Source: Verrucomicrobiia bacterium
Lineage (GTDB): Bacteria; Verrucomicrobiota; Verrucomicrobiia; Limisphaerales; DASXHY01
Assembly (NCBI GenBank): GCA_035629175.1
Contig: DASPIL010000072.1
Coordinates: 1-44,357 of the forward strand
Reading direction: 5' to 3'
DNA length: 44,357 nt
The notes under the pieces were generated by a model. It saw nothing but the letters and a program-made list of their open reading frames with translations, was not told the DNA's origin and made no database searches. Both the position numbers and the translations under genes were made by a program. How positions within the stretch are numbered: the first letter of the stretch is position 1; each line of letters starts with the position of its first letter. Shown here piece after piece: positions 1 through 44,357 of this stretch.

Positions 1-3000
1 AATGCCATCGCGCGCCGCTCCGTAGGTGTACAACTTGCCGTCAGGCCAGTAGTTGAGCACCTCTTCAAACTTTGCCTGGGCTTGGCCAGTCAACCATGTG
101 GCCTGCACATGCGGCGCGCCGTTCCACATCCGCGACAGGACCCGTTGGAAACGCCAGTTGTTGGTGCGCAGGAATAAAAGCCCGTTGTCTTCGTACCCAT
201 ACTGGAACAGGTCGAATCCCGCGGGCTGGACCGCCCACATTGTATTGTCCACGCGGTAGCCATACCCAAATCCGCCTCCATAACCCGCTCCCGCCTGCTG
301 CAAAACCCCGCGCCGACCACCCGCGTCCCAAAGCTGTATGAACTGGCTGAGGGTATTCCCAGCAAGGCTCACAATTTCGTTGGTGGCCTGGCTGTAGCCG
401 TCGGGCCAGCGCTTGACGGTGGTGGCCGGATTGACACCCGAGGTTTGTGCGTAGTTGGTGACGCCCCCCCGCTTGTCATAATCAAACACGGTCACCAGTG
501 TGTGTTCCGGCACCTTGCCGCCTGCAGCGTTGGTTGCCACTCGCCGAAACAGGTCGTATGTGAAGGTGTTCGTCACCGCCCTGCCAAGATCGACGGATTG
601 CTGCACCAAGCCAGCCCATGGGCCGGCCGCCGTGATGATATTGGTGATATTCCGAGTGATTTGGGCACCGTTGAAAATCCGCTCGCTCGTTGGCTGGTTC
701 GCCAGATTGTAGGTCGCTGACCATGTGAGCCCACCTGGCATCGACATGCTCGTCAACCCACCTTCGCCATTATAGGTGTGAGTCACGGTTGCGCCGTCGG
801 CGAGTCGTTTTGTTTTAACACGTCCCAGTCCGTCGTAAGTGATTGCGGTCTCCCGGCCCATTTCATCGAAGATGGCAACCGTCCGTCCGGCGGCATCAAA
901 GACCGTCCGCGCCACATAAGCACTATTGAACTGGCTGTTGTTAGGTCCGAGGAAGCGCACCGTCGCCACAACTCTGCCATTCGAATCCAAAGATGTGCGG
1001 TTCGTCAGAATTTGCAGTGAACCCGCTGAAGTCCCGATTTGCTCTTCAACGTAGTGTTTATCGTGGGAGTAAAGATAGCGTTTGGATCGGACTAGCGCAT
1101 TGCCGGCGTCACGAATTTCCTCCAGGACCGGACGTTGGAGCGCGTCGGTGGCTGTCACCGCTATGCGGCCAATTCGGTTCCGATTCGTCGTCCAAATCCC
1201 CGCCGCGTCATAAAAATTCGTGCTGACCTGCTGGCCGGACAGCGCAGTCTCCGGCGGACCTCCGGCAATCTTGACCCGGTCCAAGGCGTCGAACGTTGAA
1301 AAGAATACAGCCCCAGCCGCATCAATGTTCGTGGTGGTGTTTCCACGGCGATCGAACATGTTGGTGATGCTGACAAGCACAGCTCCAGTTCCCAACTTGA
1401 ACTGCCTGCCGAGTTGCCGCGCGGAATCCAAATACGTAGTTTGCCAATAGCTTCCATTGGGTTCGTATTCACGCACCGGACGTCCAATCAGATCGTAATT
1501 CCATCCGTTGGTGGTGCCGTCGGCATTCTTTCGGAAGTACGGCTTTCCTGCAATCGTGTGTAAAACCTCGGTGACGCCACCCAAAGCATTTGTGCTGAAT
1601 TTAATTTCCCCTCCCGGCTCATACGCCACTGAATTGGTGGAGAGAGCGTTTCCGCTCGCATCGTGAAACACCTTCCGCGTGAGCTGGCCGATGGCGTCAT
1701 ACTGCATCACCACATAATTGCCAACCGGGTCCGTTTCTCTGATCAGGTTTCCGAAGGCGTCATATTGATAGGTAGTGATTGAATACAGCTCGTCGCCAGA
1801 TTCGGCTTCGACGAGACCGCCCGGGGTGGCCCAACTGCGCCATCGCACTTCCACAATCTTTCGTCCAGCTCCGTCGTAATCCATCCAAACGTAATCCTCC
1901 GGATCATACTGCGGCCCGTCAGACCACGTCTTCTCTCCGTTGTGATTGTAATAGGAATACTCCCAGCCTAGCGGAACGCCCGCTCCCGGCTCATACGTTT
2001 CCTCGGCAATGACACGGCCAAGGCCGTCGTGCTCGAAGCGATACGTGCGCCCGGCGGCATCCACCTTTTTGAATAACTCCCCGCGCGCATTGTAAAACAG
2101 CCAGTTCGTGACGTGCGGATCCGTTGTCGATGTGTATCGAATTTCGTTGGTGATGAAGCCGCCGCCGTTGTAGCGGTATTCATTGGTTGCAGCGTCCGGG
2201 GAACCGAACGCCCGCACTTCCCGCAGCAGCATGCCAAAGGCGCGGTTCGTCCAGGTCCGGTTCCCCGCTGGCACAACGCTCGTCACGCTGCCGTAGAACA
2301 TCGCATTCGTGACCATCGGCTGCGCCGACTTGTAGGAAATCACCCGGCTCGGCAGGAATTTAAACGAAGCGTCGTAGTGAATCGCGTTGCTGTTGCCCAA
2401 CGCGTCGATCATGGTGATCGCAAGCTGGTTCGTGTTGTAGGCAGTGCGGGATGATGACACCTGGGTTCCCACTCCATTCGTCAGGGCGCCGGTCACGATC
2501 GTGTTCGTGACATTCCCAAACTGGTCGTACCGATACTCCGTCCAAAGCCCCCGCTTGTCCTGCTTCTTCCAAATGCTCCGGGGATAATACCCGGGCTGCG
2601 AGGGGTTTTCGTCATACCACTGCTGCGTGATCGTCTGACTGAGTGGATCGGTAATCTTCGTGATCCGGCTGTTCGTGTAATCATAACGCGTGACCTTGTT
2701 GAAAACATCTGTGATGAGCGTGTGCCCCGTGATGCCGTTGGTGAACGAGTTTGTCAGGACGAAGTTGTTGTTGTAAATGAACTGCGCGTTGGTGACGAGG
2801 TTGAGATCAGACCCTACGGTTGCGGCTTGTATCGTCACCCGGCGCTGTGAGTCATAGACATTCCTCAGCATTCGGCCCTCCGGCTTCAATTCATACGACA
2901 ACAGGTGCATGGAGTACGGCTCCTCGGTGACTTTGCCGGAATTCGTGACGGATTGGGTGCTATGCTGGTACTCGTACGCAATCTCCGAGGCGTCCGGCAA

Positions 3001-6000
3001 TGTCACCTTAACTAAATCACCGAAGTCGTCGTAACGGTATTGAAGGTGGCGGCCATCACCGGAAAATGCCTCAACAATATGCCCGTATACATCATACCGG
3101 AATTGGAGGTAGCCGCCGCTCGAACTGTCCACACGGATCAATTCCCCAAAGTCGGTTGCAAGTTCGTTGGTGCCATACGTGAAGATGAGGCTGTTGCTGC
3201 GACTGTCCCGCCATTCCGCCAGGTAGGGACGGCTTCTTTCAAGAAAGTTTGTGCCTAGGTCTATGGGGAACGCCAGCAGCTGGTAACGCCTTACATCGCC
3301 GTTCGGGCTCAGCAGGTAAAAATTGGTCTTTGTAGCCTCTTCCTTCCGCTCGATTCGGGACAAAAGCAGGTTTGCAGTGGAACCCACACCTTCAGTCCGA
3401 TAATTGACGAGGCTCGGGTTTCGGAGGAGTGTCGGAACCCACAGGTTATTGTTTGTTGATGTTGGTTCATAAGCAAGGACACAGCCGTCGGGCTCTGCTG
3501 CATACATTACCGTGCCATTGGTTGTGACGCTGATGTATGGCGTAAAGGCCATCTTCCAACCGAATCCAAACTGGTTGTCGGCCGTGTTGTGACTTGAATA
3601 GTTGCGGCGAACCTCGAGTGGCAAGGGACCCACCAACGTCAGGTCCACTGTATCAACATAAAACTCCCCGGAAACCGCATGGACAGGATCGGAGACCGCA
3701 GACCAAGCCTGCTTGAGGGCGTCTCCCACCCAGCCTAGAAACGACCGGGATTCGCCGAAGAAAGTACTATTTGCATAAGTCTGGTTGAACCCGCTTCCAC
3801 CAACGTTGAGGTATCCCGCCGCTTGAAAAGCCCATTGGTTTTGAAATGGGGTGTAAGTGTAACCGCCTGCCAGCGAATGTTGATAAACGCTCCAGGTCTG
3901 GGAAGCGTTGAACGTCTCGTAGGCGAAAGGATGATATGTGCTGCTTGGAGTGGAATAGTTGACTGAATAGTTTCCCGCCCAGTTCACATTCAAAGAGACG
4001 TTCCACAGGTTACCTGCCATCAGGGAAGTATCCGGGATGTAAGCACCCCAACCTCCATTGGCATTTCCGCTGATGAGGGCGGAGTATGTGCCATTACGAT
4101 CGATGATTAACGCTCCTGTACCTGTATAGTCTCCGCCGTCGCTGGCGATACTACCCGGTGTCACAAATGCCTGGCTCTCGCTGCTGCCGATTACGCCTTC
4201 AATCACACGATCCCAGATGGCGGAATCAATCCTGTTGGGTGAGTAACCACCGAAGAATGAATTGGTTTCCACGAGACGCACGTTCCCCTGATTGACAAGC
4301 AAAATGGGCTTCTTGTTTGAGTTGGTCGAATTTCGACGTGAAGCAAGCTGCAGCAGTCGGACCGTCGAGATTGCATCAGCCTGCTGATAGAAGCTGTTGA
4401 TGATTTCATGCTCTTTGGCGGAGGCATCGACGATCGACAACAGGTTGAAGCCGTCGTTTCCAAAATTCACTTCTTCTGGCGAGTCCGGGCGCGACGTTGG
4501 ACATAAGGCCGTATAGCGCTGGTTAAAAAACATGTCCACGCTCGGCTGAACATATATCATAGGGCCGTCTGGAAGATTCCCGTTCTGTTGCACTTTTGCA
4601 ATCAGACGGGCTGACCCGATGGCCACGGTGGCAACTGGGGTCCTTCGGTGAATCCGCGCGAGTTCAGGAAGAAAACGGTTGCATTTTTCATAATAGGCCA
4701 TGCCCATGAGATAGGTGAGGGGCCCATGATACTGCTCAACAGCTAGCTTGTTTGTTATCGAGGGAGTCGCTTTGATCTGTCGTTCCATTTCCCAGACGTT
4801 CCGGGCGAGCGGCTCCAACATCTCCTTGGAAACACGTCCGAAATTTAAACAAAGGGCGTTGAGATCCCCCCGCGATATTTTCATTGTCCGACTAACCGTA
4901 TCGGGATTGTCCAACACGCGGTAGCGATTGAGGGTGACCTTCACGCTCACGTCGGTTCCTGGATTGGGGAACGTGAGCACCTGGGCGTTGACAATTGACC
5001 CGTTTGTGAAACTGTTCGTTACCGTGACTCCGGATCGATATGGCGCCAAATAGAGTTTCAATCGGAGGTTGGAATCCGGATCCGACGTGGCTCTGTCGTG
5101 CACGAGCAGTAACGGCCTATTGTGTATATCACACGTGCGGAGGCCAGAGGTGTTCATGATATTAGTGCCGAAGCGAAGCACTTCGATCTGGACGGTGTTA
5201 AAAATATGCCCCGATGGAAAAAGGAAGGGATTCCAACTCGTAAACGTCGGCGAAGTGAGGATAGAATCCGAAAGCGATTCGGCTATTCGATTAGTGGGAG
5301 CGAGAATCGTGGGGGTAGGGAACTCGTCCCAGGAATTGTACGCTTTCCGGCGGTTTACACATCGCACTCCCATTTCATCGTAGGAAATTCCTGGAGCGTT
5401 TGTCGCTAGATACTGCCGTGCGAACCGTGGAAATAACGTTTCGGGAGCGTCAGCTGGCCCGCCAAAGCTTATAACTTCTGCTCGGTTTTGGATATAGCCA
5501 ATCACCCATTCCATCGGCGTGTCATACTCCGGCGGCATAAAATCATAAAGGTTGGGTCCCTCAATGATTTCCGTGTCTTTTATCCAGGGAAACAGATGAA
5601 CCCAACGGTTATCAATGTAGGCAGCGACCCAGGGGTAATTGACCGCAATGTATTCGTACGAATTGCTCTGTTGCGTGAAGGGGTCGTAAGCGCCTTTGAG
5701 TTGAACGCGTAGCATTCGGCTCAGACGGCGGTCCAGCATTCCCATTCCCCCATTAGTGGTGAATGCATAGACCGAGGGGATGCCTGCCTGCCGCATCAGG
5801 TAGACGAGCAGGGCGCATTGTTCAACCGGTGAGCCTTGACGCTCCAGAAAAGTGGCCAGTGCGCTCCGGTTTACTCCACCGAGGCGAACCATTCCTTTCA
5901 TGATTTGATTTGTGCCCAACGGGTCGATCGCATCCGTAAGGTCAATTTCGTTTTGCACAAACCGCGCGAGAGCCATTGGGTCATGCTTCATGGACTGAAC

Positions 6001-8187
6001 AAAATCGTCGAGAGTCGGATGACGCCTAAGTTCGGGGCTTTGGTCGAGATTGGTGTACGTTCCAACCGGCTGCGGGACCTGCACGACGTTGCTTACCACC
6101 AATTTGGTATCCAATATCTCGTCGAGCGACTTTCCATCATACAACGGAGGCAACGGCTTCCCTTCAAAGTGAATCTGCGAAAGAAACCGAATATTCCATG
6201 GGGGGGCAGGAATGAACTCAGCACTGTAGAGTGGCGTCCAAGTGGGAGTGTGACTCCCAGACAAAGACATCCAACCGTTAGCGCCCTGACCCTTGAATTT
6301 TACAACGAATATATAATTTGTCGCCACATCACGTGCCTCGTGAGTCAATTCAAGGACGCCGTTGTTGGTAACGCCGTAAGCAAACGGATACTCGCGAGTT
6401 GAAAGCGTTGTTGTAAGGCCAAAAGCGGTGACAGACTGTTTGAGACCATTGGTCAGGAAAGTAGACCATGCGTTGTTGGTGAGAAGGTAGTGGGGTATGG
6501 CCACATCCGTCGATCCGACGAGAGCGAAGGTGGCGCGAGAATAGACGTCAATCTTCAGAGCGTTCGAATACTGGTTCAGGAAAGGATAGTCGTTTGTAAT
6601 CGCTGGACATCCGCTGAACACGACAAAGCGATACGACCGTTCGGCAAAAAGTGAGGAGCCGCCGACACGAGAACCGAACGCAACGATGGGATTTTGAGTC
6701 GGAATGCGGAGTGGAAGATGGGTCTGACCGTTCGCACCCGAGTTTGTCTCGTTATAATGATACGCGAGTGGTGCATTTGTAAAAAAAGGAAGCAGGTTAG
6801 TCACTATTCCGCCGCTTGGCGCCAGCAATTGCCCGGTCTGGAAATCCAACGGAATCACGAAAGATGCAAAATCAGCATTTGTTTCACTCCCACGCCGATA
6901 GGCGCCGGGATGCACCTTCGTAGAAGACCAGTTACGAGAATATCCCCAATCGAGGCCGGCACCATACGCGACCGGCGTGCATTCAAAGGTCATCCCACTG
7001 CCTAATGGACGTGCCCCCCAGTATTTCAGTGTCCCGCTACTGTCCAGGCAAGCTGATGTGTGGAATGTCGTGAAGTCGTCGTCATTAAAGTCGAGCTCGT
7101 CATAACGCTTGGGCCCAGTTTTTCCGATATAGAGCACCTTAGCAGGGTTAGATACCACTGTCGGGGAAAGTCGATAGTCCGAACCGCAAAAGCCGAGTCC
7201 CCAATACCAATCCTCGTTTCCGTTTCGACCCCACACCCACATTTTTCCGTCGCGATCGAGCGCATACCCTTGGCGCGATCCGGCCCGAATCTGGCATATG
7301 TTGCTGAGCGATGAGTTCATAGTCGGAACCAACCGATTATTTTGGTTGCCAAGGCCCAGTCTTCCACTCTCGCCCTTACCCCAAACCCAAACGGTTCCAT
7401 TAGTCCTGAGTGCCATTGAAAAGTCCTCGCCTGCGGCAATTTCCATGACGCCATCTAAATTTGGAATCAGAATGGGACTTGCTCGGTCAGCTCCTATTGG
7501 GATGTTGTCATCGCCAAGCTGCCCCCCGCCGTTATCACCCCATGCCCAAACCGATCCATCTGAAGAAAGGGCTAACGCGTGATCCATTCCGCATGCAATT
7601 CGAATAGCATTGGTCACGGTCATCACTGAAACCGGCAAAGTGACCTTTCCCGGCGACTTAGAGCCAATTCCAAGCTGCCCCTGGTCATTCTGTCCCCAGC
7701 TCACTAAGCGGCCGTTCGGAAGAATGGCAACGGAAAACTTGAAACCGGCATCGATATCTCGCGCTGTGAGATTGGGAATTTGTCTCGGCGTGTGACGGTC
7801 GAGCGTATCTCCCAATCCGAGTTGGCCGTCTTCGTTTGCTCCAAACGACCAGACCGATCCATCCCATTTCAGAACGTGCGAGTGACGGCTTCCGGCTGCG
7901 ACGGAAACAGCGCCTAGAATCGCCGGGATCCTTCTCGGATAGTCAATCCATCCTCCGTCCGGTGAGTTATAGAGACCCGCGAGCTGTCCATGGCTATCGC
8001 CGCCCCAACCCCAAACCGTCCCATCATGTCGAACCATCAGCCCGAACTGTGAGCCGCAAGCAATTATTGTCCGATTCTCCATGTTTGTGAGAAGATTCTG
8101 GCTAAATCCGCTCAGACAAGCTGGAACCAAGGCGCAGAGCAAAAGGATGTGCCCAAACAATAGTGAATAGAGTGGAGGCGGGTTCAT
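1..8187 (-). CDS. Giant secreted Rhs/YD-repeat protein with RCC1 propeller (3' end beyond window)
   Basis: This frame is open without a stop from the ATG at 8187 down to base 1, giving 2729 codons of a gene that continues outside the window. Residues 1-30 form a signal peptide (MNPPPLYSLLFGHILLLCAL and following). Residues about 38-400 hold seven RCC1-like repeats of the type DGTVWGWG...GQLG, expected to fold as a propeller. Residues about 770-870 resemble a transglutaminase core: Cys791 is kept, but Tyr851 and Phe866 stand where His and Asp are expected. At about 1499 a DUF6531-like segment begins (DPVHAVSGEF), followed by at least ten YD repeats (such as YRYDQFGN and YQYDAFGN) to the edge. 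The family makes large shell proteins that encapsulate or display a variable C-terminal domain; that end is not visible. It starts 11 bases after the preceding gene, with no clear Shine-Dalgarno. The reading frame is certain; a toxin role is not shown. Confidence 0.93.
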   Translation of the reverse strand, partial: MNPPPLYSLLFGHILLLCALVPACLSGFSQNLLTNMENRTIIACGSQFGLMVRHDGTVWGWGGDSHGQLAGLYNSPDGGWIDYPRRIPAILGAVSVAAGSRHSHVLKWDGSVWSFGANEDGQLGLGDTLDRHTPRQIPNLTARDIDAGFKFSVAILPNGRLVSWGQNDQGQLGIGSKSPGKVTLPVSVMTVTNAIRIACGMDHALALSSDGSVWAWGDNGGGQLGDDNIPIGADRASPILIPNLDGVMEIAAGEDFSMALRTNGTVWVWGKGESGRLGLGNQNNRLVPTMNSSLSNICQIRAGSRQGYALDRDGKMWVWGRNGNEDWYWGLGFCGSDYRLSPTVVSNPAKVLYIGKTGPKRYDELDFNDDDFTTFHTSACLDSSGTLKYWGARPLGSGMTFECTPVAYGAGLDWGYSRNWSSTKVHPGAYRRGSETNADFASFVIPLDFQTGQLLAPSGGIVTNLLPFFTNAPLAYHYNETNSGANGQTHLPLRIPTQNPIVAFGSRVGGSSLFAERSYRFVVFSGCPAITNDYPFLNQYSNALKIDVYSRATFALVGSTDVAIPHYLLTNNAWSTFLTNGLKQSVTAFGLTTTLSTREYPFAYGVTNNGVLELTHEARDVATNYIFVVKFKGQGANGWMSLSGSHTPTWTPLYSAEFIPAPPWNIRFLSQIHFEGKPLPPLYDGKSLDEILDTKLVVSNVVQVPQPVGTYTNLDQSPELRRHPTLDDFVQSMKHDPMALARFVQNEIDLTDAIDPLGTNQIMKGMVRLGGVNRSALATFLERQGSPVEQCALLVYLMRQAGIPSVYAFTTNGGMGMLDRRLSRMLRVQLKGAYDPFTQQSNSYEYIAVNYPWVAAYIDNRWVHLFPWIKDTEIIEGPNLYDFMPPEYDTPMEWVIGYIQNRAEVISFGGPADAPETLFPRFARQYLATNAPGISYDEMGVRCVNRRKAYNSWDEFPTPTILAPTNRIAESLSDSILTSPTFTSWNPFLFPSGHIFNTVQIEVLRFGTNIMNTSGLRTCDIHNRPLLLVHDRATSDPDSNLRLKLYLAPYRSGVTVTNSFTNGSIVNAQVLTFPNPGTDVSVKVTLNRYRVLDNPDTVSRTMKISRGDLNALCLNFGRVSKEMLEPLARNVWEMERQIKATPSITNKLAVEQYHGPLTYLMGMAYYEKCNRFLPELARIHRRTPVATVAIGSARLIAKVQQNGNLPDGPMIYVQPSVDMFFNQRYTALCPTSRPDSPEEVNFGNDGFNLLSIVDASAKEHEIINSFYQQADAISTVRLLQLASRRNSTNSNKKPILLVNQGNVRLVETNSFFGGYSPNRIDSAIWDRVIEGVIGSSESQAFVTPGSIASDGGDYTGTGALIIDRNGTYSALISGNANGGWGAYIPDTSLMAGNLWNVSLNVNWAGNYSVNYSTPSSTYHPFAYETFNASQTWSVYQHSLAGGYTYTPFQNQWAFQAAGYLNVGGSGFNQTYANSTFFGESRSFLGWVGDALKQAWSAVSDPVHAVSGEFYVDTVDLTLVGPLPLEVRRNYSSHNTADNQFGFGWKMAFTPYISVTTNGTVMYAAEPDGCVLAYEPTSTNNNLWVPTLLRNPSLVNYRTEGVGSTANLLLSRIERKEEATKTNFYLLSPNGDVRRYQLLAFPIDLGTNFLERSRPYLAEWRDSRSNSLIFTYGTNELATDFGELIRVDSSSGGYLQFRYDVYGHIVEAFSGDGRHLQYRYDDFGDLVKVTLPDASEIAYEYQHSTQSVTNSGKVTEEPYSMHLLSYELKPEGRMLRNVYDSQRRVTIQAATVGSDLNLVTNAQFIYNNNFVLTNSFTNGITGHTLITDVFNKVTRYDYTNSRITKITDPLSQTITQQWYDENPSQPGYYPRSIWKKQDKRGLWTEYRYDQFGNVTNTIVTGALTNGVGTQVSSSRTAYNTNQLAITMIDALGNSNAIHYDASFKFLPSRVISYKSAQPMVTNAMFYGSVTSVVPAGNRTWTNRAFGMLLREVRAFGSPDAATNEYRYNGGGFITNEIRYTSTTDPHVTNWLFYNARGELFKKVDAAGRTYRFEHDGLGRVIAEETYEPGAGVPLGWEYSYYNHNGEKTWSDGPQYDPEDYVWMDYDGAGRKIVEVRWRSWATPGGLVEAESGDELYSITTYQYDAFGNLIRETDPVGNYVVMQYDAIGQLTRKVFHDASGNALSTNSVAYEPGGEIKFSTNALGGVTEVLHTIAGKPYFRKNADGTTNGWNYDLIGRPVREYEPNGSYWQTTYLDSARQLGRQFKLGTGAVLVSITNMFDRRGNTTTNIDAAGAVFFSTFDALDRVKIAGGPPETALSGQQVSTNFYDAAGIWTTNRNRIGRIAVTATDALQRPVLEEIRDAGNALVRSKRYLYSHDKHYVEEQIGTSAGSLQILTNRTSLDSNGRVVATVRFLGPNNSQFNSAYVARTVFDAAGRTVAIFDEMGRETAITYDGLGRVKTKRLADGATVTHTYNGEGGLTSMSMPGGLTWSATYNLANQPTSERIFNGAQITRNITNIITAAGPWAGLVQQSVDLGRAVTNTFTYDLFRRVATNAAGGKVPEHTLVTVFDYDKRGGVTNYAQTSGVNPATTVKRWPDGYSQATNEIVSLAGNTLSQFIQLWDAGGRRGVLQQAGAGYGGGFGYGYRVDNTMWAVQPAGFDLFQYGYEDNGLLFLRTNNWRFQRVLSRMWNGAPHVQATWLTGQAQAKFEEVLNYWPDGKLYTYGAARDGI

Positions 8188-8198
8188 GGGAGTGGAGC

Positions 8199-11100
8199 CT
8201 ATCGAGATACAGTGGAACCGTTTGCAGGCGAATCGATCGTGATCGAGGCTGGCATAGATCCAGCCAGGTGCGGGCTTGACCCCAGAAAATCCTCAATTAA
8301 GTCAGGCCATCCGTCACCGTCACTATCGAGGCTGATATCGAAATGAAAATCGGCTCCTATGGTTTCAGGGTCCAGGCAATAGTTGAAGGTCTGAAGATTA
8401 TCGAACACTCCCTTCGCCTGCAGGCCCGCAGATCGGCTGCTTCCAAGCGAGAACCCGAGAGCCCGCGCGGCCAGCCCGGGGTGAGCCGTTACGCCCGACC
8501 CAACCGCTGCAAGGTTTCCATTAATATATAGTGCCGTTCCGTTGCTGGAATACGTGAGAACGACCTGCTGCCAAAGGTTCGAAGTCCATTGCACAGACGT
8601 GGATACATTTGTTATCAGAGTTCCGGCGGTGTTGGTCTGGGTGGCGAACCATAGGTTTGTTCCAGTCGGATGCAATCCGATCGCGAACCACCCGTTGGTC
8701 GTTCCCTTGCTGCCAACTTCCAGCAGACGCGATTCAGTCTGTGGTCCAGTTCCACCCGCATTTAGGCTGGTCCAAAGCGGTTTAAACCAGAATCGAATCG
8801 ATCCTTTGCGAAGGACCAAATTCGCATTGCAATTGTCAGTGTCTTGATCTCGATAAACCAGCGACGAACCGGTGTTCAGGATGCGGACTGCATTGCTGTT
8901 CCAGCTAAAAACTCCCCGGAGATCATTCGTTTGCAACGGTAACTGGCCTTGTGCACCAACCCACGTGTTGGTATTGTTGAATCCCCAATGCCCTAAAGCC
9001 ACAGGCTTGACGCTGTCTGAATTCTGCGGATCGGTGATATCCAGAGCTTCTTGGCAGTCGCAGATCCCATCATAGTCCGAGTGATTTGTGCCCCACACCC
9101 TGACCACAAAAAGCCCCAGATTTGCAATGAGGTTTGAACATCCCGTCCCCGACGCGGTCGCCGTCACCGTGACATTAAAATGGTGGTCCCCGGCTTGAGT
9201 GAATGTTGCCGGCAATGCGGGCGTGAACACCAGATTTCCGGAAACATAAGAAACAGTATTGGTCTCGAAATGTTGAAGGTTGTAAGCGTAGTTTATCCAA
9301 TCACGGACCAGGGCCGGGCTGAACACCGCTGCAGAACTCATGACTGGTAGTGTCGGGCTTCCCCCAGTGCAAATATTTGTGGTCATGTAATTGAGAGTGC
9401 CGGGGTCGATCACATCCCCGGCCTGCAGGCACCTGTTTGGAGACGGGTTGTGATATCCGATGTCTACAGGTGTGCTTCCCTCAGGAGAATCGAAAGGGAC
9501 CTGTGTTGTGAAATCGTGCAGCCCAACATTGCCTGCGCCGACGCTCCCCGCATCGATCAATGGCGAATGGGCCGGAAGATAGAAGCGGCCAAATGGTCCA
9601 ACCTGCCAGTTGTGCGTTGAGTTCGTGACGTTTCTGCCGCCCGTTGGGACGGCTGTGGCAGCGCCAAAAACGTAAGCATTGTGGCTGTTCGTTATGTACA
9701 GCGGGTTGCCTCCCGAAGGGTTGCCAATGGAAAAGAGCGTGCGGTCGAATGTGCAATCTTTGATGCTGGAATACCAGTAAGGCGCTGACGGCTCGGAGTG
9801 GCCGAAGTCAACCCATCCACCATAGTGAGTGCAGTTGCGTAACACAAAGCTCGCGGCGGACAACCCAGTGTTGTTGACCAGATAAATCCGATCGAACAGT
9901 GTATTGGTGTATGCGCTCTGGGTATTGTAACCCCCCTGATTGCCAACGTAGAACTCGCAGTGGTTTGCCGTAACCCGAAGCATGTTGTTGTAGTCGCGAA
10001 AGTGGCATGGCCCCGCAGCCAGCAAATAACTCCGGAGGAACGTTGCGACAATGCGTGACGGATTATGCGTTTGCATGGAACCCGTTCCGCGGATTCCGGC
10101 AAGCCATCCTTTCTCATTCCACGTGTTGTTTACCCCTTCCTGGACTGTTGAATAGCGCGCCAGGATGCAGGGCGAATCAGCGGTCCCAACCAGACTCGCT
10201 GTGACTCCATTCGGGATCGATATGCCATAGCCAGGGCCGCTTGATCCCGGCAGTTCGAACCATCCTACAGCAGTCCCGGGAGCGAACGTGATGTTTGTGT
10301 TCGCAGTCACGCCCCCAAACACATAATCCAAGGCATCGTAATGGAACCCCCGATCTGGAATGTCCAACTCCCTTTCGACGATAGGGCCAAAGGTGCTTTC
10401 GACAGAAAATATCTCGTTTGAGAACACCGTTGGCGGGAAAGTGGTTTTTCGTCTTAGTTCCGCCGAAAGCCTCGGCGTGATCGCCGTGACACCGGAGTTG
10501 CGATTCGTGCTTCCGGAAGGGAGATAATGATCTGCGGCCCCAACAGTGTGAAAAATTCCGTCGCTGCTGGAATGAACACTCACAGCCTCGTGCGCGAATG
10601 GAGCGGTGTTGGTAACGGCGATCAACAAGCTGTTCGTCACGAAAAAGTTTGTGCCCAGGTTGTGGTTCAACCAAGATGCCGTGTGAGATGTAAGGTGCTC
10701 AACATGACCCACAGCGCCGTTGCCGGTGAAGTTGGTAAGGACACGGACAAGCAGGGCGTTTTGAACTTTAATTGTTGTATTCGTCACGGCGAATCCCACA
10801 CCGCTATTGAGCACCTGGACGTTGCCGAATGTATGCGTTGAACCGCCGTTGATTGCCACCGCGGTTTGCGCGTTTGCGATCCGCAGGTTCCACAATTCAT
10901 AATCGCTTGCGGAAACGCCGGCATTCAAGTGCAATGCGGTCCTGGCGTACTGGCCGTTTCCTGGATTGCCGGAAGCGCCAGGTAAATTCTCACCCGCGCG
11001 ATTGTCATCCTTTGATATCATTAGCACTGGCCCGTAATTGCGCCCCAGCCATGTTATGGGAGTATTAACCAGAAGGGAGGCGTTGCTTGCGTACTTGATC

Positions 11101-12254
11101 ACAGTGCCGCCTTCAAATGTCGTGTTTGTTCCCCAGAGGCTGACGTTGCCGCTTATGTAGAATGTGTTGTAGGAATCGAATATGTAATCCGTTTGACTCG
11201 TGTTAACGGTTACATAATCAAGTACCAGGCCGCGCATTGGCTTTGAAACCGAGGCCATTTTGATTTCACCAAGCGGATTTCTGGCAAGACGCCGAACGGG
11301 CAATATCTGCTGCAACGACGCCGTTCGCCGACGTGGACGAACTGTCGAGTTCATGGCGTTGTCTGCTTCGGGCAGTGCCTCCAGATCCTCGTGCAAATCC
11401 ATCACGTGCACCTCCTCCACGAGCACATCCCGCCCATCGATCGTTAGCCACTGCTTGGTGACCGGTATTTCTTTGCTGTCGCGGTCCGTGGAAAAGGCTT
11501 TTCCGCGGCCCATCGTCATCGCGCCGAATCCAAGACTCTCGTCGCGTATGAGTTTTCCTGAATGAGACGTGAAAAAATCCGCGGTTCGGACCGGTTGCGG
11601 AGGATCCAGGAATTCGGTCAAAACCTGCAACTTTGTCGTTGCGGGATTCATACCGTAGTCCGCAGGAGGAGGCGGCTGCTGATGAAGAACCACATCCTGT
11701 TCGAACTCGGCCAACTTATAAGTGTATCGCAGGCTCGCAGTGAACCCATCGCCAGCAAAGCATTCGGGATAAACAATAACATTGTCACCATGTATCTCCC
11801 CGGTGCTGCTCTTCACCTCCGCAATGAGCGCATGCTGCCCGCTGTCAGAATCATGATATGCAAGACCAATCACCTGGGAGCGTAACCAACCTTTTTCTCC
11901 GGGCAAACTCATCTCGATAATTCCAGAGGCGTCAGCCGGCCAGATCACCTTGTGCTGTCCTTTATTCGCAACTGCCCCAGCTGAATTCGGCAGGATCTCG
12001 ATTTTCTCCTGGGCTTCCTCCCACTGGCCGTCATCATTCCGAAAATGCATCGCAGTTTTGAGTTCCGTATAGCGCTGAACACGTGGCAGTGGGCCGTCCG
12101 GCGTCGGTTCATAAGCAGTTTTCTCCCAAACACGGTGATGCGGTCCCCGCTCCTTCACGCGGTAGGCGTGGGTCACCTGATCCGTTTGCACCGGTGCAGC
12201 AAGGACTGCGAACGAAAGTACAAGGAACACTCCAAAGCAAGAGCAAGTTCTCAT
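8199..12254 (-). CDS. Large secreted beta-helix/LamG protein, probable partner of the Rhs protein
   Basis: This encodes a 1351-residue protein. I chose the ATG at 12254 because it opens directly into a signal peptide (MRTCSCFGVFLVLSFAVLAA); an in-frame GTG at 12326 would put 24 polar residues in front of it. Residues about 360-950 are rich in Asn, Thr and Gly with repeating short strands, as in right-handed parallel beta-helix surface proteins (inferred fold). About 1040-1065 has a thrombospondin-3-like Asp-rich stretch (SDYDGICDCQEA). Residues about 1083-1300 form a LamG/concanavalin-like domain beginning ALGHWGFNNT. The C-terminus has another calcium-type motif (DSDGDGWPD) and ends in SPANGSTVSR. 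The next gene, the giant YD-repeat protein, starts 11 bases downstream, so the two are probably cotranscribed. Likely extracellular or cell-surface, binding glycan or calcium; no enzymatic motif was recognised. Confidence 0.88.
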   Translation of the reverse strand: MRTCSCFGVFLVLSFAVLAAPVQTDQVTHAYRVKERGPHHRVWEKTAYEPTPDGPLPRVQRYTELKTAMHFRNDDGQWEEAQEKIEILPNSAGAVANKGQHKVIWPADASGIIEMSLPGEKGWLRSQVIGLAYHDSDSGQHALIAEVKSSTGEIHGDNVIVYPECFAGDGFTASLRYTYKLAEFEQDVVLHQQPPPPADYGMNPATTKLQVLTEFLDPPQPVRTADFFTSHSGKLIRDESLGFGAMTMGRGKAFSTDRDSKEIPVTKQWLTIDGRDVLVEEVHVMDLHEDLEALPEADNAMNSTVRPRRRTASLQQILPVRRLARNPLGEIKMASVSKPMRGLVLDYVTVNTSQTDYIFDSYNTFYISGNVSLWGTNTTFEGGTVIKYASNASLLVNTPITWLGRNYGPVLMISKDDNRAGENLPGASGNPGNGQYARTALHLNAGVSASDYELWNLRIANAQTAVAINGGSTHTFGNVQVLNSGVGFAVTNTTIKVQNALLVRVLTNFTGNGAVGHVEHLTSHTASWLNHNLGTNFFVTNSLLIAVTNTAPFAHEAVSVHSSSDGIFHTVGAADHYLPSGSTNRNSGVTAITPRLSAELRRKTTFPPTVFSNEIFSVESTFGPIVERELDIPDRGFHYDALDYVFGGVTANTNITFAPGTAVGWFELPGSSGPGYGISIPNGVTASLVGTADSPCILARYSTVQEGVNNTWNEKGWLAGIRGTGSMQTHNPSRIVATFLRSYLLAAGPCHFRDYNNMLRVTANHCEFYVGNQGGYNTQSAYTNTLFDRIYLVNNTGLSAASFVLRNCTHYGGWVDFGHSEPSAPYWYSSIKDCTFDRTLFSIGNPSGGNPLYITNSHNAYVFGAATAVPTGGRNVTNSTHNWQVGPFGRFYLPAHSPLIDAGSVGAGNVGLHDFTTQVPFDSPEGSTPVDIGYHNPSPNRCLQAGDVIDPGTLNYMTTNICTGGSPTLPVMSSAAVFSPALVRDWINYAYNLQHFETNTVSYVSGNLVFTPALPATFTQAGDHHFNVTVTATASGTGCSNLIANLGLFVVRVWGTNHSDYDGICDCQEALDITDPQNSDSVKPVALGHWGFNNTNTWVGAQGQLPLQTNDLRGVFSWNSNAVRILNTGSSLVYRDQDTDNCNANLVLRKGSIRFWFKPLWTSLNAGGTGPQTESRLLEVGSKGTTNGWFAIGLHPTGTNLWFATQTNTAGTLITNVSTSVQWTSNLWQQVVLTYSSNGTALYINGNLAAVGSGVTAHPGLAARALGFSLGSSRSAGLQAKGVFDNLQTFNYCLDPETIGADFHFDISLDSDGDGWPDLIEDFLGSSPHLAGSMPASITIDSPANGSTVSR

Positions 12255-12631
12255 ATCATACGGAATTGGCCCGAGGAAATTCGAGACTCTCCTGTTTGCC
12301 GTGGAGATCTCATAGCTCCCTGCCACCTTTAGTTAGTCAAATATTTTTCCAACGTCCTGACACAGACATGTGTTATCGCGAGCCGGGATATTACGCTGGA
12401 ATTTGGAACTTTGTAAAAGAGAGTGGGCTGTAGAGTCAAGGGGTTTTCTTGATGAAGTTCATGTTTGAAGGCAGTTTTCGGAGTTTGATGCCTTTGCAGA
12501 GAATTTGTGTGGCTGGACTGAGTCGGCAGGTCTGGAATTCAGTCCGGTCGACTTTTTTGCACGACCCGGGCTTATGGAAATGCATCAAGAGACCGCGGAC
12601 AAGTCCGCGGTCTCTTGTTTTCTGTTCCAGT
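12255..12631. other. Intergenic region between two minus-strand genes
   Basis: This stretch of 377 bases holds no convincing gene. It contains a perfect hairpin at 12586-12617, described separately, and presumably the promoter of the 8199-12254 gene. I could not pick out a convincing promoter by eye. A small inverted repeat (TCAAG...CTTGA) lies near 12437-12454. Confidence 0.5.
12586..12617. terminator. Perfect 15-bp inverted repeat, probable terminator
   Basis: The arm CAAGAGACCGCGGAC (12586-12600) is followed by AA and then its exact reverse complement (12603-12617). Allowing a minimal loop, about 13 pairs can form. It lies 14 bases beyond the stop codon of the minus-strand lectin/LamG gene, where an intrinsic terminator is expected. 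The T-rich tract (TTTTCTG) is on the plus-strand side, so the U-tract is better for plus-strand transcription; on the minus strand it is weak. Confidence 0.65.
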
Positions 12632-14437
12632 TTACGGCAGTTGTTTACCCGCCGTGCCGGCGTTAAATACCCCCTGGACTTCGGAGACCGTCAACGCCCG
12701 ATTGTAGAGCGAGACTTCGTCCATCCTTCCAGCGAACCCATGCTCGCCATAAGATCCGCCGCTCGCGACGACCCCAATGACAAACGGATACGACGTCTGT
12801 GGCATGATCGTTCCGATTGATTCTTCGGCGACGACGAGGCCGTTGCGGAAAATTCGTGCCACTCCTCCGCTGGAATCATAGGTAACCGCAATGTGTTGAA
12901 ACGCGTTTTCTAGAACAATCGGTCCAGAGGAGAGGATATATGGATTACCGTATACATCGATAATGTTCGCGCAAATCGAGCCACTTCCCTGTCCAGCCTC
13001 GGGATCTTGCGACAGCTTAACCATGGAACCGTATGTGTTGCTGCCATAGCGCCAGCCGAACAGCCACTGGTTAGCGGAGTCCAGATCTACTGGATGCACC
13101 CATGCTTCAATGGTGAATCCACTGGATAAACCAACATTCAAAGTCGACGAAGCCGGCGCAATTACACCTGATGCGATATTCGTGTGCGTGAACCAAAAGC
13201 TTTCGCCCACTTCCCCAGGTACGTACGAGATCGCGGTTGCAGTCCCGTCGTTGGAGCCGACACTATCTTCTGCATTGAATTCTGCTTTCCATAGTGAAAC
13301 CAGGTTGGTCAGAGAGGAAACAGCGCTCAGCTGCGGCGGGCACTTGCCAGCACAACCGGCTGAAAAAATTCCGTATATTTCGTTTGAACTGAGCGCTCTA
13401 CTGTATAGCGCGACTTCGTCCATGTAGCCTCTGTAATCACTCTCGCCGTAATTCCCATTCGCAGCGGCTGACCCGAAAACAAACGGATACGAAGTCTGCG
13501 GTGTGAAGGAACCGAAGGACGATTGAGCCGCCAGAGTTCCGTTTACATAAATTTTCGCAAGACCGGTACCGCTGGAGTCATAGGTAACGGCCAAGTGATG
13601 GAAAGCGTAATCAACAATCAGGGGTGATGTTGAAAGAACATGAGGCGTCCCGTTGACATCGATGATGTTGATGCAGATCGATCCCGCGCCTTGGCCGGCT
13701 GAGGGTGCTTGCGAGAGTTTGACACAAGCGCCGTACGTGTCACTGCCCTCGCGCCAGCCGAATAACCATTGGTTAAGATTGGCAACGGCGGTAGGCGCAA
13801 TCCATCCTTCGATCGTGAACCCAGTGGTGGTCCCTACGTCGAGACGCTTTGACGGTGGCACTACGATTCCGCTATTCGTGCCACTAAACCGAAATGCCCG
13901 TTCAACGATGCCATCGGAATACGAAATGTTTAAGGGCGCTCCATTGTTGCCTCCCACGCTGTCCATGGCATTGTCCTCTCCTTTCCAGAACGCCACGATA
14001 TTTGACGGCGCTGTGTAGCACGACACCACGTTAACCTGAGATGTGACTGTTCCAGAGTTGTCGTTTAGGACAAAGTCGTTGATGCCGAGCAGCAGATCGC
14101 CGGAACTCACCGCCCGAAAATAAGCCGAACTCCCGACAGCAAAATATGGATCTGATCCCGGTGTGCCGATCACTCCGATGAGCTGCCCGTTCATGCCGTT
14201 CTGCATGGGTGTGTTCGGAATATCGAGTGCATAAAAGGCGCCGTTTGGACCGACTGATGGCGAGGATGCTCCCCATTTCCAACTACCGGTTGATGTTATA
14301 CTGACACAATCTCCCGCCGAAACCGTCAGACTCGAATTCACAAACCCGGCCGTCGCTGGAACGGTCACTGAAGCCGTTGCCGCTTTACTGATGCACGCAG
14401 ACGCCAACACGCTTAAACAAACAATAGGTATTTTCAT
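12632..14437 (-). CDS. Secreted protein with LecA (PA-IL)-like lectin domain and two tandem LamG domains
   Basis: This encodes 601 residues from the ATG at 14437, which opens into a signal peptide (MKIPIVCLSVLASACISKAA); an upstream in-frame TTG at 14473 adds 12 non-signal residues and was not chosen. Residues about 21-138 resemble the PA-IL/LecA galactose-binding lectin: an AGDCVSITSTG strand like LecA's PGDVITIVAAG, a GPNG turn, and near the end GINDFVLNDNSGTV, matching the LecA calcium loop IYNDVPGTYGNNSG with a shortened loop. Residues about 141-360 and 370-598 are two LamG/concanavalin-like domains that are clearly internal duplicates. Both contain VTYDSSG, PQTSYPFV and MDEV.LY.RAL. The protein is probably an extracellular carbohydrate binder. 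The lectin assignment is by motif comparison only, and calcium or sugar binding is not proven. Confidence 0.87.
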   Translation of the reverse strand: MKIPIVCLSVLASACISKAATASVTVPATAGFVNSSLTVSAGDCVSITSTGSWKWGASSPSVGPNGAFYALDIPNTPMQNGMNGQLIGVIGTPGSDPYFAVGSSAYFRAVSSGDLLLGINDFVLNDNSGTVTSQVNVVSCYTAPSNIVAFWKGEDNAMDSVGGNNGAPLNISYSDGIVERAFRFSGTNSGIVVPPSKRLDVGTTTGFTIEGWIAPTAVANLNQWLFGWREGSDTYGACVKLSQAPSAGQGAGSICINIIDVNGTPHVLSTSPLIVDYAFHHLAVTYDSSGTGLAKIYVNGTLAAQSSFGSFTPQTSYPFVFGSAAANGNYGESDYRGYMDEVALYSRALSSNEIYGIFSAGCAGKCPPQLSAVSSLTNLVSLWKAEFNAEDSVGSNDGTATAISYVPGEVGESFWFTHTNIASGVIAPASSTLNVGLSSGFTIEAWVHPVDLDSANQWLFGWRYGSNTYGSMVKLSQDPEAGQGSGSICANIIDVYGNPYILSSGPIVLENAFQHIAVTYDSSGGVARIFRNGLVVAEESIGTIMPQTSYPFVIGVVASGGSYGEHGFAGRMDEVSLYNRALTVSEVQGVFNAGTAGKQLP

Positions 14438-14950
14438 GTCGCTGATTCTTGGGATGTTGTTGATGTTCCTCAAAACGTTGCAAATGCGCCACCAACCATT
14501 GACGAGATTAGCAGCGGCTTGCGCATCTATACGGACGAAGACGGGAAATCTTTCAAAAATCTTTCATTTTTTGGCGAGAACGAACAAGAGATACGATAGG
14601 GAGATCTTCGGGTTCCGAATCGCTGTAGGCCGTTTCTCCATTCTGAGCACGGGTGGATTGGCGCGTTCAATATGCAATGGACAAACGGATGCCGGGCAAG
14701 GACTGATCTCGAACATGATGGGTCCCACCCGCTCCGGGATGAAACTTGTATAGAAATCCCACGCTGTGCTGCGCGAAAACTGGACAATATCGACGGCTTT
14801 CTTCGGCACACGCTTATCTTTCTGTTGATGCCCAATGACTTGCGCTAATGGCACAGGGCAAGCTTTTTTGCCTGCCGATCGGAGCAGCGACAGCCTTAAT
14901 AACTAACGAGAAGGCCTGTCTCCGTGCCCTAACCTAACTAATAAGGACCT
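14438..14950. other. Divergent intergenic region without a convincing gene
   Basis: These 513 bases separate the minus-strand lectin gene from a plus-strand gene and should hold both promoters. A GTG-initiated minus-strand frame (14564-14854, 96 codons) is open but has no recognised family and no clear ribosome site, so it is not called. A small hairpin (GGCAA...TTGCC) lies at 14857-14872. Nothing else stands out. Confidence 0.5.
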
Positions 14951-15664
14951 ATGCAACGTATCCAAAATAACAAACTGAAAATGGCAGGCGCCACTCTCGC
15001 CTGTCTTCAGCACCCTGACCACGTGCCGATGTGGCAGGATATCCCACCCTTCGAGGAATCAGTCGCCGAATTTAAGGCGATCATCGATTCCATTTGCTCC
15101 GCTGCCCAGCGGCAAACGGCCCTCACCGGCACCACCGCCCAAAAGGCAGCTGTGCGAGAAGGCATGGTCGCGTCCGCGTTCGCAGTCAGCTCCGGCATGG
15201 TCGCTCTCGCATCATTAACCGATAATGCGGCGCTTGCGGCACAGGCAGGTTTCAGTAAATGCGCGATTGCTGATGGACGCGAGGCGAACGTGTTGACTCG
15301 ATGCAAGTCCATTCTGGCGCTTGCTGAACAACATCGGGAGGACCTCGCTAAAAAGGCGAATATCAATTCCTCCGACCTGAAGACCTTGAAAACGTTGGTG
15401 GCAGAGTTCGAATCCGTACAGTCGGCTCCGCTCCAGGCTCGCGCTGCCCGCGCTGCCGCCACAGCCGAACTGGCCAGCTTGTTCGGTCGCCTCGACGATC
15501 TCCTGAAACTCAGGCTGGATGCGATGATGGTGAAGTTCGAATCATCGCATCCGGAGTTTTATGCGGAATATCAATCCGCCCGGATTGTGATGAGCTCGCC
15601 CGCGCACGCATCCGCTCCCGAACCCGCTCCCGAACCCGACGCGGAAGCTCTAAAAGCTGCCTGA
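14951..15664 (+). CDS. Hypothetical alanine-rich helical protein
   Basis: I do not recognise a named family for this 237-residue protein. It has no signal peptide or membrane segment and looks mostly alpha-helical, with many Ala and Leu residues. The N-terminal half carries a stretch of small residues (EGMVASAFAVSSGMVALASL). The conserved-looking C-terminal part reads LKLRLDAMMVKFESSHPEFY followed by AEYQSAR, then an acidic Pro/Ala tail (EPAPEPDAEALKAA). A good ribosome site (AAGGA, 14943-14947) precedes the ATG, which supports the start. It stands alone, with 346 gene-free bases after it. It could be a helical-bundle cytoplasmic protein; no function is claimed. Confidence 0.8.
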   Translation: MQRIQNNKLKMAGATLACLQHPDHVPMWQDIPPFEESVAEFKAIIDSICSAAQRQTALTGTTAQKAAVREGMVASAFAVSSGMVALASLTDNAALAAQAGFSKCAIADGREANVLTRCKSILALAEQHREDLAKKANINSSDLKTLKTLVAEFESVQSAPLQARAARAAATAELASLFGRLDDLLKLRLDAMMVKFESSHPEFYAEYQSARIVMSSPAHASAPEPAPEPDAEALKAA

Positions 15665-16010
15665 AGAGTGACAGGGGGCGACTCGGCGATGGCATTTCAG
15701 CGCGGATTGTCATCGCCGAAGCTTCGCAGGGTGCTTCCTGGCATTCGCTGCGCTCCGCAAATTGCCAAGGAGCGGTCGAAGTCGCCGGGTATGCATTTCG
15801 TGGTCCTTGCGTTGCTCCTATTTTCCAAGGTATTCGATCCACGATCAGCACGAGTTCGCTCGGATTGAAAGCTGGTTTCGTTGCGAGGGAAAAATTATTT
15901 CGTCGGGAGCACCGACTTGGAGTCGGATCAGCAACTGCAATCATTTGGAACGCTGGGCTACATCACACTGAGCGCTTGCCAATGGCGGTTTATTGCGGTG
16001 AATTAGCGCC
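15665..16010. other. Intergenic region with a small hairpin
   Basis: No gene is seen in these 346 bases. Just after the upstream stop there is a 9-bp perfect stem (TCGGCGATG at 15683-15691 and CATCGCCGA at 15711-15719) with a 19-base loop and no T-tract. It may be a weak terminator or other RNA structure. The rest shows no recognisable element. Confidence 0.4.
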
Positions 16011-17597
16011 ATGACCTCCCGAACATTCCGTTCCCTGGTTCTGTTCATCGCCATGGCCGTGGCCTCTTCAGGCGCTCCCGCTCGGGCGCAGAATGTCTCG
16101 ACGAATGCGACATCAGCCAACGCCAATCGCATCGTCCTGAGCACGCAGGGCACAAATATCATCAATCGCAACATTTACGGCCACTTCGCGGAACATCTGG
16201 GCCGCTGCATTTACGAAGGCATCTGGGTCGGGCCAGACAGTCCAATTCCCAACACGCGCGGCATTCGCAACGATGTTGCCAATGCTTTGCGTGCGCTGAA
16301 GATTCCCGTTCTGCGCTGGCCGGGCGGATGTTTTGCAGATGAGTATCATTGGAAGGATGGCATAGGGCCGCGGGAAAAACGGCCGTCCATGATCAATACG
16401 CATTGGGGAGGCGTGGTGGAGAATAATCACTTCGGAACGCACGAGTTCATGGACCTCTGCGAACAGATCGGTGCAGCACCTTATGTGTGTGGAAACGTCG
16501 GAAGCGGAACGGTCCAGGAAATGATGGAGTGGGTGGAGTATATGACGTCGAGTGCGGATTCCCCCATGGCCAACCTGCGGCGCCAGAATGGGCGCGCCGA
16601 ACCGTGGAAGCTTCCGTTTTTTGGCGTCGGCAACGAAAGCTGGGGCTGCGGCGGCAATATGACCCCCGATTACTACGCGGATTTGTATCGCCGCTACAAC
16701 ACGTTCGTGAAGAACTATGATCGTGCGAATCCAGTGACCCGCTTTGCATGTGGCGCAAACGGGGGGGACACGAATTGGACAGAGGTGGTGATGCGTGATG
16801 TCGGCCGCCGCATGCAGGGGCTGTCTCTGCACTATTACACTGTTCCCCGCACCTGGCGCGAGAAAGGATCAGCAACGCGTTTTGATGAATCCGAGTGGCA
16901 CACCACTTTGCGCAAGGCGCTTGAAATGGACGATCTCGTTACCCGCCACGGCGCGATCATGGACAAATATGATCCGCAGAAGCGCATCGGGATGATCGTC
17001 GACGAATGGGGAACGTGGTACGATGTGGAGCCAGGCACGAACCCGGGATTCCTGTATCAGCAGAATACGTTGCGTGATGCGTTGGTTGCCGCGATTTCGC
17101 TGAACATCTTCAACGAACATTGCGATCGCGTGACGATGGCAAACATCGCCCAAACGGTGAACGTGCTGCAAGCGATGATCCTGACCCACAAGGAAAAGAT
17201 GGTGCTGACGCCAACGTTTCACGTGTTTGAAATGTACTCCGTTCACCATGATGCGACGTTGCTGCCCGCGACGATTTCGTCGAGGCGATACATCTCGCAA
17301 TCGCAGGAAGTTCCACAAATCCACGCGTCGGCATCGAGGGATAAAGCGGGGAGAATTCATGTGACGCTTGCCAATTTGAATCCGAACGAGGCTGCAGAGG
17401 TCGCCTGTGAATTGGCGGGTTTGGGCGGCAAAAAGGTGAGTGGCCGGGTGTTGACGGCTCCTGCGATCAACTCACACAACACGTTCGACAATCCCCACGT
17501 GGTGAAGCCTGCGCCTTTCAACGATTGCAAGGTGAACGATTCGGGATTTACGACCACACTGCCGCCGAAGTCGGTGGTGGTTCTTTCGCTGCATTAA
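16011..17597 (+). CDS. Secreted alpha-L-arabinofuranosidase, GH51 family
   Basis: This 528-residue protein matches glycoside hydrolase family 51, retaining enzymes that release terminal alpha-L-arabinofuranosyl groups from arabinan and arabinoxylan. Residues 1-26 form a signal peptide ending ARA, so the enzyme is exported. The family motifs are present: [15 protein letters not shown] near 56-70, [15 protein letters not shown] at 100-114, the acid/base Glu209 in GVGNESWG, and the nucleophile Glu332 in [13 protein letters not shown]. The C-terminal beta domain ends at the stop ([11 protein letters not shown]). The length fits the family. The gene is followed by about 650 gene-free bases, so it is probably transcribed alone. 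Arabinose or xylose catabolism fits the xylulokinase about 4 kb downstream. The exact substrate is inferred. Confidence 0.95.
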
Positions 17598-17671
17598 TGG
17601 TTGGACGTGTCCGTTTCGGTGCCAAAACGGGTTACGCGAATTACCCAATTTTAGCGAATTGAAGAGAGGGC

Positions 17672-18061
17672 TTTAACCACGGATGGACACGGATCCACGC
17701 GGATACGGAAAAGGCAAGACAGCATTTAACCACGAATCACGCGAACCACACGAAACCCGGCGTGGGAAGGGTGAATGCAATGAAACGTTTCACAGCGATT
17801 CGCGAATGATCAGCGCCGCAAGCAGCCAAGACCGCTGTGCCTGTCGTGCTTATACCGCCGTCCGGGGTCAAACAAAATAACCTCACGCGAAGGCCGCGAA
17901 GGGCGCGGAGGAGAGGCTTTGAACAGGAACACGCAGAGATCACTGAGAGCCCGTTGTCCGTAGTTGGTTGATGGTTAAGGGTTGAGGGTCTTTGGTTGAG
18001 AGTTGAGTTCTTCCGCGGTGCGTCGTCCCTTCGTCCTTTGGTCCTTTGGTCCCTTGGTCCC
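17672..18061. repeat. Cluster of short-period tandem repeats in a 657-base gene-free region
   Basis: The gap 17598-18254 has no convincing gene and is built of short-period repeats. At 17681-17710 a 10-base unit of form GGATnnACnC occurs three times. At 17966-18007 a 7-base unit (GGTTGAG and variants) occurs six times in register. At 18024-18061 an 8-base unit (CGTCCCTT/GGTCCTTT) occurs nearly five times in register. Between them lie purine-rich phrases such as AACCACGAATCACGCGAACC. Interspersed repeats of this flavour are familiar from Verrucomicrobia and Planctomycetes intergenic DNA; that comparison is from memory. Confidence 0.8.
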
Positions 18062-18254
18062 ATCCTCATCTCTCGCCGTGTGTGTGCTGTGATTGTCCCC
18101 CATGGGACGAGGTTTCGGCTGAGAAGAAGCGTCACTGCGGGGCGGCGGGTTGAAGTTCCCCTTTGACCCTTGCGGCGGCAGAACATAGCTTTCGCCCGTG
18201 CAGAAGGGCAACGCCAGCACGTTTGATTCACCGCAGGTGCGCTTCATCTCGCGC

Positions 18255-19061
18255 ATGCCGCTGCCCCGTTCCTACTCGAACTTTCTCGGCCGGAAATTAT
18301 TTCGATTCCTGCTCACGATCCAGGGACTGGGCGCCTTCACCCTGATCACGCTTGGCGTGTTGCTTACCAAAATGGGGGTCGCTCGCAAATTGATCCGCCC
18401 GCTCATCGTCTTTCAAATCTCGCGGTCCGGAGTTCGGCTGCTTCCCATGTTCCTGTTTCTCGCGGGCGCGACTGGCCTTGTTGTGATTGGACAGACCGTC
18501 TCGTGGGCAACACGGTTTGGGGCAATCAATTATCTCGGAACCATCATGGTGATTGTTGTGGTGCGGGAATTGGGGCCCTTGATCGCGGCGTTGCTCATTC
18601 TTTCACGCGTCGGCGCTGCAAACGTGATCGAACTCGGCACCGCCCGCGCCACGGGTGAAGTCGAGGCGCTGGAAGCCTTGGGGATTGATCCGATTCATTA
18701 TTTTGTCGTGCCGCGAGTGATCGGAATGGCAGTCGGGTTGTTTGCGCTGACCGTCTATCTCATTCTGGGAACTCTTGCGAGCGGTTACCTTTGGGCGTTT
18801 CTGCAGGACGTGCCGCTTCGGCCCGGCGATTATTTTCGGCAACTGGCCGGCGCCCTGTCGGGACTCGACTTCGCGTTGCTTGCGCTCAAGACCTTGTTGT
18901 TTGGATTCATCATTGCATTGGTCACCTGCTATCACGGGCTGGCCCAGCCTCTGCGGCTGGAGGAGGTTTCGTTTGCGACAGTGCGCGCCGTGGCGCAAAG
19001 CGTGATTGCCTGTGTGCTTCTGGATGCCGTGTTCATCCTGATTTATCTCGTCGTCGCATGA
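18255..19061 (+). CDS. mlaE: MlaE-family ABC transporter permease (DUF140)
   Basis: This is the integral-membrane subunit of an Mla/MCE phospholipid transporter in the inner membrane. From the ATG at 18255 it has 268 residues, the usual family length; an in-frame GTG at 18198 would add 19 residues. Several hydrophobic helices are visible, for example MFLFLAGATGLVVIGQTV and TIMVIVVVRELGPLIAALLI. The family's conserved cytoplasmic loop is recognisable as EVEALEALGIDPIHYFVVPR, which contacts the ATPase in MlaE. The stop overlaps the start of the ATPase gene (ATGA), and the MCE gene follows, giving the order permease, ATPase, MCE. The upstream region is the repeat-rich gap, so any promoter lies there. 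Lipid transport is inferred from the family and neighbours. Confidence 0.92.
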   Translation: MPLPRSYSNFLGRKLFRFLLTIQGLGAFTLITLGVLLTKMGVARKLIRPLIVFQISRSGVRLLPMFLFLAGATGLVVIGQTVSWATRFGAINYLGTIMVIVVVRELGPLIAALLILSRVGAANVIELGTARATGEVEALEALGIDPIHYFVVPRVIGMAVGLFALTVYLILGTLASGYLWAFLQDVPLRPGDYFRQLAGALSGLDFALLALKTLLFGFIIALVTCYHGLAQPLRLEEVSFATVRAVAQSVIACVLLDAVFILIYLVVA

Positions 19062-19846
19062 ATGTTTCCGCCGCCACTTCAGTTCCAGTTCTTGAGATGC
19101 GCGGAGTCGCAGTGGGGGCGTTGCGCGATCCCGACGCGGTCATGATCAGCGATGTGAACTGGTCGGTGAACCGCGGGGAGTTCTGGGTGGTCGGCGGCCT
19201 GCAGGGTTCGGGAAAAACGGATCTCGCGCTCCTGGCTGCGGGTTTGATGCCGCCGCTTTCGGGAACGTATCGATTCAACAACGAGCCGATGCCCATGTTC
19301 GATGAAAACCGCCTCGCCGAACGGCTGAAACTCGGCTTGGTCTTCGATGGTGGACAGCTGCTGAACCACCTTACCGTTTCAGAAAATATCGCGCTGCCGC
19401 TGCGTTATCATCGCGATCTTTCGCCAGCGGAATCGCGCGACGAAGTGCGGCGGCTGTTGGACCTGATGGATCTTTCGGCATTTGCCGACAACACTCCCGG
19501 TGCAATTGGCCGAACCTGGCAACAGCGCGTGGGTCTCGCGCGGACACTCATTCTCCGGCCCGAGGTGGTGATCATGGACAACCCTTTGGGCGGCCTTGAT
19601 CTGCGGCATCGGAGCTGGTGGTTGAACTTCCTCGGTGAACTTGCAGCGGGACCTGCATGGTACGGTTCCACGCCTATGACGCTGCTGGTAACGACCGATG
19701 ACCTGCGGATCTGGCGCAACAGGGGGCATCAGTTTGCAATTATCAAGGACAAGCGGCTTGAGGTGCTCGGAGCGTGGAGTGAGGTGGAGCGTTCCATGGA
19801 CCAGCAGGTGCGTGAATTCATGACATCGGCGCAGCATTCGGTTTGA
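19058..19846 (+). CDS. mlaF: MlaF-like ABC ATPase subunit with degenerate catalytic motifs
   Basis: This 262-residue ABC nucleotide-binding subunit starts inside the permease stop (ATGA at 19058). Walker A is intact (GLQGSGKT, about residues 48-55). The other catalytic motifs are altered. The Q-loop reads VFDGGQLL, where MlaF has FQ. The LSGGQ signature is replaced by IGRTWQQR. The Walker B Asp is followed by Asn instead of the catalytic Glu (VVIMDNPLGGLD), and the H-loop reads VTTDDL instead of VTHD. The D-loop (GGLD) remains. The reading frame is unbroken and colinear with MlaF to the end, so this is a whole protein, not a pseudogene by frame. It may bind ATP yet hydrolyse it slowly or not at all. 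Gene order supports an Mla role. Confidence 0.9.
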   Translation: MNVSAATSVPVLEMRGVAVGALRDPDAVMISDVNWSVNRGEFWVVGGLQGSGKTDLALLAAGLMPPLSGTYRFNNEPMPMFDENRLAERLKLGLVFDGGQLLNHLTVSENIALPLRYHRDLSPAESRDEVRRLLDLMDLSAFADNTPGAIGRTWQQRVGLARTLILRPEVVIMDNPLGGLDLRHRSWWLNFLGELAAGPAWYGSTPMTLLVTTDDLRIWRNRGHQFAIIKDKRLEVLGAWSEVERSMDQQVREFMTSAQHSV

Positions 19847-19864
19847 AGCACACTTAACCAAACT

Positions 19865-21082
19865 ATGGCCCTACAGGATCTGACACCGCAGCTTCGGACC
19901 CGACTCAGCCGGATGGAACGCGCGGTTGGGTGGTTTGTGATCATAGCCACCGCGCTCCTCGTCTTCGGCTTCGGCTATTACATCTATAACATTGCCGCGC
20001 GCAAAGGCTGGTTCACGCCCAAGTTCCAGTATCAAACCGGTCTGAACAACGCCGCCGGTTTGAAGGAGGGCAACAGCGTGATGCTCATGGGAAAATCCGT
20101 TGGCGAAATCACCCGCATCGTGCCGAATGCGCCCGATGATTACTATGGCATGACGGTCTACTTCCAGGTGTTGAAGCCTGACTACGGTTACATCTGGGAC
20201 GATTCGCGCGTGAAGGTGTCGTCGGATTTTCTGGGAAATCGTTTCCTGGAAATCACCAAGGGCGCATCGGGTGTGCCCACGATCGATGAGAACACCAACC
20301 GAGTGGCGGTGGCGATGCTGCGATCTGACTTGATCCGCAGTGCGCGCGCGGAGAAGGCGGTTCAATTGCGAAGCGCGAACCCGGATATGGCACGCACGAA
20401 TGCTGCGGGATTCGAATGGCTGGTTGGATACGAATTAAAACAGGTTGTCGCGGCAAATCGCGCACGCTTTTACACCAACCTGGAATCTGTGTACTGGCTT
20501 GACCCTGACGAATCGCCTGCGTTGAACGAGCGGCTGGAGGCCGTTGCGAACCAGGTGGAGGAGGCATTGCCCAACATTTTGAATCTGACGAACCAGCTCG
20601 CCGCGGTGCTCTCCAATTCCGCGGTTTTGATGTCGCATCTGAGCGACGTTGCCGTGGCGGCGCGACCGGCGGTGAGCAACCTCGCGCTGATCACGGCGAA
20701 TCTCGACAAGCCTGGCTCGCTTGGCGAATGGCTTCTGCCGACGAATATCAACCAGCAACTGGACAGCGTGCTTGGCGAGGCGGGTTCGACTTTAAACAGC
20801 GCGAACACGAATGTGGCGATGCTGGCGCACAGCCTGAACGAGACGCTGATCAGCTTGGCTGGCATCACGAGCAATCTCAACACGCAGGTCCAGCAAAACA
20901 CGAACATCGTGAGCCAGATTTCCAAGGCCATCGTGGATGCCGACAATCTTGTGCAGGGATTGAAGCGGCATTGGCTGTTGCGATCGGCGTTCAAGGAAGA
21001 GAACGCGGAGGGCAGGGAAGAAGAGGAGCGGGAGAAAGGTTCGCGGCGGCCGATTCTCTCCCCGCGGGATGCCGCGCGCTGA
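19865..21082 (+). CDS. mlaD: MCE/MlaD-family lipid transport protein
   Basis: This 405-residue protein has one membrane helix at residues about 21-43 (AVGWFVIIATALLVFGFGYY) and then an MCE domain to about 135. MCE landmarks are FQTGLNNA-like FQYQTGLNNAAGLKEGNSV, VGEITRIV and DFLGNRFLEITKG. Residues about 200-370 are helical with many Asn and Leu residues, as in MCE proteins that form a periplasmic tunnel. The tail is highly charged (EEEEREKGSRRP) and may be disordered. The protein would bind lipid in the periplasm, anchored to the MlaE-like permease. The gene lies 18 bases after the ATPase gene and closes the operon, with a terminator-like hairpin 14 bases beyond its stop. The cargo is unknown. 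Confidence 0.93.
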   Translation: MALQDLTPQLRTRLSRMERAVGWFVIIATALLVFGFGYYIYNIAARKGWFTPKFQYQTGLNNAAGLKEGNSVMLMGKSVGEITRIVPNAPDDYYGMTVYFQVLKPDYGYIWDDSRVKVSSDFLGNRFLEITKGASGVPTIDENTNRVAVAMLRSDLIRSARAEKAVQLRSANPDMARTNAAGFEWLVGYELKQVVAANRARFYTNLESVYWLDPDESPALNERLEAVANQVEEALPNILNLTNQLAAVLSNSAVLMSHLSDVAVAARPAVSNLALITANLDKPGSLGEWLLPTNINQQLDSVLGEAGSTLNSANTNVAMLAHSLNETLISLAGITSNLNTQVQQNTNIVSQISKAIVDADNLVQGLKRHWLLRSAFKEENAEGREEEEREKGSRRPILSPRDAAR

Positions 21083-21090
21083 CGTTCAAC

Positions 21091-21222
21091 AGGGCGCCGG
21101 CTTGCAGCCGGCTTAGGGTTTTTTTTGCGGGAGGCGCCGGACTTGTACAGCAGTGGTCCCGGATTTCTCAAGTTTGGGGCGGTCATTGTCGATCGTCGTA
21201 AGCCGACTGCAAGTCGGCGCTC
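21091..21222. repeat. Pair of related palindromic units in inverted orientation
   Basis: The unit at 21091-21115 and the unit at 21198-21222 are near-reverse-complements. Read on the same strand, the first becomes TAAGCCGGCTGCAAGCCGGC and the second reads TAAGCCGACTGCAAGTCGGC. Both are themselves 7-bp-stem palindromes with a 3-base loop, and the two differences are compensatory within each stem. The arrangement resembles REP/BIME-type elements. Further downstream, AGCGG...CCGCT near 21245-21258 is another small palindrome. Confidence 0.7.
21096..21126 (+). terminator. Probable intrinsic terminator after the Mla operon
   Basis: A 7-bp perfect stem (GCCGGCT at 21096-21102, AGCCGGC at 21106-21112) with a 3-base TGC loop is followed, after six bases, by a run of eight T at 21119-21126. 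It starts 14 bases after the MCE stop codon. The stem also belongs to the inverted repeat element described for 21091-21222. Confidence 0.6.
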
Positions 21223-21342
21223 CGGCTCGGGTGCGTTTTTGTATAGCGGTACGCCGCTGCGCGCAGTGCGGTTTACGATTTGAACTTTCGGGAGCGGCTC
21301 CTTACTCTCGCCGCCTTGCCGCCAAATTGCGGCATTATAATT

Positions 21343-22929
21343 ATGGCTAAGCTATTCCTTGGGATCGATTCCAGCACGCAGAGCCTCAGCGCCGTGATCA
21401 TTGATTACGACACGCGCAAAGTGGTTTACGAAAAGTCACTCAACTTCGACAGCGCATTGCCGGACTACGGAACGCAGAACGGAGTGTTGCCGCATCGTGA
21501 TCCGCTCGTGAAGCACAGTTCACCGCTCCTGTGGGCGGAGGCCCTGGACATGCTGTTTGCGCAGATGCAAAAGGATGGCGTTGCGCTCGGCGAAGTTCTC
21601 GCCATCAGCGGCAGCGGCCAGCAGCACGGCTCGGTGTATCTGAACGCTGGCGCCGCTGAAGCGTTCGCCAAGTTGGGCAAAGCCAGGAGCCTCGTCGGAG
21701 GATTGCGCGGGGTCTTTTCGCGACGCACCTCGCCAATCTGGATGGATTCCTCAACGGCTGAAGAATGCGCTGAGGTTCGCGCGAAGCTTGGGGGCATCAA
21801 GGCAACGGCACAGAAAACAGGGTCGGACACCTTTGAACGATTCACGGGCCCGCAGATTCGAAAGTTCTACAAACAGGATCGCGAAGCCTACCACCACACC
21901 GCGCACATCGCGCTCGTCAGCTCCTTCATGGCTTCGATCCTCGCCGGAAAAATCGCGCCCATCGACCACGGGGACGGCGCGGGCATGAACCTCATGGACA
22001 TCCGCGCGAAGACCTGGCACGCGGATGCATTGAAGGCGACAGCCCCGGGACTGCGCAGGAAGCTGCCGCCGCTCGCGCCGTCGTCGCAGTTGATCGGGCG
22101 CGTCTGTCCTTACTTCACGCGGAAGTATGGATTGAATCCGGAAGCGCAGGTGCAGGTTTGGTCCGGGGACAATCCCTGCAGCGTGATTGGTTTGGGCCTT
22201 GTGAGCGAGGGCAGGGTGGCCATCAGCCTGGGAACCAGCGACACGTATTTTGGATCCATGAAACGCTGCCGGACGGACGAGCACGGGGAAGGGCATGTAT
22301 TCGGGTCGCCAAACGGGGATTACATGACGCTGATCTGTTTCAAGAACGGGTCCCTTGCACGCGAAAAGGTGAGGGAGCTGTACGGCATCAAAACCTGGGA
22401 GGCGTTTGGCAAGGCGCTGGCCGCCACTCCGGTCGGCAACAACGGGGCGATCCTGCTGCCGTGGTTTGAGGCCGAGATCGTGCCGCGGGTAAACACGCCG
22501 CTGCTGCATCGTTTTGATCTCAACGAGAAGGACGCGGCGGCACATTGCCGGGCAATAGCGGAGGCGCAGATGATGTCGATGCGATTGCATTCTCGCTGGA
22601 TGAAGGTGAAGCCGGAATGCATTTACGCGACGGGCGGCGCGTCCACGAACATTCCTTTGCTGCAGGTGATGGCCGATGTGATGAATTGCCCGGTCGTACG
22701 AATTGAAGTTTCAAAAAGCGCGGCATTGGGCGCTGGGATTCGCGCGGCGCACGGCTGGCTGCTCGCGAATGGCAAGAAGCCGAAATGGGAGGAAGTTGTC
22801 CGCGGTTTTGCCGATCCCATCCCCAAATCCGAAATTCGGCCACAACCGAAAGCCGTGGCGATTTACGACAAGCTGATTGAAAAGTACGCGGCGTGTGAAG
22901 CGGCCGCGCTGAAGACCGCGAGGTGTTGA
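21343..22929 (+). CDS. xylB: Xylulokinase (FGGY family)
   Basis: This 528-residue FGGY carbohydrate kinase phosphorylates D-xylulose to xylulose 5-phosphate for entry to the pentose phosphate pathway (inferred substrate). The ATG at 21343 gives the typical N-terminal motif LFLGIDSSTQSLSAVIID; an upstream in-frame start at 21280 would add 21 residues. Other landmarks are ISGSGQQHGSV at 89-99, WMDSSTAEE near 133, the likely catalytic Asp211 in DHGDGAGMNL, SGDNPCSVIGLGL, the phosphate-binding ISLGTSDTYFGSM, and the FGGY signature region ATGGASTNIPLLQVMADV followed by ALGAGIRAAHG. The protein is somewhat longer than E. coli XylB (484). It stands alone after the Mla operon. A related FGGY kinase specificity cannot be excluded. 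Confidence 0.9.
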   Translation: MAKLFLGIDSSTQSLSAVIIDYDTRKVVYEKSLNFDSALPDYGTQNGVLPHRDPLVKHSSPLLWAEALDMLFAQMQKDGVALGEVLAISGSGQQHGSVYLNAGAAEAFAKLGKARSLVGGLRGVFSRRTSPIWMDSSTAEECAEVRAKLGGIKATAQKTGSDTFERFTGPQIRKFYKQDREAYHHTAHIALVSSFMASILAGKIAPIDHGDGAGMNLMDIRAKTWHADALKATAPGLRRKLPPLAPSSQLIGRVCPYFTRKYGLNPEAQVQVWSGDNPCSVIGLGLVSEGRVAISLGTSDTYFGSMKRCRTDEHGEGHVFGSPNGDYMTLICFKNGSLAREKVRELYGIKTWEAFGKALAATPVGNNGAILLPWFEAEIVPRVNTPLLHRFDLNEKDAAAHCRAIAEAQMMSMRLHSRWMKVKPECIYATGGASTNIPLLQVMADVMNCPVVRIEVSKSAALGAGIRAAHGWLLANGKKPKWEEVVRGFADPIPKSEIRPQPKAVAIYDKLIEKYAACEAAALKTARC

Positions 22930-23064
22930 GGCGCGGGCGTGGGGCGGAACGGGTTTGCGGCCATCGATGTCCTCCTTCGCCGGCGAACGGAGGAAGATGG
23001 AGTCTGAGACGAACGCCCTCGTAATTACCTGTGCAGACTTCATCCAACTCCCTCTCTTCCACTC

Positions 23065-23143
23065 GGAGCAGAGGAGAGGGCTGGGGAGAGGAGGAGTGTT
23101 TGAATTTGGAAACCCTCTCCCCCGGCCCCTCTCCCGCTCCTGC
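23065..23143. repeat. Imperfect inverted repeat of GAGAGG-type element
   Basis: In the gap 22930-23275 the left arm at 23065-23094 (containing GAGGAGAGGGCTGGGGAGAG) is an imperfect reverse complement of the right arm at 23113-23143 (containing CTCTCCCCCGGCCCCTCTCC). Only about 18 bases separate them, so a long hairpin is possible in RNA or single-stranded DNA. The phrase is typical of interspersed intergenic repeats seen in many bacteria (from memory). The gap has no other feature. Confidence 0.7.
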
Positions 23144-23275
23144 GTCGCAGACGAGGGGCTTTTCGAACTCTGTTTCGTGGAATGGAGTTGTTCCGGATCG
23201 CGATAGTTTTCAGTGCACACCTTGTGCAAACAGGTTTCTATCGGTGTCAAACCGGTATATGTTGCGCATGCCAAT

Positions 23276-25615
23276 ATGAGCCAAACGAACGAACCGCCAG
23301 TGCCGCCGGAAAACGGGAACTGCCTGGCACGTTCTGTCGCGCAGGCCATGGGTGAAGAGCCAACCCTCGAGGCGGTCACGATCGACCGCGCCCGCCAGAA
23401 GATCTCGGTCGCCACGCTTGGCAGGACCGACGAACCCCGCGTCACGGGCACCGTCTCGGACACCATTCAACGGGCATATGAATCAAGCCGGGAACATCAT
23501 TGCATGTTGATCGAAGGCGAGGGGAAGTGTGCCACGTGCGGCGCGCCGCTTTCGGAGGAACAACAGCGCCGTATTTCCATTGAGCATCATGGAGATCAAA
23601 CGACGATATCGCGCGTCACCTGTCCCACGGCTCCGAAGTTCTGGCGATGGCGCGATATCCCGTGGCCGAAGGTCGTTCAACGTGATGTTGAATTTGTTGA
23701 GGATGAGGAACACGCCGAACACCACATCAACGAATGGAAGGCGCAACTTGCGCTGGCAGCCGCGTGCGGCGTGCTCGGGCTGCTGGCGGCCTATGTCGTG
23801 CCTGCCGCCTGGCGGGTTCCGGTTTTCCTGCTGAGCTACCTGGCGGGCGCGTGGTTTCCAGCGGAGGAAGTCTGGGAGCGGTTGCGTCAGCGCGCCATCG
23901 ACGTCCATTTCCTCATGCTTGCTGTCGCCGCGGGCAGCGCCAGCATTGGAGCGTGGGGCGAAGGCGCAACGCTGCTGTTTTTGTTTTCGCTCTCAGGCGC
24001 GCTGGAGCATTTCGCCCTGGGCCGCACGCAGAAGGAGATCCGTTCGCTGTTCCGTGACGCTCCGAAAACGGCCCTCGTGATTGAGCGAAATGGAACCGAG
24101 TCGGAGGTGCCAGTCGAGTCGCTGCAAGTCGGGATGCGCCTTCTCGTCAAACCAGGCTCCCAGTTCCCCGTCGACGCTGAAATTACGCGCGGCAACACCG
24201 CGGCCGATGAATCGAATCTCACGGGCGAAGCAATTCCGGTCGACAAAGCGGTGGGCGACGCCGTGCTGGCGGGCACGATGAACCTTTGGGGTGCGGTGGA
24301 AGTCATCGTGCAGAAGCCCGCCGCCCAGAGTGCGCTGCAGAAGATCATTCGATTGATTCGTGAAGCGCAGCACCAGAAAGCGCCCGCGCAACAATTCACG
24401 GACAAGTTCAGCACCTATTATACGTACTTCGCGCTCGGCCTTTCCGTCGTGATGTTTTTCGTTTGGTGGCTGGCATTGGGACTCGAACCGTTCACTTCCG
24501 CTGGAGAAACCCGCAGTGCCTTCTATCGCACCATGACGTTGCTGGTCGTGGCGTCGCCCTGCGCGCTCGTGCTCTCGATTCCTTCAGCGGTGCTCGCCGC
24601 GATTGCGTGGGGCGCGCGTCAGGGGATTTTGTTTCGCGGGGGCGCCGCCGTTGAGAAGCTGGCGAGCGTTGACGTGGTCGCTTTGGATAAGACGGGAACG
24701 TTGACCACGGGGGAGTTGCGCGTGGAGAAGGTAGAGAGTTTCCCGGCGGGGAATGAAGGCGAAGTCGCGCGGCTCGCATTCTCGCTGGAACGTCTTTCCA
24801 CGCATCCACTCGCCCGCGCCATCACCCGTTACGGCAAGCAGCAGCAACTCGCGCCGCTGGACCTGAAGGAGTTCGCGTCGGTTACGGGACAGGGACTGCG
24901 GGCGCGTCATGCAGAAAACCTGTGCCTGCTCGGACGGCGCGATTGGGTGTTAAGTCAAAGTGACCCTGGTAGCGCCCCGGAACAACCCGCTGCAAGCGCC
25001 CCAGGTTTTTCGGAAATCTGGGCGGCAGCGGGAACGCTGCTTGGAAGAATCATTCTGCGCGATGACGTCCGGCCTCAGGCGCGTGCGGTCATGCAGCAGT
25101 TGAAGAAAGAAGGGTTGCGGACTGTCGTGCTGACAGGTGACCGGCAGGCCACCGCCAGTCATTTGAAAACTGAACTGCAGTTGGACGACGTGCGGGCTGA
25201 ATTGACACCCGAGCAGAAGGTCGGCGCCATCCAGGGTCTCACGGAAGAAGGGCGGAAGGTGGCAATGGTGGGCGATGGCGTGAACGATGCCCCGAGCCTG
25301 GCTGCGGCGTTCATCGGCGTTGCCATGGGCGCGCGCGGATCGGATGCCGCGCTGGAGCAGGCTGACGTGGTGCTGATGCATGACCGGCTGGAAAATTTTC
25401 TCGCCGCTTTTCGCCTCAGCCAGCGCGCGCGTGCGATCATCCGCCAAAACCTCGTGGTGTCGCTCGGGACAGTCGCAGTGCTCGTGGTATTCGCCATCAT
25501 CGGAAAAATTCCGCTGACGCTCGGGGTCATCGGCCACGAAGGCAGCACCGTGATTGTAGTCATGAACAGCTTGCGGCTCCTGTTTGGCGCCAACCACCTG
25601 AAGGACGAAGCCTAA
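23276..25615 (+). CDS. P1B-type heavy-metal ATPase (SPC/HEGST class) with Cys/His-rich N-terminus
   Basis: This 779-residue membrane pump moves metal ions out of the cytoplasm using ATP. I chose the ATG at 23276; a GTG at 23213 would add 21 residues. The core motifs are intact: TGE at 316-318, phosphorylated Asp471 in DKTGTLT, the HP motif (STHPLARAI), TGDRQATA and MVGDGVNDAPS. The membrane metal motif is SPC at 427-429, and the last helix carries HEGST at 754-758. Together they fit the P1B-4 class (Co, Zn or Fe) and not the CPC Cu or Zn/Cd classes. The N-terminus (1-150) has no usual HMA domain but carries CATCG (Cys85, Cys88), Cys103-region VTCP and EDEEHAEHHINEW, which could bind metal. 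It stands alone with no metal regulator visible nearby. The metal is not determined. Confidence 0.93.
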   Translation: MSQTNEPPVPPENGNCLARSVAQAMGEEPTLEAVTIDRARQKISVATLGRTDEPRVTGTVSDTIQRAYESSREHHCMLIEGEGKCATCGAPLSEEQQRRISIEHHGDQTTISRVTCPTAPKFWRWRDIPWPKVVQRDVEFVEDEEHAEHHINEWKAQLALAAACGVLGLLAAYVVPAAWRVPVFLLSYLAGAWFPAEEVWERLRQRAIDVHFLMLAVAAGSASIGAWGEGATLLFLFSLSGALEHFALGRTQKEIRSLFRDAPKTALVIERNGTESEVPVESLQVGMRLLVKPGSQFPVDAEITRGNTAADESNLTGEAIPVDKAVGDAVLAGTMNLWGAVEVIVQKPAAQSALQKIIRLIREAQHQKAPAQQFTDKFSTYYTYFALGLSVVMFFVWWLALGLEPFTSAGETRSAFYRTMTLLVVASPCALVLSIPSAVLAAIAWGARQGILFRGGAAVEKLASVDVVALDKTGTLTTGELRVEKVESFPAGNEGEVARLAFSLERLSTHPLARAITRYGKQQQLAPLDLKEFASVTGQGLRARHAENLCLLGRRDWVLSQSDPGSAPEQPAASAPGFSEIWAAAGTLLGRIILRDDVRPQARAVMQQLKKEGLRTVVLTGDRQATASHLKTELQLDDVRAELTPEQKVGAIQGLTEEGRKVAMVGDGVNDAPSLAAAFIGVAMGARGSDAALEQADVVLMHDRLENFLAAFRLSQRARAIIRQNLVVSLGTVAVLVVFAIIGKIPLTLGVIGHEGSTVIVVMNSLRLLFGANHLKDEA

Positions 25616-25891
25616 GCGGCTGTTGTTGATGCCGAGGAAATCACCCATTCGTTTAGTGCCTTTCAGCCTTTGTTTGCGCGCATTGCAGGATTTCATTCAA
25701 ACAGTGTAAAATCCGCCAAACTGTTCCCGCCGCGATCCCAGTCGCTTGCAACTAAATGCCTCGCCGACGTGGCTCAATCGGGTGTTTTCACGTGAGAAGG
25801 TGCGAATGGCATGCACCGTGCGAAGGGATGCCGCATGTCAGGAAACTACAGGAACAGAATGGGGACGCCCTCGAACGGAGGGTCGGACGCG

Positions 25892-26452
25892 ATGAATGCG
25901 GATGGCGCCCGTAGCCTTCGAGTTTGGCTCGTGGACGACAGCGAAAACTTTCGCGTGCTATTGGCCGCGTTGCTCGAGGACGAGAGCGGGTTCAAATGTG
26001 AACGGCAGTTCCCTGATGCGGAGTCGGTATTGGAAGCCCTCGGATCAGGTCACGGACCCGACGTGATTCTGTTGGATGTGCGCATGCCAGGCATGGGCGG
26101 GGTGGCGGCAGTGGCGCCGATTCGTGAACTCGCTCCGGCGACACGTGTCCTGATGTTGACCACATTTGGCAATGAGGAAGCGCGTGCCCAGACTCTGCAC
26201 GATGGTGCCACGGACTTTTTATTGAAGAGCTACTCTGTCCAGGAGATCGCTGAACGGGTGCGATCGGCGATGACATTTCCGCTCGAGGCATCTGCCATCC
26301 ATGCGCATGCCGCCGTCAAAACTGAAGCGATTGAACACCGTGACGGTTCGCCAACGGTGCACCGCGCAATCCCGAAGCATAAATGCCGGAGCAACCGTCT
26401 CGTGCGCGGCTTCCAATGCGTTCGTGGCTGGCTTGCGGTGTTTGCAAGGTGA
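25892..26452 (+). CDS. Response-regulator receiver protein, no recognised output domain
   Basis: This 186-residue protein has a CheY-like receiver domain at residues about 9-130 with all key residues: Asp15/Asp16, phosphoacceptor Asp62 (LLDVRMPGMGG), Thr90 and Lys112 (LKSYS). The receiver is most like those of NarL/LuxR-type regulators. The remaining 60 residues (EASAIHAHAAVKTEAIEHRD and on) do not resemble a helix-turn-helix, so the DNA-binding domain is missing or lost. I chose the ATG at 25892 for its GGAGGG site at 25877-25882; in-frame ATGs at 25859 (AGGA upstream) and 25835 are alternatives. It converges on the AsmA-like gene. No histidine kinase is adjacent. It may act by protein contact, or be a truncated regulator. 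Confidence 0.8.
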   Translation: MNADGARSLRVWLVDDSENFRVLLAALLEDESGFKCERQFPDAESVLEALGSGHGPDVILLDVRMPGMGGVAAVAPIRELAPATRVLMLTTFGNEEARAQTLHDGATDFLLKSYSVQEIAERVRSAMTFPLEASAIHAHAAVKTEAIEHRDGSPTVHRAIPKHKCRSNRLVRGFQCVRGWLAVFAR

Positions 26453-26536
26453 GCGGCGGGACGGTGGAATTTGCCGGCGGATTTTCACCTTCAGGGCTGA
26501 ATCTGGTTAGAACGCGCGATCAACTTTGAGGAAACC

Positions 26537-27673
26537 TCAGGGATCCTTGTTCCCGCTGGCATCCGTCCTGGATTCGACCTCTTCGACGCCGATGGTTTCG
26601 TCGACCTTGGGCAGGAGCGCGCGAACAAATGCGTTGCGCAGAATCCCGCCGATTGTTGCCCAGACATCGATGTCCGTTTTCTCGAAGTTCCCCTGCAGGG
26701 GGATTCGCGTTGCGAGTTGATTTTCAGGCTGGTTTTTAAACAGAGCGCCGACTCCGGCAACGATTGCCTGCCAGAATTTCTGCAGCACGTTCTTCTTGCG
26801 CTCCTTGTCCCAATCGAAGATGTCGAGGTCCTGGAAGAACGGTTTCACATAGCCTTCGTAACGGCCGTCGGCGGCGGCAACCTCGGTGAAGAGCTGGAAC
26901 GTGCCGCTTTGGACGTCGAACTTTCCGTAGGCGCGCATGAAATCGTTCAGCGCAACCAGGTTCACGTTTGTGACCCCGGCCGCGAGCTCGAACGTGGGCT
27001 GCTTCTCCAACGGGTTCAGTCGCAGGACGAGATCGAACTCGCCATCGCCGATGGTTTTTCCGCGCGCGACCACGCCCGCCGGGAGGCGATCCTTCACTTC
27101 ACGGGAGTTCGTGAGGTTCGTGGCCGTGGCGTACAGGTTGGTTATGTAGATATCGACCTTGGGTTCGCGATGAAAATCCCGGAAACGGATGTCGCCGTTG
27201 TTGACCTGAAAACGATTGAGGTTAAACGGAAATAAACTTTCGAGGCTGCGCTTGCCTTCCTCGCCGACGCCCGTTTGTTGCTCTGTTTCCGAGGGACCAT
27301 TTACGAAGTTGAGCTGGGGTCGATGCAGTTCCACTTCGCCGACAAGCGACCCGTGAAAAAGTTCCTTCCATTGGACTGAAAGATCAACTTCGGGAATGCT
27401 CAAAAAGGGAACGGGGACCTGACCTTCAACTTTCTCTAGCTTGAGCCCCTTGATTTTGTAAGCACCGCGGATCAGTTGCATGTCGATGTCTGCGACGCTG
27501 CCGCGGTATTCGGGAATCGTGTTCAGCTGCTGGTTGACATAACGCTTCACCACATGCGGCAAAGCGAGGCGTGCGGCGACGATCAATACAACCAGGGAGA
27601 CAATCGTCCACCGCAGCCAGACTGCGATGGAATGCCACCGGGATTTCACCTTCGCTCCTGCTGTCTGCGCCAT
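26537..27673 (-). CDS. AsmA/DUF748-like membrane-anchored periplasmic protein
   Basis: This 378-residue protein has one N-terminal membrane helix (about 18-42, WLRWTIVSLVVLIVAARLAL), and the rest would lie in the periplasm. Its pattern of short beta-strand phrases (IKGLKLEKVEG, VGEVELHRPQLNFV, NGDIRFRDFHREPKVDIYI and TNVNLVALNDFMRAYGKFDV) is that of DUF748/AsmA-like proteins, which are linked to envelope biogenesis and lipid transport between membranes. The end has PLQGNFEKTDIDVWATIGGI and a hydrophilic tail. It lies 90 bases downstream of a receiver gene on the same strand and may be cotranscribed with it. Together with the Mla operon it suggests investment in envelope lipid traffic, but the two loci are 5 kb apart. 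The precise role is unknown. Confidence 0.87.
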   Translation of the reverse strand: MAQTAGAKVKSRWHSIAVWLRWTIVSLVVLIVAARLALPHVVKRYVNQQLNTIPEYRGSVADIDMQLIRGAYKIKGLKLEKVEGQVPVPFLSIPEVDLSVQWKELFHGSLVGEVELHRPQLNFVNGPSETEQQTGVGEEGKRSLESLFPFNLNRFQVNNGDIRFRDFHREPKVDIYITNLYATATNLTNSREVKDRLPAGVVARGKTIGDGEFDLVLRLNPLEKQPTFELAAGVTNVNLVALNDFMRAYGKFDVQSGTFQLFTEVAAADGRYEGYVKPFFQDLDIFDWDKERKKNVLQKFWQAIVAGVGALFKNQPENQLATRIPLQGNFEKTDIDVWATIGGILRNAFVRALLPKVDETIGVEEVESRTDASGNKDP

Positions 27674-27763
27674 GGCGGAAACATTCGGGAAAGGCAGGAC
27701 GGGAGCTATGGGGTGATCGCCGACAAGTTGCCGATGAACCTCCCGGGCTGCAAAGCGGACGAA

Positions 27764-28249
27764 TCAACGCGGCCGGGCGTAGCTTTGCTCGCAATTCGAA
27801 GAATGCCCGTTCAGGACGCCAACGCTGTCGAGCAGATTGCGGAGGTCGACCGGAAGGAACGGTTTATACAGGAGGGCTGCAAAGCCGATCAGCCGCGCCG
27901 ACGCGGTGTCCATCGCAGTATGATTACCCGTCATCAAGACGACCTTTGCGTCCCGGCGAATGGCGCGGATGGCGTGGCACAATTCCAAGCCGTTCATGCC
28001 TGGCATTTCTAGATCGGTAATGACAAGCGAGACCTCCTCGGGCTGGATTTCGAAAGCCTTGAGCGCATCTTCTGCGGATTCGAAACACAAGATCTCAGCG
28101 TCCGTCAGCAATTCCATCATCGTGGAGATCACTTGAAGGATGCCGCGGTTATCGTCGACGACAATCCATTTGGAATGGCTGCCTTGTGTCTCCCAATCGT
28201 TCTCGGACACTGCTTTATTCACTTGGTCGCATCGTGGATGAAAAATCAC
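27764..28249 (-). CDS. Stand-alone CheY-like receiver protein
   Basis: This 161-residue protein is a single receiver domain with acidic pocket Asp32/Asp33 (WIVVDDNRG), phosphoacceptor Asp79 (VITDLEMPGMNG), Thr107 (LMTGN) and Lys129 (LYKPF). The first 26 residues are polar and the start (GTG at 28249) is uncertain. It has no output domain, so it would act by binding partners in phosphotransfer or chemotaxis-like signalling. The AsmA/DUF748-like gene follows after 90 bases on the same strand. No kinase gene is adjacent. It is only distantly similar to the other receiver at 25892-26452. Confidence 0.9.
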   Translation of the reverse strand: MIFHPRCDQVNKAVSENDWETQGSHSKWIVVDDNRGILQVISTMMELLTDAEILCFESAEDALKAFEIQPEEVSLVITDLEMPGMNGLELCHAIRAIRRDAKVVLMTGNHTAMDTASARLIGFAALLYKPFLPVDLRNLLDSVGVLNGHSSNCEQSYARPR

Positions 28250-28290
28250 ATTTGTGAAGGGAGGGATATCCCTACCATTCGAAGCCGTGC

Positions 28291-28316
28291 GTGCGCCGGG
28301 AGGGTTCCCGGCGCAC
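28291..28316 (-). terminator. Strong GC-rich hairpin after the EF-hand gene
   Basis: An 11-bp perfect stem (GTGCGCCGGGA at 28291-28301, TCCCGGCGCAC at 28306-28316) with a 4-base loop begins 8 bases beyond the stop codon of the minus-strand EF-hand gene. No U-tract follows, so it may be a Rho-aided or structure-only terminator. A separate perfect 12-base palindrome (AGGGATATCCCT) lies at 28262-28273, upstream of the receiver gene that follows. Confidence 0.5.
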
Positions 28317-28323
28317 TGGCATC

Positions 28324-28707
28324 TTAGCGATTCCGGGCGTCAGTTTGCGGGGGGCGATTGCCAGGGCGCGGACCACCCGGCCGGCCTTCGCGACGGGGGC
28401 GTTCTCCATCGGGGCGGCCGGCTCCTTCCGGACGCGGTGGGCGAAGTTCCTGGCGCGTCAGGCTGCCGTCGCCGTTCTTGTCCAGCGATCGCAACGCTGC
28501 AGGCGCGTTGTCAATTTCGCTGGCGTCGATCGTTCCATCGTGGTTGGCATCAAGGACGGCGATGATAGGCATGGGAGGGCGGGGGCCACCGTCTGGCCCG
28601 CCTTGCCGCGGACGAGGTCCATTGCCCGGCTCGTCCTGCGCGAGCAATGGGGTTGCGGTTGCGGCGAGGGCGAGCGCGGCCATTACGATTGTAGTATGGA
28701 GTTTCAT
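28324..28707 (-). CDS. Small exported EF-hand calcium-binding protein
   Basis: This 127-residue protein begins with a signal peptide ([20 protein letters not shown]...LAQ). I chose the ATG at 28707 because GGAGGT lies about 10 bases upstream; an in-frame ATG at 28791 would put a polar stretch before the signal. Two canonical EF-hand loops follow in the middle: [12 protein letters not shown] and [12 protein letters not shown], with acidic residues at the calcium positions. Both flanks are low-complexity Pro/Arg/Gly ([20 protein letters not shown]), probably disordered. It is likely a periplasmic or secreted calcium binder. A strong hairpin lies just beyond the stop. Its function beyond calcium binding is unknown. 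Confidence 0.87.
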
Positions 28708-28910
28708 ATGTGTTGCGACCTCCAGCCATAGCGCTGCGCGGGTCAGTCGTGACCCGGCATTGAACAGCGTTACGTGGCTTTCGGTTTTCATGACGCCACT
28801 CTACGCGCCTCCACCTTAAGCTAATGTGAAGGCGAAAAGAAAAAACGGACCGCCGGATCACGCGCGACCAGCGTTGTTCGCGCGGAGACCTTCCGCGCAA
28901 TGTTCGTGGC

Positions 28911-30788
28911 TCAAATTGAAGATGAAGAGGCGGTGGGACGGGAAACGATTCCCTCGCGAGAGACCGCGGCTCCGCTTATGCCAAGACGATGTGCCAGATC
29001 GGATAATTGATCGCGCAGACCTTCCGGCAGCCGATCGCCCAGTGAATCGTAGAACGCGCTGATCGACGCCACTTCCCGTTGCCAGCCCGCTGTATCGACC
29101 GCGAGTAACTCGCGAATATGTGAATGGGAAATTTTCAGCCCAGAGAGATTCAGATCGCCTTCGGCAGGAATGCGGCCCATCGGAGTGAGTTCCGCTTCAG
29201 CGCTGCCTTCAATGCGGCGGCAGATCCATTCGAGCACGCGGCTGTTTTCGCCATAGCCGGGCCAGAGCCACTGGCCTTCGGCATCTTTTCGAAACCAGTT
29301 CACAAAGAAAATCTTCGGAAGGGCGGTGCGCGAGGTGCGATTTGGAAACGACAGCCAGTGCGCGAAATAATCCCCCATGTGATAGCCGCAAAATGGGAGC
29401 ATCGCGAATGGATCCCGCCGCACGACCCCCGTTTTCCCTGCAGCCGCGGCTGTGGTTTCGGATCCGCACGTGGAACCCAAAAACACGCCGTGCTCCCAAT
29501 TGAGTGCTTCGCAAACCAGGGGGATGGTCCTCGCGCGACGGCCGCCAAACAGGATCGCGGAGATTGGAACGCCTTCCGGCTTTTGCCAATCGGGGTCAAT
29601 GACGGGACACTGCGCCGCGGGCGCCGTAAACCTGGAGTTCGGATGGGCGCCCTTGCGTCCGCACGTTGGCGACCACAGATCACCCTGCCAATCAATCCCG
29701 GCGGAGGGTGCGGGAGTGCCCATGTCTTCCCACCAAACGTCGTTGTCTGCCGTTTGAACGACGTTGGTGAAAATCGTATTCTGACGGCATGCAGCAAGAG
29801 CATGGGGATTGGATCGGGCGGACGTGCCTGGAGCGACTCCAAAAAATCCAATTTCCGGATTCACCGCATACAATCTGCCATCGCAGCCAATGCGCATCCA
29901 CGCGATGTCATCGCCGACGGTCGTCACTTTCCAGCCGGGCAACGAGGGTTCCATCATGGCGAGGTTGGTCTTCCCGCAGGCGCTCGGAAATGCAGCCGCA
30001 ATGTAATGCTTCCGTCCGTTGGGGGATGTCAGGCCAAGGATCAACATGTGTTCGGCGAGCCACCCTTCATGGCGCGCCATGAAGGATGCGATGCGCAACG
30101 CCAGGCACTTTTTCCCAAGCAACGCATTGCCGCCATAACCGGAACCGTAGGACCACACGGATGGTTCCTCTGGAAAGTGCGCGATGTATTTGCGTTGGGG
30201 ATCCGGTTCGCACGGCCAGGGTGTGTCGGTTGCGCCTGGCAAAAGCGGCGCACCCACCGAGTGCAGGCAGGGCACGAACGGTCCATGACTTCCGAGTTTC
30301 TGCAGCACAGCCGTGCCCATCCGCGCCATGATGTATGTGCTTGCGACCACATAGGGCGAATCCGTCAATTGAACGCCGACCTTGCACAGCGGAGAATCCA
30401 ACGGTCCCATCGCAAATGGAACAATGTACATTTTCCGGCCGCGCATGGACCCTTTGAAGAGCTCAAGGAGTTTGAGTCGCATCGCGGCGGGGTCCGCCCA
30501 GCGATTCGTTGGCCCTGCTGATTCCGATTCGGCTGTGCAGATGAAAGTGCGGTCTTCCAATCGCGCCACATCACTGGGATGCGAGCGCACCAGATAGGAT
30601 CTGGGGCGCTTCGCGGGATCGAGGCGCACAAAACTTCCCGTCCGCACGAGCGATTCACACAAAGCATTGTGCTCCTCCGTCGAGCCGCTGCACCACACGA
30701 CATCATCGGGTGTGCAGAGCGCGGTCATTTCATTGATCCATGACAGAAGTTTGCGATGGTAAACGGAATCTCGAATCGAGTGGCTCAT
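28911..30788 (-). CDS. pckG: Phosphoenolpyruvate carboxykinase, GTP-dependent
   Basis: This 625-residue enzyme converts oxaloacetate and GTP to phosphoenolpyruvate, CO2 and GDP, the committed step of gluconeogenesis in the cytoplasm. The length matches the GTP-type family. Landmarks are [15 protein letters not shown] near 120, [15 protein letters not shown], the P-loop [11 protein letters not shown] (about 267-277), the metal-binding [24 protein letters not shown]-type [31 protein letters not shown] and FFVNWFRKD. These are diagnostic of the GTP and not the ATP class. The gene is transcribed divergently from the small TRASH-like gene, with 196 bases between them. It is probably a single gene. 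Confidence 0.97.
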
Positions 30789-30984
30789 AAGTGTTCTCAG
30801 ACCCGTGTCCCTGGATGGCGCCCGTCGAAACTATGCCACACACCTCCGCGAGCCGAACCAAAAAACGTTCGGAGGTTTGCAATATTCGGAGGGATTCTAT
30901 TGTGAATCAGGGGTTTAGTTCTGAAGCGGGGCAACATGCGCTGGCCCGGGAGACTGGGGGCTCGGTGGTGGATCTGCATTCGAA

Positions 30985-31230
30985 ATGAACATTGAGGATA
31001 CGATAGGCTACATGAACGCCGTTCCGGCCTGCGTGGTTTGCGGCAAGAATCTGGAGGGCGGCGGCGGCTTCGCAAAGTTGAAACGGGGGAACGCGATGCT
31101 GGAACTCTGCAGTCCTTTATGCCTGGAAACGTTTCAGAATGGACCTGAACCGTTCCTCAAACGGTTGTATCGCATCAATTACTTTAGGGAGCTCGCCTTG
31201 CTGCAAAAGTCGGATCAGCCGATCTCGTGA
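30985..31230 (+). CDS. Small TRASH-like zinc/metal-binding protein
   Basis: This 81-residue protein has the cysteine spacing of a TRASH domain: Cys19, 22 residues, Cys42, three residues, Cys46 (LCSPLCLETF), with an additional Cys16 forming CVVCGK. TRASH domains are treble-clef metal-binding modules in metal sensors and transporters. Nothing else is attached here, so it may be a stand-alone metal-responsive or structural protein. It lies divergent to pckG and 196 bases before the GlcD gene on the same strand. The assignment rests on spacing; a plain zinc ribbon is the alternative. Confidence 0.75.
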   Translation: MNIEDTIGYMNAVPACVVCGKNLEGGGGFAKLKRGNAMLELCSPLCLETFQNGPEPFLKRLYRINYFRELALLQKSDQPIS

Positions 31231-31426
31231 CTGTTTAACCCGGAAGAGGCAATGAAGAAGTGGGATAGCCACGAGTGAATGCAATGCAGGCAGATCCGCA
31301 GCAGGAATTTTCGTAGGATCCTTTAGTCGTTGCAGTCCATGTTCATCAGGATTATTCGAGGTACGGATTTATGCCGGCGGGCGAGCAGCCTTGACACACT
31401 GGACGCCTTGCCCATTCTTCGCGCGA

Positions 31427-32806
31427 ATGGCACTCGCGCCCAGTTCGCTAAACGCTCTCCGGGAACTTCTCGGCACCGAAAATGTGCTCACCGAGCCAGA
31501 GGATCTCATCCCGTATTCGTTCGATGGAACCGCTGCGCTCAAGCAGATGCCGGGATGCGTTGCGTTTGTTCGCACCACCGAGCAGATCAGTGCGGTCCTG
31601 AGGCATGCGAACGCAGCACGCCTGCCCGTCGTCACACGGGGTTCGGGCACCGGCCTCAGCGGTGGAAGCCTGCCGTCTCCGGATTGCCTTGTGTTGTGCC
31701 TCGTCCGCATGGATCGGATCCTCGAGCTCGATACCGCCAATCTGACGCTGCTGGTTGAAGCGGGCGTCACGACGTTGCAGGTGGCCAATGCAGCCGAACA
31801 CGCAGGTTTGTTTTATCCACCCGATCCGGGATCGATGAAGATCTCAACCATCGGCGGGAACGTGGCCGAAAATTCAGGCGGGTTGCGCGGATTGAAATAC
31901 GGTGTCACGCGGAATTACGTCATGGGACTCGAAGTGGTGCTGCCCAACGGCGAAATAATGTGGACCGGAAACAAGTGCGTCAAAGACGTTGCGGGTTACT
32001 CACTGCGTGATCTGTTCATTGGCTCGGAAGGTACGCTCGGTGTGATCACCAAGGTGCTCTTGAAATTGATTCCCCGGCCCGCGGCGAAGAAGACGCTGCT
32101 CGTTACCTTCGCTCAAATGGACCACGCCGCCCAGACCGTTTCCGATATCATCGCTGAGCCAATTATTCCATGCACACTCGAGTTTCTCGATCGCACTACC
32201 ATCCAATGTGTGGAGGAATACGCGAAGATCGGACTGCCGCGGGATTGCGGCGCTCTGTTGCTGATGGAATCCGACGGCCATCCCGCAGCCGTGGCCGGCG
32301 AAGCGGCGCAAATGGAATCCATTGCACGCTCAAACGGTGCGCTGGAAATTCGGATCGCGACCGATGATGCCGATGCCGCGCAGCTTGCAACCGCACGCCG
32401 CAGCGCGTTCTCAGCCCTCGCCCGGGTCGCGCCAACGACCATTCTCGAAGACGTCACAGTTCCGCGCAGCGAGCTGGCTAAAATGGTTCGATTCGTCGAG
32501 GCCACAGCGCGCAAGCATCAGCTGCGGGTCGGAACGTTCGGGCACATGGGAGATGGCAACCTGCATCCGACGTTCCTCATTGATGAGCGAAACTCCGATG
32601 AAATGCATCGCGTCGAGGAAGCGTTCCAGGAATTGTTTGCGGAAGCGATCCGTTTGGGGGGAACGATCACGGGCGAACACGGAATCGGCGTTGCGAAAAA
32701 GAGGTTTCTTCGCCAGTTCGCGGGTGACGCCCAGATGCGTGTCATGCAGGAATTCCGGCGGGCAATGGATCCGAACGGCATTTTGAATCCAGGGAAGATG
32801 TTTTAG
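31427..32806 (+). CDS. glcD: FAD-linked oxidase, glycolate oxidase GlcD-like
   Basis: This 459-residue flavoprotein of the FAD-binding type 4 family oxidises 2-hydroxy acids such as glycolate or D-lactate. The ATG at 31427 is used; a TTG at 31391 would add 12 residues. The FAD-binding half shows RGSGTGLSGGSLP, PPDPGSMKISTIGGNVAENS, GGLRGLKYGVTRNYV, KDVAGYSLRDLFIGSEGTLG and PRPAAKKTLL. The C-terminal half has FGHMGDGNLHP and ITGEHGIGVAKK, the conserved His-containing motifs of GlcD, and ends MDPNGILNPGKMF. No glcE or glcF is adjacent, so a partner iron-sulfur subunit would have to lie elsewhere. Substrate is inferred. Confidence 0.93.
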   Translation: MALAPSSLNALRELLGTENVLTEPEDLIPYSFDGTAALKQMPGCVAFVRTTEQISAVLRHANAARLPVVTRGSGTGLSGGSLPSPDCLVLCLVRMDRILELDTANLTLLVEAGVTTLQVANAAEHAGLFYPPDPGSMKISTIGGNVAENSGGLRGLKYGVTRNYVMGLEVVLPNGEIMWTGNKCVKDVAGYSLRDLFIGSEGTLGVITKVLLKLIPRPAAKKTLLVTFAQMDHAAQTVSDIIAEPIIPCTLEFLDRTTIQCVEEYAKIGLPRDCGALLLMESDGHPAAVAGEAAQMESIARSNGALEIRIATDDADAAQLATARRSAFSALARVAPTTILEDVTVPRSELAKMVRFVEATARKHQLRVGTFGHMGDGNLHPTFLIDERNSDEMHRVEEAFQELFAEAIRLGGTITGEHGIGVAKKRFLRQFAGDAQMRVMQEFRRAMDPNGILNPGKMF

Positions 32807-32903
32807 GGCGTATTTGTTTGGTGGTGGGGGCGCGGTCGGAACAAGGTCGAACGTTTTGGGTTCGCACGTTGCTGTGGCGGAAACAGGCACACTCCGTCGT
32901 GAA

Positions 32904-33125
32904 TCAATGAAGCTTTTCAAGTCGCGGATTTTTGTGGTTCTCATCGCATGTGAGCACGAACGTTCCGCGAATGCCGTCCGGGGTTATAAAGCGTTGGAGA
33001 AGCGAGGCCGGGAATTGCACGCGCTGGCCGGATCGACTCACGCCGACTGCATGGCGAACTCCTCCACGATAGTACTCGAGAAACTCATCAGGCGAGATGC
33101 TCAGTTCGAATTCGTAGCGATGCAT
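32904..33125 (-). CDS. Small DUF2835-family protein
   Basis: This 73-residue protein matches the pattern of the DUF2835 family: RYEFELSISPDEFLEYYRGG near the start, VQFPASLLQRFITPDGIRGT in the middle, and FVLTCDENHKNPRLEKL at the end. The length is typical. A longer plus-strand frame overlaps it (32814-33314) but looks like noise. It has no recognised function, and no ribosome site is visible. It lies alone between glcD and the pilus cluster, oriented against both. Confidence 0.75.
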   Translation of the reverse strand: MHRYEFELSISPDEFLEYYRGGVRHAVGVSRSGQRVQFPASLLQRFITPDGIRGTFVLTCDENHKNPRLEKLH

Positions 33126-33382
33126 GGGGGTACATTGCGCGCCCGGAAGCTTCAGCCGTTTTCGTTTCGCTTAATCTCCAACGGGACGCCATGGCGTAGC
33201 ACGCGCCGATGTTTTTTCAGCACGAAAGGAAAAACAAGGACGATTGCAATTGCGCAGCAGCCGACATTGTTTTTGGGCCGGCCGCTGGCTCGTCACTCAA
33301 GGTCTAACCATTGACATTGGAGTTTTGGCCGATACTCTGTGCGAACCATTCCACGACCATCGTGAAGTGCTGAACCAAAGCC
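33126..33382. promoter_or_regulatory. Divergent upstream region of the pilus cluster with candidate promoter at 33311-33338
   Basis: These 257 bases lie between the DUF2835 gene and pilB. On the plus strand TTGACA (33311-33316, exact -35 consensus) is followed after 16 bases by TACTCT (33333-33338), a poor -10. This would start transcription about 35-40 bases before the pilB GTG. It is a by-eye call with no further support. Confidence 0.35.
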
Positions 33383-35098
33383 GTGGCTGAAAAAGACGAT
33401 TATCTAGTGGACATGCTGGTTGATCTCGGGTTTGTGAGCCCCCAGCAGGTCACCGCACTCCAAACTGAAGCCCAATCTGCCGGAGTCGGTGTTGTCGATT
33501 TGATGCTGGCCAACAAGCTTGTCCGGCCAGCTGATGTCACCCAGGCCAAAGCCGCGCATTTCGGCGCGGAAGTGGTCAACCTCGGGGAAATCAAAATCGA
33601 GGATGACGTCATTGCAATGGTCCCCCGCCATATCGCGCGCAAGTATCGCGTTGTTCCCGTCTTCAAGCATGACAACACCCTGACGGTTGCGCTCGCGGAT
33701 CCTTCGGACCTGGATACCATCGACAGCCTCGGGCATTTGCTGCACGCGGAGATTATTCACCAGGTCGCCTCCGAAGAAGACATCGAGAACGCGCTGAGCA
33801 AGTATTACGGCGGCGATCGAAAGGCGATGGAGCAGGACAGCCGATTTCAGGAAGTCATTCAGCGGCTGACTGAAGAACACGTTGAGGCGTCGCTGCCGGG
33901 CGCTGACGACGGAAAGGTTGTTGAGGCTGACGCCCCGTTGATCAAGTTGGTGAATCAATTGATTGTCGAGGCGTTCAAGCTTCGGGCTTCCGACATTCAC
34001 CTGGAACCCCTGGCAAAGACTTTCCGTTTGCGCTATCGGATCGACGGCGTCCTGCAGGAAATGAAAGCTCCGCCGAAGCGGCTGCAAGCGGCGATCATTG
34101 CGCGGTTGAAGATTCAGTCGAACATGTCGATTGCCGAGCATCGCATCCCGCAGGACGGCCGCATCCAGACGCAGGTGGGTGCGAAGACAATCGATTTGCG
34201 CGTTTCCTGCCTGCCAACTAATCATGGCGAGAGCATCGTCATGCGTATTCTGGACAAGGAAGGTTTGAAGCTGGGGTTGCCTGAGCTCGGATTCTTTACG
34301 GACGATCAGCAGACGTTCGAACGCTTGATTGGACTTCCTGACGGCATTCTGCTGGTCACGGGCCCGACGGGTTCCGGGAAGACGACGACACTTTATTCCT
34401 GCCTGAATTTCATCAATCGTCCCGACCGAAAGATCATCACGGTCGAGGACCCTGTGGAATACATCCTGGCCGGCATCAACCAGGTGCAGGTGAATGAGAC
34501 GGTGGGGTTGACGTTCGCGATGGCGTTGCGTTCGATTCTGCGCCAGGCGCCGAACGTGGTGATGATCGGTGAAATTCGCGACCTTGAAACGGCGTCCATT
34601 GCGATCAACGCATCGCTGACCGGTCACCTGGTGTTCTCGACCTTGCACACGAACGATGCGCCGAGCGCCGTGACGCGCTTGATTGACATTGGCGTGAAGC
34701 CGTTTCTTGTCGCCTCCTCGACGCGCGCGCTGATGGCGCAGCGGTTGGTGCGAAAGGTTTGCAAGCAATGTGCTGCCCCGAGCATGCCGACCGAAGCTGA
34801 ATTGCGTTCGCTCGGTTTGGATGCGGAATCGATCAAGAATGCCACATTCATGAAGGGCAAGGGCTGCTCCAATTGCTCAGGCACGGGCTGCCGCGGCCGC
34901 TTCGGCATTTTCGAAATCTTCCTGGTGGACGACGAGGCGCGAAAACTCATCTACGAGAAGGTGCCTTCGTCGGTCCTGCGCACACGCGCTCGCGAGATGG
35001 GAATGCGCACACTCCGCGAAGACGGCATTCGCAAGGTGGTTGCGGGTTTGACGACTCCGGAAGAGGTCATTCGTGCAACGGTTGGAGACGTGGATTGA
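33383..35098 (+). CDS. pilB: Type IV pilus/type II secretion assembly ATPase (PilB/GspE), copy 1
   Basis: This 571-residue hexameric ATPase powers pilin extraction and assembly at the inner membrane. It starts with GTG. Residues 1-150 form a GspE N-terminal (MshEN-like) domain. The ATPase core has Walker A GPTGSGKT at 327-334, Walker B with VVMIGEIRD about 390-398, the His-box (GHLVFSTLHTNDAP) and a zinc tetracysteine site (CKQC from 460, CSNC from 495). All residues needed for activity appear present. It leads the pilus cluster; pilT follows after 149 bases, which contain no feature I can name. It is paralogous to the gene at 36379-38088. Confidence 0.96.
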   Translation: MAEKDDYLVDMLVDLGFVSPQQVTALQTEAQSAGVGVVDLMLANKLVRPADVTQAKAAHFGAEVVNLGEIKIEDDVIAMVPRHIARKYRVVPVFKHDNTLTVALADPSDLDTIDSLGHLLHAEIIHQVASEEDIENALSKYYGGDRKAMEQDSRFQEVIQRLTEEHVEASLPGADDGKVVEADAPLIKLVNQLIVEAFKLRASDIHLEPLAKTFRLRYRIDGVLQEMKAPPKRLQAAIIARLKIQSNMSIAEHRIPQDGRIQTQVGAKTIDLRVSCLPTNHGESIVMRILDKEGLKLGLPELGFFTDDQQTFERLIGLPDGILLVTGPTGSGKTTTLYSCLNFINRPDRKIITVEDPVEYILAGINQVQVNETVGLTFAMALRSILRQAPNVVMIGEIRDLETASIAINASLTGHLVFSTLHTNDAPSAVTRLIDIGVKPFLVASSTRALMAQRLVRKVCKQCAAPSMPTEAELRSLGLDAESIKNATFMKGKGCSNCSGTGCRGRFGIFEIFLVDDEARKLIYEKVPSSVLRTRAREMGMRTLREDGIRKVVAGLTTPEEVIRATVGDVD

Positions 35099-35247
35099 CG
35101 TATCGAGGTGGAGTCGTGAAGCGTCAGGGCGTTCAATACTGCGGCGGGCTTCGATGCGGCACACCCGGCTGGGATTGCAAAACGGAACGGACTGTGCCCT
35201 GTCCAATTTCAGAAAACCTGTTTAAAACGAGTTAAGGCTTAGAATTC

Positions 35248-36372
<1,125 letters not shown>

Positions 36373-36378
36373 TTCACT

Positions 36379-38088
36379 ATGTCGGAAGAAATCTCAAATC
36401 CACTGCTGTCGCTCATCAAAGAACAGGGTCTCATTGACGACCTGCAATACGAGGAAGTGGCGGCCGAACACAAGCGCGCTGGCACCCCCGTCGGGCAGAT
36501 TCTTCAGGACTTCGGCATCATGGATATCGATGCCATTCTCGAGACCATCAGTCATTACATGGGCGCGCCGGTGGTGGACCTGAAGAACGTCAATTTCTCT
36601 CCCGACCTCCTCAAGGCTATTCCGCCCAACACCGCCCGGATGTACCGCTGCGTTCCGGTGGGAACAGTCGGAAATGCGCTCCAAGTGGCTTTCGAGGATC
36701 CGCTGAATCCCGGCCGTGTCGATGAAGTGGGCTTCATTGTTAAGCGGGACGTGCAGCCGGCGATCGCAAATCCAGCGGAAATTGCCAAGGTGATCGATCG
36801 CCACTACGGCCAGGACGACACCGACAGTGTTTCAGAAATCCTGAAGGAACTTGGGGCAGATGAAGGGATTGCGAGGGAGGTCGAACAAATCGAAGCCAGC
36901 GATGACATTGCAACGGTTGCCGATCTTGCGGACGCGGCGCCGATCGTGCGTTTCGTTAATCTGGTGTTAATGCAGGCGGTGAAAGATCGCGCGAGTGACA
37001 TTCACTTTGAGCCGTTTGAATCCGAATTTCGGATTCGATATCGCGTGGATGGGGCGCTGTACGAAATGGCCCCGCCTCCGAAACATCTCGCCCTGCCGGT
37101 TGTCTCGCGTATCAAGGTGATGGCGAGCCTGAACATTTCTGAACGGCGGCTCCCGCAGGATGGACGCATCAAGTTCACGCTTGGAAACCGGCAGATCGAC
37201 TTGCGCGTTTCCACCTTGCCAACCGCCTTTGGTGAATCGGTGGTGTTGCGCGTGCTGGATCGTTCAGCCGTCAACATGGAACTCGAATCGCTCGGGTTTC
37301 CGAAGTACGTCTACGATTACATCACGGAGGCGATCCTGCGGCCGAACGGCATTTTCGTCGTTACCGGGCCGACGGGCTGTGGCAAGACGACGACGCTTTA
37401 TTCCTGCCTTCGCCGGGTCAACACCATCGATTCGAAGCTGCTGACAGCCGAGGATCCCGTCGAGTATGACATTGAAGGGATCATGCAGGTAGCGATCAAT
37501 GACGCTGCCGGAATGACGTTCAGCAAGGCGTTGCGATCGTTCCTGCGCCAGGACCCGGACATCATCATGGTGGGTGAAATGCGCGATATCGAAACTGCGC
37601 AGATTTCCATCCAGGCATCTCTTACGGGTCACCTGGTCCTGAGCACGCTGCACACGAACGATTCACCTGGCGCGGTGACGCGTCTTGTGGACATGGGTGT
37701 TGAACCGTTCCTGATATCTTCGACGCTCATGGGTGTTTTGGGGCAGCGCCTGGTGAGAACCATTTGCAAGCAATGCCGCACACCTTTTGAGCCGACGGAA
37801 AACCAGCTGGCCATGCTGAACCTGTCTCCGCACGACCTGGGTGACAAGGTGTTCTATTACGGGCGCGGCTGTTCCAATTGCAATGACACGGGTTACAAGG
37901 GCCGAAAGGGCATCTACGAGTTGCTTGTCGTAAACGACGCGATTCGCATGTTGATCAACGAACGCGCGCCGACGGTTGTTATGCGGCAAAAGGCGGTGGA
38001 ACTGGGAATGGTTACCCTGCGAGAGGACGGATTGCGGGGAATTTTCGACGGTGACACCACCATCGAGGAAGTCGTGAAATACACCTAA
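36379..38088 (+). CDS. pilB: Type IV pilus/type II secretion assembly ATPase (PilB/GspE), copy 2
   Basis: This 569-residue paralogue of the gene at 33383-35098 has the same layout. Residues 1-150 form the GspE N-terminal domain. Walker A is GPTGCGKT at 330-337 (Cys replaces the usual Ser, which is tolerated by the consensus), followed by Walker B (IIMVGEMRD), a His box ([16 protein letters not shown]) and the tetracysteine site (CKQC and CSNC). The two proteins differ enough to be old paralogues and not a recent duplication. This copy is immediately before pilC and may be the partner of that platform, with copy 1 used in another context. AAGGAG for pilC overlaps this gene's stop codon. Confidence 0.95.
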
Positions 38089-38098
38089 GGAGAGGCTT

Positions 38099-39400
38099 AT
38101 GCCGAAATTCAATTACGTCGCAATGGATCAGCGGGGGAAGGAGACCAAGGGCACCCTCGAAGTCACCAGCCAGAACGAGGCAATCAGCCGCGTGAAGGAG
38201 ATGGGCCTGTTCCCCACGAAGATTGTCGAGATCGACAAGACGAAGGACAAGAAGGTTGAGAAGGCCAAGGCCGGGGCGCGCGGCGCAAAGCCGAAAGGCA
38301 AAAAGGGCCAGATCAACATCAGCATCCCGGGCCTCGGCGGCCGGGTGAAAACCAAAGTCCTGACAACCTTCACGCGCCAGTTGGCGACGCTGGTGGACGC
38401 TGGTCTTCCGCTGCTGCGCGGATTGCGGGTGCTTGAGAAGCAGGAGCGTAATCCAACCCTGAAAAAGATCATTGCCGAGCTCGCCCTGTCGATCGAGGGC
38501 GGCAGTACATTTTCCGAAGGCCTGGCTCAGCATCCCAAAGTTTTTAACCGTTTGTTCGTGAACATGGTGAAAGCCGGCGAACTGGGCGGTGTGCTCGAAG
38601 TCGTGCTTGCCCGCCTTTCCGAGTTCATGGAAAAAGCCCAGAAGATCAAGGGCAAGGTCAAGGCCGCGATGTTTTATCCGGTCGCGGTGCTGATTGTCGC
38701 GACAGTGATTCTCGGCATCCTGACGGTGATCGTCATTCCCAAGTTCAAGGAAGTGTTCGCGGGCCTCGGCGAAGGCCGTCCGCTGCCAGGCTTCACCTTG
38801 CTCGTCCTCGGCATCAGCGACACGATTCGAAACCATTTCATTGTCACTTCGATCAGTGTGATCGTCGCGGTCATCCTCTTTGTTCTCTTTATCAAGACCA
38901 AGTTCGGCCGGAAGGTCTTCGACAAGTTCAAGCTGAAGATGCCGGTCATCGGTCCCGTGGTGACCAAGATTTCCATATCGCGATTCACCCGCACGCTTGG
39001 AACCCTGGTTTCGAGCGGCGTGCCGATTCTGCAGGCGCTGACGATCGTCAAGGAAACGTCCGGGAACGTCATCATCGCGAACGCAGTGGCTTCTGTTCAT
39101 GACAGCGTAAAGGAAGGCGAAACGATCACAGCGCCGCTTGAGGCATCCGGGGTTTTTCCGCCGATGGTGATTTCGATGGTGGACGTCGGTGAGCAAACGG
39201 GTGCCTTGCCGGAAATGTTGCTGAAGATCGCGGACAATTTCGATGACGAGGTCGACAATGCAGTCGCTGCCATGACTTCGTTGCTGGAACCGATCATGAT
39301 CGTTTTTCTTGCTGTCGTGGTGGGCAGCATCGTCATTGCGATGTTCCTTCCGCTGATCGATCTGATGAACAACCTCGGCGGCGGCGCTGGCGGGGATTAG
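38099..39400 (+). CDS. pilC: Pilus/secretion inner-membrane platform protein PilC (GspF)
   Basis: This 433-residue polytopic protein forms the platform on which PilB/PilT act. It has the two GspF repeats, seen as FTRQLATLVDAGLPLLRGLRVL and RFTRTLGTLVSSGVPILQAL, each followed by an EGGSTFSEGL-like or VKEGETITAPL motif. The membrane helices include AAMFYPVAVLIVATVILGIL and the C-terminal IMIVFLAVVVGSIVIAMFLP. A Lys/Ala-rich linker (about residues 45-75) precedes the first repeat. A strong ribosome site (AAGGAG, 38087-38092) supports the ATG. Downstream, 225 bases intervene before the toxin gene. Confidence 0.96.
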   Translation: MPKFNYVAMDQRGKETKGTLEVTSQNEAISRVKEMGLFPTKIVEIDKTKDKKVEKAKAGARGAKPKGKKGQINISIPGLGGRVKTKVLTTFTRQLATLVDAGLPLLRGLRVLEKQERNPTLKKIIAELALSIEGGSTFSEGLAQHPKVFNRLFVNMVKAGELGGVLEVVLARLSEFMEKAQKIKGKVKAAMFYPVAVLIVATVILGILTVIVIPKFKEVFAGLGEGRPLPGFTLLVLGISDTIRNHFIVTSISVIVAVILFVLFIKTKFGRKVFDKFKLKMPVIGPVVTKISISRFTRTLGTLVSSGVPILQALTIVKETSGNVIIANAVASVHDSVKEGETITAPLEASGVFPPMVISMVDVGEQTGALPEMLLKIADNFDDEVDNAVAAMTSLLEPIMIVFLAVVVGSIVIAMFLPLIDLMNNLGGGAGGD

Positions 39401-39416
39401 CAGCGAGTAGCTAATA

Positions 39417-39433
39417 CAGGTTTCCCAAACCTG
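39417..39433 (+). other. Small perfect hairpin downstream of pilC
   Basis: The stem CAGGTTT (39417-39423) and AAACCTG (39427-39433) closes a 3-base CCC loop, 16 bases after the pilC stop. No T-tract follows. It could partly terminate or process the pilC transcript, which would separate it from the toxin-antitoxin genes. Confidence 0.4.
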
Positions 39434-39549
39434 CTGCATCCCCGGGTTCCTTGTCGGCAGGGGTGAACCTCCACCATAGGAAGGGAGATCCGCGACACGG
39501 GCGGACTCGCAGTTTCAGCTACACGCGACGCGTTCGGCCCAACAACTTA

Positions 39550-39578
39550 TTGACAAACAATCCAGCCGTGCGTAAATA
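39550..39578 (+). promoter_or_regulatory. Candidate promoter of the toxin-antitoxin/pseudopilin genes
   Basis: An exact -35 consensus TTGACA (39550-39555) is followed by a 17-base spacer and TAAATA (39573-39578), a partial -10. The spacing is ideal, and the site is about 50-70 bases before the brnT-like start. The -10 overlaps the direct repeat at 39571-39591, which suits a repressor binding site. Confidence 0.5.
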
Positions 39579-39591
39579 CAACGTAAATACA
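39571..39591 (+). repeat. 11-bp-phased direct repeat overlapping the -10, possible operator
   Basis: CGTAAATACA occurs at 39571-39580 and again at 39582-39591, so the copies are spaced 11 bp start to start, one helical turn. The first copy overlaps the candidate -10. Toxin-antitoxin operons of this kind are repressed by their own ribbon-helix-helix antitoxin, which binds short repeats in the promoter. The link to the CopG-like antitoxin here is inference. An ATTGC...GCAAT inverted repeat at 39591-39604 lies next to it. Confidence 0.6.
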
Positions 39592-39625
39592 TTGCATGGG
39601 CAATTGACTTACAGATCAGCTCGAT

Positions 39626-39910
39626 ATGGAGTTTGACTGGACCAATGTGCCTTTCGATTTGGATGGTTCTTTGACGGAAAGAGAAATCGAGGAGTCTTTT
39701 GAGGACCCGTTTGCCTTGAAGCTGCTGCCTGATTCGCCGCGATTCGCAGTTCAGGCGCGATTTTTTAACTTGGGGATGTCTGCTGGGGGGGTGGGGGTGT
39801 TCAGCGTTTATCGAACGAACGGAAAGCGCATTCGTGTTCTCTATGCGCGGACGTTCCAGCCGGAAGAACGGGTGTTCTATCAGCGCAAGATGGATCAGAC
39901 CCTTGCGTAA
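39626..39910 (+). CDS. brnT: BrnT-like toxin of a type II toxin-antitoxin pair
   Basis: This 94-residue protein resembles BrnT (DUF497) ribonuclease toxins. BrnT patterns are visible: MEFDW at the start, FEDPFALKLL in the middle, RFFNLGMSAGGVGVFSVYRT, and the family's C-terminal block KRIRVLYARTFQPEERVFYQ. The N-terminal WDxxK-type stretch is atypical (FDLDGSLTEREIEESFEDP). The toxin gene comes first, as in brnTA operons, and is followed after 32 bases by a CopG-type antitoxin gene. No ribosome site is obvious. Catalytic residues are not well enough known to me to confirm activity. Confidence 0.75.
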   Translation: MEFDWTNVPFDLDGSLTEREIEESFEDPFALKLLPDSPRFAVQARFFNLGMSAGGVGVFSVYRTNGKRIRVLYARTFQPEERVFYQRKMDQTLA

Positions 39911-39942
39911 ACAATGCGGTTTTTGGCCCGAAAACGATTGCG

Positions 39943-40218
39943 ATGCGAGCGTTCGCCCATTGGGAAGATGTGCCGATCTTCGACAGCGAATCTGCCGAGG
40001 CGGACTTCTGGTCGGAAAATAAGCCCGACCTGCGGCTCATGGAATCTGCGCTGGCTGGCAACACGGAATCCTCGGAATCCGTCACGATCACCCTGCGGAT
40101 CGATCCGAGAATGCTGGCGAGAATCAAGCGGCTGGCCCGGTCGCGGTATTTGAATTATCAGAGCATGATCAAGCAATGGTTGAGCGAGCGGATGGAAGAT
40201 GAACTTCGTGAAAAGTAA
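39943..40218 (+). CDS. CopG-type (ribbon-helix-helix) antitoxin, partner of the BrnT-like toxin
   Basis: This 91-residue protein has the features of the CopG antitoxin family that pairs with BrnT/HicA-like toxins: an N-terminal toxin-contact region with IPEF..EAEEAFW-like IFDSESAEADFWSE, and a C-terminal ribbon-helix-helix (VTITLRIDPRMLARIKRLAR and SRYLNYQSMIKQWLSERM). Such proteins neutralise the toxin and repress their own promoter. The 11-bp-phased repeat upstream is a possible site. Its stop lies only 7 bases before the first pseudopilin start, so readthrough into the pseudopilin genes is likely. Confidence 0.85.
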   Translation: MRAFAHWEDVPIFDSESAEADFWSENKPDLRLMESALAGNTESSESVTITLRIDPRMLARIKRLARSRYLNYQSMIKQWLSERMEDELREK

Positions 40219-40225
40219 CCTGCCT

Positions 40226-40867
40226 ATGAAACGCGAAAACCTGAACCCCAAATCTGTCCCGGCGCCTCGGCGGTCTATTCTGGCGTTCACACTCATCGAA
40301 TTGCTCGTAGTGATAGCGATCATCGCGGTTCTCGCGGGCCTTCTCTTTACCGCGATGCCGGCGTTCGCACGTGCGAAGGCGATGTCCACAGCCCGCGCTG
40401 AGATCACGCAAATCATGTCAGCGATCGATGCCTATAAGGGCAAATATGGCGTCTATCCGCCCGACAGCCCGCTGCGCGGCCCCGTGATGACGCCTCTTTA
40501 TTACGAACTGATCGGAATGCAGGTGGTGAATAACGGGACGGCCTATCGAAGCCTGGATGGCAGTTACACCATTGGAACGAATGCCGTCGTGTCTGCCTTC
40601 GCGGTTCCCGGCCTCATCAACAGTTCGGCATCCACTGGCGCCACTGACGATCGTCCGGCCATCGAGTCGTTTCTCAAGAATTTGAAGCCCGCGCAGGTGG
40701 TTTCCAACAGCAACGTGAGACTCCTGGCATGCAGCGCGGATGACACCCTCATCTGGCGATATAATTCGTCCAATCCGACAAACAGCCCGCGGACCTACGA
40801 CCTTTGGGTGGATGTGGTCGCTGGCGGAAAAACCAATCGCGTTGCCAATTGGAATGTTGCCCGCTGA
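40226..40867 (+). CDS. Type II secretion/type IV pilus pseudopilin, GspG-like (1)
   Basis: This 213-residue pseudopilin from the ATG at 40226 has a prepilin signal, a hydrophobic stretch (AFTLIELLVVIAIIAVLAG) and Glu25 at +5; processing is expected between Ala20 and Phe21 by the prepilin peptidase. The residue before the cleavage site is Ala, where Gly is usual. An in-frame ATG at 40199 overlaps the antitoxin and adds nine residues; I prefer 40226 because it follows the stop of the antitoxin after 7 bases. The rest is a GspG-type domain (IDAYKGKYGVYPPD), the pattern used in calcium-bound major pseudopilins. It is the first of a pseudopilin run. Confidence 0.9.
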   Translation: MKRENLNPKSVPAPRRSILAFTLIELLVVIAIIAVLAGLLFTAMPAFARAKAMSTARAEITQIMSAIDAYKGKYGVYPPDSPLRGPVMTPLYYELIGMQVVNNGTAYRSLDGSYTIGTNAVVSAFAVPGLINSSASTGATDDRPAIESFLKNLKPAQVVSNSNVRLLACSADDTLIWRYNSSNPTNSPRTYDLWVDVVAGGKTNRVANWNVAR

Positions 40868-40890
40868 CACGTTCAAACCTGCTTCCCATT

Positions 40891-41649
40891 ATGAACACAA
40901 CTGCTGCTCGATCACCCTTCCCGCGGAAGGCGTTCACGCTTATTGAACTGCTCGTTGTCATTGCCATCATTGGCATCCTGGCCGCAATGCTCCTGCCTGC
41001 GCTTGCCAAGATGAAGGAGAAGGCAATGATCAATCGGGCGAAGAGCGAGATGGCCATGATCGTCTCGGGAGTCGAGCAATATTACAACACCTACAGCCGT
41101 TCGCCCGTTCCTGCGGATGTCTCCAAGTTGATTGTGTACGGCGACGGGCGGCAGGACGACATCACCTATGGCGGACAGGTTTTAAATCCCGGCAACCCGC
41201 GCTACGAACGCACCAATTCTGAGTTGATGTCGATCCTGATGGATTACGAAAAATTCCCCAACACGGGCGGTCCCACATTGAACGCGGGGCATGTAAAGAA
41301 CGTGCAGCAAATCAAGTTCATCTCCCCAAAGATGACTGACAATGTGGCCAATGCGGGCGTGGGTCCCGACCTCGTCTATCGCGATCCATGGGGCAATCCC
41401 TACGTGATTTCAGTCGACCTCAACATGGACGATAAAGTCCGCGACTCGCTCTATTGCCAGCAAGGTGTGTCGATGAGCAGCGGGGACACGGGTTTCTTTG
41501 GGTTGTTCCGTGCGCCAGGCGAGACCGGGGACGAGTTCAAGTACAACGGCAGGGTGATGGTCTGGTCGAAGGGGCCTGACGGGAAGTATGGTCCCGCAGC
41601 GAAGGCGAATGCGGTTCCAAACCGCGATAACGTGCTGAGCTGGCAATAG
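40891..41649 (+). CDS. Pseudopilin, GspG-like (2)
   Basis: This 252-residue pseudopilin has the signal MNTTAARSPFPRKA, cleavage expected after Ala14, Glu at +5 in FTLIELLVVIAIIGILAAML, and a GspG-like domain with VEQYYNTYSRSPVPAD and DPWGNPY (found in GspG C-termini). The C-terminus reads VMVWSKGPDGKYG, typical of this family in Verrucomicrobia and Planctomycetes-like pseudopilins. The ATG at 40891 follows the previous stop by 23 bases. It is similar in plan but not a close copy of the preceding gene, so the run has two G-type subunits. Confidence 0.92.
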   Translation: MNTTAARSPFPRKAFTLIELLVVIAIIGILAAMLLPALAKMKEKAMINRAKSEMAMIVSGVEQYYNTYSRSPVPADVSKLIVYGDGRQDDITYGGQVLNPGNPRYERTNSELMSILMDYEKFPNTGGPTLNAGHVKNVQQIKFISPKMTDNVANAGVGPDLVYRDPWGNPYVISVDLNMDDKVRDSLYCQQGVSMSSGDTGFFGLFRAPGETGDEFKYNGRVMVWSKGPDGKYGPAAKANAVPNRDNVLSWQ

Positions 41650-41657
41650 GAACATCT

Positions 41658-42476
41658 ATGAATTTGCGCCGTTCCATTGCGGGATTCTCGCTGATCGAGC
41701 TGCTGGTTGTCATTGCGATCATCGGAATTCTTGCCGCCATTGTTGCCCCGAGCCTGCAGACTTTTCGCAAGGGCGATGCGATGGCAGCGGCAACGAGCCA
41801 ATTACTGGGCGGCGCTGCACGGGCGCGACAGATGGCTTTGACGCAGCGGACGGATGTTTACATGGTGTTCCTGCCGACGAATTTCGTGGGCCTGATCACA
41901 GAACCGCATTGGCTGGCATTGGACGACCAGCAACGAATCGCGTTGACCAACCTGGTTGATCGTCAACTCACTGGCTTTACGTTTGTGTCCTTCCGCAGTG
42001 CGGGCGACCAGCCGGGACAAGGGCGGCCATACTACCATGGCGCGTGGGAGCAACTCCCAGACGGCGTTTTCATTCTGCCTGAGAAGTTCCGGTATCGGTC
42101 GGAAGTTCCGCAATTTTTCACCATCAGCGATCCGGCGAAGGGCGAGGATTATAGGATTTACGGGTTTGAGCGGGTCGAGGTTCCGTTCCCAACCGCGACG
42201 GCGCCTTCCATTTTTCTTCCCTGCATCGGTTTCGACCATCAGGGACGGCTGATTACTCGGCCTCAAAACGAGGAGGCGGAACTGATTCCGCTGGCTGCGG
42301 GAAGCGTGGCGTATCCGCGCGATCCCAAAACAAAGCAACTGGTGATCCTGGGCCCGAACGAAAATCAGGTGAGCGTGCAGGAACAACCGCCCAACAACAG
42401 TCGAATCGGATATCATGTCGTTCGGATTGACTGGCTGACCGGCCGCGGGCATCTGGAACGAAGGGAGATTCAATGA
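41658..42476 (+). CDS. Pseudopilin, GspH/FimT-like
   Basis: This 272-residue protein has the prepilin signal MNLRRSIAG, cleavage after Gly9, Glu at +5 (FSLIELLVVIAIIGILAAIV) and a body of the GspH/FimT type with the helix GGAARARQMALTQRTDVYM, in which residues such as ARQMALTQR are typical. AGGAA lies about 9 bases before the ATG. It sits 8 bases after the previous gene and overlaps the next by ATGA, so translation is likely coupled. It is probably a minor pseudopilin at the tip of the fibre. Confidence 0.9.
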   Translation: MNLRRSIAGFSLIELLVVIAIIGILAAIVAPSLQTFRKGDAMAAATSQLLGGAARARQMALTQRTDVYMVFLPTNFVGLITEPHWLALDDQQRIALTNLVDRQLTGFTFVSFRSAGDQPGQGRPYYHGAWEQLPDGVFILPEKFRYRSEVPQFFTISDPAKGEDYRIYGFERVEVPFPTATAPSIFLPCIGFDHQGRLITRPQNEEAELIPLAAGSVAYPRDPKTKQLVILGPNENQVSVQEQPPNNSRIGYHVVRIDWLTGRGHLERREIQ

Positions 42477-43294
42477 AGATCCGGACTTCCTCGCGGTCTC
42501 ACGCGTTCACCATGGTGGAAATCGCCTTGTGCCTGGCGATCGTCGGCTTTGCGCTGGTCGCCATCATCGGCGTGCTGCCCACTGGCATGAATGTGCAGAA
42601 GGACAACCGCCAGCAAACGATCGTCAACCAGGACGCCGGTGTCTGGCTCGATGCGTTGCGCAATGGCGCGTATGGATTTGATGATCTTACCAACTACGTG
42701 GTTGCCATTACGAACTACTGGACCGAATACGAAGTTCGGACGGACGGCACGATTGTTCGCAATGCTGGAAATGAGAATTCCTACAGCTATGCGCAATCGA
42801 AGGTGACTTTTCCGGCAGGCGTGCCGAACGATAGTTTTCGCCTGACGAACGGATACCGGATCATCGGAGTCCTCAGCACGCCCAAATTCTGGCCCGTCAA
42901 TGGGCCGTCGCGCGTCGGGCTTTTCACGAGCAATTACGTTGTCGCATATGTGCGCTCCATGAGCGGCGCCATCGTCGAAAAAGCGCCGCAACGGAATGTC
43001 GATGTGCTCGACTCGGCGTTCACGTATCGCATGGTGGTTGAAAACGCACCGTATGTTCCCGCTTTTCTTGGCGACACCAACAACGCAACGCTTTACCTGC
43101 ACAATCTGCAGTTGAACAATTCCACTGATGTTCGGCTGCTGTTCCGCTGGCCGGCGCTTCCAACGGGAATTGGGAATGGACGTCAGAACTTCAGGCAGAT
43201 GGTTGCAGGTTCCATCTTCCGAAGGATGGATACTAACACACCCTCCCATCCCGTCTTTTTCTTCGAACCCTCCAAGTTCGTCCAGGTGCAATGA
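42473..43294 (+). CDS. Pseudopilin, GspI/PilV-like minor subunit
   Basis: This 273-residue protein has a prepilin signal with cleavage expected after Ala11 (SRSHA, then FTMVEIALCLAIVGFALVAI) and Glu at +5. The body is Asn/Thr-rich and of no assigned fold. The position in the gene order (after H, before J) and the VEIALCLAIVGFAL helix suggest the I-type minor pseudopilin. The start overlaps the upstream stop by ATGA and its stop overlaps the next start, so the four genes form one translationally coupled set. The I-type call is inferred from order. Confidence 0.85.
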   Translation: MKIRTSSRSHAFTMVEIALCLAIVGFALVAIIGVLPTGMNVQKDNRQQTIVNQDAGVWLDALRNGAYGFDDLTNYVVAITNYWTEYEVRTDGTIVRNAGNENSYSYAQSKVTFPAGVPNDSFRLTNGYRIIGVLSTPKFWPVNGPSRVGLFTSNYVVAYVRSMSGAIVEKAPQRNVDVLDSAFTYRMVVENAPYVPAFLGDTNNATLYLHNLQLNNSTDVRLLFRWPALPTGIGNGRQNFRQMVAGSIFRRMDTNTPSHPVFFFEPSKFVQVQ

Positions 43295-44211
43295 ACAAGC
43301 TTCCGTCATTACGAGCGGGTCACCGATCCATTGCGCGCGCGGCGTTCACGCTCGTTGAAATCATGATTGCGGTCACGCTCATGTCCGTGATCGTGCTGGG
43401 ATTGGTCGCAATGTTCAGCCAGACGCAGCGGGCCTTTCGCCTGGGCATGAACCAGACCGATGTGCTGGAGGCAGGGCGGGTCGCGACAGACTTGATCGTG
43501 CGCGAGCTCGAGCAGATGACTCCGCCGCTCAAGACCAACTCCGCAACTCCAGGCTTTTATACGCAGCTGATGCATGTGGACAATACCGGCTGGCAGGCGC
43601 TTCCAGGCTACAGCATGCGGACGAACCTGATGTCGGATCTGTTTTTTGTAATTCGCGAAAACCAGACGTGGTCTGGGATCGGCTATTTTGTGCGGACGAA
43701 TGCGAGGATCCAGGGTTCATTTGGGCCCGTAGGAACACTCTATCGATACCAAACCAACAACAGTTCGTTCCAGTTCAGCTTCAATCCGTTTTCCATGTGG
43801 CACGGCTTCAATCAGGCGCGGGGGAACGGGGTTCTGACAAACGTTGCGAAGGTTCTCGACGGTGTCGTGCATTTCAGGGTTCGAGCCTTCGACACGAATG
43901 GGATGGAAATCGTGTCAGTGCCGGAATTGAACACCCTGGGAACGAACTACAGCAGCCGTTTGGTTGCGTGGTCGGCGACAAACTCGCTGATCCTGCCTCA
44001 CATTTACGATTACCGCATGTCGTCGAATACGTTGCCTGCGTTCGTGGAACTGGAGATTGGGATTCTTGAGAACCAATCCTATGAGCGCTACCAAGCGGCG
44101 CCGACACACGCCCTTAAGCTGCAGTCGTATCGCACCAATTTTGTCGGCAATGTGCATCTGTTTCGGCAACGCGTGTCCATTCGCCGGGTAGACCTGCCCG
44201 CCTATCAATGA
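43291..44211 (+). CDS. Pseudopilin, GspJ/PilW-like minor subunit
   Basis: This 306-residue protein has the signal MNKLPSLRAGHRSIARAA with cleavage after Ala18, then FTLVEIMIAVTLMSVIVLGL with Glu at +5. The pattern VLEAGRVATDLIVRELEQMT just after the helix is typical of J/PilW-type subunits. The remaining 200 residues are beta-rich (GIGYFVRTNARIQGS, LVNVAKVLDGVVHFRVRAFD-like segments and VELEIGILENQ). It overlaps both neighbours by ATGA and should be a tip subunit that pairs with the I- and K-type proteins. Confidence 0.88.
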   Translation: MNKLPSLRAGHRSIARAAFTLVEIMIAVTLMSVIVLGLVAMFSQTQRAFRLGMNQTDVLEAGRVATDLIVRELEQMTPPLKTNSATPGFYTQLMHVDNTGWQALPGYSMRTNLMSDLFFVIRENQTWSGIGYFVRTNARIQGSFGPVGTLYRYQTNNSSFQFSFNPFSMWHGFNQARGNGVLTNVAKVLDGVVHFRVRAFDTNGMEIVSVPELNTLGTNYSSRLVAWSATNSLILPHIYDYRMSSNTLPAFVELEIGILENQSYERYQAAPTHALKLQSYRTNFVGNVHLFRQRVSIRRVDLPAYQ

Positions 44212-44357
44212 AATTGCATCTGAAATTTTGGAGACATTCGGCCCCATCGGCCCGGCCTTTTCGCCCGCTCAGTGTTGAATTGCCGCGTCGGTCACCGACG
44301 CAGAATGGCATCGCGTTGATTGTCACCCTGATCATGCTCTCGGTGATCACGTTCCTG
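44208..44357 (+). CDS. GspK/PilX-like pseudopilin, N-terminal part only
   Basis: Fifty codons run to the right edge. The ATG at 44208 overlaps the stop of the previous gene (ATGA). A long polar leader ends NG at 33-34, then GIALIVTLIMLSVITFL, a prepilin-type helix with cleavage after Gly34. The +5 residue is Val and not Glu, the feature that distinguishes GspK tip subunits from the others. The gene was too short and edge-cut for a full family check, but its position after H, I and J supports the K-type call. Confidence 0.75.
   Translation, partial: MKLHLKFWRHSAPSARPFRPLSVELPRRSPTQNGIALIVTLIMLSVITFL

Follow-up and report, generated by a model that had tools for sequence, protein, structure and literature searches.

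A conserved Verrucomicrobiota operon of an MlaE-family permease, an MCE protein and an MlaF paralogue that has lost its catalytic motifs

We found a three-gene operon at positions 18258-21082 (forward strand) of the window, that is, the whole stretch of 44,357 nucleotides that was analysed. The operon encodes an MlaE-family permease (18258..19061, +), an MlaF paralogue with lost catalytic motifs (19058..19846, +; identified by profile matches and alignment, and called pseudo-MlaF here), and an MCE (MlaD-like) protein (19865..21082, +). The start codon of the permease is inferred, and its frame is open from a GTG at 18198. The ORF of pseudo-MlaF is uninterrupted and overlaps the permease stop codon by four bases (ATGA, 19058-19061). 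The ATG of the MCE gene, at 19865, is 18 bases past the end of pseudo-MlaF. The MCE protein has 405 amino acids, with one MCE domain and a long C-terminal part that includes a GLKRHWLLR motif. Neighbouring genes encode a protein with LamG-like lectin domains (12632-14473, -), an alpha-L-arabinofuranosidase (16011-17597, +), an FGGY sugar kinase (21280-22929, +) and a P-type ATPase (23213-25615, +). None of these has an evident tie to lipid transport.

We aligned pseudo-MlaF with canonical MlaF from its own genome and from the phylum; the names and roles of the ABC motifs are textbook knowledge. Pseudo-MlaF retains Walker A (residues 47-54, GLQGSGKT; 19196..19219, +), including K53 and T54, as well as the Walker B Asp174 and the D-loop Asp181. 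It has lost the Q-loop Gln, replaced by Asp97 (19346..19348, +), and the signature, in which IGRTW (residues 150-154; 19505..19519, +) replaces LSGGM. The catalytic Glu next to Asp174 is replaced by Asn175 (Asp174 and Asn175, 19577..19582, +), and the H-loop His is replaced by Asp214 (19697..19699, +). Thus, four of the six features that we counted are lost and pseudo-MlaF fails the test for complete ATPase motifs. In contrast, all six were intact in each of 21 canonical MlaF proteins sampled from the phylum, two of them from the window's genome. An initial annotation, made from the sequence alone, had described an open frame with degenerate motifs between a permease gene and an MCE gene. That description held, as did its changes of the Q-loop Gln to Asp and the Walker B Glu to Asn, its lost signature, and its retained Walker A and D-loop; the flanking genes were confirmed by domain matches, the overlap and the 18-base gap. 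Its claim that the H-loop His had become Thr did not hold and was one column off. The canonical VVTHD aligns with VTTDD, so the position of the His is that of Asp214.

Family profiles place pseudo-MlaF among ABC proteins without assigning it to a curated family. It matched Pfam ABC_tran with 73 bits. Its score against the MlaF equivalog NF008809 was 80.2 bits, far from the cut-off of 441 (the canonical MlaF of the window's genome was not scored against this cut-off). The top NCBIfam match was FtsE, with 108 bits and under its cut-off of 264.85, and none of the 25 NCBIfam models shown reached its curated cut-off with pseudo-MlaF. An AlphaFold2 model, made from an alignment of two sequences (the window's and that of locus L021), was poor (pLDDT 50.6, with residues 1-104 below 50) and not usable.

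The permease met the test for an MlaE permease. It matched PF02405 (MlaE) with E 2.7e-50 and 171.3 bits (cut-off 22.5). This was its sole Pfam match, and the test for a membrane subunit of the LetA/PqiA type was not met. The permease is under the curated cut-off of TIGR00056 (124.3 vs 212.2), and it is 40-79% identical to the permeases of relatives that carry the degenerate ATPase. In MlaE, a coupling helix between TM2 and TM3 docks MlaF (PMC7790496). Based on conservation in relatives, we take the cytoplasmic loop ELGTARATGEVEALEALGIDP (18630..18692, +) to be the ATPase-docking coupling helix; it is likely, by inference, that this loop is the one between TM2 and TM3. This loop was conserved across 126 permeases of the window type with an ATPase; of two loci that lack an ATPase gene, L190 has an altered loop and L191 one that is shorter by ten residues. 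The loop of the window type is unlike that of canonical permeases.

The loss of catalytic motifs is common to relatives of pseudo-MlaF. We extracted 222 ATPases from loci, of which 178 were distinct by their last 150 residues, and counted motifs in the 128 of window type. The type of a locus was set by the nearest of three permease queries and not by its motifs; L079 and L107, which had no permease row, were assigned to the window type by default. L132 (masked, running into X) and L192 were excluded before counting, and L138, an unrelated ABC ATPase, was kept out of the alignment. The signature SGG was found in none of the 128. The Walker B Glu was present in 5 (Asn in 92), the H-loop His in 3 (Asp in 73 and Glu in 19, that is, an acidic residue in 92), and the Q-loop Gln in 8 (Glu in 58 and Asp in 30, or 88 with an acidic residue). 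No window-type ATPase retained more than three of the six features. The Walker A Lys and Ser/Thr were present in 121 of 128 and the Walker B Asp in 127 of 128, and few positions of the family are as conserved as K53, G52 and D174. In addition, Trp occupies positions 35, 43, 187, 188 and 219 in 116-127 of the 128 sequences and in none of the 21 canonical ones, which suggests a new surface and not loss alone. A search of the window's taxonomic family found no genome besides the window's own. L021, from a separately named MAG, is 51-52% identical to the window ATPase and has an identical Q-loop block, FDGGQLLNHL.

Two loci are described here as observations in their own right. The excluded L192 (genome G301) is a long-branch, intermediate relative with a damaged P-loop, no SGG and no His, in which the Gln and Glu are present. 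L185 (G297) has an ORF of about 325 amino acids between the MlaE and pseudo-MlaF genes, with a GDSIT-like stretch; by eye, it is an SGNH-type hydrolase.

We found the degenerate ATPase throughout the order and in two further families. In the order, 218 of 293 genomes had a match to the ATPase query with E no higher than 1e-25. This number is best read as an upper limit for the family, since canonical MlaF is itself found at E 1e-28 by this query. The permease query was run against 384 genomes of the class, five of which had no match. Of 74 matching genomes of the same order (the window's included), 62 matched at E <1e-36, as did 16 more genomes in three other families of the class (five in f65, ten in f67 and one in f71). 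The next matches were at about 1e-28, with canonical MlaE among them. In families f27 and f38 (e.g., G160, G104 and G080), the ATPase matches contained one in-frame TGA. The ORFs of L082 and L083 are 261 amino acids long, so the match in these families probably extends past the stop.

The gene is under purifying selection in relatives. There were 21 pairs with more than 72% identity. In the 12 closest, which do not include the window, the ATPase had a dN/dS of 0.12-0.22 and the permease one of 0.05-0.17, with the permease slightly above the ATPase in one pair. Together with the open frame, these values mean that the test for a pseudogene was not met. Taken together, these data show an MlaF paralogue that is without the signature, the catalytic Glu, the Q-loop Gln and the H-loop His, that retains its P-loop and Mg-binding Asp, and that has been kept under selection in the order.

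The permease is more strictly conserved than pseudo-MlaF. Where permeases of the window clade were 0.65-0.75 identical, the mean identity of their ATPases was 0.48, and the ATPase was below the permease in all 1377 pairs. In contrast, the ATPases of canonical operons in the same bin had a mean identity of 0.69 and were below the permease in 4 of 11 pairs. Over all bins, the ATPase was less identical than the permease for 7527 of the 7529 pairs of window type, compared to 18 of 59 for canonical pairs (3 of 4 in the 0.75-0.85 bin). The pairs in these counts are not independent. A purifying dN/dS combined with faster divergence than that of the permease indicates that constraint on the ATPase has changed and is not absent.

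The MCE protein of the window met the MCE-domain test (PF02470, E 5.5e-8, 33.4 bits vs a cut-off of 25.1) and was far under the cut-off of the MlaD equivalog (34.9 vs 135). Complete MCE proteins of the clade, measured from called starts, had a median length of 410 amino acids, compared to 326 in canonical operons. The C-terminus of the window protein carries the GLKRHWLLRSAF motif. Of 107 complete MCE proteins in the clade, 77 have a C-terminal HWLxR motif; the motif was found in 3 of 4 from loci lacking the ATPase, and in none of 20 canonical proteins. The second permease group (below) contributed no complete MCE protein to these counts. Long MCE proteins have been proposed to be envelope bridges (PMC10665443).

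After removal of duplicates, ten window-type loci had no adjoining MCE gene. One of these, L045, is on a contig that ends 47 bases past the ATPase gene. The remaining nine (L028, L042, L054, L089, L093, L100, L105, L109 and L110) have genes for MlaE and pseudo-MlaF without an adjoining MCE gene. An unlinked match to the window's MCE protein was found in eight of these nine genomes, the weakest in G136 (E 4e-27). The genome with no unlinked match (G204) is 78% complete.

A second group of permeases (type-3) is associated with a still more degenerate ATPase. A search of 387 genomes of the phylum gave members of this group in 49, at E 1e-38, and none of the 49 belongs to the window's class. The ATPase gene directly follows the permease gene in 39 of 44 type-3 loci, and Walker A is missing in all 27 distinct ATPases of the group. 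Under our rule, three of the 44 loci lacked an ATPase as well as an MCE gene: L249, which stops at the end of a contig, L242, which has an ATPase gene 822 bases further on, and L261 (G662). In L261, no ATPase or MCE was recognised within 1.5 kb of the permease gene, and the next ORF is, by eye, TPR-like.

Two other branches of the permease tree include loci without the ATPase gene. We found four such loci, each in a different genome, in which the MlaE gene is followed directly by that of the MCE protein. In L190 (G346) and L191 (G319), the stop codon of the MlaE gene and the ATG of the MCE gene overlap by four bases. The other two, L193 (G072) and L195 (G005), have permeases of the second group, and their MCE genes begin 59 and 3 bases past the permease gene, respectively. 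We made a broad tree with 83 permeases out of 183 distinct ones (18 of the window type and 16 of type-3 drawn at random, the remainder chosen) and a careful tree with 37 hand-picked sequences and an outgroup from the same phylum only. Canonical permeases were separate from the window type in both trees, and in the careful tree the split between canonical and decoupled permeases had 100/99 support. The permeases without an ATPase were placed in two branches, and a single origin was rejected (p-AU 2.4e-76, 147 log units lost). The tree program warned that the long type-3 and canonical branches may attract falsely, so exactly how the branches join is unsure.

We found no MlaF of either kind in G319 or G346 with the canonical query and the pseudo-MlaF profile; both are draft assemblies, and only the top ABC match in each was identified. 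These genomes (95% and 99% complete, respectively) have one PF02405 match each. With the profile of the window-type ATPase, two independent controls outside the profile gave E 3e-110 (G297) and 1e-105 (G303), and two members of the profile gave 1e-109 (G000, the window's genome) and 2e-103 (G335). In contrast, G319 and G346 gave 1e-37 and 1e-35, the level of ordinary ABC proteins. A canonical MlaF query matched five other genomes tested at 1.5e-66 or better; its top matches in G319 (5e-40) and G346 (1e-33) were PotA-like and DrrA-like.

Based on these results we infer that the operon is likely an MlaE-MCE lipid conduit that is uncoupled from ATP hydrolysis, and in which the MlaF paralogue has been retained as a nucleotide-binding scaffold or gate. 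This inference is from sequence; there is no biochemistry on hydrolysis, binding or lipid transfer. In this model, pseudo-MlaF would still be ABC-folded and seated on the coupling loop of the permease. A homodimer without signature, Glu, His and Gln has no complete site, so turnover is not expected from the ABC mechanism, and the retained P-loop and Walker B Asp suggest a bound Mg-nucleotide. Pseudo-MlaF may thus bind Mg-nucleotide without turning it over and act as a scaffold or a nucleotide-sensing gate; a scaffolding role has been proposed for ATP in degenerate ABC sites (PMC7756269). Lipids would follow their own gradient by way of MlaE and the MCE tube, and the two canonical MlaE-MlaF pairs of the same genome would be able to do ATP-driven work. 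Transfer of lipid from MlaD to MlaC reportedly needs no ATP hydrolysis, and hydrolysis is reported to block that outward flow (reviewed in PMC10212509), so a motor-free Mla should permit passive outward flow. We predict that an ATPase-dead Mla would favour outward (anterograde) flow, although we have no data on direction or substrate.

There are several caveats. A few members of the family retain the Glu (5), the His (3) or the Gln (8). Walker A is still selected, so ATP binding, and perhaps slow hydrolysis, may matter. It is possible that the acidic residues of the Q- and H-loops make an alternative catalytic arrangement. It is also possible that the canonical MlaF of the window's genome acts in trans.

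The initial annotation had proposed that the system is driven differently, or is passive or partner-dependent, and had held that intact motifs in close relatives would point to local decay. The same kind of losses is shared by the 128 distinct sequences from related Verrucomicrobiota, and local decay is not borne out. The shared losses, purifying selection in 12 pairs and relatives without the ATPase support a differently driven or passive system over decay, in the absence of an ATPase measurement. The partner-dependent option is weakened, since G319 and G346 show a single MlaE and no MlaF was found in them, and is not excluded for the window.

A bolder reading is one that we hold only tentatively, as the evidence leaves it rather more open to doubt than not. 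In this reading there was a stepwise conversion, from an intact MlaF to one that binds nucleotide and does not hydrolyse it, then to one without a P-loop and, in some lines, to none. The product would be a gradient-driven, probably anterograde MlaE-MCE bridge that supplies phospholipid to the outer membrane, beside ATP-driven copies of Mla that run in the opposite direction.

The alternative that survives best, though unlikely, is that the degenerate subunit pairs with, or is displaced by, a canonical MlaF from elsewhere that supplies hydrolysis. MceG serves several Mce operons in mycobacteria. The window's genome (G000) carries, besides the operon, two MlaE genes paired with a canonical MlaF, one on contig C105 (L214) and one on C3 (L002); their permeases are in different canonical branches. 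Pseudo-MlaF also retains Walker A, and some ABC exporters are heterodimers with a single degenerate site (PMC7756269). However, the four losses are all in one chain, which by motif count leaves a mixed dimer without a complete composite site. In addition, G319 and G346 have a permease of the clade and no MlaF that we could find, and the coupling loop is unlike the canonical one.

Two further alternatives are very unlikely. Pseudo-MlaF might hydrolyse ATP through an unusual site in which acidic residues of the Q- or H-loop stand in for the lost Glu. The frequency of Asp or Glu at the Q (88/128) and H (92/128) positions and the retained P-loop and Walker B Asp are consistent with this notion. 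Against it, the signature is lost in all 128 sequences, the acidic positions are not invariant, Walker A is lost throughout the second group (27/27), and the gene is absent in some relatives. Alternatively, the subunit might be purely structural, binding no nucleotide and serving only to stabilise the permease dimer. The second group does retain an ABC-like subunit without Walker A at the same position in the operon, but conservation in the window type is near its highest at K53, G52 and D174. Finally, local decay, a pseudogene or an assembly error, for which one could cite the faster divergence of the ATPase relative to its permease and its loss in some relatives, is rejected and all but excluded by the open frame, the presence of the gene throughout the order and two further families, the dN/dS of 0.12-0.22 in 12 pairs of relatives, and similar losses in a MAG that was named separately.

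The components of the operon belong to known families, and the conserved lineage of dead MlaF with ATPase-free relatives is the new part, within the open-access literature that we searched. In that literature (most subscription papers were outside its scope) we found no description of an MlaF that is catalytically dead and conserved, or of an MlaE-MCE operon without MlaF in diderms beyond the mycobacteria-type systems. One paper uses MlaDE clusters and notes that MlaF annotation is uncertain; its section 9 does not discuss ATPase motifs (PMC10665443). The uncoupled operon would provide a natural experiment on the disputed role of ATP hydrolysis in Mla and on the direction of flow without hydrolysis. 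A conserved clade with its motor off, together with relatives that have no motor, would point to MlaE and an MCE protein as a sufficient route for lipids, and opens the passive and anterograde models to direct tests. There is also a lesson for the automatic annotation of Mla systems, in which the label ATPase does not guarantee that a subunit hydrolyses ATP.

The operon resembles MlaFEDB and MlaEFD of Escherichia coli and Veillonella parvula in that an MlaE permease, a subunit with the MlaF fold and an MCE protein are encoded together, and its MCE protein is long, as in most Mla systems outside the Proteobacteria (PMC10665443). Unlike those systems, the ATPase of the window has no signature, catalytic Glu, Q-loop Gln or H-loop His, and related lineages have no Walker A or no ATPase. 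LetAB and PqiAB are also MCE lipid conduits whose membrane subunit has no ATPase domain (PMC12436622), but that subunit is LetA or PqiA and not MlaE (PF02405). The ABC exporters TM287/288, TmrAB and MRP1 likewise have a changed Walker B Glu and signature in a nucleotide-binding domain. Those exporters retain one canonical site (PMC7756269), whereas here all of the losses are in one gene product; a complete composite ATP site is impossible in a homodimer of pseudo-MlaF or, by motif count, in a mixed dimer, and the real partner is not known. The AsmA-like proteins YhdP, TamB and YdbH, although unrelated to the components of the window's system, have been suggested to form hydrophobic channels for the diffusion of phospholipid (PMC11226057) and are a precedent for lipid flow without a motor.
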